This document shows positions 1 to 54,487 of a stretch of 54,487 bases of DNA, in pieces (the first letter of the stretch is position 1; every line of letters begins with the position of its first letter). Under the pieces are notes generated by a model. It was not told the DNA's origin and made no database searches. It was given only the letters and a program-made list of their open reading frames with translations. This DNA is from Arsukibacterium sp. UBA3155 (lineage in GTDB: Bacteria; Pseudomonadota; Gammaproteobacteria; Enterobacterales; Alteromonadaceae). A program made the position numbers and the translations under genes. Location: assembly GCA_002364615.1 (NCBI GenBank), contig DEYP01000026.1, forward strand, positions 1-54,487. Direction: 5' to 3'.

Positions 1-62
1 CAAGGGATTTAAAATCCCTCGCTCGAAAGGGCGTGCCGGTTCAAGTCCGGCCCCGGGCACCA
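1..62 (+). tRNA. tRNA-Leu (UAA anticodon), 3' part, cut by window start
   Basis: The sequence opens inside the anticodon arm. An AGGGA/TCCCT stem encloses a 7-base loop TTTAAAA, which places TAA at the anticodon position, that is leucine. A long variable arm with a CGC/GCG stem follows, typical of a class II tRNA. The T arm has a GCCGG/CCGGC stem with loop TTCAAGT. The acceptor strand ends with a genome-encoded CCA at 60-62. The 5' acceptor strand and D arm lie outside the window. No terminator-like stem follows closely. Confidence 0.93.
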
Positions 63-168
63 TTTAAATCTAATCCTGTTATTATTTTATTTTCCTTTTT
101 AAAAACAATCATTACTTTAAACTGTGCAAAAAGTTGCTATGGTTAACTTCTATTCAGCTACTTAAGCG

Positions 169-1749
169 ATGGTCTCAATGAGAAATAACCAGCCGGTCAC
201 CCAGAAAGAATATATTTTTCGCGCATCTGACAGATTAATTTCAGGAACTGATGCTAAGGGCAACATCTCATATTGTAATGACGCTTTTATAGAGGTAAGT
301 GGCTTCAAAAAAGAAGAGCTGATTGGAAAGCCTCACAATATGATCCGCCATCCTGATATGCCCCCTGAAGTTTTTAAAGAAATGTGGCAAACCATAGCAT
401 CGGGTCATGTCTGGATGGGGCTGGTAAAAAACCGCCGTAAAAACGGTGATTACTACTGGGTAAGCGCCTTTGTTACCCCGGTGTTTGAAAACAGCAGAGT
501 GGTGGGCTATGAGTCTGTCAGAGTGTTGCCGCTTGAAGATGAAAAAGCCCGCGCTGAAGCCGCGTATGCCCGGTTAAGAGCGGGCAAGTCGAACTTGTCA
601 GTTTTTTCACGTACCGGTGCAGCGCTACAAGCACTGGCGCCGGTTATTGTGCCTGGCATACTGGCCAGTATTCTGGGGTACAGTTTATCTGGCGCTGTAG
701 CAGGTACCATAATACTTACTACGACGGTGCTCTCGGCAGCATGGTTAGCTGCCCGGCAAAAGTCTCAGTATCTGGATATTGTCAGCATTAGCCCGGATTC
801 TTATTCGAATGCTATGGTGGCAGAAACCTACTTTGCCGATGTAGGAAGCAAGGCAAGGGTGAAGTTAACGTTAGCCTGCGAAATCGCCCGCAGCAGAACG
901 GCGTTAACCCGTATTGCCGATGCCGCCGCGGTGCTGGATTCTATTGTTCAGAACACCCAGCAAGAATCTGAGTCTACTTCGGCTGCCGTGATGCAGCAAA
1001 GCCAGGCCACCCAGCAAATTGCTTCGGCTATTACTCAAATGTCTCAGGCAATCCAGGAAGTTGCAGGCAATGTGCAAACTAACTCGGTCAGTGCGCGTAA
1101 TGCGCTGGGAAGTGTGGATGACGGTGCAAAACTGGCCAATGAAGCTAAAACGGCCATCGATGCTCTTAGTAGCTCGGTAGTGAGCATTGCCGCGACAGTG
1201 CGTGAGCTTGCCGAGTCTACCAATGAGATTGGCCAGGCGGCTAATCTGATTTCTACCATTGCCGACCAGACCAATTTACTGGCACTCAATGCGGCTATTG
1301 AGGCGGCCCGTGCTGGTGAGCAAGGCCGGGGATTCAGCGTTGTTGCTGACGAAGTGCGCGCCCTGGCTGGGAAAACGCGGGAATCAACCGATAAAATTCA
1401 TATTATTGTGGAAAAACTGACGAAAAGGGCAATGAGTGCGGTAGGCACCTCTGAAAAAGGGGAGCAAGCGGCCCAGCATGGCGTAGAAACAGTGGAGCAT
1501 ACGCGCCAGGCGCTGAACAACATTCGCGACGCTGTTCGCACTATTACCAACTTAACCGAGCAAATGTCAGCGGCCGTTGAAGAGCAAAGCACCGTGGCAG
1601 AGCATATTAATCAGCAAATTGTTGAAATCTCTGACAGTACCTCGGTCACGCAGAACTCGGCCAAAGGCGCACTGGATGCCAGTAAGCGTCTGGCAAAAAC
1701 TGTAGCCAATATGCGCTCGATTATTGACCGCTTCTCGGGAAAGCGCTGA
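169..1749 (+). CDS. PAS-domain methyl-accepting chemotaxis protein (Aer-like)
   Basis: This is a chemoreceptor that signals to CheA/CheW and probably senses redox state or oxygen. The N-terminal PAS domain (about residues 20-120) contains the Aer-type run NMIRHPDMP followed by [12 protein letters not shown], which in E. coli Aer belongs to the FAD-binding PAS domain. Two adjacent hydrophobic segments lie at about 155-200. The rest is a long coiled-coil signalling domain whose hairpin tip reads [19 protein letters not shown] and then [10 protein letters not shown], the most conserved part of the family. No periplasmic ligand domain is present, as in Aer. An in-frame ATG at 178 is an alternative start and neither has a strong ribosome site. 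FAD binding is inferred from family. The gene stands alone downstream of the tRNA. Confidence 0.92.
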
Positions 1750-1925
1750 ACCTAATCCGTTTAGCCGGGCTACTCTGTTTTGCCAGTGGCTGTCGCTGGC
1801 GTAATTACAGAAACTGAGACTCCGACTTCAGCTAACCTCACGGGCGCTTTAGTGACTTTTGGCACTAACAGCGCATGGCAGGCCTTGTTAGGCTGCTTAA
1901 AACAATCCAACCGTGAGGCGGAACC

Positions 1926-2822
1926 ATGCGACTAACATCCTTTCTGTTAATACTATTAACCATAATGCCCTGGGCGAGCCGCGCTGCCAATGCAGCAGTG
2001 GTCGCTAACCCAGCTGAACTGCAACAGGCTACAGTGGCCATGCGTACCGATCTTGATTTAGCCGAGAAGTATATCAAGCAAGCGCTGAAGGCAGCACCAG
2101 ATAACCCGGAAGTGCATTTTATTTGTGGCCGGATTATGGGCCGGCAAGCAGGCGATGCTATCTTTTCGGCACTGAGCTACGCAAAAAAGTCTTTAACGTG
2201 TTTAAAGCAGGCTGTTTTGTTACAGCCGGATAATACCGCTTATCGTCGCGGGCTAGTGTCTTTTTATTTAGGTGCGCCCGGTATTGCGGGGGGCGATGAA
2301 GACCTTGCCTGGCAGCAGGTTGAGCAGATTAGCGCGATTGATGCGCTGCAGGGGGCACTGGCCAAACTCAATTTCTACCGGCAAACAGAGCAACAAGACC
2401 AGTATCGGCAACTGCTTGAGCAAGGCCGCATTGACTACACTGCACACGCTGAATTTCATTATCGGCACGGCTTATTGTTGCAAGAAGAAAAACACTATAC
2501 CCAGGCGTTTGCTGCCTTTACTGCTGCAACTCAGGCAGCAAAGGATAATGCAGACGTTTATGTGCTTAACGCCTGGTATCAAATAGGCCGCACTGCGTTG
2601 TTTAGCCAGCAGCAGCTGGCAGAGGGTATTGACGCGTTGAATTATTTTATCGCCCATGCCCATGCGGCGGATGATCTGCCGGAAAAAGCCTGGGCCCATT
2701 TGCGTCTGGCTCAGCTGCATAAACTCAATGATGATAATGCCCTGATGCAGCAGCATCTTGGCTATGCAGAGCAAAGTAACGATAAGGAGTTACAACGTGA
2801 AATCAGACGTTTACAACGTTAA
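1926..2822 (+). CDS. secreted TPR-repeat protein, function unknown
   Basis: A 298-aa protein with an N-terminal signal peptide (hydrophobic 4-18, likely cleavage after ANA at about 23), so periplasmic or envelope-associated. The mature part is alpha-helical with TPR-like units, for example the stretch around APDNPEVHFICGR near residue 60 and a second set around residues 165-215. TPRs mediate protein-protein contacts, so a scaffold role is plausible, but no partner is evident. The start is supported by GAGGCGGA 4 bases upstream. The 3' end overlaps the next gene by 26 bp, so the two are probably translationally coupled. Confidence 0.75.
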   Translation: MRLTSFLLILLTIMPWASRAANAAVVANPAELQQATVAMRTDLDLAEKYIKQALKAAPDNPEVHFICGRIMGRQAGDAIFSALSYAKKSLTCLKQAVLLQPDNTAYRRGLVSFYLGAPGIAGGDEDLAWQQVEQISAIDALQGALAKLNFYRQTEQQDQYRQLLEQGRIDYTAHAEFHYRHGLLLQEEKHYTQAFAAFTAATQAAKDNADVYVLNAWYQIGRTALFSQQQLAEGIDALNYFIAHAHAADDLPEKAWAHLRLAQLHKLNDDNALMQQHLGYAEQSNDKELQREIRRLQR

Positions 2823-3483
2823 GCAACCCGATCGCCGCTCTGGGTTGATTGCGCTTGTCGCCATCCTGGTTTTCCTGCTGATGGAACTGCCCATCCGTTT
2901 GGTGTTACAACCGGATCCCTGGCTGCTGGAAGCCCGGCATTGGTATTTTAATCAGCCACTGCGTCTGGTTATAGAGCTGACCCTGGTAGTGGTGCTACTG
3001 GCCATTATCCGTTTTTGTTATCCGACGCTGCTTAAGATTAAGCGCACTCAACTCAGTATGCTGGCTGGGAGCATGCTGGCGAGTGCTTTACTGTTTGGCT
3101 TATTAGAGACAGAGCAATTACTGCACAGTTTCTCAGCCGGGTTATGGCTTTGGCTGGCTTGGTTTAGTTCAGGCTTTTGTATCGGCATAGGGCAGGAGCT
3201 ATTGTACCGGGGACTGCTTTTTACCAGTCTGCAGCGGCATATGTCGCTAGGGTTAGCTACGGCGATGACCACTATTCTTTTTGTTATTGCACCGCTGCAT
3301 TCGCTGCGCTTATGGCACTATCTGCAGCAGGAGCAATTTACCATAGTGGCAATGTTAGTCGCCATTTACATCGGCGTAAGCCTGCTTTTTCAGTGGTTGC
3401 GTAATCACAGTAGCAATGTCATGGTGCCTGCGCTGGTGCATGGCGTTGGAAATGCCGTCACCTGGGTAGCGGTATTCGCCTGA
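2797..3483 (+). CDS. CPBP-family intramembrane protease-like protein with altered motifs
   Basis: I chose the GTG start at 2797, giving 228 aa, because AAGGAG lies 7 bases upstream. An in-frame ATG at 2758 is possible but has no ribosome site and would extend deep into the previous gene. Several transmembrane helices are visible. The fold resembles CPBP/CAAX (Abi) proteases: motif 1 appears as QELLYR (about 133-138) where the family has EExxxR, motif 2 as FVIAP (162-166) where the family has FxxxH, and motif 3 as HGVGN (215-219), which is intact. Two of the expected catalytic or metal-binding positions are therefore changed. A histidine two residues beyond motif 2 (168) might compensate. Overlap with the TPR gene suggests a joint envelope function. 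Confidence 0.75.
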   Translation: MKSDVYNVKQPDRRSGLIALVAILVFLLMELPIRLVLQPDPWLLEARHWYFNQPLRLVIELTLVVVLLAIIRFCYPTLLKIKRTQLSMLAGSMLASALLFGLLETEQLLHSFSAGLWLWLAWFSSGFCIGIGQELLYRGLLFTSLQRHMSLGLATAMTTILFVIAPLHSLRLWHYLQQEQFTIVAMLVAIYIGVSLLFQWLRNHSSNVMVPALVHGVGNAVTWVAVFA

Positions 3484-3490
3484 GGGTGAT

Positions 3491-3518
3491 GCCGGCGCTG
3501 AACGCCGGCTAATTTTGT
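3491..3518 (+). terminator. stem-loop terminator after the CPBP gene
   Basis: A perfect GCCGGCG/CGCCGGC stem (3491-3497 and 3503-3509) with loop CTGAA is followed by TAATTTTG. The T-rich tail suits transcription on the + strand and ends the TPR-CPBP pair. It sits between two convergent genes. Confidence 0.6.
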
Positions 3519-3544
3519 TCAAGCTAAAAAAGAAAATGACTGAC

Positions 3545-5800
3545 TTAACCTTCTTTTTGGTCATCGCCATTGTCTGGGTCCGGGTCCAGTTGCATCGACT
3601 TTGACGCTTTTACCAATACCAGGTTCGACAGGTTATCGACCAGGCTCTGCAGGCCGACTTCAAAACTATCGACTATTTCATCCTCTTTGACTTCAATTGG
3701 GAAAAACACCAGTTCTGACTGGCTGGAATAACGCTTAATACTATCTAAATCGACTTTATCTAGTGCTTCTACTTCAGACTCAATTCGCACATTATCCAGA
3801 TAGGTTGCGAAAATATCCTGCACTTGCTGCTTAGAGTAGCGCTCTGCCTCCGTAAGAATGCGCAGCTTGGTGTTCTGCCAGCCCCTGGCGCGGGTGCAAA
3901 GGTATGCAAACATCAACATAAGTCTGGCAGTAGGGCCGCCGCGCCACCAGATATCAATTTTTCTGCCTTTTGCGGGTGCTTCTTTAGCAAATAGCGGGTC
4001 GCGGGCAGAGGCGAGCGCAACCAGATTAATATCGGCTTTGATCATTTCCAGAAAGTTGGCGGCGTAATCCTCTGGTGAATGCTCTTGCTTTGAATCATTC
4101 GACGATGTCCAGTTAAGTAGCGCCGTGTTGGGGGTTATCGGGCCAACGCCGTAAGCCGACATTATATGGCGCAAGCCACTTTGAAAGTCAGAGGCCTGCA
4201 TCACCAGGGTAAACGCCCTGACGTCTGTGTCATCAATAGCTTGCTGATACTGCTTGAGAATTTGCTGCTGCTCGGGTTCATCAGCGTGCTGCGGGTTAAC
4301 AATCCGGGTTAGGGTAATCAGGCCGCTTTGTCCTTCCAGTACGGCAGAAAAGGTTAATAGTTGCTTATGCCGCTCTGGGGTTTTGGAAAATACCAGCATA
4401 TGCGGACGCCAGTCTCCGGGGTGGGGCTCCATGCTATTGAGCTCAAACAGCAACTCCCGCACCCGCTTAAACAAGGCACCACGTTGATGATCAGTAAAAC
4501 TGCGGTGTTGATGACTGCGTGCCAGATACTGGTGCAAACCAAACAATACTGCGATGGCGATTACACAGGCGATAAGATTAATGGCCAGCATGGCGACAAC
4601 ACAGCCTATACCGCCAATAAGGCTGACGATTTTATGTGACCATTTAAAGCGTGGCCGAAAAAAAGGATTGTCTGAGTGCAGCGCAAAAAAGGTCGCATAG
4701 TTTAACAAGGCGTAGGCCGCCAGAAAAAACATACTGATAACCGGCGCCAGCAGGTTGAGATCGCCAATGATCACACAAAGCAGGGCGATAGCGGTGGATG
4801 CCATCACGGCACGGCGCGGATTATTATCCTGGCCTTCGCCTTTAGCAAACGGTACCAGAAACGGGATCAGCTTATCGCCGCCCATCGCCTGCAGCACCCG
4901 TGGTGCGCCCAGCATGGACGCCATGCCTGACGACAGCGTTGCTGCCATGACTGCGGCTGCAACCAGTACGGCCCACATTGCTACGTCGGCCATAATGTAA
5001 TAGTTATCGGTGAGTTCCGAGATGCTGGCAGTACCGGCCAGTACCAGCGCCACCAGCACATACAGCGCCGCTGACAGACCAATAGCTGCAAAAGTGCCTT
5101 TTGGAATAGCGCGGTGCGGCGCCCGTAAGTCGCCTGACATATTAAGGCCCTGGGTAAAACCGGTAATCGCCGGGAAAAATAAGGCAAAGGCCAACCAGAA
5201 TTGCTCTGCACTGGCATCAGTTTGCCAGTTAGCCGCCAGTGTTTGCTGACTGAATGCCATGCCGCCGCCAATAAAAAAAGACAGTAAGCCACCGGCCACC
5301 AGCCCCATTATTAAAAACTGTAATTTAGTGGTCCAGTCGGCGCCCAGCCAGGCAAAAATAAATAACACCACGGTGATAGCACAGGCCAGTATCCGCACAC
5401 TGAGCCAGTCGGGCAATGCCACCAGATGGTTAAGCACTTCCACCAAACCCATGACATAAAAGGCCACCGAGATAGAGATAGACAGAAATAAGGTAAGGCC
5501 TAAAGCGCCGCCAAATGCCGGCCCCAGCGTGCGGGAGATAACATAGTAGAAACCGCCCTCTTTCACTCTTATATCGGTCGCGATGACGGCCAGGGATAAA
5601 CCGGTTAACAGACACAGGGTGAATGCTGCCGCCATAATCAGCAAGGTACTGGCCAATCCAACCTGGCCAATGACATAGCCGGTACGTAAAAACAGAATAA
5701 TACCGACGATGGTCAGAATACTAGGCGTAAACACCCCGGCAAAGGTGCCAAATAAGTGGCGGCGGGAATCGGTATTGGCAGAGTCGCTGTGTTTATTCAA
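3545..5800 (-). CDS. SLC12/APC-type transporter (cation-chloride cotransporter-like)
   Basis: A 751-aa integral membrane protein. The first hydrophobic stretch reads FTPSILTIVGIILFLRTGYV, the signature entry of the cation-chloride cotransporter branch of the APC superfamily, and about 12 helices fill residues 20-430. A soluble C-terminal domain of roughly 300 residues follows, as in eukaryotic NKCC/KCC proteins. It probably moves cations with chloride, or amino acids; the substrate cannot be read from sequence. Translation appears to start at TTG (5800) because no ATG or GTG lies between it and the first helix, and the ribosome site is weak. It lies 101 bp downstream of cioB on the same strand and may be partly co-transcribed. 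It converges with the CPBP gene. Confidence 0.85.
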   Translation of the reverse strand: MNKHSDSANTDSRRHLFGTFAGVFTPSILTIVGIILFLRTGYVIGQVGLASTLLIMAAAFTLCLLTGLSLAVIATDIRVKEGGFYYVISRTLGPAFGGALGLTLFLSISISVAFYVMGLVEVLNHLVALPDWLSVRILACAITVVLFIFAWLGADWTTKLQFLIMGLVAGGLLSFFIGGGMAFSQQTLAANWQTDASAEQFWLAFALFFPAITGFTQGLNMSGDLRAPHRAIPKGTFAAIGLSAALYVLVALVLAGTASISELTDNYYIMADVAMWAVLVAAAVMAATLSSGMASMLGAPRVLQAMGGDKLIPFLVPFAKGEGQDNNPRRAVMASTAIALLCVIIGDLNLLAPVISMFFLAAYALLNYATFFALHSDNPFFRPRFKWSHKIVSLIGGIGCVVAMLAINLIACVIAIAVLFGLHQYLARSHQHRSFTDHQRGALFKRVRELLFELNSMEPHPGDWRPHMLVFSKTPERHKQLLTFSAVLEGQSGLITLTRIVNPQHADEPEQQQILKQYQQAIDDTDVRAFTLVMQASDFQSGLRHIMSAYGVGPITPNTALLNWTSSNDSKQEHSPEDYAANFLEMIKADINLVALASARDPLFAKEAPAKGRKIDIWWRGGPTARLMLMFAYLCTRARGWQNTKLRILTEAERYSKQQVQDIFATYLDNVRIESEVEALDKVDLDSIKRYSSQSELVFFPIEVKEDEIVDSFEVGLQSLVDNLSNLVLVKASKSMQLDPDPDNGDDQKEG

Positions 5801-5901
5801 TATAATGGCCCATGCGAAGCGTTTTGAATAAAACCTAGCACAATGCCGTTACTGTTGAAAGGTACCGCTGCCACAGCACGGCCTAATGGTCGTGCGTATA
5901 A

Positions 5902-6906
5902 TCAGTAATATTTTAAGCCATCAGCCTTGCCTCTGAACGCATAATAAGCCAGGGCGGTGTAGCCAATAATCACCGGGATAACCACCACTGCACCCCAAAA
6001 TATGATCAGCAACGACTCGCGCGAGCTGGCCGCCTGATACAACGTTAACTGATTAGGCACTACAAAGGGGTAGAAGCTCAGCGCCAGACCAAGGAAGCTA
6101 CAGATAAAAATAATATTACAGATAGCAAAAGGCAGCCAGGCGCCATGGTCTTGTGGCAGGGGCAGTCGTTTCAGTGCTAAATAGCCAATAATAAACATGG
6201 CAAAGCACAGTAGCGGAATAGCGGCATACAGGTACGCCATTGGCGGCTCGGTCCACACCTGCAGCGCATTGGCATTAACCAACGGGTTAATGGTACTGAC
6301 CGCCAGAATACCGCTAAGGGTAAGCACCCCGGCGATTTTACATTGTCTGATAGCATGTAGTTGTAACTCACCGCTGGTTTTGCCAATTAGCCAGGCGTTA
6401 CCGATCATGGCATAGGCAGCGGTAACGCAAAAGCCGCTAAAACAGGCAAAAATAATACTGCCAGACGTATACTCCAGCCCCATTACATAAATACCCAGCA
6501 TAAAGCCCTGGCTGAATGTGGCGAGCACCGAACCGGCTTTAAAGGTGTAATCCCAGCGGGTTTTGCGGCTGGCTTTTACCTTAGCCCGAAAATCAAAGGC
6601 CACACCACGCAGAATTAAACCGAGTAGCAGCAAGGCTGCGGGCAAATACAACGCATGCAAAATGGCGCTATGCGCTGCCGGAAATGCTACCAGCAATAAC
6701 CCGACTGCCAGCACCAACCAGGTTTCATTGGCATCCCAGAACGGGCCAATTGAGGCAATAGCGGTGTCGCGCCAGGGCTCGTTCGCCATTGGCAAGGTGA
6801 TGCCGACGCCCAAATCATAACCATCTAAAATGGCATATAACAGGATAGACAAGGCGGTTAAGCCACCGAAAATCAGGGCTAAATTTTCTGCAGTTAACAA
6901 GCTCAT
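5902..6906 (-). CDS. cioB: cytochrome bd-type (cyanide-insensitive) quinol oxidase subunit II
   Basis: A 334-aa membrane subunit that pairs with the upstream subunit I in a terminal oxidase reducing O2 to water with quinol as donor. The N terminus shows LDGYDLGVG, and GPFWDANETWLV follows near residue 55, both hallmarks of CydB/CioB. Length fits the CioB branch (about 335 aa). Its ATG overlaps the cioA stop by 4 bp, so expression is tightly coupled. No CydX-like micro-ORF follows the stop. The substrate quinone is not determinable. The alternative name cydB would also be acceptable. Confidence 0.95.
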   Translation of the reverse strand: MSLLTAENLALIFGGLTALSILLYAILDGYDLGVGITLPMANEPWRDTAIASIGPFWDANETWLVLAVGLLLVAFPAAHSAILHALYLPAALLLLGLILRGVAFDFRAKVKASRKTRWDYTFKAGSVLATFSQGFMLGIYVMGLEYTSGSIIFACFSGFCVTAAYAMIGNAWLIGKTSGELQLHAIRQCKIAGVLTLSGILAVSTINPLVNANALQVWTEPPMAYLYAAIPLLCFAMFIIGYLALKRLPLPQDHGAWLPFAICNIIFICSFLGLALSFYPFVVPNQLTLYQAASSRESLLIIFWGAVVVIPVIIGYTALAYYAFRGKADGLKYY

Positions 6907-8297
6907 AATGCAGCTCCGGTGCGAGTGTCAGGACTGTTATCTTGCAGCGGCTGGCTGCGGTTTTCTACCAGGCCTGGCCGGGTTAGGTCATACTCTTCCA
7001 CTTCCACCGCGCGGTTAGCCAGCCAGAACAGGGTTTTAATGTATGCTACCAGCAGTACCACATACAGCAGCAGATACATGGTCAGGGTCATGGCGACATG
7101 CTCGCCAGGCACTGTGGTTACCGCGTCACGGGTTTTCAGTACGCCATACACCAGGTAAGGCTGGCGGCCAATTTCGGTGACATACCAGCCGGCCAGGGTC
7201 GCGACCCAGCCAGAGAAGGTCATACCAACCAGAACTTTTAGCTGTAATGGCGCCAGGTTTTTTTTACGTAGCAGTTGATAGCTGCCCCACCAGGCCATCA
7301 GCAACATCAGCATGCCCATACCCACCATTACCCTGAAGCTGTAAAAAACCGGCGCTACCGGCGGATGCTCGCCTTCGAATTCATTTAAGCCTTTTAGCTC
7401 GCCATTAGCGTCGTGGGTTAAGATCAGGCTGGCCAGTTTCGGAATTTCAATGGCGAAGCGGTTTTGTTGGGTTTCTTCATCTGGTATGGCAAATAACACC
7501 AGCGGCGCGCCTTTTTCTGTGTGCCAGATCCCTTCCATTGCAGCGATTTTCTGTGGCTGATGTTCCAATGTATTCAAGCCATGAAAATCACCGACCAGCA
7601 CTTGAGTTGGCGCCAGAATAGCAGCACTGAGTAAAGCCGTTTTCAGGGTCAGTTTCGGCGCTTTTTTATTATCGCCTTTTAGCAGGCGATAGGCTGAAAT
7701 ACCGGCCACCAGAAAACAGACGGTCAGCCCCGAAGCCAGCAGCATGTGAATAAAGCGATACGGGAAAGACGGGTTGAAAATAATGGCCCACCAGTCTGTG
7801 GCATGAGCAACGCCATCAATCATTTCAAAGCCGGCCGGGGTTTGCATCCAGGAGTTAAGCACTAAAATCCAGAACGCCGAGAAGGTGGTGCCAAGCGCCA
7901 CCAGAAAAGTCGCCAGGCTATGCACCCAGCGCGGCACTTTGTGAAAACCAAACAACATAATGCCAAGCATGGTCGCTTCAAGGAAAAATGCCGTCAGAAT
8001 TTCATAGGCGAGCAGCGGGCCCGCTATATTACCGATGCTTTCCATAAAGCCAGGCCAGTTGGTGCCAAACTGAAACGACATGGTAATACCGCTGACCACA
8101 CCCAAAGCAAAAGTCAGGGCGAATACTTTTACCCAGAAACGATAGGCCCGCATCCAGACCGGATGCTTCGAGATATCAAAGCGTACTTTGAAATAAAATA
8201 ACAACCAGCCAAGGGCAATGGTGATGGTTGGAAACAGAATATGGAAACTGATATTGGCCGCAAACTGAATACGCGACAAAATTAACGTATCTAACAT
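6903..8297 (-). CDS. cioA: cytochrome bd-type (cyanide-insensitive) quinol oxidase subunit I
   Basis: The 464-aa catalytic subunit carrying the haem groups. It opens with SRIQFAANISFHILFPTITI, giving the conserved N-terminal haem-ligand histidine at about 18. A second histidine lies in FIHMLLASG, and the haem b558 region near the quinol loop reads EIGRQPYLVYG. The loop before this motif is short, which with total length (E. coli CydA is 522 aa) places it in the CioA branch, generally less sensitive to cyanide and sulfide. GAGGTA precedes the ATG. It follows the GbsR/MarR regulator by 23 bp, forming a regulator-cioA-cioB operon with an FNR-type box at the promoter. Confidence 0.96.
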   Translation of the reverse strand: MLDTLILSRIQFAANISFHILFPTITIALGWLLFYFKVRFDISKHPVWMRAYRFWVKVFALTFALGVVSGITMSFQFGTNWPGFMESIGNIAGPLLAYEILTAFFLEATMLGIMLFGFHKVPRWVHSLATFLVALGTTFSAFWILVLNSWMQTPAGFEMIDGVAHATDWWAIIFNPSFPYRFIHMLLASGLTVCFLVAGISAYRLLKGDNKKAPKLTLKTALLSAAILAPTQVLVGDFHGLNTLEHQPQKIAAMEGIWHTEKGAPLVLFAIPDEETQQNRFAIEIPKLASLILTHDANGELKGLNEFEGEHPPVAPVFYSFRVMVGMGMLMLLMAWWGSYQLLRKKNLAPLQLKVLVGMTFSGWVATLAGWYVTEIGRQPYLVYGVLKTRDAVTTVPGEHVAMTLTMYLLLYVVLLVAYIKTLFWLANRAVEVEEYDLTRPGLVENRSQPLQDNSPDTRTGAAL

Positions 8298-8320
8298 AAC
8301 TACCTCAGCAGTAATACGCG

Positions 8321-8872
8321 CTAAGCGTCTTTTTTCGCCCGAAACTTATCGGTGAACTCCAGCACTTTACTCACACCTGAACCCAGCTTCATCAGCGTGT
8401 TCAGTTTTTCGGGTGACAACGATTGTAAGCTTTGCGTCCATTCTGTAATGTTTTCCAGCAAATCGTGAATTTCGGTGATGCGCGTCTGAGCATAAGCCTC
8501 ATCTTTATTGGCAGCCTCATCCATCATAATATCGCGCAGTAACGACAACGTTGGGTCCATCTCACGTTTACGTCGCTCTTCAAACACTTTATTCGCCATA
8601 TCCCAGATACTGCCGCGGCAAAAATAATACTCTTTGCGGTCGCCGGCTTTATGTTGTACCTGCACCAGCTGCCAACTGCCCAGTTCCTTTAAACCCATGC
8701 TGACATTGCCACGGGAAATGCCCAGTAAGTCGCCAATGTCATTGGCGCAAATGGGTTCTTCGCTCACCACCAATAAAGCGTATATCTGGCCTACGGTGCG
8801 GTTAAATCCCCAGCGGCTACCCATCTCGCCAAAGTGGCAAACGAAAGATTCGATCATTGGTGTCATTTGCAT
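8321..8872 (-). CDS. GbsR/MarR-type winged-helix transcriptional regulator of the cio operon
   Basis: A 183-aa winged-helix protein. The N-terminal half (about 20-85) contains VGQIYALLVV and the recognition region IGDLLGISRGNVSMGLKEL, characteristic of the GbsR branch of MarR-like repressors. The C-terminal half is helical and probably forms the dimer. It is the first gene of the cioAB operon. Its start is well supported by AAGGA 7 bases upstream. Directly upstream is an 18-bp perfect palindrome covering the predicted transcription start, so autorepression and control of the oxidase are the simplest reading. GbsR members are best known from glycine-betaine/choline control, but no such gene is adjacent here. 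The effector is unknown. Confidence 0.85.
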   Translation of the reverse strand: MQMTPMIESFVCHFGEMGSRWGFNRTVGQIYALLVVSEEPICANDIGDLLGISRGNVSMGLKELGSWQLVQVQHKAGDRKEYYFCRGSIWDMANKVFEERRKREMDPTLSLLRDIMMDEAANKDEAYAQTRITEIHDLLENITEWTQSLQSLSPEKLNTLMKLGSGVSKVLEFTDKFRAKKDA

Positions 8873-8891
8873 GAGTCAATCCTTACTGAAC

Positions 8892-8909
8892 TTTCAGAAA
8901 TTTCTGAAA
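8892..8909. promoter_or_regulatory. 18-bp perfect palindrome, probable operator of the cio regulator
   Basis: TTTCAGAAATTTCTGAAA reads the same on both strands. It lies 19 bp upstream of the regulator start codon and over the predicted transcription start (about 8905). A third half-site CTGAA at 8886-8890 forms a second overlapping inverted repeat with the left arm. The placement suits a repressor, most economically the GbsR/MarR protein encoded immediately downstream; that link is inferred. Confidence 0.7.
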
Positions 8910-8911
8910 CT

Positions 8912-8941
8912 ATTGTACGTTCGATCTTTGATCAGGATCAA
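8912..8941 (-). promoter_or_regulatory. sigma70 promoter of the regulator-cioAB operon
   Basis: On the minus strand, TTGATC (8936-8941) and TACAAT (8912-8917) are separated by 18 bases, giving a plausible -35/-10 pair with a start near 8905. The -35 hexamer is embedded in the FNR-type box and the start lies in the 18-bp palindrome. Confidence 0.65.
8928..8941. promoter_or_regulatory. FNR/ANR-type binding site overlapping the cio -35 element
   Basis: TTGATCAGGATCAA matches the FNR consensus TTGAT-N4-ATCAA at all ten specified positions. Its centre is about 29.5 bp upstream of the predicted start and covers the -35 hexamer, a position expected to repress rather than activate. This agrees with the known repression of cioAB by ANR in Pseudomonas aeruginosa. 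It could also affect the divergent umuDC promoter, though it lies further from it. Confidence 0.8.
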
Positions 8942-8993
8942 GTTTTTAGTGCTGGCGCTGTAATTTTTCACCAACGTGGCTGTTGTGCGGTGA

Positions 8994-9035
8994 TTGCCAA
9001 TTTATCGCTGACTGATATACTGTACATATAAACAG
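8994..9035 (+). promoter_or_regulatory. umuDC promoter with LexA (SOS) box
   Basis: TTGCCA (8994-8999), a 16-base spacer and TATACT (9016-9021) form a promoter. The LexA box CTGTACATATAAACAG (9020-9035) fits CTGT-N8-ACAG with an AT-rich centre and overlaps the -10 end and the start site, so LexA would block transcription until DNA damage. It lies 14 bp upstream of the umuD start codon. Confidence 0.88.
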
Positions 9036-9049
9036 TATTTGAGGTGTGT

Positions 9050-9481
9050 ATGGCTGCAGTATTCATTGGCAATGCCAGTATCTGGCCACGGCGGCGGATA
9101 CCCTTTTACAGCGACCCGGTGCGGGCTGGCTTTCCGTCACCGGCGCAGGACTATATTGAGCGCACGCTCGACTTAAATGAGCTTTGTATTCGCCACCCCA
9201 CGGCAACCTTTTTTGTGCGGGTGGAGGGGGATTCGATGATCGATGCCGGCATTTATGACGGCGATGTGCTGGTGGTTGATCGGGCTATTAATGCCGAGCA
9301 TGGCGATATTGTGGTGGCGGCGCTGGGCCATGAATTTACGGTAAAACAGCTTGCTACTCAGCCGCAGCTGCAACTGCTACCGCGCAACCCGGCTTACCAG
9401 CCTATTACGCTGACGGAAGGGGATGAGCTGAATATTTTTGGCGTGGTCACCAATGTGATCCGGCAAATGAAGCGCAAATGA
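9050..9481 (+). CDS. umuD: UmuD-like SOS mutagenesis protein (self-cleaving S24 peptidase)
   Basis: With RecA-ssDNA, UmuD cleaves itself to UmuD', the accessory subunit of DNA polymerase V. The start chosen is the ATG at 9050, giving 143 aa, with GAGG five bases upstream. A GTG at 9044 overlaps that ribosome site and is unlikely. The cleavage site is Ala26-Gly27 within RAGFPSPAQDYIE, where E. coli has Cys-Gly. The catalytic dyad is Ser62 (in EGDSMIDAGI) and Lys99 (in FTVKQL), and both are present. The stop overlaps umuC by 4 bp (ATGA), so the two are one LexA-controlled operon. Confidence 0.95.
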   Translation: MAAVFIGNASIWPRRRIPFYSDPVRAGFPSPAQDYIERTLDLNELCIRHPTATFFVRVEGDSMIDAGIYDGDVLVVDRAINAEHGDIVVAALGHEFTVKQLATQPQLQLLPRNPAYQPITLTEGDELNIFGVVTNVIRQMKRK

Positions 9482-10782
9482 GCAGCAAAGATAACAGCGT
9501 GTTTGCGCTGGTGGACTGCAATAACTTTTATGCCAGCTGTGAAAAACTGTTCCGGCCCGATTTAGCCAAGGTCCCGGTGGTGGTGCTGTCGAATAATGAC
9601 GGCTGTGTGGTAGCACGGTCTAAAGAAGCGAAGCAACTGGGCATAAAAATGGGCGTGCCGGTGTTTCAGGTGCAGGCGCTTATGCGCCAGCACGGCGTGC
9701 GGGCTTTTTCATCTAATTATGCACTCTATGCCGATATGTCGCAGCGGGTAATGAGCACCTTGGAGGCAATGGCACCAAAGGTTGAGGTGTATAGCATAGA
9801 TGAAGCGTTTCTCGATTTAGCGGGGCTGCAGCCGCTGCGAAATTTAACGGCGTTTGGCCTGGAGATTCGTCAGCGTATTCAACAGTGGCAGGGCATTACC
9901 GTATGTGTGGGTATAGCGCCGAGTAAAACGCTGGCAAAGCTGGCTAATCACGCGGCCAAAACCTGGCACAAAACCGGTGGGGTGGTCGATTTAACCGATA
10001 GAAGTCGTCAGCGCAAATTACTGGCACTGCTGCCAGTAAATGAGGTGTGGGGTATTGGTGGCAAGCTTAGCAAACGGCTGCAGCAGTTGGGGATAGACAC
10101 CGCGCTGCAACTGGCCGATGCTAACCCTAATTATATCCGGCAGCATTTTTCAGTCGTGGTCGAGCGCACCGTGCGTGAGCTAAATGGTGAATCGTGCATG
10201 GTGCTGGAAGACATAGCGTCGACCAAAAAGCAGATTATTTCCAGCCGCTCGTTTGGGCAGCGGATAACCGATAAACACCAGATGTGCGAGGCCATCAGCG
10301 AATATATCAGCCGGGCGTGCAATAAACTGCGTCATGAGCAGCAGCAGGCAAAACACCTGACCGTATTTATGCGCACCAGCCCATTCAGCGATAAGGATCC
10401 GCCATACAGTGCCAGCAAAAGTGTGGCACTCGACACGCCCGCCAGCGATACCCGGTTATTTTTAGCTAAAGCCATGCAGCTGCTCGATGTGCTATGGGTA
10501 AATGGCCACCGCTACGCCAAAGCCGGGGTAATGCTGACTGATTTTTACGACCCCGGGGTAGTTCAACCCGACTTGTTTTGCGAGCAGGCCAATGTGGCTG
10601 AGCAGCCGGGGCGAGCGCAGGCCGATCAGAAACTGATGCAACTTATCGATAAACTTAACGCCAAACAAAGCAAGACCATCTGGTTCGCCAGTCAGGGTGG
10701 TAAACAGGAATGGAGCATGAAGCGCGACATGTTGTCACCTGCTTACACCACTAACTGGGGCGAGTTGCCTGCAGTGAAGTAA
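9478..10782 (+). CDS. umuC: Y-family translesion DNA polymerase UmuC (Pol V catalytic subunit)
   Basis: A 434-aa error-prone polymerase acting with UmuD' in SOS translesion synthesis. The palm motif VDCNNFYASCEKLFRP holds the first catalytic Asp, and SIDEAFLDL near residue 105 holds the catalytic Asp-Glu pair. Finger residues SNNDGCVVARSKEAK follow the family closely. Little-finger and C-terminal regions are complete. QPDLF at about 360 matches the beta-clamp binding pentapeptide (QLNLF in E. coli). Length is normal (E. coli 422). Translation is coupled to umuD through the ATGA overlap, and no promoter of its own is seen. Confidence 0.97.
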   Translation: MSSKDNSVFALVDCNNFYASCEKLFRPDLAKVPVVVLSNNDGCVVARSKEAKQLGIKMGVPVFQVQALMRQHGVRAFSSNYALYADMSQRVMSTLEAMAPKVEVYSIDEAFLDLAGLQPLRNLTAFGLEIRQRIQQWQGITVCVGIAPSKTLAKLANHAAKTWHKTGGVVDLTDRSRQRKLLALLPVNEVWGIGGKLSKRLQQLGIDTALQLADANPNYIRQHFSVVVERTVRELNGESCMVLEDIASTKKQIISSRSFGQRITDKHQMCEAISEYISRACNKLRHEQQQAKHLTVFMRTSPFSDKDPPYSASKSVALDTPASDTRLFLAKAMQLLDVLWVNGHRYAKAGVMLTDFYDPGVVQPDLFCEQANVAEQPGRAQADQKLMQLIDKLNAKQSKTIWFASQGGKQEWSMKRDMLSPAYTTNWGELPAVK

Positions 10783-10822
10783 CCGCTTGCGTCAATGACC
10801 AGAACCAACTCAGGGAGGCACA

Positions 10823-11047
10823 ATGACCACAGAAAATCCTCATCAGAAAGAACATAGTATTGCAGACTTTGAAGCAGTGAAAACGGCGATAGCCAACGGT
10901 GAATCAGCACTGGTAAAGGACATACTGGCTGGTCAGACGATGCACAAGCTCGAAAAAGACTATCTGCTCGACTTAGCGCGGCTGGGTAATGACCGCGCTA
11001 TTATCAAGCTGTTGGACGCTATTCCTGTCAAGCAAAAGCCCGGCTGA
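10823..11047 (+). CDS. 74-aa soluble protein of unknown function
   Basis: A short acidic, helical protein preceded by a good ribosome site (GGGAGG, 6 bases before ATG). There is no signal peptide or membrane segment. A repeat-like helix-turn pattern (VKTAIANGESALVKDIL, then LARLGNDRAIIKLL) is mildly reminiscent of ankyrin or HEAT-like helices. I do not recognise the family. It lies 40 bp after umuC and could be transcribed with it, which would make it SOS-inducible by read-through; no terminator separates them. It converges with the following membrane protein gene with an 10-bp gap. Confidence 0.6.
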   Translation: MTTENPHQKEHSIADFEAVKTAIANGESALVKDILAGQTMHKLEKDYLLDLARLGNDRAIIKLLDAIPVKQKPG

Positions 11048-11057
11048 TCACTACCGG

Positions 11058-11897
11058 TCAGGGTTGATCTGCTGCTTTTATGACGCTGGCAGGTAAGGTT
11101 AGCGTGTAGGCCATGGTGACAATAACAAACTGCAAGTATAACGATTGGACTAACAACTTGTATTCGACCCATTGCGTACCTGATATCCACAACGTGAGTG
11201 AGAGATTAAGCAGGGCAACCAGCCAGATAACGAGATTTACATCCAACAGTTTTGACTTAATTGCCTGGCGGTGTTCAGGCAGTTTAATTGCCTTAAATTG
11301 ATTACTGCGGTAAATCGTGAATAACGTAGTTATAAATACTCCGTTGAGAAGAAGCGCCCCTAGCAGGTTGGCATAGCCAGCAAACCCCGGGAAAGGATGC
11401 TGTTTAAAATAAAACACGGTGCTGACAAACAGGAGTTGCGCTGCGACCACGGCCAAAACTAAAGAGGGTGACAATAGCTGATACCATTTGATCGGTTTTA
11501 GCGATGCAGTGCGAATAGTGTCAGTATATTGCAGCAGAATAGCATAAAGTTGTTTTTGTTTTAGCGCGATGTACAGAATCGGGAGCGCGGCGATGAAAAA
11601 CAATACCATCAGTCCGGCTTGGTTGTCCCAGTTAAATAATTCACTTTGATTGCTCTGCGCTTGCCAGGCAACCGCAATACCAAACGCCAAGCAGGCAAAT
11701 GTCAGAGGCATAAATACCTTAAGTGAGTTGTTGGTATGCTTGGCTATAGCGGGCTTTGCCGCAGGAAACGCCGGGCAGGCAAATGCTTTTGCCAGATATA
11801 AATAACGCAGGTAACTAATAATGGGCACTAAACCCAGTGTCACCAAAACCTGCAGCATTGGCACGAAGTATTGCGATTCTGATTGAAAGTTAAACAT
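11058..11897 (-). CDS. multi-pass membrane protein partnered with a YtrA-type regulator
   Basis: A 279-aa protein with about six hydrophobic segments (near residues 10-28, 62-82, 92-112, 140-162, 175-195 and 220-275). No transporter motif or catalytic residues are recognisable. The start is supported by AAGGAT upstream. It lies 9 bp behind the GntR/YtrA regulator gene and is almost certainly its co-transcribed target. YtrA-type regulators usually sit with ABC transporters or small membrane stress proteins, but no ATPase gene is present here. Function unknown. Confidence 0.7.
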   Translation of the reverse strand: MFNFQSESQYFVPMLQVLVTLGLVPIISYLRYLYLAKAFACPAFPAAKPAIAKHTNNSLKVFMPLTFACLAFGIAVAWQAQSNQSELFNWDNQAGLMVLFFIAALPILYIALKQKQLYAILLQYTDTIRTASLKPIKWYQLLSPSLVLAVVAAQLLFVSTVFYFKQHPFPGFAGYANLLGALLLNGVFITTLFTIYRSNQFKAIKLPEHRQAIKSKLLDVNLVIWLVALLNLSLTLWISGTQWVEYKLLVQSLYLQFVIVTMAYTLTLPASVIKAADQP

Positions 11898-11906
11898 AAA
11901 ATATCC

Positions 11907-12284
11907 TTACCTTTTGTCATTTGAAATAGCATGATTGAACGCGATCCTTATTTCGGAATCAGTGGCGCCTATTGCCCGGTAACGCGCTATATCCTTTGCT
12001 AACTCGTTATTTAGCCGTTCGCTGATATCAACCTGAACATTTTGCAGCGCATGGCGATGGACAAAGCTACCTCGGTACCCTTTTGATTCGATAACTTTAT
12101 CTCGTTCCAGCAGGCTATAGGCTTTAGCGACGGTTTTTGAATTAATATCCAACTCAGAGGCTAACTGCCGGATTGACGGTAGTTGATCACCCGGCATCAA
12201 AAGATTTTGTTCAATGGCACTTTTAACTTGTTGAATCAACTGGTTAAACAATGGTTCCGATGAGCTGAGATCAATCGAAATCAT
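11907..12284 (-). CDS. GntR-family transcriptional regulator, YtrA subfamily
   Basis: A 125-aa protein. The winged helix at residues 10-75 carries LFNQLIQQVKSAIEQNLLMP and the recognition stretch LPSIRQLASELDINSKTVAKAY, the classic GntR DNA-binding signature. Only about 50 residues follow, the hallmark of the YtrA branch, which lacks a large effector domain. It is first in an operon with the membrane protein gene. A near-perfect inverted repeat about 100 bp upstream (12380-12405) is a candidate operator. Effector unknown. Confidence 0.88.
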   Translation of the reverse strand: MISIDLSSSEPLFNQLIQQVKSAIEQNLLMPGDQLPSIRQLASELDINSKTVAKAYSLLERDKVIESKGYRGSFVHRHALQNVQVDISERLNNELAKDIARYRAIGATDSEIRIAFNHAISNDKR

Positions 12285-12379
12285 GTTGTACTCTCGGGGT
12301 TAAGGGAACGTAAGACATGTAACACCGCCTTTGTTGTCGAGCTTCGAATTAGAGACAATACGTATTTCATGGTAACCAC

Positions 12380-12405
12380 ATGTACCCATACATCATATGG
12401 TACAT
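12380..12405. promoter_or_regulatory. inverted repeat upstream of the YtrA-type gene, candidate operator
   Basis: ATGTACCCATA (12380-12390) and TATGGTACAT (12396-12405) are inverted copies apart from one extra C in the left arm, separated by CATCA. The next upstream gene ends in convergent or unrelated orientation, so the repeat most likely serves the regulator operon starting at 12284. GntR-family operators are typically short palindromes of this kind. A clear -10/-35 pair could not be assigned. Confidence 0.45.
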
Positions 12406-12483
12406 TAAGCTTAAGATAGAACTTCGCATAAAAAAATGCAAGGGCGTCTTATTATTAATTTTGCTATGAATAGCAGAGAACAG

Positions 12484-13473
12484 CTATATGTCGGCCTTGA
12501 GCGGACACGTTGAGTCGAATGTATTATCGGATTGTTGGTCAGAAAGAATTTGCTGTTGGCTGTCGAGCAGGTTGCTATCTTTTGGTACCAATAGCAGTGC
12601 GATTTCAATTAACGCTTTTGCTTTATTTTTGCAACCAAGCTCGTTCAGTAGCACGGCATAATTGTTCAGATACGCCACTTGTTGCCTGGCATGGGGCAGG
12701 CCTTGCTTAAACCAATCTGCTGCCTCTAACGGTTTGCTAGCAAAATAATGATTACCCAGCAAAAAATACGGCAACCAGTAGTCAGGCCATTGCCGGGTAG
12801 CAGTTATCAGCGCGGCAATGCCTGCGTCGGTCTGGCTGGTATTAATTAAATCCTGACAGGCTTTGGTGTAAACAAAAGGGTCAAGCTGGGTGCTGGCCAG
12901 TTCAGGGGGCAACATCGCCAGCAGCCAGTAGTTCGCGCGCTGCCAGGTGCGCTCGAAGGTTGAGAAGTTCAGCCGGTGTGCTTCAGTTACCCCGGTATGT
13001 AAAATCATTTCTCTGCTATTGATGTCATAACCCACAACGACCGCGTAATGCCACTGCGGTAACCAGCTAATGGAATTATTTTGCAGCACAATCACCGGAA
13101 TATTATCGGAAACCAGACTGAGTAACTGGCTCATCGTGCCGCGCTGCTGATAGGCCAGCATGCCCAGCTGACGAGTTGCTGCGGCCATCTCAATTTGTAA
13201 GGTACCTTCCAGCGCAGGCGTAAAGGTGTTAGGCGCAATATGTTCCGGGCTGGTGTTCAAACCATGAAAGTTAGCAACTTCTGCTAAGGTTGTGGGTCCG
13301 CAAAAGAACGCCTGCTGTGGATAAAACGGCACCTGAGCAATCACATGCTGACCAGCAATGGCCGGCGGTGCTGCCAATAGTTGTTTAGTTTGTGGAGGAG
13401 TCTGGCATGCGGTTAAACCAAGTAGCAGACCAGCCAACAGGCTGGCCTGTAATGTAAAGCGGATAAAAAGCAC
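12484..13473 (-). CDS. PA2778-type C39-like cysteine peptidase lipoprotein with TPR tail
   Basis: A 329-aa protein. The signal peptide ends in the lipobox LTAC (Cys at about 23), so it is probably lipid-anchored. The peptidase C39-like domain (about 45-190) has the nucleophile region QAFFCGPTTLAEV and the catalytic His in QWHYAVVVGYD. The C-terminal 110 residues look TPR-like. It starts with GTG, 3 bp after the stop of the preceding gene, and has no strong ribosome site of its own, consistent with translational coupling. Pairing with a PA2779-type membrane peptide matches the PA2779-PA2778 arrangement of Pseudomonas. Substrate unknown; C39 enzymes commonly cut leader peptides after double glycine. 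Confidence 0.82.
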   Translation of the reverse strand: MLFIRFTLQASLLAGLLLGLTACQTPPQTKQLLAAPPAIAGQHVIAQVPFYPQQAFFCGPTTLAEVANFHGLNTSPEHIAPNTFTPALEGTLQIEMAAATRQLGMLAYQQRGTMSQLLSLVSDNIPVIVLQNNSISWLPQWHYAVVVGYDINSREMILHTGVTEAHRLNFSTFERTWQRANYWLLAMLPPELASTQLDPFVYTKACQDLINTSQTDAGIAALITATRQWPDYWLPYFLLGNHYFASKPLEAADWFKQGLPHARQQVAYLNNYAVLLNELGCKNKAKALIEIALLLVPKDSNLLDSQQQILSDQQSDNTFDSTCPLKADI

Positions 13474-13476
13474 TTA

Positions 13477-13857
13477 TCAGATGGGGCGGATAAACGGGTA
13501 CACATCGGTAATGCCCATCAGATCAAGCACTGCCACTACCACCAACACGGTAACGATAGTACCAACGATACCACCTGCGGGCATATCGTTTAGCTGGGAG
13601 TTAAACGCTTCCAGCTCAGCGTTGGTCATGCTGGCAATTCGCTGTTTAGCATCTGCCGGGCTGACACCCAGCGTCTGCAATTTTTGCTGAACTTCTGCCG
13701 TATCGACAAAGGCGAGTACTTGCTGTTTATTGTATTGGTATTGTTGTGTCGCAATCACTTGATCAGAAGTGTAAACACCTGCGACAGCAGGGCTGGCAAT
13801 TACCATGAGCCCGGCAAACATTAACATGGCACTGGCTGTTAGATATTTATTCATCAT
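13477..13857 (-). CDS. PA2779-family small membrane protein
   Basis: A 126-aa protein with an N-terminal signal or membrane segment (5-26), a helical middle and a second strongly hydrophobic helix near the C terminus (about 97-117) ending VYPFIRPI. The middle motif VQQKLQTLGVSPADAKQRI followed by LNDMPAGG before the terminal helix is the typical layout of the PA2779 (DUF6627) family. AAGGA precedes the start. It is the first gene of a two-gene operon with the C39-like peptidase, which may process or act with it; that is an inference from conserved pairing. Confidence 0.85.
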   Translation of the reverse strand: MMNKYLTASAMLMFAGLMVIASPAVAGVYTSDQVIATQQYQYNKQQVLAFVDTAEVQQKLQTLGVSPADAKQRIASMTNAELEAFNSQLNDMPAGGIVGTIVTVLVVVAVLDLMGITDVYPFIRPI

Positions 13858-14018
13858 GTATACATCCTTAAGCTGATTGTTTTACGGCGAACTTCGTTGT
13901 TGACTTAGATTAACTACATGGAGATTTAACGCTGCGCTACGCGTGAAGAGTAGTTGATCTGATAACCCTTTGCAAATACAAAGGGTTGGCCGTTAGATAC
14001 CGTAACGGTATGAAAAAT

Positions 14019-15380
14019 TTAGCGAATCAGATGCCACTGCGTTTGCCGGCCGGCCAGATAAATAACCTGTCTGCCATCAAAGTAGGCACTTTGCTCCAGC
14101 TTAATCTGTACCAGTTGGCTCCACTCTGGCACGGTCTGTTTGATATTGCCTTCAATGGCATAAGCGGTATTGGCATAAAGTGGCCAGTCACCTTGCACCG
14201 GCGTATCGCCCTGATTATCCCACATGCCTATGGTTGGCCCCGGCGCATGGCCGACAAAACCCAATGGGTGGGTGTAGGTGCTGCTGTTAATGTCTGCTTT
14301 ATTAGCGGCGGCAATGGTCGCTGCCAATACTTGATTACCACTGCGGCCGGTCTTAAATTCGCCGGTCAGGATATCCTGCCAGCGGTTGCCGGTAGCCAGC
14401 GCTGCTTTTAGGCCTGCAGGGGCATCGGTTTCAGTATTTTTAAGGACGTAAGCCATTTCCTGCGTGTCGGTACACAGTTTCAGATAGCAAATACCAACAT
14501 CGGTATGCAAAACATCGCCGCGGTGAATAATACCACTGCTGCCGCAGGATGGACTGTCAGCTGCACACGCCATACCGGCACGTTGCAGGCTAACGTAAGG
14601 CATAAACCATACCGGTAATTGCAACTGCTCAAAGCGTTCACGCAGGTACCAGGCCACATCATCCGTGCTGGTAACACCGGGAGTAACGACCTTATTGCTA
14701 AACGCTTCGGCAATAACCGCGCGGGCTAAACTTACAATTTGCGGATAAATCTCCAGCTCGCTGCGGGTTCGCTGTTCCAGCCAGCGCACCACTAACTGTT
14801 CAGCCGATACCAGCCGGCTTTGGTAATCTGCCGGCAGTGCGGCCAGCAGCTGCTGATGCAGGCCGGAAGTTAAGCCATCGGCTACCGCCCAATGTTCAGA
14901 GTTATTAATACCAATGCTTTTCGGTTGGCGTTTAACAATTTCAGCAGCCAGCGCCTGCCATTGCTCGGTTAAATTACCGCCCGCCCAGGCCGATGTATAA
15001 GGTTCGCCGAGTGGGTAGCGATTCACCGACAGCTTATCAACGCTGCCGTCTTTATTGCGGCTAAACAGCAGCATAGTGGTGCGCCGCGCCGCAAAGGTGG
15101 GTTGGGGTACCAAGGTAAAATATACCGGATCTTCAGCATACTCCCGATTAATCACCAGCCACATATCCAGGTCTGAGTCAGCCATCAACTGCGGTAACAG
15201 CTGTTCAAGGCGCTCATTGAGGATGCGGTTTTCTGGCTCCACTCGCTGGCGTGGGCTCAGCACCTGATAGTCAGCTGCGCTAATAAGTTGACGGCCTTGG
15301 CTGAACGGCGTGGTATTAGCTGACAATGTCGCAGTCAACAGCAAAGTCGTCATCGTGGTTACTAGTGATAATATTTTCAT
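14019..15380 (-). CDS. secreted M24-family (Xaa-Pro aminopeptidase-like) metallopeptidase
   Basis: A 453-aa exported enzyme. The ATG at 15380 is preferred to the GTG at 15386 because that GTG lies inside the AGAGGTG ribosome site. A signal peptide covers about residues 1-22. An N-terminal creatinase-like domain is followed by the pita-bread catalytic domain. All five dinuclear-metal ligands can be placed: Asp in HTDVG, Asp in LCTDTQ, His in FVGHAPG, Glu in YAIEGN and Glu in IKLEQ. It is therefore probably active on Xaa-Pro or related peptides in the periplasm. It stands as a single gene. Prolidase activity cannot be excluded. Confidence 0.9.
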   Translation of the reverse strand: MKILSLVTTMTTLLLTATLSANTTPFSQGRQLISAADYQVLSPRQRVEPENRILNERLEQLLPQLMADSDLDMWLVINREYAEDPVYFTLVPQPTFAARRTTMLLFSRNKDGSVDKLSVNRYPLGEPYTSAWAGGNLTEQWQALAAEIVKRQPKSIGINNSEHWAVADGLTSGLHQQLLAALPADYQSRLVSAEQLVVRWLEQRTRSELEIYPQIVSLARAVIAEAFSNKVVTPGVTSTDDVAWYLRERFEQLQLPVWFMPYVSLQRAGMACAADSPSCGSSGIIHRGDVLHTDVGICYLKLCTDTQEMAYVLKNTETDAPAGLKAALATGNRWQDILTGEFKTGRSGNQVLAATIAAANKADINSSTYTHPLGFVGHAPGPTIGMWDNQGDTPVQGDWPLYANTAYAIEGNIKQTVPEWSQLVQIKLEQSAYFDGRQVIYLAGRQTQWHLIR

Positions 15381-15527
15381 GTTCACCTCTGAGCAGGGAT
15401 AAGTGTTTATTGTTTTAAGTCAAATAATATTAAAAAGCAATAGCTTAGATCGGAAGGCATTGTTTTTATCGTTGCTTCGATATATAAAGCCTTTTTGTTT
15501 ATTTTTTGTATATAAAAGCAGGCTTTA

Positions 15528-16853
15528 ATGAAAACATTATTAAAAATATTCGTGGCTACGCTACTGGTGTTGTTGGTGGTCTTATTGGCAATACTGGCAA
15601 ATGCCACGGTTGAATTAACCAAAGGTGGCGTTTACAGCAAGGTATATTTGCCAATAGTCGTGGGCGAAATAAAGTGGAACGCAGTTGGCAGTGTTCAGGC
15701 GAGTGAGCCGGCAATTTCTGGCTTGCAAGGCCCGGTTATTGTTAAAACTGCTTCGAAGTTGCAGGTAACAGCCTGGTGTCAGCATGAACGTATTGTGCAG
15801 GAGCTAACGCTTGCTGCCGGCAATGCGCAGCTGGATTGTCAGGGCCGCCAATATCATTATCGGTTCGACGGTGCGCCCCTTAACGTTAAAGCCGATATTG
15901 AAACGCCGGCAGCCGTTGCCGTGATTAGCGATCTGGAAGGCAACATCGAATTTTTTGAGCATTGGGCCCGTAACAGCGGTGTAACCGATGGCAATGGTGA
16001 CTGGCAGTTTGGCAACGGTCAGCTTATTGTCCTTGGTGATGCCGTCGACAGAGGACGTCAGGTGTACGATTTACTATGGCGGTTATATCAGCTGGCGCAG
16101 CAGGCTCAGCAACAGGGTGGCCAATTGCTGCTGTTACACGGTAATCATGAGCAATATGTGATGCGTGGCCTGGTTGATCGGGTAGAAACAGAGCATTTTT
16201 GGGCAATTGAACAACTTATGCCGTACGAGCAAAGTTTTGCTGCTGATACCGTGTTGGGTGGCTGGCTGCGACAACAACCTATAATTGCCAGAATGGGCAA
16301 CTATTTGTTTACCCACGGCGGTGTAAGCCCACAAGTACTGGCCAGCGGTTTAACGGTAGCGCAGCTTAATAAGCGCTACCACGACACTTTGCAGCAAACT
16401 AATGATCAGGTGAGCGAAGCTGACTATTCGTTGTTTTACGGTAGCAATGGCTTAAGCCAATACCGGGCACTGCTGTCGGATAATCATGACAGGGTATCCG
16501 GTGGCGATTGGCCACAGGCGCACCTGCAACAGATATTGGCCCACTTCAATGTGAAAGCACTGGTTATAGGCCATACCCCGGTAGCAAAGCCAACGGCATT
16601 GTATGATGGCCGGTTATTGGCGGTAGAGGCAGAGCAAACCAGCAGTGTTTTGATGATACATGACGGCGAGGCAACATTTACCGATATAGGCATGGTAAAA
16701 ACCCGCTTTAGCGAGCAACAACCACAATATCGCCCGTTTCGCTTGTTGTCGGCTGCCGATTGGCGGGCTCTAACGGCTAATAGACAGCATCTAAACGATT
16801 TAAACCATGCCAAAACTTTTTTTAATCGCGATAGAACGACTGACGGCAGTTAG
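15528..16853 (+). CDS. membrane-anchored PPP-like metallophosphoesterase
   Basis: A 441-aa protein with one N-terminal membrane helix (about 5-27) and a calcineurin-like phosphatase domain facing the periplasm (about 125-370). Motifs in order: SDLEGN, GDAVDRG, GNHE, THGG and GHTP. These match the PPP/Shelph layout except that motif 1 has Glu where DxHG enzymes have His, a metal-ligand position. Dinuclear metal phosphatase activity is likely but substrate is unknown. The stop codon lies in the loop of a perfect 13-bp hairpin shared with the convergent GGDEF gene. The ribosome site (AGG, 7 bases upstream) is weak. Confidence 0.85.
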   Translation: MKTLLKIFVATLLVLLVVLLAILANATVELTKGGVYSKVYLPIVVGEIKWNAVGSVQASEPAISGLQGPVIVKTASKLQVTAWCQHERIVQELTLAAGNAQLDCQGRQYHYRFDGAPLNVKADIETPAAVAVISDLEGNIEFFEHWARNSGVTDGNGDWQFGNGQLIVLGDAVDRGRQVYDLLWRLYQLAQQAQQQGGQLLLLHGNHEQYVMRGLVDRVETEHFWAIEQLMPYEQSFAADTVLGGWLRQQPIIARMGNYLFTHGGVSPQVLASGLTVAQLNKRYHDTLQQTNDQVSEADYSLFYGSNGLSQYRALLSDNHDRVSGGDWPQAHLQQILAHFNVKALVIGHTPVAKPTALYDGRLLAVEAEQTSSVLMIHDGEATFTDIGMVKTRFSEQQPQYRPFRLLSAADWRALTANRQHLNDLNHAKTFFNRDRTTDGS

Positions 16854-16865
16854 CCGTCAGTCGTT
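16835..16865. terminator. perfect 13-bp hairpin holding two convergent stop codons
   Basis: AACGACTGACGGC (16835-16847) and its exact reverse complement (16853-16865) flank the loop AGTTA. The phosphatase stop TAG is 16851-16853 and the cyclase stop TAA is 16852-16850 on the minus strand, so they overlap by two bases in the loop. No T-run follows in either direction, so it may act as a transcription block for convergent genes or a 3' mRNA stabiliser rather than a textbook intrinsic terminator. Confidence 0.7.
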
Positions 16866-18268
16866 GCGTAAACCAGAAATGGCAGGCCGGCGGCTTTTGC
16901 CCGATACATCGCTTGATCGGCCAGCTCAAATAACTGGGCTTGCGACGTGCTGTGTTGGGGGGCCATGGCAATACCAATACTCATATCCAGTTTTACTGTC
17001 ATTCTGGCAGCATGGCCTGGCTGCAGGGGCAGGCTTTGCGGTTGCTCCGTTACCTGATAAATACGCTCAGCAATGGCGGTTACCTCACCGCCGTGCTGCA
17101 CATGAGCTAACAATGCAAACTCATCGCCACCCAGCCGGGCAAATAGCTCGTCATCGCGGATGATGTTTTTTAATCGTTGCGCTAAATCGGTTAATACCTG
17201 ATCGCCAGCAGCATGGCCATGATTATCGTTGACGGCTTTAAAACCGTCTAAATCTATGACAAACAGCGCTAACGCTGCATGACCAGTGTTTTGATTAGCC
17301 AGGTTGCTCAGGCCATTGTGTAGTTTTGCTTCAAAATAACGGCGATTTGGTAACCCGGTCAGTGGGTCTAAATTTGCCAACCGTTCCATTTCGAGTAACT
17401 TGCCAACCCGCTCAGTAATATCCGTGTTAATTGATATATAGCCGGTATAGCGCTGCTGCTCATCATACAAAGGTTCTGCGTACACATGTACCCAAAAAGG
17501 CCTTTTTTGTTTGTTGTAATACAACACGTCCGTATTGACCGGCTGATGCTGCCGAACCAGCTGCTGTACTTTCTGAATGGTAGCAGGATTAGTGTCCGGC
17601 CCGGTAAAAAGGGCCATCGGCGTTTTCCCGGAAATCTCCTGCTGAGAGTAACCGCTTAATTTGCTAAAACCGCTATTACACCAAACCATTTCGTTTTTAA
17701 CGTTGGTGTAGACCACACCATTGGCGGTTTGCTCGGCAATCCAGGCCAGTCTCTGGTTTTCTGCCTGTAATGTTTTCAGGTACAATAGCTGAAATTCATT
17801 TTCAACGCTTTTGGCCAAATCAAGCAATAAACCTTGCTCCGCCTCGGTCAGGGTTCTTGGTGCGCTGTCAATTAAGCAGAGGGTGCCTAAGGCATAACCC
17901 GCATACGTTCGGATCACCGCACCGGCATAGAAGCGGATAAAAGGCTCCTTTGTTACCAGGGGGTTATCGGCAAAACGCGGGTCCAGCATTGCATCGGGTA
18001 TAACCAACAGTTCTTGCTCTGAAATAGCATGAGTGCAAAACGATATATCCCGGGCAGTGCCCTCAAGACAGGTACCCAGACGGGCTTTAAAAAACTGAGT
18101 TTTTTCATCCACCAGGGTTAGTAGCACGATGTCGGTTTTAAATAATGCTTTACCAAGGCGGACGATACGATCAAAACGTTCGTCGGCTGGAGTATTGATT
18201 AGCCCCAACTTATGCAAAGCCGCCACTCGGCTTTCTTCATCCGTAAGTATCGTGTTAGTTTCGATCAC
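16850..18268 (-). CDS. GAF-PAS-GGDEF diguanylate cyclase
   Basis: A 472-aa cytoplasmic enzyme making cyclic di-GMP from GTP. A GAF domain occupies about 25-165 with the ARDISFCTHAI stretch common in this architecture. A PAS domain occupies about 170-290 with a PAC-like end YISINTDITER. The GGDEF domain (about 300-465) has an intact GGDEF at 380-384. The product-inhibition site, usually RxxD five residues before, reads RDDE (371-374) and so may be weakened. It starts at GTG (18268) with AGGGG upstream. No EAL domain is present. It overlaps the convergent phosphatase stop by 4 bp. Confidence 0.93.
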   Translation of the reverse strand: MIETNTILTDEESRVAALHKLGLINTPADERFDRIVRLGKALFKTDIVLLTLVDEKTQFFKARLGTCLEGTARDISFCTHAISEQELLVIPDAMLDPRFADNPLVTKEPFIRFYAGAVIRTYAGYALGTLCLIDSAPRTLTEAEQGLLLDLAKSVENEFQLLYLKTLQAENQRLAWIAEQTANGVVYTNVKNEMVWCNSGFSKLSGYSQQEISGKTPMALFTGPDTNPATIQKVQQLVRQHQPVNTDVLYYNKQKRPFWVHVYAEPLYDEQQRYTGYISINTDITERVGKLLEMERLANLDPLTGLPNRRYFEAKLHNGLSNLANQNTGHAALALFVIDLDGFKAVNDNHGHAAGDQVLTDLAQRLKNIIRDDELFARLGGDEFALLAHVQHGGEVTAIAERIYQVTEQPQSLPLQPGHAARMTVKLDMSIGIAMAPQHSTSQAQLFELADQAMYRAKAAGLPFLVYATTDG

Positions 18269-18319
18269 GGAATTGCCCCTGTGTGTTCAACTTCAGTATC
18301 AACAGATAAACTCTTAGGC

Positions 18320-18353
18320 GAACTGAAATAACGTATGAACTGAATTAACGTAT
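18320..18353. repeat. 17-bp tandem repeat, two copies
   Basis: GAACTGAAATAACGTAT is followed directly by GAACTGAATTAACGTAT, with one difference. It lies in the divergent gap between the cyclase (start 18268) and the adenosine deaminase (start 18473). A diverged continuation, CAGTTTAACTATACG, may follow. It could be a pair of regulator half-sites about one and a half helical turns apart, or a slippage product. Confidence 0.7.
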
Positions 18354-18472
18354 CCAGTTTAACTATACGCTTGCGCTTAGAAAATAGCCTGAACTTTCTG
18401 GCTTTGCAGACAACATTAAGCCGCAACGGCTGATTTGCGATACACTATGTCAATACAAACTAAGGAGTTGCT

Positions 18473-19699
18473 ATGCCACGTTATTCTGCTGATTTTATTA
18501 AAGCGATGCCAAAGTCAGATTTACATCTGCATTTGGACGGCAGTCTGCGGCTGGACAGTCTGATTGAGATGGCGAAGCGCACGGACACTAAGTTGCCGTC
18601 GCAAAGTATTGACGGCTTGAAACAGCTGGTATTTAAAGATAAATACCAGAATCTGGGCGAATACTTACATTGTTTTCAGTATACCTGTGCCGTGCTGCGC
18701 GACCCGGAAAACCTCGAACGGGCGGCGTACGAGCTGGCGGTTGATAACCAGCTGGAGGGCGTAAACTATATTGAAGTGCGTTTTGCGCCGCAGCTGTTAA
18801 TCGACTTAAGCCGCGGTATCGATTTTGACCAGGTTATGCATGCGGTGAACAATGGTTTAAAGCGGGCAAAAGAAGAATATAACCGCACCGAAGCTGTGCT
18901 TAGCGGCAATAAACCTCCTTTTGGCTATGGCATTATTAATTGTGCAATGCGGATGTTTGGCGATAAAGGCTTCTCGCCTTACTACACTAATCTGTTTCAG
19001 CTAATGCGCGACTTTGCGCCGATGGATGTGATTAAACTGGCAGCCATGGAGCTGGTGCGGGCCAGCGTAAGGTTACGTGATGAAAATGACATGCCAATTG
19101 TGGGCCTCGACTTAGCAGGACAGGAGTCGGGCTATCCGGCAAGCAAGTTTAAAGAAGTGTACGAATACGCGCATCAGCATTTTATGCTGAAAACCCTGCA
19201 TGCCGGCGAGGCCTATGGTGCAGAAAGCGTATTTGAGGCCATTACCGAATGCTATGCCGATCGGATTGGTCATGGTTATTCGATGTTTATACCCGAGATG
19301 ATCCACAGCCCGGAGATTAATGATAAAGCGGCGTATATTCGTAACCTGGCCAGCTATATCGCCGACAAACGGATAGCCATAGAAGTTTGCCTGACCAGTA
19401 ACCTGCAAACCAACCCGCAGCTTACCGATATTCGGCAGCATCAGTTTAAAGCCATGCTGGATAACCGGATGGCGACCGTGATCTGTACTGACAACCGCCT
19501 GGTCTCTAACACGACGGTATGTAACGAATACCAACTGGCGCTCGACAACTTTGACATTCCGCTGAAGCGGTTAAAAGACATGGTAGCGTATGGCTTTAAG
19601 AAGAGCTTTTTTCCTGGCAGCTATGTAGAAAAACGCCAGTATGCGAAAAACTGTCTGGATTACTTTGATCGGGTGGCTAAGCAATATGGATTTATTTAA
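18473..19699 (+). CDS. adenosine deaminase-family enzyme
   Basis: A 408-aa zinc-dependent deaminase-fold protein, probably converting adenosine to inosine in purine salvage. Zn ligands His18 and His20 lie in HLHLDG, HAGE is at 243-246, RIGHG at 264-268 and SNLQTN near 309. The final metal motif reads CTDN (338-341): Asp340 is kept but the second Asp of the classical TDD, which contacts the base, is Asn341. The chain is longer than E. coli Add (333 aa). AAGGAG lies 7 bases before ATG. It is not followed by a clear terminator before the regulatory region at 19723. Substrate preference may differ from classical Add. Confidence 0.88.
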   Translation: MPRYSADFIKAMPKSDLHLHLDGSLRLDSLIEMAKRTDTKLPSQSIDGLKQLVFKDKYQNLGEYLHCFQYTCAVLRDPENLERAAYELAVDNQLEGVNYIEVRFAPQLLIDLSRGIDFDQVMHAVNNGLKRAKEEYNRTEAVLSGNKPPFGYGIINCAMRMFGDKGFSPYYTNLFQLMRDFAPMDVIKLAAMELVRASVRLRDENDMPIVGLDLAGQESGYPASKFKEVYEYAHQHFMLKTLHAGEAYGAESVFEAITECYADRIGHGYSMFIPEMIHSPEINDKAAYIRNLASYIADKRIAIEVCLTSNLQTNPQLTDIRQHQFKAMLDNRMATVICTDNRLVSNTTVCNEYQLALDNFDIPLKRLKDMVAYGFKKSFFPGSYVEKRQYAKNCLDYFDRVAKQYGFI

Positions 19700-19722
19700 T
19701 TAAAACAACAAGATGATGGCTT

Positions 19723-19740
19723 TGTCGCAAAAAGCATACA
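19723..19740. promoter_or_regulatory. second, imperfect GlrR-type site
   Basis: TGTC-N10-TACA (TGTC at 19723-19726, TACA at 19737-19740) differs at one base from TGTC-N10-GACA. Its centre is 65 bp upstream of the perfect site. Enterobacterial glmY promoters carry several such sites in a row, so this may be an additional weak GlrR box; alone it would be unremarkable. Confidence 0.35.
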
Positions 19741-19782
19741 TCTTATATCATTGATTAATAAGCTATAAATATTAAGACGGAT

Positions 19783-19810
19783 AATAGTGTCTCTAATCGC
19801 AGACACTATT
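19783..19810. promoter_or_regulatory. GlrR/QseF-type upstream activating site (TGTC-N10-GACA)
   Basis: A perfect inverted repeat with 9-bp arms AATAGTGTC (19783-19791) and GACACTATT (19802-19810) around a 10-base centre. The core TGTC-N10-GACA is exactly the consensus described for GlrR/QseF binding in enterobacteria. It lies about 108 bp upstream of the start predicted from the sigma54-like element, a normal distance for an enhancer-binding protein. The matching regulator is encoded at 22238-23587. Confidence 0.75.
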
Positions 19811-19877
19811 AATCAAAAGAACAGTTTTTAAAGCCTTAAAATAACATATGGTATTGATATTAAAGTAAAATAAAAAG

Positions 19878-19894
19878 TTGGCACAACACTTGAT
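19878..19894 (+). promoter_or_regulatory. sigma54-like (-24/-12) promoter of the 62-aa membrane protein gene
   Basis: TTGGCACAACACTTGAT matches the sigma54 consensus TTGGCAC-N5-TTGCW, with GG at 19880-19881 and a 10-base spacing to the -12 dinucleotide, which is GA here instead of GC (19892-19893). Predicted start is near 19904, about 20 bases upstream of the start codon. The single -12 deviation lowers certainty, but the upstream enhancer site and nearby sigma54 activator gene raise it. Confidence 0.68.
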
Positions 19895-19923
19895 ACACCT
19901 AAGGTAATTACCGGAGGTGTGTT

Positions 19924-20112
19924 ATGGATTTATTCTTAGTATTTATCACGATGTTTCTGGTTGCCAACATGATGCTAGTGGTGACAATGTTACGTCGGGT
20001 CGATTTAAACAACCCCAGTGTTCAAGCCTGGGAAGCGCAAAATGCGACAGCAGTGTTGCAGCCTGCCGCAGCCGTAACTTATACACCAGCTTACGTGCCC
20101 GAAGCGCAGTAA
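19924..20112 (+). CDS. 62-aa single-span membrane protein, candidate GlrR target
   Basis: Residues 4-23 form one hydrophobic helix, followed by RR and a soluble tail of about 38 residues rich in Ala, Pro and Gln. A very strong ribosome site (GGAGG, 7 bases from ATG) shows it is translated. I do not recognise the family. It is a single-gene unit: sigma54-like promoter at 19878-19894, TGTC-N10-GACA site at 19783-19810 and an intrinsic terminator at 20159-20191. The transcript would be about 290 nt. It sits immediately before the GlrK-QseG-GlrR operon, so it could report envelope stress or modulate the kinase. That role is inference. Confidence 0.75.
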   Translation: MDLFLVFITMFLVANMMLVVTMLRRVDLNNPSVQAWEAQNATAVLQPAAAVTYTPAYVPEAQ

Positions 20113-20158
20113 GCCCACCGACATTCCCATGAGTTCAGCTTCTTGCTGAATGCTTGTT

Positions 20159-20191
20159 CAGGCCAGCCCTCCTTACTGGCCTGTTTTTTTT
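20159..20191 (+). terminator. intrinsic terminator between the 62-aa gene and the kinase gene
   Basis: CAGGCCAG (20159-20166) pairs with CTGGCCTG (20176-20183) around a 9-base loop and is followed by eight T residues. This is a textbook terminator and separates the 62-aa gene from glrK. Confidence 0.92.
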
Positions 20192-20239
20192 AGTTAAACA
20201 GGTTATGCTAACGCTAACTTTTTCTGAGTTTAACTGCCT

Positions 20240-21652
20240 ATGCGCTTTCCTTTGCAAACCGCTTCACTGCGTCAACTGGTTATTCTGAGCTTTTTGCTGG
20301 CTATGATCCCGGTCGGGGTGCTGATGTGGCAAAGCCATAAAGCCTTGTCAGGCTTAAGCCGGTTTGCGACAAGCGAGGCGGAACGTGCCGTAATCAGTGT
20401 GCGCCGGGCGGAAAATATGCAAAACCTGGTGGTAGATATTGAACGGGCGGTGCGCCAGTATGCGGTAGTGAAAACCGACGCACTGGCCCGGGTAGCGCAA
20501 AGCCATATCAGCAATCAGCAGGCCAGTCTCAGCGAGCTATGCAACGATTTACCGGAACTCAGTGATTGCCTGCAACAGCAGACAGAATTACAGCAGTTAG
20601 CCGCTCAATTTACACAGCTTAGCGGCCCCCCGCTGGAACAGCAGTTGCAGCAGATCAGGTTACGGCAACAACGGATTAGCCAGCAGATATGGGACTTGCT
20701 GGAACAGCGGTTGCAGAACCAACAGCAGCTGGTACAAGATGCGCAGCAGCGTCAGGCCTGGCAAACGGTAGCATTGGTGTTGCTAACCTTGTTGTTAGTG
20801 CTGTGGGCATCGGGCCGGGTGGCTGCACCGGTGCAAAAATTGGATAAAATGATCCGGGCCATTGGTCAGCAGCAAAATTTCCCTGACGGTAAGCTCGAAG
20901 GGCCCCGCGAATTGTCTGAGCTGGGTGAGCAATTGCGCTGGCTTAGTTCACGCCTGCAGCAACTGGAAGCACTGCGGCTTATTTTGCTGCGCCATGCATC
21001 CCATGAATTAAAAACGCCGTTATCCAGTATTCGGGAAGGCTGCGCGCTACTTACTGAACAATTATTAGGTCCATTAAACCCCCAACAACTGGAAGTTGTT
21101 ATGCTGCTTAATGGCAGCGCCGACCGCTTAAGTCAGTTAACCGAGCAGTTACTGGATTACAACCGGTTGTTGCAGCAAGCGAAACCCGAATTAAGCCGTC
21201 AGGTGCCACAGCAGCTGCTGCAAACCTGCTTTGCCGACCACGCTTTATCGTTGCAGCAGCGTCAGCAACAAATCAAGCTGGATTGTCAGCTCAGCAGTAT
21301 TTATACCGACGACACGTTATTCCGGCGCATTCTGGATAACCTGATCAATAATGCGCAGGCTTATGGTGCAGAAAGTAGTCCGGTTTGGGTTAAACTTTAT
21401 AAAAAAGACGATATGCTGGTGCTGGATGTGGCCAATAATGGTGCGCCTATTCCTACCGCGTTGCGAGAAAAACTATTTGAACCCTTTCAGCGCGGTACGA
21501 CCCCAAGGTTTGATGCGGTTCAGGGCTCAGGCCTTGGCTTGTCCATTGTGGCTGACTGTGCCCGTCTGCTGGGTGGCCATGCTGATATTGTTGATGTGGT
21601 CTATGCGGATGTATGTATCAGAGTGCGCTTACCACTGTTAGAGGAAAAGTAA
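20240..21652 (+). CDS. glrK: sensor histidine kinase, GlrK/QseE-type
   Basis: A 470-aa inner-membrane kinase that phosphorylates the response regulator encoded two genes downstream. Membrane helices lie at about 11-32 and 173-192, with a periplasmic coil between. The HisKA phosphoacceptor is in RHASHELKTPLSSIREG. The ATP-binding domain shows N-box NLINNAQAYG and G-box GSGLGLSI. The gene order kinase, small lipoprotein, sigma54-type regulator is the GlrK-QseG-GlrR arrangement of gammaproteobacteria, where it responds to envelope state and drives glmY or rpoE. The symbol rests mainly on that synteny. The downstream gene starts 1 base after the stop. Confidence 0.85.
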   Translation: MRFPLQTASLRQLVILSFLLAMIPVGVLMWQSHKALSGLSRFATSEAERAVISVRRAENMQNLVVDIERAVRQYAVVKTDALARVAQSHISNQQASLSELCNDLPELSDCLQQQTELQQLAAQFTQLSGPPLEQQLQQIRLRQQRISQQIWDLLEQRLQNQQQLVQDAQQRQAWQTVALVLLTLLLVLWASGRVAAPVQKLDKMIRAIGQQQNFPDGKLEGPRELSELGEQLRWLSSRLQQLEALRLILLRHASHELKTPLSSIREGCALLTEQLLGPLNPQQLEVVMLLNGSADRLSQLTEQLLDYNRLLQQAKPELSRQVPQQLLQTCFADHALSLQQRQQQIKLDCQLSSIYTDDTLFRRILDNLINNAQAYGAESSPVWVKLYKKDDMLVLDVANNGAPIPTALREKLFEPFQRGTTPRFDAVQGSGLGLSIVADCARLLGGHADIVDVVYADVCIRVRLPLLEEK

Positions 21653-21653
21653 C

Positions 21654-22238
21654 ATGAGAATTATGCTGATAATACTGCTGGCAACGCTGTCAGGCTGCCA
21701 GCTGTTAAACCAGCAGTTGCCTGCAACAGAACCCGAAGCAGAGCCGGAAATAACCGAACAACCCGCCTTACCGCCACCTAGCGAGCCAAATAGCGAGGTT
21801 GTGCTAAGCCTGAGTGATGATGCTGCGACATTACAAGCCTGGGTTTATTATCGTGCCGGTATATTGCAAAACCTGGCAGCATGGCGCGAGGCGTTAGCGG
21901 ATTTACCCGAACCCGACCAGGTACAAATACTGCAGCGGATTATGGTGCTGCTGCATCCCGACATCCCTTATTTAACCCGGCTGCGGGTGCAAATGCAGTT
22001 AGCGGAGCAAATTGCCATATTGCCCCCGGGGCTGGCGGCGCTTTTTAGCTGGGATTTAACCTTGAATCAGAAATTACTGGAAACGGAGTCGGCAGTCAGT
22101 GCCCTGACCCGACTCAATGCCCAGCAGCATGATAATATTGAGCGGCTGCAAAAAAAGAACAAAGATTTGCAGAAAAAAATTGATGCGCTTACCCAGATTG
22201 AAGCGCAACTTAATCAAAGTATCAACGGGGGAATATAG
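21654..22238 (+). CDS. QseG-like lipoprotein of the GlrKR system
   Basis: A 194-aa lipoprotein. The signal peptide ends at the lipobox LSGC (Cys at 15). A Pro/Glu-rich linker (about 22-50) is followed by a helical domain and a C-terminal coiled coil (about 145-190) with repeated Lys and Gln. Length, position between kinase and regulator, and helical make-up match QseG, which in E. coli is an outer-membrane lipoprotein that stimulates the kinase QseE. Sequence similarity in this family is low, so the match is by position and layout. It overlaps the regulator GTG by one base. Confidence 0.78.
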   Translation: MRIMLIILLATLSGCQLLNQQLPATEPEAEPEITEQPALPPPSEPNSEVVLSLSDDAATLQAWVYYRAGILQNLAAWREALADLPEPDQVQILQRIMVLLHPDIPYLTRLRVQMQLAEQIAILPPGLAALFSWDLTLNQKLLETESAVSALTRLNAQQHDNIERLQKKNKDLQKKIDALTQIEAQLNQSINGGI

Positions 22239-23587
22239 TGGCCGACCCTAAACCGCGTTTATTGTTGGTTGATGACGACCCAAGCTTATTGCGGCTGCTG
22301 ACCTTAAGGCTGGAAGGTGAGGGTTATCAGGTAGTAAATGCTGATTGCGCAGAAACAGCGTTGACTATTCTTAACAAACAGAGCTTTGATGTGGTGCTAA
22401 GCGATTTACGGATGCCTGGCCTTGATGGCATGAGTCTTTTCGATGAAATTGCAAAACGTTACAAGGGCCTACCGGTAGTACTGATGACTGCCCATGGTTC
22501 TATCCCGGAAGCGGTAGCGGCTACGCAGCGTGGCGTATTCGGGTTCTTAACCAAGCCACTTAACAATGTTGAGCTGCGCGATATCTTACAGCAGGCAGTG
22601 CATCAATCGGTGCCCGAACAGGCCGACTGGCGCGAGGAAATCGTCAGCCGCAGCCCGCTAATGTCAGCGTTGCTGGAGCAAGCCTATCGGGTGGCACAGC
22701 GCGATGTCAGCATACTGATTACCGGTGCCAGTGGCACTGGTAAAGAGTTGCTGGCCAAAGCGATACATAAAGCCAGCCCCCGGGCCAAGCAGCATTTTGT
22801 GGCAATAAACTGTGGCGCCCTGCCAGAGCATCTGCTGGAATCTGAATTGTTTGGTCATAGCAAAGGTGCTTTCACCGGCGCGGTGTCAGAGCATGGCGGG
22901 CTATTTCGCGAGGCCGACGGCGGTACGCTGTTTTTAGATGAAATAGGCGATATGCCGGTGGCCTTGCAGGTAAAATTGTTGCGCGCCTTGCAGGAGCGGC
23001 AGATCCGGCCGGTAGGCAGCAGTAAAAGTATTCCGATAAATGTCAGGGTACTGTCGGCTACTCATCGTGATTTACAACAGGCAATGGCAGAGGGGAGTTT
23101 CCGGGAAGACTTATACTACCGGTTAAATGTGGTAAACCTGCAATTGCCTGGCCTGGAGCAACGACCGGAAGATATTCCGTTGCTGGCGCGTCATGTTTTG
23201 GCGCAAAGCGCCGAGCGACATAATGTTAAAGTCACGCGGTTTGCTGACGATGCATTGCAAACCCTGGCGACAGCCAAATGGCCTGGCAATGTCAGGCAGT
23301 TGGTTAATGTGGTGGAGCAGTGTGTTGCACTGACCCATAGCCCGGTGATTGGCCAGAGCCTGGTAGAGCAGGCGTTGTCGCAAAACAGCAGCTACTGGCC
23401 GACGTTGACGGATGCACGCGACCAGTTTGAACGCCAATATTTAGTTCGGGTGCTGAAAATGACTGAGGGCAATGTCACCCGCGCTGCGGAACTAGCAGGA
23501 CGCAATCGTACCGACTTTTATAAATTATTAAAAAAACACGATCTCAGTGCGGCTCAGGTCGCTGCCGAAGACGAAGAGCTGGAGTAA
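22238..23587 (+). CDS. glrR: sigma54-dependent response regulator, GlrR/QseF-type
   Basis: A 449-aa NtrC-class activator. The receiver domain (1-120) has the phosphoacceptor Asp56 in SDLRMPGLDG and the Lys of LTKPL near 109. The AAA+ domain shows Walker A GASGTGKE and the sigma54-contact loop GAFTGA, both intact. The Fis-type helix-turn-helix at the C terminus includes VTRAAELAGRNRTDFYKLLKK. It starts at GTG (22238) overlapping the lipoprotein stop, with GGGGGA upstream. It most likely binds the TGTC-N10-GACA repeat at 19783-19810 and activates the sigma54-like promoter of the 62-aa gene. Confidence 0.9.
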   Translation: MADPKPRLLLVDDDPSLLRLLTLRLEGEGYQVVNADCAETALTILNKQSFDVVLSDLRMPGLDGMSLFDEIAKRYKGLPVVLMTAHGSIPEAVAATQRGVFGFLTKPLNNVELRDILQQAVHQSVPEQADWREEIVSRSPLMSALLEQAYRVAQRDVSILITGASGTGKELLAKAIHKASPRAKQHFVAINCGALPEHLLESELFGHSKGAFTGAVSEHGGLFREADGGTLFLDEIGDMPVALQVKLLRALQERQIRPVGSSKSIPINVRVLSATHRDLQQAMAEGSFREDLYYRLNVVNLQLPGLEQRPEDIPLLARHVLAQSAERHNVKVTRFADDALQTLATAKWPGNVRQLVNVVEQCVALTHSPVIGQSLVEQALSQNSSYWPTLTDARDQFERQYLVRVLKMTEGNVTRAAELAGRNRTDFYKLLKKHDLSAAQVAAEDEELE

Positions 23588-23635
23588 GGCCACCGCCTGT
23601 TTTACACTTAGCACTTTTTGACAGAGGATACGGTA

Positions 23636-23986
23636 ATGAGTGCCATAACGCCCCCCGATGCCCAGCTGGCAGAAGATGCCGAAAACCCGGAGCTGCGCAA
23701 AGCGAAAATTATCAGTGAAACGGCCAGGATCCACTGGCCACAATTGCAGAAATTTTATGCCGCAGGCTCGGTAGTGACGGTCGGTGCTGAACATGACCTG
23801 GTAAACGTGGCGTTTGCCTTTAGTGCCGACGATAAAGCGCAGGTAGCAGACTGGCTGGCACAGGGCACAGTAGAGCGGACAACCGAGCAGCAGGCGCAGC
23901 AATGGTTCGATAATAATACTGAGCTGTGGGCTGTGGTCATTTCGCCATGGGTTCTGGTACAGGACAAACCTGTGCAGGTTAATTAA
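23636..23986 (+). CDS. DUF2288 family protein
   Basis: A 116-aa soluble protein from the ATG at 23636, preceded by AGAGG; a TTG at 23618 is unlikely. The core, from ELRKAKIISETARIHWPQL to ELWAVVISPWVLVQ, is the DUF2288 pattern, with the DDKAQVADWL segment in the middle. No function is established for this family. It lies 48 bp after glrR and 21 bp before the thioesterase on the same strand, so read-through transcription is possible. Confidence 0.82.
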   Translation: MSAITPPDAQLAEDAENPELRKAKIISETARIHWPQLQKFYAAGSVVTVGAEHDLVNVAFAFSADDKAQVADWLAQGTVERTTEQQAQQWFDNNTELWAVVISPWVLVQDKPVQVN

Positions 23987-24007
23987 TAAGAAGACGTGGG
24001 GCTGGCT

Positions 24008-24562
24008 ATGGCAACGTATAAAACGATCGAGAGTTCAGAAATTACCTTATCGCAACTGATGCTGCCGTCACATTCTAATTTCAGCGGTAAAATTCATGGT
24101 GGTTATTTACTGTCGCTGATGGATCAGATTGCGTTTGCCAGTGCCTCAAAATTCAGCGGCAGTTATTGTGTGACTGCCTCGGTCGACCGGGTCGACTTCT
24201 TAAATCCGATTGAAGTGGGTGAATTAGTCACCTTAAAAGCATCGGTCAATTTTGTCGGTACTACCTCAATGATGGTAGGGATCCGGGTCGACGCGCAGAA
24301 TATTCAAACGGGCATTATCAAGCACTGCAACTCATCATATTTTACGATGATCGCGAAAGATGAAAGCGGTTCGACCTTGCCGGTGCCAAGATTGCGTTTA
24401 ATCAGTCGGGAACAGGTAATGCGCTACTTAAAAGCGGCCGAGCGGATTAGCGCGCGTAAACAGCGGATTGCCAGTGAGCCTTTCAACGGTGACCTGGCCG
24501 CAGCGCTGGCTTTTATGGCCAGCGACCACGCTGACGTTGACGTTAAGGGACTGAGTACTTAA
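24008..24562 (+). CDS. YciA/BACH-type acyl-CoA thioesterase
   Basis: A hotdog-fold thioesterase of 184 aa hydrolysing acyl-CoA esters. The family core is clear: KIHGGYLLSLMDQIAFASA contains the helix and the catalytic Asp, followed by TASVDRVDFLNPIEVGELV. The ATG at 24008 is preferred; a GTG at 23996 lacks a ribosome site. Residues after about 125 form a helical extension that is longer than in E. coli YciA (132 aa) and is not assigned. It converges with the cupin gene across a 15-bp gap. Confidence 0.88.
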   Translation: MATYKTIESSEITLSQLMLPSHSNFSGKIHGGYLLSLMDQIAFASASKFSGSYCVTASVDRVDFLNPIEVGELVTLKASVNFVGTTSMMVGIRVDAQNIQTGIIKHCNSSYFTMIAKDESGSTLPVPRLRLISREQVMRYLKAAERISARKQRIASEPFNGDLAAALAFMASDHADVDVKGLST

Positions 24563-24577
24563 GTCATGACGGCCAGC

Positions 24578-25621
24578 TTAACGGTTTAACTGCGCTGCCA
24601 GCCATTGGTGCAGACCTTGCGCCAGTTGTGGTGTCAGCTTACCTTGCACCCCTCTGGCCTCTGCAGGAATATGGGCCAATGGATCTGCCGGATTAAATAA
24701 ATAATGCTGTAACATGCTTTGCCAGGCTGCTCGCTCACCCAAAGGCATATGATTGAACGCCTGTATCGCATGCAATAGCATCGGCAAGGGCAGGGCGCTG
24801 GCAACATAGGCATTGCTCCACCAGTAATTGACCAGCACATTAAAATCACTGAGCGAGGTGACGCTATGCCACCATGGACTTGGGATATAAATGGCATCGC
24901 CTGCATCTAATTCAACCGATAAGCCGGCCTGATAGGCATTAGCGTAAAGCGGATGCGCTTGTAAATCAGGTTGTTGCAAATTAACCATACTTATTGGCTG
25001 GCCAGCAGGGGTGAGATCGAGCGGCCCAATATATAAATTGGCTACCTGCTCTGGCGGGAACAGGGTAAAACGCCGTTTGCCTGCTGCTACCACGGCAATG
25101 TTGCTCGCTTCGTCAAAATGGGCCGGCACGGTTACCCGGGTACCCAACCAGATAAAGGGCTTGGGGCTTGGGTCCAGCAGAGGGTTGTTTAATTCAGGTA
25201 ATAAGGCGCTGAAGTTATCTGCCACCGGGACACACTGCACACAGTAATGCGGGCTGCCGGCAGCGCTACTTTTTAGCATGGTATCAATAGCCGTGTTAAG
25301 CGGTTGCTGACTGGCACTGAAGTTCATGCCATTTATGGCATTGTTGTAGAACAGCCGACCGCTGGTTTGGGCAGGCAGGCTGACCAGCTTTTGTGGCTTA
25401 TTGTTACTTCGCGCCGTCAGATAGGCCGCGGCCTCTGGTAGCGCTTGCTTGGCCGCTTGCACCAGCGGCCAATGCGCTGCAAAACCCCGCAGCACCACCG
25501 GCCGGTAGTGATTGGTCACCTTTTCGGCAAAGTTGGCCGCTGTTACGCCGCTGACTTCGGTCGGCGGCGGTAAATTTTCCAGCGCATATTGCTGAAGACT
25601 GTCCGGTTGGTTAGTGCCCAT
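24578..25621 (-). CDS. cupin/JmjC-like 2-oxoglutarate-dependent oxygenase
   Basis: A 347-aa protein of the cupin_8 (FIH/JmjC) group, which uses Fe(II) and 2-oxoglutarate to hydroxylate protein side chains or small molecules. RPVVLRGFAAHWP near residue 40 opens the typical N-terminal fold. The iron ligands are placed in AHFDEASN (His and Asp) and in SPWWHSVTS (His), and the Lys/Arg for 2OG is probably in KRRFTLFPP. CAGGAA precedes the ATG. It lies 12 bp after ggt and is probably co-transcribed. Substrate unknown. Confidence 0.85.
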   Translation of the reverse strand: MGTNQPDSLQQYALENLPPPTEVSGVTAANFAEKVTNHYRPVVLRGFAAHWPLVQAAKQALPEAAAYLTARSNNKPQKLVSLPAQTSGRLFYNNAINGMNFSASQQPLNTAIDTMLKSSAAGSPHYCVQCVPVADNFSALLPELNNPLLDPSPKPFIWLGTRVTVPAHFDEASNIAVVAAGKRRFTLFPPEQVANLYIGPLDLTPAGQPISMVNLQQPDLQAHPLYANAYQAGLSVELDAGDAIYIPSPWWHSVTSLSDFNVLVNYWWSNAYVASALPLPMLLHAIQAFNHMPLGERAAWQSMLQHYLFNPADPLAHIPAEARGVQGKLTPQLAQGLHQWLAAQLNR

Positions 25622-25633
25622 TTATTTCCTGCG

Positions 25634-27361
25634 TTAGTAACCGGCTGCCTGGCCATCTTTGCGTGACTCTGATGCGCCAATATAGGTGCCGTTTTCGTGA
25701 TCTTTCATAATGGCCTGATAGCCACCATAACCGCCCAAGCCGTAGCGCACCTCGTGGCCTTTTAGCATCAAATCACGCACTGTACTGTAAGGTACACCAC
25801 GTTCTACTTCAATATAACCACCATTGGTCAGATATGTATCCTGGCCGTCGGTAGGTTCGGTATTGCCCAAATGCTGCCAGCGCGCCGCGTCACCGGCTTC
25901 CTGCAGGTTCATACCGTAATCAACCATATTGATCAGAATTTGCACATGCCCCTGTGGTTGCATGGCGCCGCCCATTACGCCGTAGCTGACCAACGGCTTG
26001 CCGTCTTTGGTAATAAAGGCCGGGATAATAGTATTAAACGGTCTTTTGCCGGGTTGGTAAACGTTAGCGTGGTTTTTATCCATCGAGAACAACTGGCCGC
26101 GGTCCTGAAACACAAAGCCAAGACCAGGCACAACCACACCAGAACCCATACCACGGTAGTTGCTTTGAATTAACGACACCATATTGCCGTCTTTATCGGC
26201 AGTGGTCATGTAAATGGTGTCGCCTTCATATAAATGTGGATTACCAGCGTCAACGCGCTTTGCCGCCCGTTCGCCAATCAGTTTCGCCCGTTCGCTGCCA
26301 TACTCTGCAGAGATTAAGCCCTGCAGCGGTGTTTTATGAAAATCCTGATCGGCATAAAACTTAGCGCGGTCTTCAAACGCCAGTTTCTTTGCTTCAACCA
26401 GGGTATGAATACTTTGTGGAGTATTAAACCCCATGGCTTTTAAATCGAAATTTTTCAGAATTTGCAGCATTTGCAAGGCGGCGATGCCCTGGCCGTTTGG
26501 CGGCAGTTCCCACAGGGTATACCCTTTGTAATCAACCCCTACCGGTTCTACCCAGGTAGAACGATGGTTAGCGAAATCGGCAAAGCGCAGATAACCGCCG
26601 TTGGCTCGCATAAAGCGGTCAATTTGTACCGCGATCTCACCGTTATAAAAGGCGTCACGGCCGTCTTTGGCCAGGGCTTTGTAGGTATTGGCCAGCGCCG
26701 GGTTTTTAAAAATCTGGCCTTTAACCGGTGCCTTACCATTAATGGTAAAAGTGCCCTTAAAATCACCCGGCTGCGGGCTGAGTAACGGCACTGACCGGTT
26801 CCAGTAATAGGCGATAAGCTCGGTTACCGGAAAGCCCTGTTCGGCATAGTTTATAGCCGGTTGCAGAATGCTGGCCATCTTTAGTTTGCCGAATTTTTTA
26901 TGTAGCTCAAACCAGCCATCCACCGCACCCGGCACGCTGATTGGCAGCATACCATGTGGTGGTAAGTCGGTGCGGCCAAGCTGTTCCAGCTCATGGGCCA
27001 GCATGTCATAACTTAAACTCAGTGGCGAGCGACCAGAGGCATTTAACCCATGCAGTTTACCCGTTTTAGCATCCCAGACTATGGCATATAAATCACCACC
27101 AATACCATTACCGGTGGGCTCCATTAAACCGAGCGCGGCGTTTGCAGCTATGGCAGCATCAATAGCGTTGCCGCCATTTTTCATGGTGTCCAGGGCAATC
27201 TGGGTAGCCAGCGGGTGGCTGGTGGCGGCCATCGCGTGCTGTGCAATCACTTCTGAGCGGCTTGCGAAGTCATGGCCTGTTACCCTGTCATAAGCGTTGG
27301 CAGCAAGGCTGGCCAGCAAAGTAGCACTGGCCAGCAAGCTAACAGATAGGCGTAATTTCAT
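25634..27361 (-). CDS. ggt: gamma-glutamyltransferase (periplasmic, autoprocessing)
   Basis: This enzyme cleaves gamma-glutamyl bonds of glutathione and related compounds and can transfer the glutamyl group. The start at 27361 gives a clean signal peptide (cleavage after ANA at about 23) and has AAAGGT upstream; a longer start at 27439 would overlap the thioesterase gene. The large-subunit region includes NGGNAIDAAIAANAALGLMEP and GNGIGGD. The nucleophile Thr lies in EGDTIYMTTADKDGNMVS, where the proenzyme cuts itself. The small subunit ends with GGxGGYQAI and the C-terminal YIGASESRKDGQAAGY. Mature length is about 553 aa, normal for the family. Confidence 0.93.
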   Translation of the reverse strand: MKLRLSVSLLASATLLASLAANAYDRVTGHDFASRSEVIAQHAMAATSHPLATQIALDTMKNGGNAIDAAIAANAALGLMEPTGNGIGGDLYAIVWDAKTGKLHGLNASGRSPLSLSYDMLAHELEQLGRTDLPPHGMLPISVPGAVDGWFELHKKFGKLKMASILQPAINYAEQGFPVTELIAYYWNRSVPLLSPQPGDFKGTFTINGKAPVKGQIFKNPALANTYKALAKDGRDAFYNGEIAVQIDRFMRANGGYLRFADFANHRSTWVEPVGVDYKGYTLWELPPNGQGIAALQMLQILKNFDLKAMGFNTPQSIHTLVEAKKLAFEDRAKFYADQDFHKTPLQGLISAEYGSERAKLIGERAAKRVDAGNPHLYEGDTIYMTTADKDGNMVSLIQSNYRGMGSGVVVPGLGFVFQDRGQLFSMDKNHANVYQPGKRPFNTIIPAFITKDGKPLVSYGVMGGAMQPQGHVQILINMVDYGMNLQEAGDAARWQHLGNTEPTDGQDTYLTNGGYIEVERGVPYSTVRDLMLKGHEVRYGLGGYGGYQAIMKDHENGTYIGASESRKDGQAAGY

Positions 27362-27443
27362 AATAGTTACCTTTGTTATAGTTAGTCGCACGCTATCCCC
27401 GGTTGGCATCAATTGCCAGCAGCTTTCGACCAATGACATCTGG

Positions 27444-27848
27444 TTAACGGTCAGCTGGCTCGAACAAATGCTCAGAAAGCGCAGTTTTCTGTTGCGCCGT
27501 TAAGGGGCGGGCTTGCTGCTGCTGATAATCAAACTGTACCATTACCGTGGTGCCGGTGGCGCATTTAATGCCGTTTTGCCACGCTTGCTGATACACATCA
27601 AATGAGCTACCGCCAAGGCGGCTGATAAAGGTACGAATTTCTACTGGCTCACCATACTGAGTTTGGGCATGATAGTCGATAGTGACCCTCGCAATGATTA
27701 ATGGCCATTGTTTCAGATTAAGCTCTGGGGTAAAAATACGAAAAAGCGCCGTACGGGCCCCTTCAAACCACACGGCAAAAACAGTGTTATTAATATGCCC
27801 CAGGGCGTCGGTTTCAGAAAAGCGGGGCTGGACAATTTCACTAAACAT
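27444..27848 (-). CDS. 4-hydroxybenzoyl-CoA thioesterase-family (hotdog) protein
   Basis: A 134-aa single hotdog domain. FSETDALGHINNTVFAVWFE is the classic active-site motif with the catalytic Asp in the ETDALGH context, and YGEPVEIRTFISRLGGSS follows. This group hydrolyses short or medium acyl-CoA. It lies 82 bp upstream of ggt on the same strand and 14 bp from the divergent 2OG-oxygenase gene, so both must be driven from within or near that very short gap or from upstream sequence inside the neighbour. Confidence 0.88.
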   Translation of the reverse strand: MFSEIVQPRFSETDALGHINNTVFAVWFEGARTALFRIFTPELNLKQWPLIIARVTIDYHAQTQYGEPVEIRTFISRLGGSSFDVYQQAWQNGIKCATGTTVMVQFDYQQQQARPLTAQQKTALSEHLFEPADR

Positions 27849-27862
27849 AACCAGGAATTCTC

Positions 27863-28567
27863 ATGACAGATTTTATAGAGGTTTACGATAATGCGTTAAG
27901 CCCGGACTTTTGCCAACAGCTAATCACGCTTTTTGACAATAGCCCGCACGTGGTGGCAGGACGCACTGGCGCCGGGGTAGATACCAGTAAAAAAGTCAGT
28001 ACCGATTTGTATTTAAATCAGCATCCGGAGTATCAGCCGGCTTTACAACACATTGTCGATGTTACCAGCCGTTATGCCGCTGAATACTTTGCCAAGTATC
28101 ATTTTGCCTTAATAGCACCGGTTGGCTTAACCGTAAGCCATCCAAAAACCGGCCAGCCGCTGGCGATTACTCATGAAAACTACGCTGAATTTGGCGCCCC
28201 TAAAGCCAGTGATTTTATGCGAACCTTATACCGGTTGGGTCCGATACAAGCTCAGAAGTACCAGGCAGGCAAGGGCAATTATAATTACTGGCACTGTGAG
28301 GTGTATCCGCAGTTACCTGACAATGAGCCACTGCACCGTACTCTGTTATTTATGTTTTATTTAAATGATGTGGCAGAAGGCGGCCAGACTGAGTTTTACT
28401 ATCAGAATAAAGCCATTAGCCCGAAAACCGGCCGAATGGTTATTGCGCCAGCCTATTTTACCCATACCCACCGCGGCTGCACGCCGGTTTCCAATGATAA
28501 GTACATTTTAACCAGCTGGATTTTATTTAACCGTGCTGAACAGCTATATGGACCACCGCAACGTTGA
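27863..28567 (+). CDS. 2OG-Fe(II) oxygenase (prolyl-4-hydroxylase-like)
   Basis: A 234-aa protein with the double-stranded beta-helix pattern. The likely first iron motif is WHCEVYP near residue 145, giving His-x-Glu where most members have His-x-Asp. The second His is in FTHTHRGCTP near 205 and the 2OG-binding Lys/Arg is probably in KYILTSWILF. LFMFYLNDVAEGGQTEFYY is a strong family core. Substrate unknown. Divergent to the thioesterase with a 14-bp gap. It ends at a bidirectional hairpin. Confidence 0.85.
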   Translation: MTDFIEVYDNALSPDFCQQLITLFDNSPHVVAGRTGAGVDTSKKVSTDLYLNQHPEYQPALQHIVDVTSRYAAEYFAKYHFALIAPVGLTVSHPKTGQPLAITHENYAEFGAPKASDFMRTLYRLGPIQAQKYQAGKGNYNYWHCEVYPQLPDNEPLHRTLLFMFYLNDVAEGGQTEFYYQNKAISPKTGRMVIAPAYFTHTHRGCTPVSNDKYILTSWILFNRAEQLYGPPQR

Positions 28568-28570
28568 CAT

Positions 28571-28602
28571 AAAAAAGCCTCTGCAATGCAGAGGCTTTCA
28601 GT
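28571..28602. terminator. bidirectional intrinsic terminator
   Basis: AAAGCCTCTGC (28574-28584) pairs with GCAGAGGCTTT (28588-28598) around AAT. Six A residues on the left give a T-run for the minus strand, so it best serves the TonB receptor gene; the + strand side has only GCTTT and then C, a weaker end for the oxygenase gene. Confidence 0.85.
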
Positions 28603-28614
28603 TAAACCTTTGGG

Positions 28615-30693
28615 TTAGAAACTATAGCTTACACCCAGTTCGAATGAGCGCTCCGGGCCAACATAAATACCCTGACGCAGGCCAGTGATATAACGTTTAT
28701 CGGTCAGGTTTTTCACTGCGCCAAATAGCTTCACGTTTTCCGCCAGATTATACTGTGCGGTTAAATCCAGCACAGTGTAAGAGGGCATTAAGCCGCCCCA
28801 GATCCCGCCGGCAGCATCAGTAGGAATGGCTTCCAGGTTGGTTGGATCACCAAATTGCTCGCCGCGGTGATGAGCACTTATCGCTGCACTTAACTGCTCA
28901 ATCTGGTAGTTAAGAGCCAGATTGGCAAGAATTTTCGGAGCATACGGCAGACGGTTACCCTGGTTTTCTCCTGATTTGAACTCCGAGGTGGGTACCCAGG
29001 TAGCATTACTGTCGATGCTGAAACCGCCGCCAAGCTGATAGCCCAGTAAAAACTCCATACCAACATGCTCTGTTGCACCGGCATTAGACTGCGATAAATT
29101 CGGGTCGCTGTTACCGGTAACAACCTGATTGCTGAAATCCATGGCAAAGGCCGCCACTTCATAGTTTATGGCGCCCTGTTTTCCGCGCAGGCCCAGTTCA
29201 TAGTTGGTAGAGCGTTCACCGTCCAGCTGCTGATCGGTAAGGCCGTCCAGCGCCACGCCATTTGAGGCAGGTGAGAAAGCCCGGTATACACCACCATATA
29301 GCTGGGCAGCGTCATTCAGGTTGTAAGTGAAGCCGACACCAGGTAAAAACTCGGTATTACTGGTACTGGCTGTCGCATTGTCATCAGATAACACCAGACG
29401 GGTTTGCTCGTACGATTCAATCCGCAGTCCAGGGGTGACGGCCAGCTTTTCACTCAGCTCAATCCGGCTTTGCGCATACGCGGCCACGCTGTCAGCGGAA
29501 TCAATAATATGGCGGTCATTTAAGCCGGTGCGATCGCTACTGCGCACTGCCCGAATACGGGTGTCGTTGGCTTCTTCCTGCATAAAGCGCAGGCCAAATT
29601 CGCTATTCGCCAGCATACCCAGCACATTGTGATCGACGTTTAAGCGGGTTTCGATGCCTACCCGGTCAAAGGAGCGGTTGTTGCCGGTTAGGGCGTCGGT
29701 GTAAACCCAGCGGCCAGCATCGTTAGAGGCTGCGGTATCGACATTGTAACGCCAGTAATCACGGCTCATTTCGCTCCAGTACAGCAAGGTTTTTAAGGTT
29801 GCCTGGTTGGATAGAGTCCATTCGTGGTTAATATCGAACGCGGTACGGTCGGTCAGGAAATAGTCATCGGGTGCCGGGTTATAGTCGGCGCCGGCCTGAT
29901 AATCCGCCAGCAATAAGCCGCGATAAGAAATATTGGCGTCATTTTCATAACGCGACACTTTTATACCCAGCTTTTGATCATTGCTGAAAATAACCCCGGC
30001 CTTAGCCATTACATCGGTCATTTCATAGTCTTTATCCATAAAGCCATCGCTACTGGCGTGAGTAGCCACAATGCCGGCAAAGGCATCGCCTGACGTACTC
30101 TTGCCGCCCGCCTCAACGCTCACTTCCTGCATATTGAAGGAGCCAGCGCGGCCGGTGACTGTTACGCCATCATCCGGTGTTTTGGTCTGATAGTTCACCA
30201 CGCCACCAATGGTAGACGGGCCATAGCGTAAGGACGCAGAGCCCTTTAATACTTCGACTTGCTCTACCCGCTGGATCCGCGGGTTAAAATAACGATCATT
30301 GCCAACAAATAATCCTGGCGCTACCGGCACACCGTCTTCCAGCATTAATGATTTTGATTCGCTGGCAGACAAGCCGCGCATACCAAAATTTGCGACGATG
30401 GCGGTTTCTTCTTCACTTTTAATGTTGATACCAGGAATGCGGCGCAGAATGTCTTCAGTAGATAACGGCTGAATTTGTTCGATTTGCTGGCGATCGATAA
30501 CGACCACAGTACCGGTTTGCTCCAGTAATACCGAATCAGCATTACCTACCACCCGGATAACTTCCAGTGCAGGCATAATTTTCTTTTGCTCAACACTGTT
30601 TTGGGTAACTGGCGCTTGTTGCTGGGCAACGGTGCTTAATGATGCTGACGCCAGTGCAATAGCTAATGATAACCGGGACATTTTAATGCGCAT
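28615..30693 (-). CDS. TonB-dependent outer-membrane receptor (iron/siderophore type)
   Basis: A 692-aa receptor from the ATG at 30693, which has GGAG upstream and yields a clean signal peptide; a longer start at 30732 does not. A TonB box-like LEVIRVVG near residue 45 is followed by the plug domain (ILRRIPGIN, FGMRGLSASESKSLMLEDG) and a beta-barrel ending in YSF, with the C-terminal aromatic for BAM recognition. Gene neighbours give no substrate, but the FecA-like plug and a Fur-like box at 30749-30767 point to ferric-chelate uptake. No TonB or ABC genes are adjacent. Confidence 0.9.
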   Translation of the reverse strand: MRIKMSRLSLAIALASASLSTVAQQQAPVTQNSVEQKKIMPALEVIRVVGNADSVLLEQTGTVVVIDRQQIEQIQPLSTEDILRRIPGINIKSEEETAIVANFGMRGLSASESKSLMLEDGVPVAPGLFVGNDRYFNPRIQRVEQVEVLKGSASLRYGPSTIGGVVNYQTKTPDDGVTVTGRAGSFNMQEVSVEAGGKSTSGDAFAGIVATHASSDGFMDKDYEMTDVMAKAGVIFSNDQKLGIKVSRYENDANISYRGLLLADYQAGADYNPAPDDYFLTDRTAFDINHEWTLSNQATLKTLLYWSEMSRDYWRYNVDTAASNDAGRWVYTDALTGNNRSFDRVGIETRLNVDHNVLGMLANSEFGLRFMQEEANDTRIRAVRSSDRTGLNDRHIIDSADSVAAYAQSRIELSEKLAVTPGLRIESYEQTRLVLSDDNATASTSNTEFLPGVGFTYNLNDAAQLYGGVYRAFSPASNGVALDGLTDQQLDGERSTNYELGLRGKQGAINYEVAAFAMDFSNQVVTGNSDPNLSQSNAGATEHVGMEFLLGYQLGGGFSIDSNATWVPTSEFKSGENQGNRLPYAPKILANLALNYQIEQLSAAISAHHRGEQFGDPTNLEAIPTDAAGGIWGGLMPSYTVLDLTAQYNLAENVKLFGAVKNLTDKRYITGLRQGIYVGPERSFELGVSYSF

Positions 30694-30748
30694 AACCACT
30701 CCATTGAAAACTGAGAATTGAAAACGGCGCAATTAAAACACATATAAT

Positions 30749-30767
30749 AATGCGAATCAATCTCATT
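30749..30767. promoter_or_regulatory. Fur-like box upstream of the TonB receptor
   Basis: AATGCGAATCAATCTCATT resembles gammaproteobacterial Fur boxes, with imperfect inverted symmetry around the central C (5 of 7 in the inner arms). It lies 56 bp upstream of the receptor start codon, where Fe-Fur would block transcription. Confidence 0.7.
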
Positions 30768-30811
30768 TATCTTGCGGTTAGGTTATTTTCCTGGTTAATC
30801 TCCTGCAACAG

Positions 30812-31276
30812 CTACTGCGGTTGTGGTAACCGTTTAATCATTTTTAAATGCGGAATATCATCTTCCAGATAGGGTTCACTGGCGCTTTCAAAGCCCGATT
30901 CCTGGTAAAACTGCTGTAAGTAGCACTGAGCAGAGATATGAATATCCATATCCGGCCAGTATTGCTTTGTCACTTCCAGGGTTTTGTCCATTAACACCCG
31001 ACCCAGACCAAGCCTGCGTGCCGTTTGTGACACACACACCCGGCCAATACCAGGAAAGCCCGCAAAACTGACGTCCGGAGCCAGTACCCGTGAGTAGGCG
31101 ATAACTTTGTCACCCTTCTTTAAAATAATATGGCGGGTTTGCGGGTGCAGATCCTTATCATCCAGTTCCGGATAAGGGCAATTTTGTTCTACCACGAATA
31201 CATCCACCCGCAACTGCAACATAGAGTACAGTGTTAAGGTGTCCAGATCGGCAAAAGTCTGTACTTGCCATTGCAT
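30812..31276 (-). CDS. elaA: ElaA-like GNAT acetyltransferase
   Basis: A 154-aa single-domain GNAT enzyme. The start region LRVDVFVVEQNCPYPELDDKD is highly characteristic of ElaA, and IGRVCVSQTARRLGLGRVLM holds the acetyl-CoA pyrophosphate loop (R/Q-x-x-G-x-G/A form). The C terminus includes FYQESGFE and YLEDDIPHLKM, typical of the group. The acceptor is unknown. A weak AAGGG lies 10 bases upstream of the start. It is a single gene between the receptor and the PhoX gene. Confidence 0.9.
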   Translation of the reverse strand: MQWQVQTFADLDTLTLYSMLQLRVDVFVVEQNCPYPELDDKDLHPQTRHIILKKGDKVIAYSRVLAPDVSFAGFPGIGRVCVSQTARRLGLGRVLMDKTLEVTKQYWPDMDIHISAQCYLQQFYQESGFESASEPYLEDDIPHLKMIKRLPQPQ

Positions 31277-31409
31277 ACACTAAGTTCCCTTATTTACTGC
31301 GCTAACGCATTGTTAAAGAACTATATCAGAGGCCACCCTTGCTACGCCAGTAGCCTACGGCAAACAACATGGCCGGAGACTAAGTAATTATCACAAAAAT
31401 GCTATTTTA

Positions 31410-31427
31410 CTGTAACGGTTTTGCCAT
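31410..31427 (+). promoter_or_regulatory. possible Pho box upstream of phoX
   Basis: CTGTAAC (31410-31416), four bases, then TTGCCAT (31421-31427) follow the 7-4-7 layout of the PhoB consensus CTGTCAT-N4-CTGTCAT with 5 of 7 matches in each half. The match is modest; the reason to record it is the phosphatase gene 70 bp downstream. Confidence 0.35.
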
Positions 31428-31451
31428 TTTCTGCCGGTTAAATAGAGCGGC

Positions 31452-31480
31452 CTAATCATCCGTACTAATCATCCGTACTA
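31452..31480. repeat. 13-bp tandem repeat, two full copies and a stub
   Basis: CTAATCATCCGTA occurs twice in direct succession (31452-31464, 31465-31477) and is followed by CTA of a third. It lies in the 5' untranslated region just before the phoX ribosome site. Copy number could vary by slippage and alter leader length. Confidence 0.8.
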
Positions 31481-31496
31481 AGCCGGAGCAATAATA

Positions 31497-33527
31497 ATGA
31501 CCGCCAGTAAAAGCAACCAGAATGAAATGTCCATCAGTATCGATAATTCGGGTGTCGACCCGCAAACCAATTTTTCGTTAAACCCTACCTTTGCCGCGAT
31601 AGCCGATAGCCGAATGGCCCGGCGTAACTTTATCAAAGGCAGCATGGGTGCTGCGATGGCAGCTTTTCTTGGCGGCACGCTCGCTGGCTGCAGCAGCAGT
31701 GACGATGAAACTTCAACGGTAACACCAACGGTTCCCCCCGTTGCCACTGCTCCGCTTTTAGGGTTTGCTGCTATTGCTACAAACAGAGCCGATACCATAA
31801 CCGTGCCAGCGGGATACACGGCCAGAACCTTCCTGCCGTGGGGTACCCCGCTTAGTGGCAGTTACCCCGCCTATCTGGCCGATGGCAGCAACACAGGTAG
31901 CGAGCAGGAGCAACAGGTTGGCATGCACCACGACGGCATGCATTTTTTTCCTATCGACAGCAGGACCAGTGCTTCGAGCTCAGAAGAAGGCCTGCTGGTG
32001 TTTAACCACGAATATATCGATAATAACCTGATCCACACCAACGGTATTACCACGGTGCCGCGGCTGGCTGACGAAGTGCGAAAAGAAGTCGCAGCTCATG
32101 GTGTTACGGTGGCCCATATCCAAAAACAAGCCGATGGCAGTTGGGCGCTGGTCAATAACAGCCCTTTTAATCGCCGGATTACTGGCGCCACGCCAATGGA
32201 GCTGGCAGGGCCGGTGCGCGGCAGCGCGAAAGTGGTCACTAAATACAGCCCGGATGGCCATCGCACCCGCGGCACCTTAAACAACTGCGGTAACGGCTAC
32301 ACACCCTGGGGCACTTATTTAACCTGCGAAGAAAACTGGGCGGGTTATTTTGTCAACACCGATGCCGAGCAACCACGTGAACACCGGCGCTACGGCGTAC
32401 CGGCAAGTAATGGCCGATACTTATGGGAAACCGCCACCCCTGCCGCAGACCAGTATCAACGCTTTAACGCCAGTACCCTGGCGGCAGATGCCAGTGCGGA
32501 TTATCGTAACGAACCAAACACCTTTGGCTGGATTGTCGAAATTGACCCGTTTAACCCCGATAGCGTGCCGCAAAAACGTACTGCACTGGGACGCTTTGGT
32601 CACGAAGGCATTATTTTCGGTAAGCTGGAAGAGGGAAAACCGTTGGTGTTTTATTCCGGTGATGATTCACGTTTTGAATATATTTATAAATTTGTCTCGT
32701 CAGCCCCTTATTTTCAGAACACGGCCGGTGGCCATTTACTGAACGAAGGTACCTTGTACGTTGCGCGCTTTAACGATGATGGTAGCGGTGAATGGTTGCC
32801 GCTGGACCTTAATAACCCCGATTTTGCTGCGAAAGCTGCTACTGCAGGGGTGGTTTTTGCTGATCAGGCTGATGTAATGATTAATACCAGATTAGCGGCT
32901 GATATTGCCGGCGCCACCAAGATGGACCGGCCGGAATGGGGCGCAGTGCATCCTGAAACCGGTGAAGTGTATTTTACCCTGACCAACAATACCGCACGCA
33001 CCGAGCAACAAATCGATGCGGCTAACCCTCGTGCGGCAAACGCCGCCGGCCATATTATTCGCTGGCAGGAGCGCAACACCCAGGAAGCCACGGCCTTTGA
33101 CTGGGATATTTTTCTGCTGGCGGGTGATGTCGGTACCGCAACACCTGACAGTGAGCTGACCTTAACCGCAGACAACCACCTGGCCAGCCCAGATGGGTTA
33201 TGGTTTGATAAAAACGGCTTGCTCTGGATCCAGACCGATATGAGTGGCAGTCAGCAAGGTGAGGGCCCGTTTGGTAACAACCAAATGTTGGTGGCCGATC
33301 CGGTTACCCGCCAGATAAAACGGTTTTTAGTGGGGCCAACCGATTGTGAAGTCACCGGTATTAGCGCCACCCCGGATATGAAAACGCTGTTTGTGAATAT
33401 TCAGCACCCGGGCGATCGCTCAGCACCCGATAATTTTACCAGCAACTGGCCAGATGGCGGCACTAGCCGGCCACGCTCGGCTACCGTTATTATCACCAAG
33501 GACGACGGTGGTGTAATTGGCAGTTAA
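31497..33527 (+). CDS. phoX: PhoX-family phosphatase (DUF839), Tat-exported
   Basis: A 676-aa protein of the PhoX family, calcium/iron-dependent phosphatases acting on organic phosphate esters outside the cytoplasm. The Tat motif is ARRNFIKG (RR at 42-43), followed by a hydrophobic stretch and a lipobox-like LAGC (about 61-64), so it may be a Tat lipoprotein. Family blocks include CEENWAGYF, GRFGHEGI, FYSGDDSRFEYIYKFVS and DGLWFDKNGLLWIQTD. The Cys in TPWGTYLTCEENW and the Glu residues following are part of the conserved metal site in this family. The N-region before RR is unusually long, and a later start is possible. Confidence 0.88.
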   Translation: MTASKSNQNEMSISIDNSGVDPQTNFSLNPTFAAIADSRMARRNFIKGSMGAAMAAFLGGTLAGCSSSDDETSTVTPTVPPVATAPLLGFAAIATNRADTITVPAGYTARTFLPWGTPLSGSYPAYLADGSNTGSEQEQQVGMHHDGMHFFPIDSRTSASSSEEGLLVFNHEYIDNNLIHTNGITTVPRLADEVRKEVAAHGVTVAHIQKQADGSWALVNNSPFNRRITGATPMELAGPVRGSAKVVTKYSPDGHRTRGTLNNCGNGYTPWGTYLTCEENWAGYFVNTDAEQPREHRRYGVPASNGRYLWETATPAADQYQRFNASTLAADASADYRNEPNTFGWIVEIDPFNPDSVPQKRTALGRFGHEGIIFGKLEEGKPLVFYSGDDSRFEYIYKFVSSAPYFQNTAGGHLLNEGTLYVARFNDDGSGEWLPLDLNNPDFAAKAATAGVVFADQADVMINTRLAADIAGATKMDRPEWGAVHPETGEVYFTLTNNTARTEQQIDAANPRAANAAGHIIRWQERNTQEATAFDWDIFLLAGDVGTATPDSELTLTADNHLASPDGLWFDKNGLLWIQTDMSGSQQGEGPFGNNQMLVADPVTRQIKRFLVGPTDCEVTGISATPDMKTLFVNIQHPGDRSAPDNFTSNWPDGGTSRPRSATVIITKDDGGVIGS

Positions 33528-33548
33528 TTAGCCGGGCGCACAGTAAAA

Positions 33549-33581
33549 AGCCGGTAGTTTACACTGCCGGCTGTTGTATTT
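33549..33581 (+). terminator. terminator hairpin after phoX
   Basis: AGCCGGTAG (33549-33557) and CTGCCGGCT (33564-33572) pair with one wobble around TTTACA, followed by GTTGTATTT. It sits between convergent genes and may act on both strands, the minus side being preceded by a run of A. Confidence 0.7.
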
Positions 33582-33636
33582 GCTGGTTGAACATGTTCAC
33601 CAGCACTGTCGATAACCTTTTAGCAGCCGGATTTAC

Positions 33637-34158
33637 TCAGCGCTTTTTCGGGATCCAGGCCCAGGTCATTTTGGCGTTTACCGGTGCTACGCCGGCGCTA
33701 TCCGTTATGGTTACCGCTACTGTGACTTCACCTTTATCTTCGTTATGCATCGCGGTAATTTGCTCTGTTGTAAGGGTGGCTATCGCCGTTAAATCGCCGG
33801 TGGAGCGTTTTATATAGTCAATTTGCATTTGTTTTAGCAGCGGCAGCTTGCTGTCGGGCAGATGAATGCCGACTAAAAAGCCGGTGGCCGATTCAGCCAG
33901 CAAGCCAGTAGCGGCGGCATGGACAGAACCGATATGGTTTTGCGCCTTTTTGCGGTTTTTTAAGCGCAGCACTGAGCGCTCGCCCTTAAGTTCTAACACT
34001 TCGACCCCGGCAGTACCGGCGAATTTAATTACCCGGCCAAATACCGTGCTTAAGGCAAAAGCCTGCAGTGCTTTGGGCAACTGATAACATTTCTTGACGA
34101 TGCGTTGCAGTTTGTTAGGTTTACTTGTCGCGGGCATTGCAGAATCGGCTTGGCTCAT
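33637..34158 (-). CDS. DUF4442 hotdog-fold protein
   Basis: A 173-aa protein. The central region KKAQNHIGSVHAAATGLLAESATG resembles the PaaI-like hotdog helix with a conserved Asn-His, and the flanking strands RSVLRLKNR and VAVTITDSAG fit the DUF4442 thioesterase-like family. Positively charged N-terminal part. Activity is unproven. It is a single gene opposite phoX. Confidence 0.8.
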   Translation of the reverse strand: MSQADSAMPATSKPNKLQRIVKKCYQLPKALQAFALSTVFGRVIKFAGTAGVEVLELKGERSVLRLKNRKKAQNHIGSVHAAATGLLAESATGFLVGIHLPDSKLPLLKQMQIDYIKRSTGDLTAIATLTTEQITAMHNEDKGEVTVAVTITDSAGVAPVNAKMTWAWIPKKR

Positions 34159-34242
34159 GGTGGTCTGACCTGATGGCTGTTTTTGTTACTATGCCTTTGG
34201 CAAAGCCGATTTGCAAGCGGCCACTACTCACAGCTCAAATCG

Positions 34243-34986
34243 CTAACACCATAGCTCACTAACCGGGGTATCGGGGCTGAAGCGATGACAAATTTGTGCC
34301 TGCAATAATTCTGCACTGGCAATGGCATCAGTTACTGCATGATGTGGCCGGTATGGCGGCAGATTGTAGCGGTTGCGGCTGGCATCAAGCCGGATTGAAA
34401 CCTGCTGCCGTTTGCGTATTTTATCCCACCAGCTGAGCGGTTTTGTCCGGTACAGGCGGGCTTCCAGCTCAAGCGTATCAATCACTGGAAATAAGATACT
34501 TTCACCTAGCCGGACCTTAACACTGGCAGAAAGAAAATCGCGTTCTATTTGCCGGTAATGTACCACAGCAACCTTGCCGGCCAGCAGCGGCAAGAGTTCA
34601 GGCAGCACGGCGGTTAAATCCGGAGCACTTTTTACTTCTGAGTGGGTGATCCGGTGCACGGTAACAGAGTTATCGCTAAGCTGAAAACGGGGTTTAAGTA
34701 GCCATTGCTGTGCTTTTGAGCTGAAAATGCAATGCAGGTTAAAGGGCACTAAGCCGATACTGACGATACCGTTGTTATCAGCGCTAAGGCCAGTGGTTTC
34801 AAAATCAATAGCGACCAGTGGTACCTGACTGATTGGCGTGTGGGCCGCCACCATGCCAGTGCCATAAAATTGTTGCAGTAACGGGTGTTTAGCCCCGGCT
34901 GCCTGTTGCTGGTAATACTGCTGCCAGTCGGTGCTACTGGCAGCGCGCGTGCTATCGCCTTGTTGGTTGGGGCCCAGATAAAGCAT
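34243..34986 (-). CDS. DnaQ-like 3'-5' exonuclease (DEDDh)
   Basis: A 247-aa protein with exonuclease motifs Exo I VAIDFETTGL, Exo II around HYRQIERDFL, and Exo III HHAVTDAIASAELL giving the DEDDh His and Asp. The first 55 residues form an extra N-terminal extension. It lies 7 bp after the cNMP/CBS/DUF294 gene and is the last gene of the porin-BCCT operon. The pairing of such an exonuclease with a DUF294 protein next to a transporter is a recurrent arrangement in gammaproteobacteria, so the exonuclease may work with that signalling protein, perhaps on a nucleotide or RNA rather than in replication; this is inference. Confidence 0.88.
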   Translation of the reverse strand: MLYLGPNQQGDSTRAASSTDWQQYYQQQAAGAKHPLLQQFYGTGMVAAHTPISQVPLVAIDFETTGLSADNNGIVSIGLVPFNLHCIFSSKAQQWLLKPRFQLSDNSVTVHRITHSEVKSAPDLTAVLPELLPLLAGKVAVVHYRQIERDFLSASVKVRLGESILFPVIDTLELEARLYRTKPLSWWDKIRKRQQVSIRLDASRNRYNLPPYRPHHAVTDAIASAELLQAQICHRFSPDTPVSELWC

Positions 34987-34993
34987 CGTTTGT

Positions 34994-36841
34994 TCAGGCC
35001 TTTAAATGAAACTTCATAAACTTCTGGGCGTTACTCAGCACCTGAAAGGCTTCTTTTAAATGCTTACGCTCAAATTCTGACAGTTGCTCTGGCAGCACAT
35101 TGTTATCCGGCTCTGTTCCCTGGCGCAGCGCCGCCGCCTGATGGCGAATGCGGGTCATGGCGATAACCTCAAAGGCATCACGCAGGTCTTCGGCCCGGCC
35201 TTTGGGCATAATTTCTGCGGCGGTAATGTCCTGTAGCCGGCTGTAAGAATTACTTTCTGTTGAGCCGATAGCCAGTGCATGCACTCTGATTAAATCGACA
35301 AAGGGCGCCGTACCCCGCCTTTTAATATTTAAGCTGTTGTTTTGCTTGCCGTCCTGCTCCATCACAAAGTCTTTAAAAAAACCCAGTGGTGGCGTGCGGT
35401 TAAGCGCATTGCGGGCCATACTGGCCAGAAAAAGTGTTTTTTTACGGGCCAGATTACTGACTAATCGTTGCAGTTGTTCGGCCCACTGCGTCTGGCCCCA
35501 GACACCATCAATATCAAAAAAAATCGAGCTTTGCAGCAACCGTTCTGCAGTTGGCTGCTCTATCCAGCTTTGGAAATACTGCTGCCATACTTTTAACGGT
35601 TGGCGCCACTCTTTATTGGTGGCCATAACCTTGCCTGTGCAGTAGGTATAGCCGCAGGCCGCCAAACCATCAGAAACAAAACGTGCCAGTTTTTCAAAGT
35701 AGCTATCGTGCTCTGCCGGATCATAGCGGTTGTCCAGTACCAGCGCGTTGTCCTGATCGGTCAGTACCAATTGCTCATCACGGGCCATCGATCCCAATGC
35801 TAAAAAGCAGTAGGGCACCGGCGGGGGCCCCAGCTGTGCTTCAGCCAGTTCCAACAGCCGCTGTTTAAAGCTGCGGCCAATAGCCGCCATGGCGCTGCCA
35901 ATCATCTGCGAATTGGCATCTTCATTTACCATCCGTACAAAACAGGCATGCACGTCGGGCACCAGCAGCTGCAACTCTGCAATCGTTTGCTTTCGAAAAA
36001 TGCGGCTGACCACGTACAGGCTGTTTTGTGATTCGAAACGGATAATATCGGAAATGGCGATCACGCCAACCGCTTTCTGCTGTTTAACTACCGGTAAATG
36101 GTGCAGGTTATGGCGCAGCATCAGCATCATTGCTTCAAAAATATACTGCTGTTGTTCAATGGTAACGGGGTTAGCCGACATGATATCGGTAACGGGCGTT
36201 TCAGATTTCAAACCCGGCGCCACCAAACGGGCACGGATGTCTTTGTCGGTAATAATGCCGGTAAGATGCTGCTCTTTATCAAGGATCAGCAAGGATGAAA
36301 CGCTTTGTTCTGTCATCAGCTGCGCGGCCTGCCAGACGTTAGCGTCGGAGCCTATCGACACGGGCTCCCGGCTTAACAGTGTGCCGACCGTCGCACCGAG
36401 CAAATCAGCGCGCGCCTGACTGCTGGCTTTACTGGTTTTACGCCGCTCACTATCGCCAACCTGGACATAGTCAGCAAAAAACTCATTTTCATCAAACAAC
36501 TGCTGGAACACGTTATCCGGGATAAAGTAAATCAGGGTGTCTTCTAACGCGGTAGCCGGGAAACGGACCTTGCCACCACGCAACAAGCCCTGCTCAGCAA
36601 AAATACCCCCCTCACTTAGCCGGTTGTATAAGTCACCATTACGGCGGAACGTTTCCACTGCGCCACTTCGCACCAGATGCAGCGCGTGCAGCGGCTCGTT
36701 AAAACGCAGAATGTCACTGCCTGCCTTGAAATAGCCGATATCAATACTTAATGCCACTTGTTGTATTTGGTCAGCCGGCAGTTCCTGAAACGGCGAATGC
36801 CGTTTCAGGAACTCCAGTATTTCAATCTGCTCTATTTCCAC
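34994..36841 (-). CDS. cNMP-binding/CBS/DUF294 nucleotidyltransferase-like signalling protein
   Basis: A 615-aa cytoplasmic protein. Domains in order: a cyclic-nucleotide-binding fold (about 10-130, GGIFAEQGLL), two CBS domains (about 150-270, DIMSANPV and SDIIRFE), and a DUF294 nucleotidyltransferase-like domain (about 330-450, FLALGSMARDEQLVLTDQDNALV, the GS...D-x-D motif of the GlnD fold), then a helical C-terminal domain. It starts at GTG 12 bp after the BCCT stop with a poor ribosome site, suggesting coupling. A perfect 14-bp hairpin (36781-36812) is embedded from codon 10 to 21. It probably senses nucleotides to control uptake or metabolism of the imported solute. Confidence 0.88.
   Translation of the reverse strand: MEIEQIEILEFLKRHSPFQELPADQIQQVALSIDIGYFKAGSDILRFNEPLHALHLVRSGAVETFRRNGDLYNRLSEGGIFAEQGLLRGGKVRFPATALEDTLIYFIPDNVFQQLFDENEFFADYVQVGDSERRKTSKASSQARADLLGATVGTLLSREPVSIGSDANVWQAAQLMTEQSVSSLLILDKEQHLTGIITDKDIRARLVAPGLKSETPVTDIMSANPVTIEQQQYIFEAMMLMLRHNLHHLPVVKQQKAVGVIAISDIIRFESQNSLYVVSRIFRKQTIAELQLLVPDVHACFVRMVNEDANSQMIGSAMAAIGRSFKQRLLELAEAQLGPPPVPYCFLALGSMARDEQLVLTDQDNALVLDNRYDPAEHDSYFEKLARFVSDGLAACGYTYCTGKVMATNKEWRQPLKVWQQYFQSWIEQPTAERLLQSSIFFDIDGVWGQTQWAEQLQRLVSNLARKKTLFLASMARNALNRTPPLGFFKDFVMEQDGKQNNSLNIKRRGTAPFVDLIRVHALAIGSTESNSYSRLQDITAAEIMPKGRAEDLRDAFEVIAMTRIRHQAAALRQGTEPDNNVLPEQLSEFERKHLKEAFQVLSNAQKFMKFHLKA
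36781..36812. repeat. perfect 14-bp inverted repeat inside the DUF294 coding start
   Basis: GTTCCTGAAACGGC (36781-36794) and its exact reverse complement (36799-36812) flank GAAT. In the minus-strand mRNA this forms a stable stem-loop 29-60 bases after the GTG start. It encodes part of the N-terminal segment before the cNMP fold. It could slow ribosomes, create a processing site or reduce expression of the two distal genes relative to porin and transporter. Confidence 0.85.
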
Positions 36842-36853
36842 AGGCGGGCCTGC

Positions 36854-38485
36854 TTAGTTGCCGCGTGGTTCAGACATCAGGCCTTTTACCACGGCAATGC
36901 AGGACGCTAACAGCACCAGGGTAAACGGAAAGCCGGTTGACACCGCCATGGCTTGTAACGCCACCAGACCACCACCCAAAATTAAGGCGATGGCGACCAG
37001 GCCCTCGAAGGTACACCAGAACACCCGTTGCGGGGTTGGCGCATCTACTTTACCGCCGGCAGCAATGGTATCGATAACCAGGGAACCCGAGTCAGATGAA
37101 GTAACAAAAAACACCACCACCAGAATAATGGCAATAAACGACGTGATGCCAGCCAGGGGCAGCGCATCCAGCATGCTAAATAGCTGCAATGGCAGGGCCG
37201 CTTCAACAGCAGCCATATAACCGTCTTGCACTACCTGGCTAATGGCGGTACCGCCAAAAACGGTCATCCACAGCACACAGGCCAGTGATGGAATAAGCAG
37301 TACTGATACTAAAAACTCTCGCACCGTGCGACCGCGAGACACCCGGGCGATAAACATACCAACAAAAGGCGACCAGCTAATCCACCAGGCCCAGTAAAAG
37401 GCGGTCCAGCCCTGGGAAAAGTTAGCATCTTCCCGGCCGACCGGATTAGCCAGTTCCGGTAAATATTGGAAATAAGCGCCTAAATTGCTGACGAAGCCGG
37501 TTAGAATGGCTAACGTTGGGCCAACAATGATAACAAACAGCAACAGCAAGGCTGCCAGCGTCATATTAATTTCTGATAATCGTTTTACCCCGGCTTCCAA
37601 GCCCGCTAGTACAGATACCAGCGCGATCATGGTAATACCAATAACTAGTAGCACCTCAGTTGTTATGCCTTGCGGCCAGTTAAACAGATAGTTCAAGCCA
37701 GCACTTGCCTGAGAGGCACCCAGGCCTAAGGATGTTGCCAGGCCAAACAAAGTGGCAAATACCGCCAGAATGTCAATAATGTGCCCTGGCCAGCCCCAGA
37801 CCCGCTCGCCGAGCAGGGGGTAAAACACTGAGCGAATAGTCAGCGGCAAACCTTTATTAAACGAAAATAATGCCAGACCTAACGCCAGAATGGCGTAGAT
37901 GGCCCAGGGGTGCAGCGCCCAGTGGTAAATAGTGGCTGCCATGCCAAGCCGCTCAGCCGCCAGTGCATCACCGGCAGCACCGGCCAGGGGCGCCCAGTCG
38001 GTGCGCACGCCATCTTCCATCGTAGTTCCGGCCATGGCGCTGTTAAAATGCGATAGCGGCTCGGACACACCATAAAACATCAGGCCGATACCCATCCCTG
38101 CAGCAAACAGCATCGAAAACCAGCCAATGTAGCTAAAATCAGGGGTGGCTTCTGTGCCCCCTAACCGCACCTTCCCCAGCGGTGAAATAATTAAGCCCAG
38201 ACACAACAGCACAAAAATATTAGCGGCGCTGATAAAAAACCAGTCGAGATTACTGGTAAGCCAGGCGCGCATATCGCTGAACAGGCTTGCTGCCTGCACA
38301 TGAAAAATCAGCGTAAGCAGCACAAAAGCAACAATAGTCAGCCCGGAGATCAGGAACACCCGGTTGTGAATATCCAGACCAAAGGGTCCCAGCTTTACTA
38401 CGATATTGTCCTGGCCTACCTGATAATCGGTATTAATCGGATTAACTTTGCCATCTGGGATCATCGGATCCTTTTCAGTTGTCAT
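36854..38485 (-). CDS. BCCT-family betaine/choline/carnitine-type transporter
   Basis: A 543-aa inner-membrane transporter with about 12 helices. The Na+-site stretch FAAGMGIGLMFYGVSEPL matches sodium-coupled members such as BetP, and the signature WAWWISWSPFVGMFIARVSRGRT is intact. The cytosolic C-terminal tail is short. Likely substrates are glycine betaine, choline or related quaternary amines; selectivity is not certain. It lies 21 bp after the porin gene and 12 bp before the DUF294 gene, so the operon supplies an outer-membrane route and an inner-membrane pump for the same solute. Confidence 0.93.
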   Translation of the reverse strand: MTTEKDPMIPDGKVNPINTDYQVGQDNIVVKLGPFGLDIHNRVFLISGLTIVAFVLLTLIFHVQAASLFSDMRAWLTSNLDWFFISAANIFVLLCLGLIISPLGKVRLGGTEATPDFSYIGWFSMLFAAGMGIGLMFYGVSEPLSHFNSAMAGTTMEDGVRTDWAPLAGAAGDALAAERLGMAATIYHWALHPWAIYAILALGLALFSFNKGLPLTIRSVFYPLLGERVWGWPGHIIDILAVFATLFGLATSLGLGASQASAGLNYLFNWPQGITTEVLLVIGITMIALVSVLAGLEAGVKRLSEINMTLAALLLLFVIIVGPTLAILTGFVSNLGAYFQYLPELANPVGREDANFSQGWTAFYWAWWISWSPFVGMFIARVSRGRTVREFLVSVLLIPSLACVLWMTVFGGTAISQVVQDGYMAAVEAALPLQLFSMLDALPLAGITSFIAIILVVVFFVTSSDSGSLVIDTIAAGGKVDAPTPQRVFWCTFEGLVAIALILGGGLVALQAMAVSTGFPFTLVLLASCIAVVKGLMSEPRGN

Positions 38486-38506
38486 TATTAGGTCCTTGTT
38501 TTTATT

Positions 38507-39808
38507 TTAAAAATAATAGCCAATATTAATGTTGAAACGGCGCTCGGTTTCATTACTGTCGCCAATGGCACTGCCGCCGACAAAAGGTTGGTTTTTGGCG
38601 TGCACCAAATCGAAATAGGTGAACAAGCCGCCCGCCGCAACCGAGAAGCCGGTTATATTCATCATGGTGTCGCGGCTGCCGTCAGACTTGTCGTATACCA
38701 GGCCATAGTTATTATAAAACTGCAGACCGGTGACCGGACCCCATTCAACGGGCACACTATAAGCCAGGTTTACCGTGGCCGATGTGGCTTCGGCGGCAAT
38801 AGAATCATAAAAGGCATAGGCGCCAACAGCCATTTGCTCTACCCCGTCGATATCGTACTCATACTGGGTGTACTGCAGTTGCAGATTCCAGTTGTGGAAG
38901 TAGCTATTGCTGTGTAGCGCCCAGGCGTTGTAATCCCCGGCCCGGGTCTGGCCGTTATGCAGTCCCCCTGCCAGAGCGGACACACCCAACTCGGTTTTCA
39001 GCTCACCATGACTGACGTGATAGCCAAAGCGGCCACTTAAGGTATTGTACTCACCCAGCGGCTGGGCCGGATCATCATAGATGCCGTCACCGGGCAGGCG
39101 GGCACCAACAATATCATATGAGTAGCGGTCAGCTCTGCTGCCGACATAACCATCTACGCCGCCTAACTCATCATTTACAAAGAAGCCTAAATCCAGCTGC
39201 CAGTTATCGCTGAGCTGGCGTTTAAATAAAATACCTAAATCGTGATCATCTTCCAGCCCGATATAATAGTTGGTGCTGAAAAACCAGTTGTGAGAGTTAT
39301 AGGGCCAGTTACCGAACGGTACTTTGGTAATACCGGCCTGAACCTGCCAGTCGTCGGTAAACTGATAACCGACATAGGCATATTTGACGGCGGTCATATA
39401 ATCAAAAAAGCGAATTTCAGCATTCAGTAACACATCGCCGATGCTGCCGTTTAAATTCAGCCGGAAAATATCGAAATCAAAATCGCCACCGCGGTCTTTG
39501 TTGCCTTCACTGTAGGAGGTATGGCTGTAATTGGTGCGAATAGCCCCGCCAAGCTTAATGCCATCTTGTTTTTTTTCAGCGACCGGCTCGGCTTCAGCCA
39601 CCGCCAGACCCCGGGCTTGTTGCTCAACAAGCTCTGTTTGTTGTTGTTCCTGCTCCACCAAGCGTGCTTCCAACGCGGAAATTTGGGCTTTCAACAGTTC
39701 AAGCTGTTGCTTTATTTCGTCGGTTTCGGCAGGAGTGGCGGCAAACGCGGCTGGTGATACTAAGCAACCAGCGGCAGCGATCAGGGCGATTCTGCAGTGG
39801 GTTTTCAT
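38507..39808 (-). CDS. outer-membrane porin with N-terminal coiled coil
   Basis: A 433-aa protein with a signal peptide (cleavage after AFA at about 24) and a helical coiled coil rich in Gln/Glu (about 30-75), then a beta-barrel of alternating strands ending GYYF with terminal Phe for BAM. The layout resembles the phosphate-selective porin O/P (DcaP-like) group; substrates of those are mostly small anions, but here the operon mate is a BCCT transporter. AAGGTCC precedes the ATG. First gene of the four-gene operon. Confidence 0.82.
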   Translation of the reverse strand: MKTHCRIALIAAAGCLVSPAAFAATPAETDEIKQQLELLKAQISALEARLVEQEQQQTELVEQQARGLAVAEAEPVAEKKQDGIKLGGAIRTNYSHTSYSEGNKDRGGDFDFDIFRLNLNGSIGDVLLNAEIRFFDYMTAVKYAYVGYQFTDDWQVQAGITKVPFGNWPYNSHNWFFSTNYYIGLEDDHDLGILFKRQLSDNWQLDLGFFVNDELGGVDGYVGSRADRYSYDIVGARLPGDGIYDDPAQPLGEYNTLSGRFGYHVSHGELKTELGVSALAGGLHNGQTRAGDYNAWALHSNSYFHNWNLQLQYTQYEYDIDGVEQMAVGAYAFYDSIAAEATSATVNLAYSVPVEWGPVTGLQFYNNYGLVYDKSDGSRDTMMNITGFSVAAGGLFTYFDLVHAKNQPFVGGSAIGDSNETERRFNINIGYYF

Positions 39809-39953
39809 AAGCGGACCTTATAGTTAGCGGAGTAACGGATAACGCAGTGGCTATAAGGATAGACTAATGAGCAAGTTATACCAAACTGGTCCTGTTCAGT
39901 ATGGTTGATTTATCGGTTCAATATTCCCGGAATGTGGCGCTCTACATCACCAG

Positions 39954-40838
39954 TCAGAAGATGTTGGCCGACAAATAGCGATCGCCCCGGTCACAGATAA
40001 TAGCGACTATTACCGCATTATCATGTTGCTCAGCCAGCTGAATGGCGGCATGCACCGAGCCACCAGAGCTAACACCGGCAAAAATGCCTTCTTCTTTTGC
40101 TAAGCGACGCATGGCACTCAGCGCATCGTCCTGGCTGATATCAATAATCTGATCTACCCGGCTTTTCTCAAAAAAGCCCGGCAGGTAAGCTTCCGGCCAG
40201 CGCCGAATGCCGGGGATGCTGGCGCCTTCAGCTGGTTGCAGGCCAATAATCTGAATGGCCGGGTTTTGCTCTTTTAAATAACGCGACACGCCCATAATGG
40301 TGCCGGTGGTGCCCATACTGCTGACAAAGTGCGTTACATGTTGCTGACTTTGCTGCCAGATCTCCGGGCCGGTACTGGCATAATGCGCCGCCGGGTTATC
40401 GGGGTTATTAAACTGATCCAGCACAATACCTTTGCCTTGTGCCTGCATTTGCAGGGCTAAATCGCGTGCGCCTTCCATGCCTTGCTCTTTAGTTACCAGA
40501 ATAAGCTCGGCGCCATAAGCACGCATCGAGCTTTTGCGTTCTTCAGTGGCGTTATCCGGCATAATCAGGGTCATGGCGTAGCCTTTAATTGCCGCCGCCA
40601 TCGCCAGGGCAATACCGGTATTGCCGCTGGTGGCTTCAATTATTCTATCACCGGGTTTTATCTCACCCCGTAACTCGGCCTGCACTATCATATTCAGCGC
40701 CGGCCGGTCTTTCACCGAGCCCGCCGGGTTATCGCCTTCCAGTTTTAATAATACGGTGCTGTTAGTATGCGCGGCCATCCGCTGTAATTTAACCAGTCGG
40801 GTATTGCCAACTTCATGCTCAATCGTAGGAAACATCAT
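39954..40838 (-). CDS. cysM: cysteine synthase B (O-acetylserine sulfhydrylase B)
   Basis: A 294-aa PLP enzyme making cysteine from O-acetylserine and sulfide or thiosulfate. The PLP lysine is Lys43 in PAGSVKDRPA; ATSGNTGIALAMAAA binds the substrate carboxylate, and SSMGTTGTIMGVSRYL is the phosphate-binding glycine loop. CysM-type RRWP (in GIRRWPEAY) rather than CysK sequence supports isozyme B. Two ATGs in a row (40838, 40835) can start it. Single gene. Confidence 0.94.
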   Translation of the reverse strand: MMFPTIEHEVGNTRLVKLQRMAAHTNSTVLLKLEGDNPAGSVKDRPALNMIVQAELRGEIKPGDRIIEATSGNTGIALAMAAAIKGYAMTLIMPDNATEERKSSMRAYGAELILVTKEQGMEGARDLALQMQAQGKGIVLDQFNNPDNPAAHYASTGPEIWQQSQQHVTHFVSSMGTTGTIMGVSRYLKEQNPAIQIIGLQPAEGASIPGIRRWPEAYLPGFFEKSRVDQIIDISQDDALSAMRRLAKEEGIFAGVSSGGSVHAAIQLAEQHDNAVIVAIICDRGDRYLSANIF

Positions 40839-41340
40839 GGAAAAACCGCCAGTGAACGAATAACAGGATGGCGCTAGTTTAGCGCAAAGCGGCTTGACTG
40901 TTAATGGCCATAGTTTTTGCCGTAGCCAACTGCGGATTCAATCTTTTTTAAGTAATCTATTGGATTACATTTCAGTCGTGCTTACGACAATTACTGAACT
41001 AGCAGAATACAATAATCGGCGCGGGGCAATCGCACGCCACATAGCTCAGCTATAGCATTGCTTTATGTTGTTGCCAAAGAGCCACAAGCGGTGCTCAGAG
41101 CACTGGCTTAAACGCCAACGCTTAACAGCTGAAACCGGCATAGTTCACGCGCGCGTAGTTTCTGAAAATGGTTCAAAGTCTGAGCAATATCCAGACTGGA
41201 ATGAAGAGTGTTGAGTACGGATCAATCCGTGTTTAGTTGCGGATTGGTCTGCCCAGTAAGCGCTAGGTGTTTGGCATATTATCTGTGTTGAAGGTAATAT
41301 TCATATAGTTTTATCAATTTCAATATCAAAAGGAATCATT
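40839..41340. other. 502-bp gene-free stretch, rich in inverted repeats
   Basis: No supported ORF. Inverted repeats visible: ATAGCT-C-AGCTAT (41041-41053), GTGCTC-A-GAGCAC (41091-41103), AGTCTG with CAGACT (41177-41197) and GATCAATCCG with CGGATTGGTC (41220-41249, one wobble). A probable promoter (41271-41300) reads toward the 27-aa gene. A TAGCCAACTGC string (about 40922-40932) and GCTTAAC (41120-41126) recall attC boxes, but no complete second site can be folded. The stretch may be a decayed cassette region or a structured RNA. Confidence 0.5.
41271..41300 (+). promoter_or_regulatory. possible sigma70 promoter of the cassette gene
   Basis: TTGGCA (41271-41276) and TAATAT (41295-41300) are 18 bases apart, about 40 bases upstream of the 27-aa gene. 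The -35 matches 5 of 6 and the -10 4 of 6. Confidence 0.35.
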
Positions 41341-41424
41341 ATGAGTAGTTCAGTAATTGGTGGTGTAATAGTAGTAATTATCGTTGTAATAATTGCCATA
41401 GCAGCTTCAAAACGTAAAAAATAA
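41341..41424 (+). CDS. 27-aa single-span membrane peptide in an integron-type cassette
   Basis: ATG is preceded by AAAGGAA at a good distance. After a short polar start the peptide is one uninterrupted hydrophobic helix (residues 5-22, mostly Val and Ile) ending in SKRKK, a strong positive-inside anchor. It lies 24 bp upstream of a complete attC site, so gene plus attC form the typical cassette layout. Small hydrophobic peptides of this type occur as type I toxins or as membrane-modulating peptides, but no antisense RNA was identified. Function unknown. Confidence 0.65.
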   Translation: MSSSVIGGVIVVIIVVIIAIAASKRKK

Positions 41425-41448
41425 ACAGCCTATTTGAGGCGTTCAAAC

Positions 41449-41550
41449 ACCTAACAAGGGTTTTCAAGTCGGACAAATTACAGTTGGCTTTTTGTTCGTG
41501 CCTCACTTATTTTAGCCAACTGCAATTTGCCGCTTAAAACGGCGTTAAGC
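41449..41550 (+). mobile_element. attC recombination site (integron cassette type)
   Basis: The outer boxes are ACCTAAC (41449-41455, RYYYAAC) and GTTAAGC (41544-41550, GTTRRRY). The inner arms 41471-41489 and 41514-41531 pair along nearly their whole length with one mismatch (41480/41523), an extrahelical A at 41473 and a second unpaired T at 41469, the asymmetry used by IntI to choose the strand. The loop covers 41490-41513. Size (102 bp) and inner sequence resemble attC sites of marine chromosomal integrons. No integrase gene is in the window. Confidence 0.9.
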
Positions 41551-41566
41551 ATTTAGGAGAGTTTAT

Positions 41567-41914
41567 TTGAAAACTTCATTGCTGTTTTTGGTAATTTTCT
41601 TATCTGGCTGCTCTTTTTTAAATCCTTTATTCTATGAGGAAGGCTTCAAAAAGTATGCTGATAGAATAGTAGGATTAGATGCCGAAAAATATACAACTTA
41701 TCCCTATGTTAAATTAGAAAAAGTCGTAGAACTTGATGATGGACATAGGGAATATTTTATATCTACGGACTACGAAACTAGCTCTACTGGAGATAAATCC
41801 ACATGTCATTGGGTACTTATTACTATGCCCTCTAGCAGCATTGTTAATTCATGGCGATACAATTCAGAACCGTCAGAGTGCAAAGGTACCTATTTTCACG
41901 AAGGGGCGTGGTAA
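41567..41914 (+). CDS. 115-aa lipoprotein of unknown function downstream of attC
   Basis: TTG start at 41567 with AGGAGA six bases upstream. The signal peptide ends in lipobox LSGC (Cys at 15). The rest has no recognised domain; it has alternating Tyr/Glu/Asp strands, TTYPYVKLEKVVEL and a pair of Cys (about 87 and 109) that could bridge. Base composition is visibly richer in A and T than the flanking genes, consistent with acquisition as a cassette. It begins 17 bp after the attC end. No attC follows; instead a 92-bp inverted-repeat element starts 25 bp downstream. Confidence 0.7.
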   Translation: MKTSLLFLVIFLSGCSFLNPLFYEEGFKKYADRIVGLDAEKYTTYPYVKLEKVVELDDGHREYFISTDYETSSTGDKSTCHWVLITMPSSSIVNSWRYNSEPSECKGTYFHEGAW

Positions 41915-41939
41915 TAAATGCCTGGCAAGTTACTGGAAT

Positions 41940-42031
41940 AAGGGGTCAGAGTAAATAATCGTCATGCCTTTGTAAGGCGCTGAAATAAAAAGAGATTAAC
42001 TTGGCTCGTCTTTAATTGTCTCTGACCCCTT
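41940..42031. repeat. 92-bp inverted-repeat element (MITE/REP-like)
   Basis: AAGGGGTCAGAG (41940-41951) and CTCTGACCCCTT (42020-42031) are exact inverted copies. The interior holds a small GCCTT-TGT-AAGGC hairpin and no ORF. GGGGTCAGAG termini of this type are known around IS200-like/RAYT transposase genes in gammaproteobacteria, so this may be a non-autonomous relic; the transposase is absent. It abuts the 3' end of the methyltransferase gene. Confidence 0.7.
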
Positions 42032-42047
42032 TCTTTTCCCCGCGCCG

Positions 42048-42800
42048 CTAATGCTGCTGACTAAGCCGGCGTAAGTTATCGCAAATAACAGCAGCAGCTA
42101 TGCCAACATTTAACGATTCAGCACCGCCAAACGCCGGAATAGTAATTTTACGGCTGATATAGTGGCCGACATCGCTGCTGATACCATTAGCTTCATTACC
42201 CAGCACAATATAACCACCAGCCTTACCAAGCTTTAGCTGATGAACATTGTCACCACCGAGGTAAGCCCCGTATACCGGCATATTGGCATGAGCCAATGCC
42301 TCTGCCAGCGGCAGGTAATGCAGCTGCACCCGTAAAAATGAGCCTTTAGCCGCGGCAATTACTTTGGGGTTGTAGCAGTCGGCGGTGTCGGGCGAGCATA
42401 GAATTTGTTGAATACCGTACCAGTCGGCGATGCGGATAATAGTGCCCAGATTACCCGGGTCGTTAATATTATCCAGCACCAGGGTCCAGCTGGCAGGGCT
42501 TGTGCTAAACAGCGGCCAGTGCGGTATTTCGACTACGGCAAGGGCCGCGTCGTTACTATTAAAAGTACCGACTTTAATCAGCTCTTCACTGCTGCATTGC
42601 TGCAGTAAACTCACGGTATTAACGGCCTGAGCATGCTGTTGAATAAACGCATCTGTGGCAAACAACGCGCGTACCTGCCAGCCTGAGGCTAATACCTCTA
42701 GTACTGCTTTTTCGCCCTCGACAAAAAACAGCTGCTCGGCCTTGCGGTACTTTTTAAGGTGGAGCGATTTAATCAGTTTCGCCCATTTGCTACTTATCAT
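42048..42800 (-). CDS. SpoU (TrmH)-family RNA 2'-O-methyltransferase
   Basis: A 250-aa SPOUT enzyme using S-adenosylmethionine to methylate ribose in rRNA or tRNA. The N-terminal substrate-binding part is followed by motif 1 NDPGNLGTIIRIAD, motif 2 IVLGNEANGIS and motif 3 AESLNVGIAAAV, which form the trefoil knot. Closest layout is the RlmB/TsnR-like group. Target nucleotide unknown. Start has no strong ribosome site. Single gene. Confidence 0.9.
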   Translation of the reverse strand: MISSKWAKLIKSLHLKKYRKAEQLFFVEGEKAVLEVLASGWQVRALFATDAFIQQHAQAVNTVSLLQQCSSEELIKVGTFNSNDAALAVVEIPHWPLFSTSPASWTLVLDNINDPGNLGTIIRIADWYGIQQILCSPDTADCYNPKVIAAAKGSFLRVQLHYLPLAEALAHANMPVYGAYLGGDNVHQLKLGKAGGYIVLGNEANGISSDVGHYISRKITIPAFGGAESLNVGIAAAVICDNLRRLSQQH

Positions 42801-42934
42801 GCTGCTGGCTTTTGTCGGTAAAGGTTAAGGCTATTTTAACCAGTCTTTTCGATGCTGTCTGATTTTATCGGCGATAAATTAGTAAGTCTGACCTTGACTG
42901 TAGTCTTGGGCGTCTCCAGATAAGGAGGAGTAGT

Positions 42935-43021
42935 ATGCAACCTTTCGACGCGGGTAGGGTCTGTAACAGAAGTCCCGACTCAGAGTCATTATCAGGAGTA
43001 GTCTATGCAAATTCAAATTAA
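42935..43021 (+). CDS. 28-aa leader ORF overlapping hpf start
   Basis: ATG at 42935 is preceded by a near-perfect AAGGAGGAG. The frame runs 28 codons and ends TAA at 43019-43021, overlapping the first 17 bases of the hpf-like gene in another frame. The peptide has no evident domain. The arrangement suggests translational coupling or a regulatory leader for hpf; coding by chance cannot be excluded. Confidence 0.45.
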   Translation: MQPFDAGRVCNRSPDSESLSGVVYANSN

Positions 43022-43388
43022 CAGTGATCGTAATATTCAGGCCGATGAGCGGCTGGCCGAGTTTGTGCGCGAAACATTGCAGAATAAATTAAGCCGCTTT
43101 GCCGACCATGTTACCCGGATTGAGGTGCATTTAAGTGACGAAAATGGCCATACCAAACACGATGGCAACGATAAACGTTGCCTGCTGGAAGCCAGACCGG
43201 AAGGAATGGAGCCGATTGCCATTACCGAACATGCGGCTACTGTTGGCCAGGCTGTCAGTGGCGCTGCCGACAAAATGCAGCGTAAATTAAGCTCGGCCAT
43301 TGGCAAGTTACGGGACAAACACACCCGGGCTGGTAGTCCGGACTTCTCTGAACCCGAGGCAGCAGATCCGGTAGATGAAGTAAGCTAA
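43005..43388 (+). CDS. HPF/RaiA-type ribosome-associated inhibitor
   Basis: A 127-aa protein of the ribosome hibernation factor family, which binds the 30S decoding centre in stationary phase. MQIQINSDRNIQ, then LSRFADHVTRIEVHLSDENG, fit the beta-alpha-beta-beta-beta-alpha core, with the second helix ADKMQRKLSSAIGKLRDK. An acidic C-terminal tail of about 20 residues is extra. CAGGAG precedes the ATG. Short form (no long dimerisation domain). The terminator at 43417 ends it. Confidence 0.88.
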   Translation: MQIQINSDRNIQADERLAEFVRETLQNKLSRFADHVTRIEVHLSDENGHTKHDGNDKRCLLEARPEGMEPIAITEHAATVGQAVSGAADKMQRKLSSAIGKLRDKHTRAGSPDFSEPEAADPVDEVS

Positions 43389-43416
43389 TTACGGACGTCT
43401 GGTTATTTATTGTTAA

Positions 43417-43459
43417 AAAGCCGCAGAGTAGGTTTTAGCCTCTGCGGCTTTATTTTTTT
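43417..43459. terminator. bidirectional intrinsic terminator (hpf / alkB)
   Basis: AAAGCCGCAGAG (43417-43428) pairs with CTCTGCGGCTTT (43440-43451) around an 11-base loop, followed by ATTTTTTT on the + side and preceded by five A residues, giving a T-run for the minus strand as well. Confidence 0.92.
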
Positions 43460-43509
43460 AAGTTGGATACTTAAATTGGATGCTATTGTCGCTTACTGAC
43501 AGCACCCCG

Positions 43510-44616
43510 CTATTGCTTTGCCGGGGTATTGGGCCGGTATTGTAAATCCCATTGCTGCAGTTTTGGCGTCATTAAACGAAACCACAGCGGTGGCAGCAAT
43601 GCCAGTAACATTGAACCGAGATAACCGGTGGGCAGATCTGGCGCCTCAGCAAAGGCTTTTAACTGATAAAACGGCAGCTGCGCCCGGGCATGATGGTGTG
43701 AATGCCGAGTCAGGTTAAAGCTGGCCCAACTGCTAATCCGTTTTGTGCTGTTCCAGCTATGGTAAGGCCTTACCGGCTGGCTAACGGTTCTTTCAATGCC
43801 ATAATGCTCAATATAATTGACCACCTCCAGCACCGCTTTTGCAAATAATGCGCTGCCAGTAAACAGCAGTAAACCAAGCCAGCCGGCCAGGCTGAATGCA
43901 AATATTCCCAGTAGCACAGACATCGCGATACCCCGTAAAAAACGGTTATAAAAACTGAATACAGGTTTGTTTTGCCGGGTCAGCCGCTGTGTTTCAATAC
44001 GCCAGGCACTGCAATTGCCATAAACTGTAGAATGCAAAATATGTTGGTAAACATTGCGCCCCCTTGGTGCTGTCGCCGGATCCTGGCGGGTACCGACATA
44101 CCGGTGATGGCCATACACATGTTCAATAGCAAATGAGCAATCAAAGCTGAATGCCAGTAGCCAGCGGCCGGTCAGCATTGCCAGCGGATCCGCGGTACGG
44201 TGGGTCAGTTCATGAGCCGGCACGGTGCCGACCATCGCAATTAACAAACCTGCACCCAACCACACCGGAACAAAGTGCCACCAATGGCTGGCGTTACGGG
44301 CAGCAAGGGCGTCATAACCCGTTAACTGCTGGATCAGCTGGCCATAGCCAAACAGATCGCCGGCGGCCACACTCCAGAGCAGAGCAAAAAATATCAACAA
44401 AATAAACAGTAACGAGCTATACACTAAGCTGTTCAACAGCCATGGATGAGCGTAGTCAGGTTCCGTCGCATCACTGCCAAACAGCAGATCGCCACCCACC
44501 ACCAGCAGTAAAATTACCAGTAACCCCAGTGCCATCCAGTTGCCACCGAGGGTAATACCCAAGATAAAGGGCAAGGTTAGTAAATGAAACAGGCTGAATT
44601 TCAGATAGTGAAACAT
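43510..44616 (-). CDS. AlkB-type membrane alkane/fatty-acid hydroxylase
   Basis: A 368-aa integral membrane diiron enzyme with about six helices. Histidine boxes: HELTHR near 135, EHVYGHHRYVGT near 165, NYIEHYG near 268 and TRHSHHH near 306, the order and spacing of AlkB alkane 1-monooxygenases. Substrates are likely medium-chain alkanes or other hydrophobic chains; electrons would come from a rubredoxin not encoded nearby. Divergent to an AraC regulator, which probably controls it. Confidence 0.87.
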   Translation of the reverse strand: MFHYLKFSLFHLLTLPFILGITLGGNWMALGLLVILLLVVGGDLLFGSDATEPDYAHPWLLNSLVYSSLLFILLIFFALLWSVAAGDLFGYGQLIQQLTGYDALAARNASHWWHFVPVWLGAGLLIAMVGTVPAHELTHRTADPLAMLTGRWLLAFSFDCSFAIEHVYGHHRYVGTRQDPATAPRGRNVYQHILHSTVYGNCSAWRIETQRLTRQNKPVFSFYNRFLRGIAMSVLLGIFAFSLAGWLGLLLFTGSALFAKAVLEVVNYIEHYGIERTVSQPVRPYHSWNSTKRISSWASFNLTRHSHHHARAQLPFYQLKAFAEAPDLPTGYLGSMLLALLPPLWFRLMTPKLQQWDLQYRPNTPAKQ

Positions 44617-44802
44617 GTAAACTCGCTTATTAACGGCCAGGTTGTAAGCTTATGTCTGCTCAAGAACGGATGGCAGTGCTGCAGCAGCCAACTTCTGGTC
44701 ATTTGCGGCCACATTGCAGAAACCGTGCAGAATGAGCAGGCGGGCTGGGTTACACTAAATGCATCAGTTTTGGCTGAAAAGACCATGGAGTAGCAGCACA
44801 TA

Positions 44803-45858
44803 ATGGCAAATAGAAATATCGGTGCTACCACAGCTAAAGCCGGTAATCAGGTAGCATTACCTGGCCATTATTTGCGTAACCTGCTAGATCTGACAAAAAG
44901 CCGCGGCGCAAACCCACAATCAATATTGTCAGATGCCGGCGTATCAGCGGCGCTGCCAGACCAGTTTGATGCCAGCCTGACCTGGCAACAATTTCATGAT
45001 GTGATCACACTCTGTTGTGCCAGGATAAATGAACCGGCGCTGGGGTTATACCTGGGTAGCCAGCTGACTATTACTACACATGGGCTGCTGGGGCTTGCAA
45101 CGATGAGCAGTGGGAACTTACAGCAAGCGCTGCTGTTAATTTGCAAATATACCTCTACCCGCAGCCCGCTGTTAAACCTGACAATGCAACAACAGCAGCA
45201 ACAGGTGGTGCTGACGCTGACTGAGTTACAACCTTTAGCGGATATTCGTCAGTTTGTGGTCGACACCTTTGCGGTTGCCTTACATGCCATTCTGGATTTT
45301 ATCTCCGGCCATCGCTATCGGTTAAAGCAGGTACAGTTTGCGTTTGCCAAGCCAGGCTACAGCGCCTTGTATCAGGCGTTTTTCCCATGCCCGGTCATTT
45401 TTGCGGCAAATGAGCACCGCTTTATGTTGGAGGCAACCGATCTGGCGATTGTCTCGCCCTGGGCAGACCGTCAGGTACAAAGTCAGCTGACAGCGCAATG
45501 TGAACTGGAATTACAACGTTGGCAGCAGCGGCAGAGTGTCGGCGGGTTAATCCGGCTGATGCTGGGCCGGACCAAGGGCCGGATCCCGGGAATTGAACAG
45601 GTAGCGGCTGAATTTGCGTTGTCCAGCCGCACGCTGCGCCGGCGCTTGATGCAGGAAGACACCTGTTACCATCAACTGGTGGCAGATTGGCGCAGAGAAA
45701 TGGCCCGGCAGTACTTACAAACCACCGCCCTGCCGGTACAGCAGATTGGTTATTTACTTGGCTATGCGGATCCAGCTAATTTTGGCCGGGCTTTCCGGCG
45801 AGAGTATGGACTCTCGCCAAGTCAGTTCCGGCAACAACATTATTGCGCTGCTTGCTGA
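44803..45858 (+). CDS. AraC-family transcriptional regulator (probable alkB regulator)
   Basis: A 351-aa regulator. The N-terminal arabinose-binding-like domain (about 20-210, PF12625 type; DASLTWQQFHDVI) is followed by a C-terminal AraC HTH pair (about 255-345) with LSSRTLRRRL and QIGYLLGYADPANFGRAFRREYG. Divergent arrangement with the alkB-type gene across 186 bp, as seen for alkane-regulatory AraC genes. The 3' end overlaps the convergent amidohydrolase gene by 19 bp. Confidence 0.9.
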   Translation: MANRNIGATTAKAGNQVALPGHYLRNLLDLTKSRGANPQSILSDAGVSAALPDQFDASLTWQQFHDVITLCCARINEPALGLYLGSQLTITTHGLLGLATMSSGNLQQALLLICKYTSTRSPLLNLTMQQQQQQVVLTLTELQPLADIRQFVVDTFAVALHAILDFISGHRYRLKQVQFAFAKPGYSALYQAFFPCPVIFAANEHRFMLEATDLAIVSPWADRQVQSQLTAQCELELQRWQQRQSVGGLIRLMLGRTKGRIPGIEQVAAEFALSSRTLRRRLMQEDTCYHQLVADWRREMARQYLQTTALPVQQIGYLLGYADPANFGRAFRREYGLSPSQFRQQHYCAAC

Positions 45859-47504
45859 TACCTGAGCTCGCCATTTACCCAGGTTTGCTCTGCTTCTACC
45901 TGCCATAGCTGACTGGGATCGATAGTGAAAATATCCTGATCAACCAGAATAAAGTCGGCCCAGCTGCCGGGGCTCAGCGTGCCCATGCTGTCTTCCTGAA
46001 ACGCGCCATAAGCGGCGTCTACTGTGAAGGAGCGCAGCGCTTCAGTCAGCGTCAGGCGTTGCTCTGGCAGCCAGCCACCTGGCGGCTGGTTTTGCTGATC
46101 CTGTCGTGTTACTGAGGCGTGCAGTCCGTGAAACGGATTCGCCAGCTCTACCGGAAAGTCAGAACCGCCAACAATAATGCTGCCCTGATCAATAAAACTA
46201 CGCCAGGCATAGGCACCGCGCAAGCGCGCTACGCCGAGGCGATCGCCGGCCATATTTTTATCGGAAGTAGCATGTACTGCCTGCATGGAAGGCAGAACAT
46301 GCAATGTTTTAAAGCGCGGAATATCGTTGGGCGCGACAATTTGCGCATGTTCAATGCGGTGGCGGCCGGCAGCACGCTGTTCAGGTGTGGCCAGTTGCTC
46401 GAACCGATCTAATGCCAGCCGGTTAGCCCGGTCACCTATGGCATGCACGTTGGCCTGAAAGCCGGCATCCATAGTAAGTTGCATAATCTGGGTTAACGCA
46501 TCAGGTTGCGTTACCAGCAAGCCGGTTTGGCCAGGCTGATCGCTATAATCGGCCAGCAGCGCCGCACCGCGACTGCCAAGGGCACCATCGCCGTATATTT
46601 TAACCGAGCGTATATCCAGATAATCTTTCGGGTCGTCGACAATACCCTGGGCCAGCCATTTTGGCAGCTGCGGGTCTTTTGCCGATAACATAGCGTACAG
46701 GCGCAAAGGCAGCTGGTTATTATCTGCCATTTCCTGATATATATCGGCCAGTTCTGTGTCTACACCGGCATCGTGCATGCTGGTAATTCCCAGTGCCAGC
46801 AAGTGCTCAAATGCCAGCTTCAGCGCAGCAATTTTATCATCACTGGTTGGCGCCGGAATTTTTCGTTGTACCAGTTGCATGGCATTATCTATGAGCACTC
46901 CGGTTGGGTTACCGTTGGCATCACGGATAATCTCACCCCCTGGCGGGTCCAGGGTATCTTTACTAATACCGGCAGCTGCCAGCGCTTTGCTGTTGGCCCA
47001 GCCCGCATGGGCATCTATCCGCACCAGCCACACCGGCCGGTCGCTCACGGCTTCATCCAGCAGACTTTTGCCAGGAAACGCTTTGTCGTCCCACAATACC
47101 TGATTCCAGCCACGGCCAATCACCCAGGGCGCCTGCGGCTGTGTGGCAGCAAAGCGGGCAACTTCAGCCACGGTAGCTTGCTCACTGCCAATACCACGTA
47201 AATCGGCCTGGTTTAAGTACTCACCGAGGCCCAGCATATGGCCATGACCATCTATTAGGCCGGGTAGCATGGTTTTGCCAGCACCATCAATTTTCCGGGC
47301 TTTAGCGTACTGCTTAACTACCGCGTTATCGCCCCGGGCCAATACTTTGCCACTGGCATCATCAAAAGCTAATGCACTGAATGACACTAACTCACGGTCT
47401 GCATTAAAGCCGTACCCTTTTATATTATGTACCAGCACCGGATCCGCAGAGGTCGTGCCGCATGCCAGCACAAAGGCGAGCAGAAAAAGTTTGCTGTGTT
47501 TCAT
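45840..47504 (-). CDS. exported YtcJ-type amidohydrolase
   Basis: A 554-aa metal-dependent hydrolase of the amidohydrolase_3 group. The signal peptide ends in VLAC or after SADP, so it may be a lipoprotein or soluble. Metal site: DGHGHM near 85-90, then HAIGDRANRLAL, HRIEHAQIV, and GSDFPVE near the C terminus. Substrate unknown; YtcJ-like enzymes hydrolyse amide or formamide bonds. AAGGG precedes the ATG. Overlaps the AraC gene tail by 19 bp in convergent orientation. Confidence 0.88.
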   Translation of the reverse strand: MKHSKLFLLAFVLACGTTSADPVLVHNIKGYGFNADRELVSFSALAFDDASGKVLARGDNAVVKQYAKARKIDGAGKTMLPGLIDGHGHMLGLGEYLNQADLRGIGSEQATVAEVARFAATQPQAPWVIGRGWNQVLWDDKAFPGKSLLDEAVSDRPVWLVRIDAHAGWANSKALAAAGISKDTLDPPGGEIIRDANGNPTGVLIDNAMQLVQRKIPAPTSDDKIAALKLAFEHLLALGITSMHDAGVDTELADIYQEMADNNQLPLRLYAMLSAKDPQLPKWLAQGIVDDPKDYLDIRSVKIYGDGALGSRGAALLADYSDQPGQTGLLVTQPDALTQIMQLTMDAGFQANVHAIGDRANRLALDRFEQLATPEQRAAGRHRIEHAQIVAPNDIPRFKTLHVLPSMQAVHATSDKNMAGDRLGVARLRGAYAWRSFIDQGSIIVGGSDFPVELANPFHGLHASVTRQDQQNQPPGGWLPEQRLTLTEALRSFTVDAAYGAFQEDSMGTLSPGSWADFILVDQDIFTIDPSQLWQVEAEQTWVNGELRYQQAAQ

Positions 47505-47654
47505 CGATACCCTTTTTAGTTATCTGTAAGCTGAAGCTGACTATAGCAGTAATATCAGCGGCTTGACATCAGGCGCGGCTGTTGCGCTACTGCCTGCGAC
47601 CAAAAGCAGCCTGCCAGCTTTTGGCAGTGCCGTTACCCGCGTTTTTGCACGCCT

Positions 47655-49025
47655 TTACTCGTTGCGGGTTAGCCTGGCCGGGTTTAGCAGCTGCTGCAGT
47701 TTCTCTTTACTTAACTCGGTTTGCTCCAGTGCGATTTCCAGCACCGGGCGCTGTTCTTTATAGGCTTGCTTGGCAATTTCCGCTGCTTTGTCATAACCAA
47801 TAACCGGGTTTAAGGCGGTCACCAGTATCGGATTTTTATCCAGTGATTTAGCAATGTTGGGCTCGTTGACTTTAAATTCACTAATGGCCTTATCGGCCAG
47901 CTCTGTGCAGCCATTGCTCAGTAACTCAATGCTCTGCAACAGGTTATAACCAACAAGCGGCAGCATAACATTCAGTTCAAAATTACCTGACTGGCCAGCA
48001 ATGGTAATGGTGGTGTCGTTGCCGATTACCTGAGCAGACAGCATAGCGACCGCTTCAGGGATAACCGGGTTTACTTTGCCTGGCATGATGGAGGAACCCG
48101 GTTGTAAAGCGGGAAGTTCTATTTCACCCAGCCCGGCCAGTGGCCCGGAGTTCATCCAGCGTAAATCATTGCTGATTTTCATCAGTGCCACGGCGAGTGT
48201 TTTCAGGGCGCCGGAGCAGGAGACGGCTAAATCCTGCGAACCAATGTTAAAGAAAAAGTTGTCACTGGCGCTAAGTTCAAGGCCGGTATCTTTGCTAAGT
48301 TCAGCGGCAAAGCTTGTGGCGAAGTCGGTGTGGGTATTTACCCCGGTGCCTACGGCAGTGCCACCCTGCGCCAATTGTTGCAAGCGGGGCAGTTGCTGTC
48401 GTAATAATTGCTCGGCGTGGGCCAGCTGATATTGCCAGGCACCCAGCACCTGCTCAAACCGAACTGGCATTGCATCCATTAAATGGGTGCGCCCGGTTTT
48501 AACCAATTGGCCAATGTGCTGGTTTTTTGTCACCAACACGGCCTGAATATGTTGCAGGGCGGGAACAAGCTGGTTCTGGATAGCCAGCGCGCTACTTAAC
48601 TGAATGGCCGTCGGGATCACATCATTACTACTCTGGCCTGCATTAACATGGTCGTTCGGATGTACCTGCTTACCCAGCTTGTCACTGGCCAGCGTCGCCA
48701 GCACTTCATTAACATTCATATTGGTACTGGTACCGGAACCGGTTTGAAACACATCAACCGGGTAATGTGCCATGTCAGTGTTGGCAAGCTGCTGCTCTGC
48801 CGCATAAATAATGGCACCGGCAATGTCTGGCTCCAGCACGCCGAGTTTACTGTTTGCGATAGCCGCCGCTTTTTTAATATGCAAAACTGCCTGAATAAAA
48901 GCCCGCGGCAGGGTAAGCGGGCTTAGTTTAAAGTTGTTAATGGCACGCTGGGTCTGGGCCTGATACAGCGCGTTGGCGGGCACCTGTAATTCGCCCATGC
49001 TGTCATGTTCAATCCGGGTGGCCAT
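47655..49025 (-). CDS. fumC: class II fumarate hydratase
   Basis: A 456-aa iron-independent fumarase of the citric acid cycle interconverting fumarate and malate. GSSIMPGKVNP (near 310) is the superfamily signature containing the catalytic Ser, and TGRTHLMDAMPV carries the catalytic His. ETQRAINNFK is represented by AQTQRAINNFK at about 25. Length matches E. coli FumC (467). GAGGAG precedes ATG. Single gene. Confidence 0.95.
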   Translation of the reverse strand: MATRIEHDSMGELQVPANALYQAQTQRAINNFKLSPLTLPRAFIQAVLHIKKAAAIANSKLGVLEPDIAGAIIYAAEQQLANTDMAHYPVDVFQTGSGTSTNMNVNEVLATLASDKLGKQVHPNDHVNAGQSSNDVIPTAIQLSSALAIQNQLVPALQHIQAVLVTKNQHIGQLVKTGRTHLMDAMPVRFEQVLGAWQYQLAHAEQLLRQQLPRLQQLAQGGTAVGTGVNTHTDFATSFAAELSKDTGLELSASDNFFFNIGSQDLAVSCSGALKTLAVALMKISNDLRWMNSGPLAGLGEIELPALQPGSSIMPGKVNPVIPEAVAMLSAQVIGNDTTITIAGQSGNFELNVMLPLVGYNLLQSIELLSNGCTELADKAISEFKVNEPNIAKSLDKNPILVTALNPVIGYDKAAEIAKQAYKEQRPVLEIALEQTELSKEKLQQLLNPARLTRNE

Positions 49026-49083
49026 GGCGGGCTCCTCTTCCTGATTAAAATTTAAACTGAATGTATAGCATGGGATCCTTTTT

Positions 49084-49119
49084 GCGACATCTCAAGGCAG
49101 GCCGCCTTTAAGATGTCGC
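49084..49119. terminator. long imperfect hairpin between S10 peptidase and fumC
   Basis: GCGACATCT (49084-49092) and AGATGTCGC (49111-49119) pair perfectly and the inner AAGGC/GCCTT extend the stem after a mismatch. No T-run on either strand immediately after; it lies between the S10 stop (49162) and fumC start (49025), so it may be a processed or Rho-linked transcript end. Confidence 0.4.
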
Positions 49120-49161
49120 TCGCGAAGCTCAGTACTTGGTTGTTACTTCGTACTTAGACGG

Positions 49162-50694
49162 TTACTTAGTCGGATAATTAGCCGGGTACCTGGCCGGCTC
49201 ACCAGCTTTGGGCAGCGCGTTTAATATAAAGTCACGTAAATCGTCGTTCGATTTTTTTAAATCCTCGGCGCGTAAATACATCATATGGCCACTGCGATAG
49301 CCTTTAAAGCTCATGCGGTCTTTCATTTTGCCGCTCGGGTCCAACTGCCACATATTGTATTTGGCATCAAAATAATTAGTGGCGCCATCAAAGTATCCTG
49401 ACTGGGTCAGCACCTGCAAATAGGGGTTCTGGGCCATGGCCTGGCGCAGGTTTTCGCCGGTATTGTCGTTCGTTCTGTCCCACGGATGCACCGGGCCGAA
49501 CATGTTGTATTTAATATCGGTTTTGTAATTCAGTTCGGTACGCAAGTAGTGGTTAATCGCCGGGGTAAACGAATGCAGCCATGAGGTCAGTTCTGCCCAG
49601 TAGTCCGGCCGCTCACCCACATCGTTTTTATCGATACCCAAATAGCGTGAATCCAGCCGGCCGACAGTCTGGCCTCTGTCGCGCAGCAGCTCTTTCCAGT
49701 AATAACTGGTGCTGATATCGAGGTTACTGCGCAGTACATTTTGCACACTAATGCCGGAGTAACGGCTAACCTGCTCGGCAATACGTTGCTTCTCCTCGGC
49801 AGTAATCATATTGCCTTTAGCCAGTGCCGGCAGGTACTGGTTAATGGTAAATGCTTCCACTTCGGGCAGAATGTCATATAAATCTTTTTGTTGTAAATCG
49901 GCCGCCAGTTTCTGATGATACCAGGCAGTCGCAGCAAAATACGGCAGGCGGTTGGCGGCTTTAACCGGGCCATCACGGCTGATGCCAATATTGGTAGGAG
50001 ATACCAGCACCACGCCATTTAAATACATCCATTGCTGATTCTGCAGTGCCAGCGCCAGTCCGGACACGCGGGTCGTCCCGTAACTTTCACCAATTAAAAA
50101 CTTCGGCGAGCTCCAGCGCTCATAACGGCTGACAAAACTGTTAATCCATTCTGCCAGATAAGTTACATCAGCATTGGTACCAAAAAACATTTTCTGTTGC
50201 TGATCTTTACTGGGCATTTTGCCGTCTTTATCCGGTAACACCCGCGAATAGCCGGTGTTAACCGGATTTACAAACACAATATCAGCGACATCAAGTACCG
50301 AGTGCGGATTGGTTTTTACGCCATAAGGTTGCACCGGGTAGCCTTCGTCATCAACATTCAGGGTCTTCGGGCCGGTATAGGCGACATGCATCCAGACCGA
50401 TGCTGAACCCGGGCCACCGTTAAATGAAATCAGCAGCGGCCGCTTAGCGGTGTCTTTAATATCAGTGCGCTGATAATAGGTATAGAACAAGGTCGCCGTC
50501 GGGTTGCCTTCACTGTCCCACACTGGTTGGGTACCGGTATGGGCTTTATAGTTAACTTTTTTGCCATTTATTTCGGTACGATGCTCGGTGACAACCACCG
50601 AGTCGGCTTCAATCTGAATTTGCTCTGCATTAAGCTGCCAGCTGGCAGTCAGAAGGGCGGCAATAAAGCCACTGAGTTTAATGAAACGCAACAT
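49162..50694 (-). CDS. exported S10 serine carboxypeptidase-like peptidase
   Basis: A 510-aa periplasmic peptidase from the ATG at 50694, with AGAGAG upstream and a clean signal peptide to about 24; an earlier start at 50742 is unlikely. S10 features: FNGGPGSASVW (oxyanion region), nucleophile Ser204 in GESYGTTR, Asp in SGYFDGATNY, and His in RSGHMMY. It should release C-terminal residues from peptides. Single gene. Confidence 0.9.
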   Translation of the reverse strand: MLRFIKLSGFIAALLTASWQLNAEQIQIEADSVVVTEHRTEINGKKVNYKAHTGTQPVWDSEGNPTATLFYTYYQRTDIKDTAKRPLLISFNGGPGSASVWMHVAYTGPKTLNVDDEGYPVQPYGVKTNPHSVLDVADIVFVNPVNTGYSRVLPDKDGKMPSKDQQQKMFFGTNADVTYLAEWINSFVSRYERWSSPKFLIGESYGTTRVSGLALALQNQQWMYLNGVVLVSPTNIGISRDGPVKAANRLPYFAATAWYHQKLAADLQQKDLYDILPEVEAFTINQYLPALAKGNMITAEEKQRIAEQVSRYSGISVQNVLRSNLDISTSYYWKELLRDRGQTVGRLDSRYLGIDKNDVGERPDYWAELTSWLHSFTPAINHYLRTELNYKTDIKYNMFGPVHPWDRTNDNTGENLRQAMAQNPYLQVLTQSGYFDGATNYFDAKYNMWQLDPSGKMKDRMSFKGYRSGHMMYLRAEDLKKSNDDLRDFILNALPKAGEPARYPANYPTK

Positions 50695-50918
50695 AAATAC
50701 TCTCTTGTTTGTAATATCTGTGGTTAATGTAACGTATAACAAGCCTGCTCGCGAAGTGTGATGCGACTGACAACCGTTTTACGAGATATTCTGGTGACAA
50801 ACGAGATGAAAATACGAATACTTATTAATTGTATAGTTATGATTTTAAAAGTAATTTTGCGTAAATGTGGTTGATAGCCTAAGCTGGTAGCCATGTTACT
50901 GCAAACCGGAGCCCTATT

Positions 50919-51392
50919 ATGCAAGGTAATCCAAAAGTACTTAGTAAGTTAAATGAAGTACTTACCTTTGAACTGACCTCAATTAACCAATATTTTCTGC
51001 ATGCCCGCATCTACAAAAACTGGGGCCTGAAAGCACTGAATGATGTGTGCTATAAAAAATCGATTAAAGATATGAAGCAGGCTGATGAATTAATTGAACG
51101 GATATTAATGCTGGAAGGCCTACCGAATTTGCAGGCGCTGGGCAAATTGCGGATTGGTGAAGACACCGAGGAAATGCTGCAATGCGATATGGATTTTCAG
51201 CTTGAGCAACTGCCATTGTTACGGCAAGCCATTGCTCTGTGCGAAACCGAACAAGACTATGTTAGCCGCGATATACTGACAGAGCTACTGGAATATGAGG
51301 AAGAACATTTAGACTGGCTGGAAACTCAGCAGCATCAAATTAGTGTAATGGGGCTGGCTAATTATCTGCAAGCTCAGGTAGGAGGCGAGTAA
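50919..51392 (+). CDS. bacterioferritin subunit with haem ligand but degenerate ferroxidase site
   Basis: A 157-aa four-helix subunit. E. coli numbering applies directly. Glu18, Glu127 and His130 are present, but Asp51 replaces Glu, Gln54 replaces His and Gln94 replaces Glu, so the diiron ferroxidase centre is incomplete. Met52, the haem-axial ligand, is kept. This is the haem-binding type of a two-subunit bacterioferritin. It lies 2 bp before the ferroxidase-type subunit. Confidence 0.92.
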
Positions 51393-51394
51393 TT

Positions 51395-51862
51395 ATGAAA
51401 GGTAATAAACAGATCATCGCTGGTTTAAACGAATTGTTAGCCAATGAGCTGGCGGCAATGGACCAGTATTTTATTCATTCGCGTATGTATCATGACTGGG
51501 GCTTACATAAGTTATTTGAACGGATTGATCATGAATTTGATGACGAAAAAGGCCATGCGTCAAAATTAATTGAACGGATTTTATTTTTGGAAGGTACCCC
51601 AGATTTAAAAAACCGTGATGCCATCCATGTTGGTAAAGACGTGCCAAGCATGCTGCAAAACGATCTGAATGTGGAATACACCGTGGCCAAGCTGCTGAAA
51701 AAAACCATGGCGTTATGTGAAAATGAGCAGGATTACGTTAGCCGTGACATGTTGCAGCAACTGTTGGACGATACCGAAAATGATCATGCCCACTGGCTGG
51801 AACAGCAGTTAAGACTAATCAAGCTGCTGGGCCTGGAAAATTATCTGCAATCTCAGATGTAG
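51395..51862 (+). CDS. bacterioferritin subunit with intact ferroxidase site
   Basis: A 155-aa four-helix subunit. Ferroxidase ligands Glu18, Glu51, His54, Glu94 and the pair in TENDHAHW (Glu128/His131 after a one-residue insertion) are all present, but Met52 is Lys, so haem cannot be bound by this subunit. It complements the upstream subunit; together they can form a mixed iron-storage 24-mer as described for heteropolymeric bacterioferritins. AGGAGG lies upstream. Ends at an intrinsic terminator. Confidence 0.93.
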   Translation: MKGNKQIIAGLNELLANELAAMDQYFIHSRMYHDWGLHKLFERIDHEFDDEKGHASKLIERILFLEGTPDLKNRDAIHVGKDVPSMLQNDLNVEYTVAKLLKKTMALCENEQDYVSRDMLQQLLDDTENDHAHWLEQQLRLIKLLGLENYLQSQM

Positions 51863-51889
51863 CCTTCAAGTCAGATTAAGAGTAGCGAT

Positions 51890-51917
51890 AAAGCCGGTTA
51901 GTGTTACCGGCTTTTTT
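51890..51917 (+). terminator. intrinsic terminator after the bacterioferritin operon
   Basis: AAAGCCGGT (51890-51898) and ACCGGCTTT (51906-51914) pair around TAGTGTT and run into six T residues. Confidence 0.93.
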
Positions 51918-52011
51918 ATTACACTCGCTTACACTTTTTGCCGCCGCATCCGTTAGCTCAAGCTGGAGCATTATGTTAATTTCTTGTCAGAACTTCTAAT
52001 GAGTATCCACC

Positions 52012-54144
52012 ATGCATAAAAAAGTCATATATTTGCTGCTAAGCGCCAGTATCATCAATAGTTTTTTGTTAAGCGCTGCCGATCAAAACCACAGTGAGCC
52101 GCCGGTTGCAGTGCAACAGCCTTATACCATTAGTTCAGCACACGGTGACCGGCAAGACCCCTACTACTGGCTGCGTGATGACAGTCGCACGTCGCCGACG
52201 GTGCTGGACTACCTGCATCGGGAAAACGACTATTTTGCCAGCTATGCCAAAGCCTATCAGCCATTAACCGACAAGCTTACTGATGAAATTATTGGCCGGA
52301 TTAAGCAGGACGACAGCTCGGTGCCCTATACCAAGGGCGATTACAGCTATTACAGCCGTTATGAAACGGGCAAAGAATATCCCGTTTATGCCCGTAAATC
52401 GTTAAAAGATGGCATTGAGCAAGTGATGCTGGATGTTAATCAGCTGGCGGCGGGCAAAGATTATTACCGGGTAGCAAACTGGCAGGTCAGCCCGGATCAA
52501 AATTTGCTGGCGTATCTGGAAGATACCAGCGGCCGGCGCCAGTACACCCTGCAAGTACGTGATTTACGCACTGGCAAGAATTTGTCTGATGAACTAACCG
52601 GTCTCTCTGGCAGCCTGGCCTGGGCCGCCGATAATAAAACCCTGTATGTGATCCAGAACGACCCGGTCACCCTGTTAAGCACCACGGTATTGCAGCATAA
52701 GCTGGGCAATACACCCGCACAGGCAAAAGCGGTGTATCAGGAACCCGACAACAGTTTTTACTTAAGTCTGGATAACAGCCGTGATGACAGCTATGTGGTA
52801 ATCACCTCTGAAAGCACGGTTTCAACTGAAATCCGGGTACAGCCAACTGACAAGCCAGCAAGTGACTTTACTGTGCTGGCACCGCGGCAGCGCGATTTTC
52901 AATATGCGGCTGAACATCATCAGGGCCGCTGGTTAATAAAAACCGATTGGCAGGCCCCCAACTTTCGTCTGATGACCGTCGAAGCGGATAAAATTGGCGA
53001 CAGACAACGTTGGCAGCCTTTGCTGGCCCATGATGAACAGGTTTTTATTGAGGATTTCATCGCCTTTGAAAACTATCTTGCCATCAGCGAGCGTAGCGAT
53101 GGCTTGCGCCGGATCCGAATTATGCCCTGGCAAGCGCCCGATAAAGCATTCTATGTGGCGTCAGATGAGCCAGCCTATGTTACCCGCTTTGAAAAGAACC
53201 CGGAGCAGAATACCGATTGGCTGCGTTATAGCTATACCTCGCTAACCACGCCTGACACAGTATATAAGCTAAATATGAAAACCGGCGACAAGCAGTTGCT
53301 GAAACAAACGGAAGTGCTGGGTGAGTTTGAGCAAAATAACTATGTGACTGAGCGGGTATGGGCTACGGCCGCTGATGGCGTTAAAGTACCGGTTTCGCTT
53401 TTATATCGCAAAGGCTTAGCGCTTGATGGCACGGCACCGCTGTACCAGTATGCTTATGGCTCTTATGGCAGCTCGTCTGATCCGTCATTCCGCTCTACCG
53501 TGTTCTCGTTGGTAGATCGTGGCTTTGTATACGCCATTGCCCATATCCGGGGTGGCCAGGAAATGGGCCGGCACTGGTATGAAGACGGTAAACTGCTAAA
53601 CAAAGTGAATACGTTCACCGACTACATTGCGGTAACTGATCACCTGGTAGCCAATAACTATGTGGCAAAAAACAAGGTGTTTGGCATGGGCGGCAGCGCG
53701 GGCGGGCTGCTGATGGGCGCCGTGGCCAATATGGCGCCAGAGAAATACCGGGCGCTGATCGCGCATGTCCCTTTTGTTGATGTGGTCACCACCATGCTGG
53801 ATGAGAGCATTCCGCTTACTACTAACGAGTTTGACGAGTGGGGTAACCCGAAACAAAAAGCATATTATGATTATATGCTGGCCTATTCGCCCTACGATCA
53901 GCTGAGTAAACAAGATTATCCGGCGCTATACGTTACCACTGGTTTATATGACTCGCAGGTCCAGTATTTTGAGCCTGCCAAGTGGGTAGCAAAATTACGT
54001 ACTGTGAAAACTGACCAGAACCCGTTGTTGTTTAAAACCAATATGGAAGCCGGTCACGGTGGTAAGTCGGGCCGCTTCTCCCGCCTGGCAGAATATGCTC
54101 AGGAATATGCATTTATTCTAAGTTTATTGGGGATTAAAGAGTAA
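52012..54144 (+). CDS. ptrB: oligopeptidase B (S9A), exported form
   Basis: A 710-aa prolyl-oligopeptidase-fold serine peptidase cutting after basic residues in short peptides. A signal peptide is present (1 to about 22), so it is predicted periplasmic, unlike the cytoplasmic E. coli enzyme. The N-terminal half is a seven-bladed beta-propeller. The catalytic domain shows YAYGSYGSSSDPSF, AHIRGGQEMGRHWYEDGK, nucleophile Ser in GMGGSAGGLLMG, Asp in GLYDSQVQYFEP and His in EAGHGGKSGRF. Single gene ending at a terminator. Confidence 0.92.
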   Translation: MHKKVIYLLLSASIINSFLLSAADQNHSEPPVAVQQPYTISSAHGDRQDPYYWLRDDSRTSPTVLDYLHRENDYFASYAKAYQPLTDKLTDEIIGRIKQDDSSVPYTKGDYSYYSRYETGKEYPVYARKSLKDGIEQVMLDVNQLAAGKDYYRVANWQVSPDQNLLAYLEDTSGRRQYTLQVRDLRTGKNLSDELTGLSGSLAWAADNKTLYVIQNDPVTLLSTTVLQHKLGNTPAQAKAVYQEPDNSFYLSLDNSRDDSYVVITSESTVSTEIRVQPTDKPASDFTVLAPRQRDFQYAAEHHQGRWLIKTDWQAPNFRLMTVEADKIGDRQRWQPLLAHDEQVFIEDFIAFENYLAISERSDGLRRIRIMPWQAPDKAFYVASDEPAYVTRFEKNPEQNTDWLRYSYTSLTTPDTVYKLNMKTGDKQLLKQTEVLGEFEQNNYVTERVWATAADGVKVPVSLLYRKGLALDGTAPLYQYAYGSYGSSSDPSFRSTVFSLVDRGFVYAIAHIRGGQEMGRHWYEDGKLLNKVNTFTDYIAVTDHLVANNYVAKNKVFGMGGSAGGLLMGAVANMAPEKYRALIAHVPFVDVVTTMLDESIPLTTNEFDEWGNPKQKAYYDYMLAYSPYDQLSKQDYPALYVTTGLYDSQVQYFEPAKWVAKLRTVKTDQNPLLFKTNMEAGHGGKSGRFSRLAEYAQEYAFILSLLGIKE

Positions 54145-54159
54145 CCACCCGCATTTAAT

Positions 54160-54188
54160 AAAAAAACCGGGTGCTGCCCGGTTTTTTT
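54160..54188. terminator. intrinsic terminator after ptrB
   Basis: ACCGGG (54166-54171) pairs with CCCGGT (54177-54182) around TGCTG, with A6 before and T7 at 54182-54188. The A run extends the stem and supports use on either strand. Confidence 0.9.
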
Positions 54189-54261
54189 ATTGCATAGACG
54201 CTTAAGCACAGGGTTTAGCCAAAACACCTATACTGACTTTATTAATGACATGGGAGCAGGT

Positions 54262-54487
54262 ATGAAGCAATCGTTAGTGCAGCCACCCTGGTTAAGTGGC
54301 CGTAAGATATTAGGGACCTTAATTATTTTAGTGGGTACCAGCTATGCAGTGCAGCAGTTGGTACTGTTGATGCAGCAGCAACAAAATGTCCGGTTTGCAT
54401 TTTACGCCGGGATGGCTGCCGCCGGGGCGACTGCCGCTGGTGCGCTGCCGGCATTGTTTTTAAAGCGTTTATCCCAAAAGTTGCATG
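54262..54487 (+). CDS. ZIP-family metal transporter, 5' part cut by window end
   Basis: ATG at 54262 with GGAGCAGG upstream. The first 75 residues contain two hydrophobic segments (about 16-36 and 45-65); the second reads AAAGATAAGALPALFLKRLS, resembling the conserved first core helix of ZIP divalent-metal transporters (A-x-G-ALP-LFL-R form). The metal-binding helices IV and V lie outside the window, so the family call rests on this motif alone. Confidence 0.65.
   Translation, partial: MKQSLVQPPWLSGRKILGTLIILVGTSYAVQQLVLLMQQQQNVRFAFYAGMAAAGATAAGALPALFLKRLSQKLH

Follow-up and report, generated by a model that had tools for sequence, protein, structure and literature searches.

A small membrane protein gene under a putative GlrR-sigma54 switch in the glmY slot of Arsukibacterium and its relatives

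Studies of GlmY in enterobacteria treat it as the output of QseE/QseF, and elsewhere the slot that it occupies, directly upstream of the kinase gene glrK, appears to hold protein genes. GlmY may be one lineage's solution and, as the slot outside enterobacteria appears to carry protein genes, the task that the system has kept may be control of the envelope through whichever cargo resides there. The locus described here puts the question in a testable form: is the product of the slot the feedback arm of GlrK/GlrR? The whole stretch of DNA that was analysed, called the window (54,487 nt of Arsukibacterium sp. UBA3155), lies on contig 3 of a 3.9-Mb genome, and a first-pass annotation had read a short segment of it as a compact unit in which an apparent GlrR/sigma54 switch governs the gene of a 62-aa membrane protein. 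That reading is partly supported. Conservation supports the controlled unit and a real protein, while the glmY slot and its filling by EF-hand genes in relatives had been overlooked; additionally, the leader hairpin of the genus and the conservation of the 3′ UTR go beyond what was first noticed.

On the left of the locus is an adenosine deaminase gene (18473-19699). The two activator sites and the sigma54-type promoter come next, ahead of the 62-aa ORF and its two-hairpin 3′ end, and to the right of these lie the genes for GlrK, a lipoprotein and GlrR; the unit and the operon behind it are read on the forward strand. The proximal GlrR/QseF-type site (19782..19811) is the perfect inverted repeat of the first reading, with arms of 11 bp (19782-19792 and 19801-19811, read from the sequence) around TGTC-N10-GACA at 19788-19805, a described form of the site (PMC8745638). 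The distal site, TGTCGCAAAAAGCATACA (19723..19740), is separated from it by 65 bp and had been recorded as carrying one mismatch; it does depart from TGTC-N10-GACA, but it is a full fit to the TGTN12ACA consensus published for QseF (PMC6075780). The promoter TTGGCACAACACTTGAT (19878..19894) has the form GG-N10-G with GA at -12, as first described, and the start inferred from it predicts a 5′ leader of about 20 nt (19904..19923) containing the Shine-Dalgarno (SD) sequence GGAGG at 19913-19917. Between activator site and promoter, 19847..19859 shows one mismatch to the IHF consensus, and a further IHF-like site is found at 19744-19756.

The ORF (19924..20112) encodes a single-span membrane protein with a conserved core (residues 1-37) and a variable tail, and is followed by a 3′ UTR composed of UCCCAUGA, a hairpin, a linker, a terminator and U8. 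Here, the conserved stretch ATTCCCATGAG (20123..20133) is a candidate seed, hairpin 1 is formed by TTCAGC-loop-GCTGAA (20134..20150), and the intrinsic terminator CAGGCCAG-N9-CTGGCCTG (20159..20191) comprises a stem-loop at 20159-20183 and T8 at 20184-20191. A terminator scan of the window called none, missing this one because its loop of 9 exceeds the maximum of 8 that the scan allows. The operon downstream consists of a GlrK/QseE-type sensor kinase (20240..21652; synteny supports the assignment), a lipoprotein in the position of QseG (21654..22238), with a lipobox, LSGC, recognised by eye and no QseG match in Pfam and NCBIfam, and a response regulator (22238..23587) with a GAFTGA loop. The regulator is named GlrR/QseF-type because the NCBIfam GlrR model (NF011695) is by far its best match (695.1 bits; next model, 406 bits), at a score under the curated cut-off of 763. 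The elements recorded by the first-pass annotation are confirmed.

Is the switch more than a chance arrangement of short motifs? Taken singly, the motifs occur at chance frequency: the window has 11 TGTN12ACA against 13.9 expected and 3 TGGCAYN5TTG against 2.3 expected, and the whole genome has 31 TGTC-N10-GACA against 62 for the reversed control, that is, no enrichment. In combination, TGTC-N10-RACA followed after 50-80 nt by TTGGCAY has a single match in the genome, at the unit (control: 0 forward, 3 reverse). A relaxed pattern of site plus promoter, with which further targets were sought, gave 141 matches in 31 genomes against 77 for the control, with 1-12 per genome, and 25 of the 141 lie in the slot upstream of glrK. 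What exceeds chance is conservation.

Conservation of site, promoter and ORF at orthologous loci had been named beforehand as a check on the unit, and it is found. Promoter and sites were compared in 45 loci of three genera (31 of the window's genus, g1; 4 of g42; 10 of g45). Two TGTN12ACA sites spaced by exactly 65 bp are present in 43 of them, L034 and L046 having one strict site each. GG-N10-G occurs in all 45, as required by the search pattern; the independent point is TTGGCAC or TTGGCAT, which is kept in 41 loci and absent in L009, L028, L040 and L055. The dinucleotide at -12 is GC in 20 loci, GT in 18 and GA in 7, and all seven GA belong to the window's clade (7 of its 8 loci). GA weakens the fit of the promoter; being a feature of the clade, with GT or GC in relatives, it is therefore no fatal mismatch. 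In every one of the 45 loci, the promoter starts 46-165 nt upstream of the small ORF. IHF-like sites with at most one mismatch stand at offset -30, -31 or -41 in 34/45 loci and in 3/8 of the window's clade, counts made without a chance control; a role for IHF at the glmY switch, as well as conservation of the gene order glmY-qseEGF, has been published (PMC6075780). Taken together, the conservation supports a unit under GlrR-type/sigma54 control.

The small protein itself is found in 31/31 genomes of the genus, and a profile search of the family matched 27 of 246 genomes (12 of g1, 4 of g42, 10 of g45 and one spurious match of 18 bits, in L058, which sits inside an unrelated ORF). Beyond the family, an order-wide search matched 6 of 345 genomes, five of them in g1 or g45; the sixth match, of 24 bits, has two stops. 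The 28 loci related by this protein are assigned to Arsukibacterium (7), Alishewanella and Rheinheimera, with two placed only as Gammaproteobacteria. The window's clade (L005-L012) is called Arsukibacterium-like because the nearest loci, with small proteins 71-82% identical, are Arsukibacterium. Alignments of the protein comprised 16 and 14 sequences picked for variety. Over codons 2-37, the eight loci of the window's clade give a pS of 0.33 and a pN of 0.009 (dN/dS ~0.02), and pairwise differences among 30 distinct genus sequences number 4257, 1745 and 7753 at codon positions 1, 2 and 3, the third positions varying most. As far as sequence can say, the ORF is translated into a real protein under strong purifying selection, in agreement with the first reading.

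Neither Pfam nor NCBIfam matched the 62-aa protein at E up to 1. Its hydropathy peaks at 2.5 over 19 residues from residue 3, AlphaFold2 predicts helices at 2-28 and 31-44 with a low-confidence tail (mean pLDDT, 70.6), and the charges flanking the helix suggest, by the positive-inside rule, an N-out/C-in topology. At the C-terminus (20092-20109 in the window), the end residues become alike again past the variable linker (-KAA, -EAA, -LAQ, -KAQ); a similar end is seen in most genus loci, L012 being without it, and recalls a degron or binding tag. Descent from the EF-hand protein that fills the slot in relatives, considered for a shared "IDLNG" look, was rejected, as hhalign gave a profile probability of 1%.

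The first-pass annotation had also suggested that the transcript might act both as mRNA and as regulatory RNA. This remains plausible, with the 3′ UTR as the sRNA-like part; a relation to GlmY does not, given that no GlmY/GlmZ match was found (see below). Hfq-type sRNAs from 3′ UTRs are marked by a conserved seed, hairpins, a U-rich linker and a terminator whose U run is about 7 or longer. In the genus, CCCAT is kept in 27/31 loci and TCCC in 29/31, the seed being absent in L013 and L017 and altered in L034 and L040, and the U run measures 7-10 in 28/31 loci and 6 in L013, L017 and L019. When 8 Arsukibacterium-like loci are compared with 14 of the Rheinheimera type (a set without the Alishewanella type, L013 included, and without L029, L034 and L040), seed, hairpin 1 and linker are 84% identical, or 80% over the longer length, terminator and U run excluded, and the 8-nt candidate seed TCCCATGA is 96% identical. 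The same comparison gives 67% for codons 1-37, 56% for their third positions, 64% for the ORF tail and 68% for the 60 nt past the terminator. As the nucleotides of the 3′ UTR are more conserved than those of the ORF (84% against 67%), an Hfq-type 3′-UTR sRNA is suggested, and a 3′ UTR of this kind is a good candidate for a new mRNA-sRNA hybrid.

In the 3′ UTR alignment (18 of 31 loci), 98.6% of cells are paired and both sides have changed in 2 of 12 pairs, counts that lean in favour of the structure because the seedless L013 and L017 are among the loci omitted. Shuffled alignments reached the two-pair covariation count in 47/500 cases and the number of pair types in 500/500, so that covariation is thin; folding z-scores of seven of the 31 3′ UTRs range from -3.4 to -5.5. 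A search with the 3′ UTR model covered 54 sources, the window itself being among the model sequences, and nothing over 21.7 bits was found in 53 regions outside the genus. Weak matches of 16.9 and 15.1 bits lie behind the small ORF of two g45 loci, and the module is not common to the genus and g42 or g45. Complements of the seed show no excess in the window's own genome (10, as 4 and 6, one being the site itself, against 12, as 5 and 7, for the control), and the search yielded no target. A likeness of the 3′ UTR of L025 to ncS54 (Burkholderia sRNA 54) was set aside as one of shape at most (26.1 bits, where the cut-off is 43; E 0.06).

These results bear directly on the strongest alternative, which shares the core of our reading: a plain small-protein mRNA, controlled by GlrR and sigma54, of which only the protein matters and whose 3′ UTR is simply the terminator region. 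The strong selection on the protein agrees with it, as do the thin covariation, the frequent conservation of terminators in general and the failure of the 3′ UTR model to find more than weak g45 matches outside the genus, but against it stand a seed, hairpin and linker better conserved between two clades than the ORF. We give this alternative a somewhat less than even chance, and we consider it an evenly balanced matter whether the 3′ UTR functions as RNA.

The 5′ leader differs markedly among relatives. It measures 20 nt in the window's clade and 58-139 nt in the other 37 of the 45 loci, and in 23/31 genus loci it reaches 107-139 nt and carries a covarying hairpin just past the inferred start. 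Nineteen of these 23 were aligned (L015 and L031, identical to others, L026, a near copy, and L028 were left out); in them, both sides have changed in 6 of 17 pairs and 97.5% of cells pair, and shuffles reached the covariation score in 0/500 cases and the number of pair types in 177/500. The leader model, searched in 57 sources, has no match in the window, L006, L008 or L012, the hairpin being absent from the window's clade, and outside the genus its only match is a weak one in the g45 leader of L128 (21.6 bits, E 0.02; opposite strand, 19.7 bits). In the fold predicted for the window's transcript, SD and start codon are both paired (mean unpaired probabilities of 0.16 and 0.00), which would speak against easy translation.

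A second alternative has the unit expressed from some other promoter, with the sites serving autoregulation of the glrK operon. In a distant (paralogous or diverged) group of GlrR, at 55-59%, sites do lie close before the kinase gene in several regions: L089, L090, L092 and L094-L097 carry, ~90-300 nt upstream of the estimated kinase start, sites of the TGTC-N10-GACA type with no more than one mismatch, which suggests autoregulation in that group. Co-transcription of glmY-qseEGF has also been reported in Proteus mirabilis (PMC8745638). In the genus, by contrast, the unit is set off from glrK by a conserved terminator in 31/31 loci; the promoter precedes the small ORF at 46-165 nt throughout the 45 loci, a sigma70 scan gave no site at the right place, and qseEGF of E. 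coli is reported not to be autoregulated (PMC6075780). We regard this alternative as improbable.

What fills the slot in other bacteria? Eighty regions upstream of GlrR-type genes were taken, of which 53 have a GlrK match of at least 200 bits; the RNA-family scan covered 28 of the 80, only 7 of them EF-hand regions. GlmY above the Rfam cut-off was found upstream of glrK in 11 of the 28 scanned regions, in other lineages. A small EF-hand ORF stands directly before glrK in 34/53 regions (e.g., L070, L073, L075, L076 and L077), and many of the encoded proteins, 11 of which were aligned, begin like a signal peptide, as judged by eye. Neither cargo was found in 8/53 regions (L078, L086, L087, L088, L093, L142, L150, which is cut short, and L151), all RNA-scanned except L142 and L150. 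Promoter-like elements, some of them weak, were called in 30 of the 34 EF-hand units; within 300 nt before the promoter, 25 of these 30 have one or more strict TGTN12ACA sites, in 17 cases at -79 to -92, a count made without a shuffled control. An EF-hand gene downstream of GlrR-type sites and a sigma54-like promoter raises a possible calcium link of GlrK/GlrR.

The switch looks shared across the slot, and the cargo lineage-specific. A GlrK tree with 55 rows places the eight small-cargo rows in a single group (96/90), and the cargo labels cluster strongly on it (6 changes, as opposed to 22.9 after shuffling); deep placement in this tree is unsure owing to long branches, the genus is represented by one row, the window, and L069, L075, L137, L141 and L151 (start misplaced) and L150 (cut) are left out. 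The simplest account of the sequences would be one old switch whose cargo changed lineage by lineage.

Two further features of the slot deserve description. EF-hand leaders of ~200 nt contain a conserved RNA element in L059, L062-L064, L067, L068 and L137-L141, with related forms in L061 and L069: a hairpin with loop UGGUUCCU, a hairpin around GGCUGCGAUGGCGUUUGCAACU and then GGCAAGGAUGCC, which resembles a CsrA site. The leaders of L059, L061 and L069 had no Rfam match at E 0.1, and most EF-hand leaders fold with no lower energy than shuffles do. Allowing a single mismatch, a 17-nt core of the element occurs in 25 of the 246 genomes of the family; exact matches number 14, of which 9 lie in glrK regions among those taken. 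Additionally, in L128 (1270-2133), a 287-aa ORF lies between the small ORF and glrK and is a tandem repeat of one ~35-aa unit.

The similarity of slot and switch to those of glmY, the RapZ-like protein (domain) encoded in the window's genome and the covarying leader hairpin of 23/31 genus loci could be taken to mean that the unit is a diverged GlmY, a RapZ decoy to which an ORF was added, but this is very improbable indeed, as Rfam GlmY (RF00128) and GlmZ gave no match in the window at 15000-26000 (E up to 1) or in 12 genus loci (E up to 5), GlmZ (RF00083) was not found genome-wide (150 of 211 first-look candidates scored) and the window's clade lacks the leader hairpin.

We therefore return to a GlrR-sigma54 switch that governs a small inner-membrane protein from the slot of glmY, a core reading that we consider quite probable. 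What comparison supports is the unit together with its conservation, coding nature and slot, and the constraint on its 3′ UTR; GlrR binding, the part of IHF, the transcription start, Hfq and the feedback are what we infer. Phosphorylated GlrR would bind the two sites 65 bp apart, IHF would probably bend the DNA, and GlrR would drive sigma54 polymerase at 19878-19894. The product would be a monocistronic transcript of ~288 nt, ending at the terminator ahead of glrK and translated into an inner-membrane protein with one helix, N-out/C-in, and a cytoplasmic tail. The 3′ UTR, with its seed, hairpin, linker, terminator and U8, may be freed or may serve as an Hfq-dependent regulatory RNA, so that the transcript would possibly be of dual function (mRNA and RNA), standing in for GlmY. 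The unit would then be this lineage's counterpart of glmY, alike in slot and switch and different in cargo.

A partner in the inner membrane is the most likely target of the protein, in the service of envelope homeostasis, and GlrK is the first candidate. RapZ stimulates QseE/QseF in E. coli, and GlmY, by sequestering RapZ, counteracts this (PMC7073468); the small protein could exert local feedback on GlrK as GlmY does indirectly via RapZ, a doubtful proposal drawn from position and analogy only. A wider form, in which the slot is an evolutionary cargo bay whose occupant here is a dual-function transcript, with a protein that feeds back on GlrK and a released 3′ UTR that is an Hfq sRNA, and for which EF-hand proteins and GlmY are alternative outputs brought under one ancient switch, is possible and, in our view, rather unlikely as a whole.

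Several known systems resemble the unit in part. MgrB and SafA are small membrane modulators of sensor kinases, and the 62-aa protein is like them, by description, in being small, single-span and possibly active on a kinase. Dual-function RNAs such as SgrS/SgrT join a small ORF and an RNA module in one short transcript; the unit likewise has an ORF and a candidate RNA module, and its regulator differs. GlnZ, from the glnA mRNA (PMC9731577), is comparable in that a regulated mRNA carries a conserved seed in its 3′ UTR, which a terminator closes; unlike GlnZ, the unit is known from sequence alone and its host mRNA encodes a 62-aa protein. The glmY locus of Enterobacteriaceae (PMC6075780) is another such system. 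In the literature searched, we saw no protein-coding gene described for the glmY slot. GlmZ was not found in the window's genome, unlike in the Enterobacteriaceae system, and the unit has two strict activator sites against the three described for glmY (PMC6075780) and the mRNA of a small membrane protein as cargo instead of GlmY. By contrast, the order glmY-qseE(glrK)-qseG-qseF(glrR), with its operon of kinase, lipoprotein and regulator, is matched by the unit and its neighbours, as are the TGTN12ACA-type sites, the sigma54-type promoter, the IHF-like sites and the slot directly upstream of glrK (PMC6075780).
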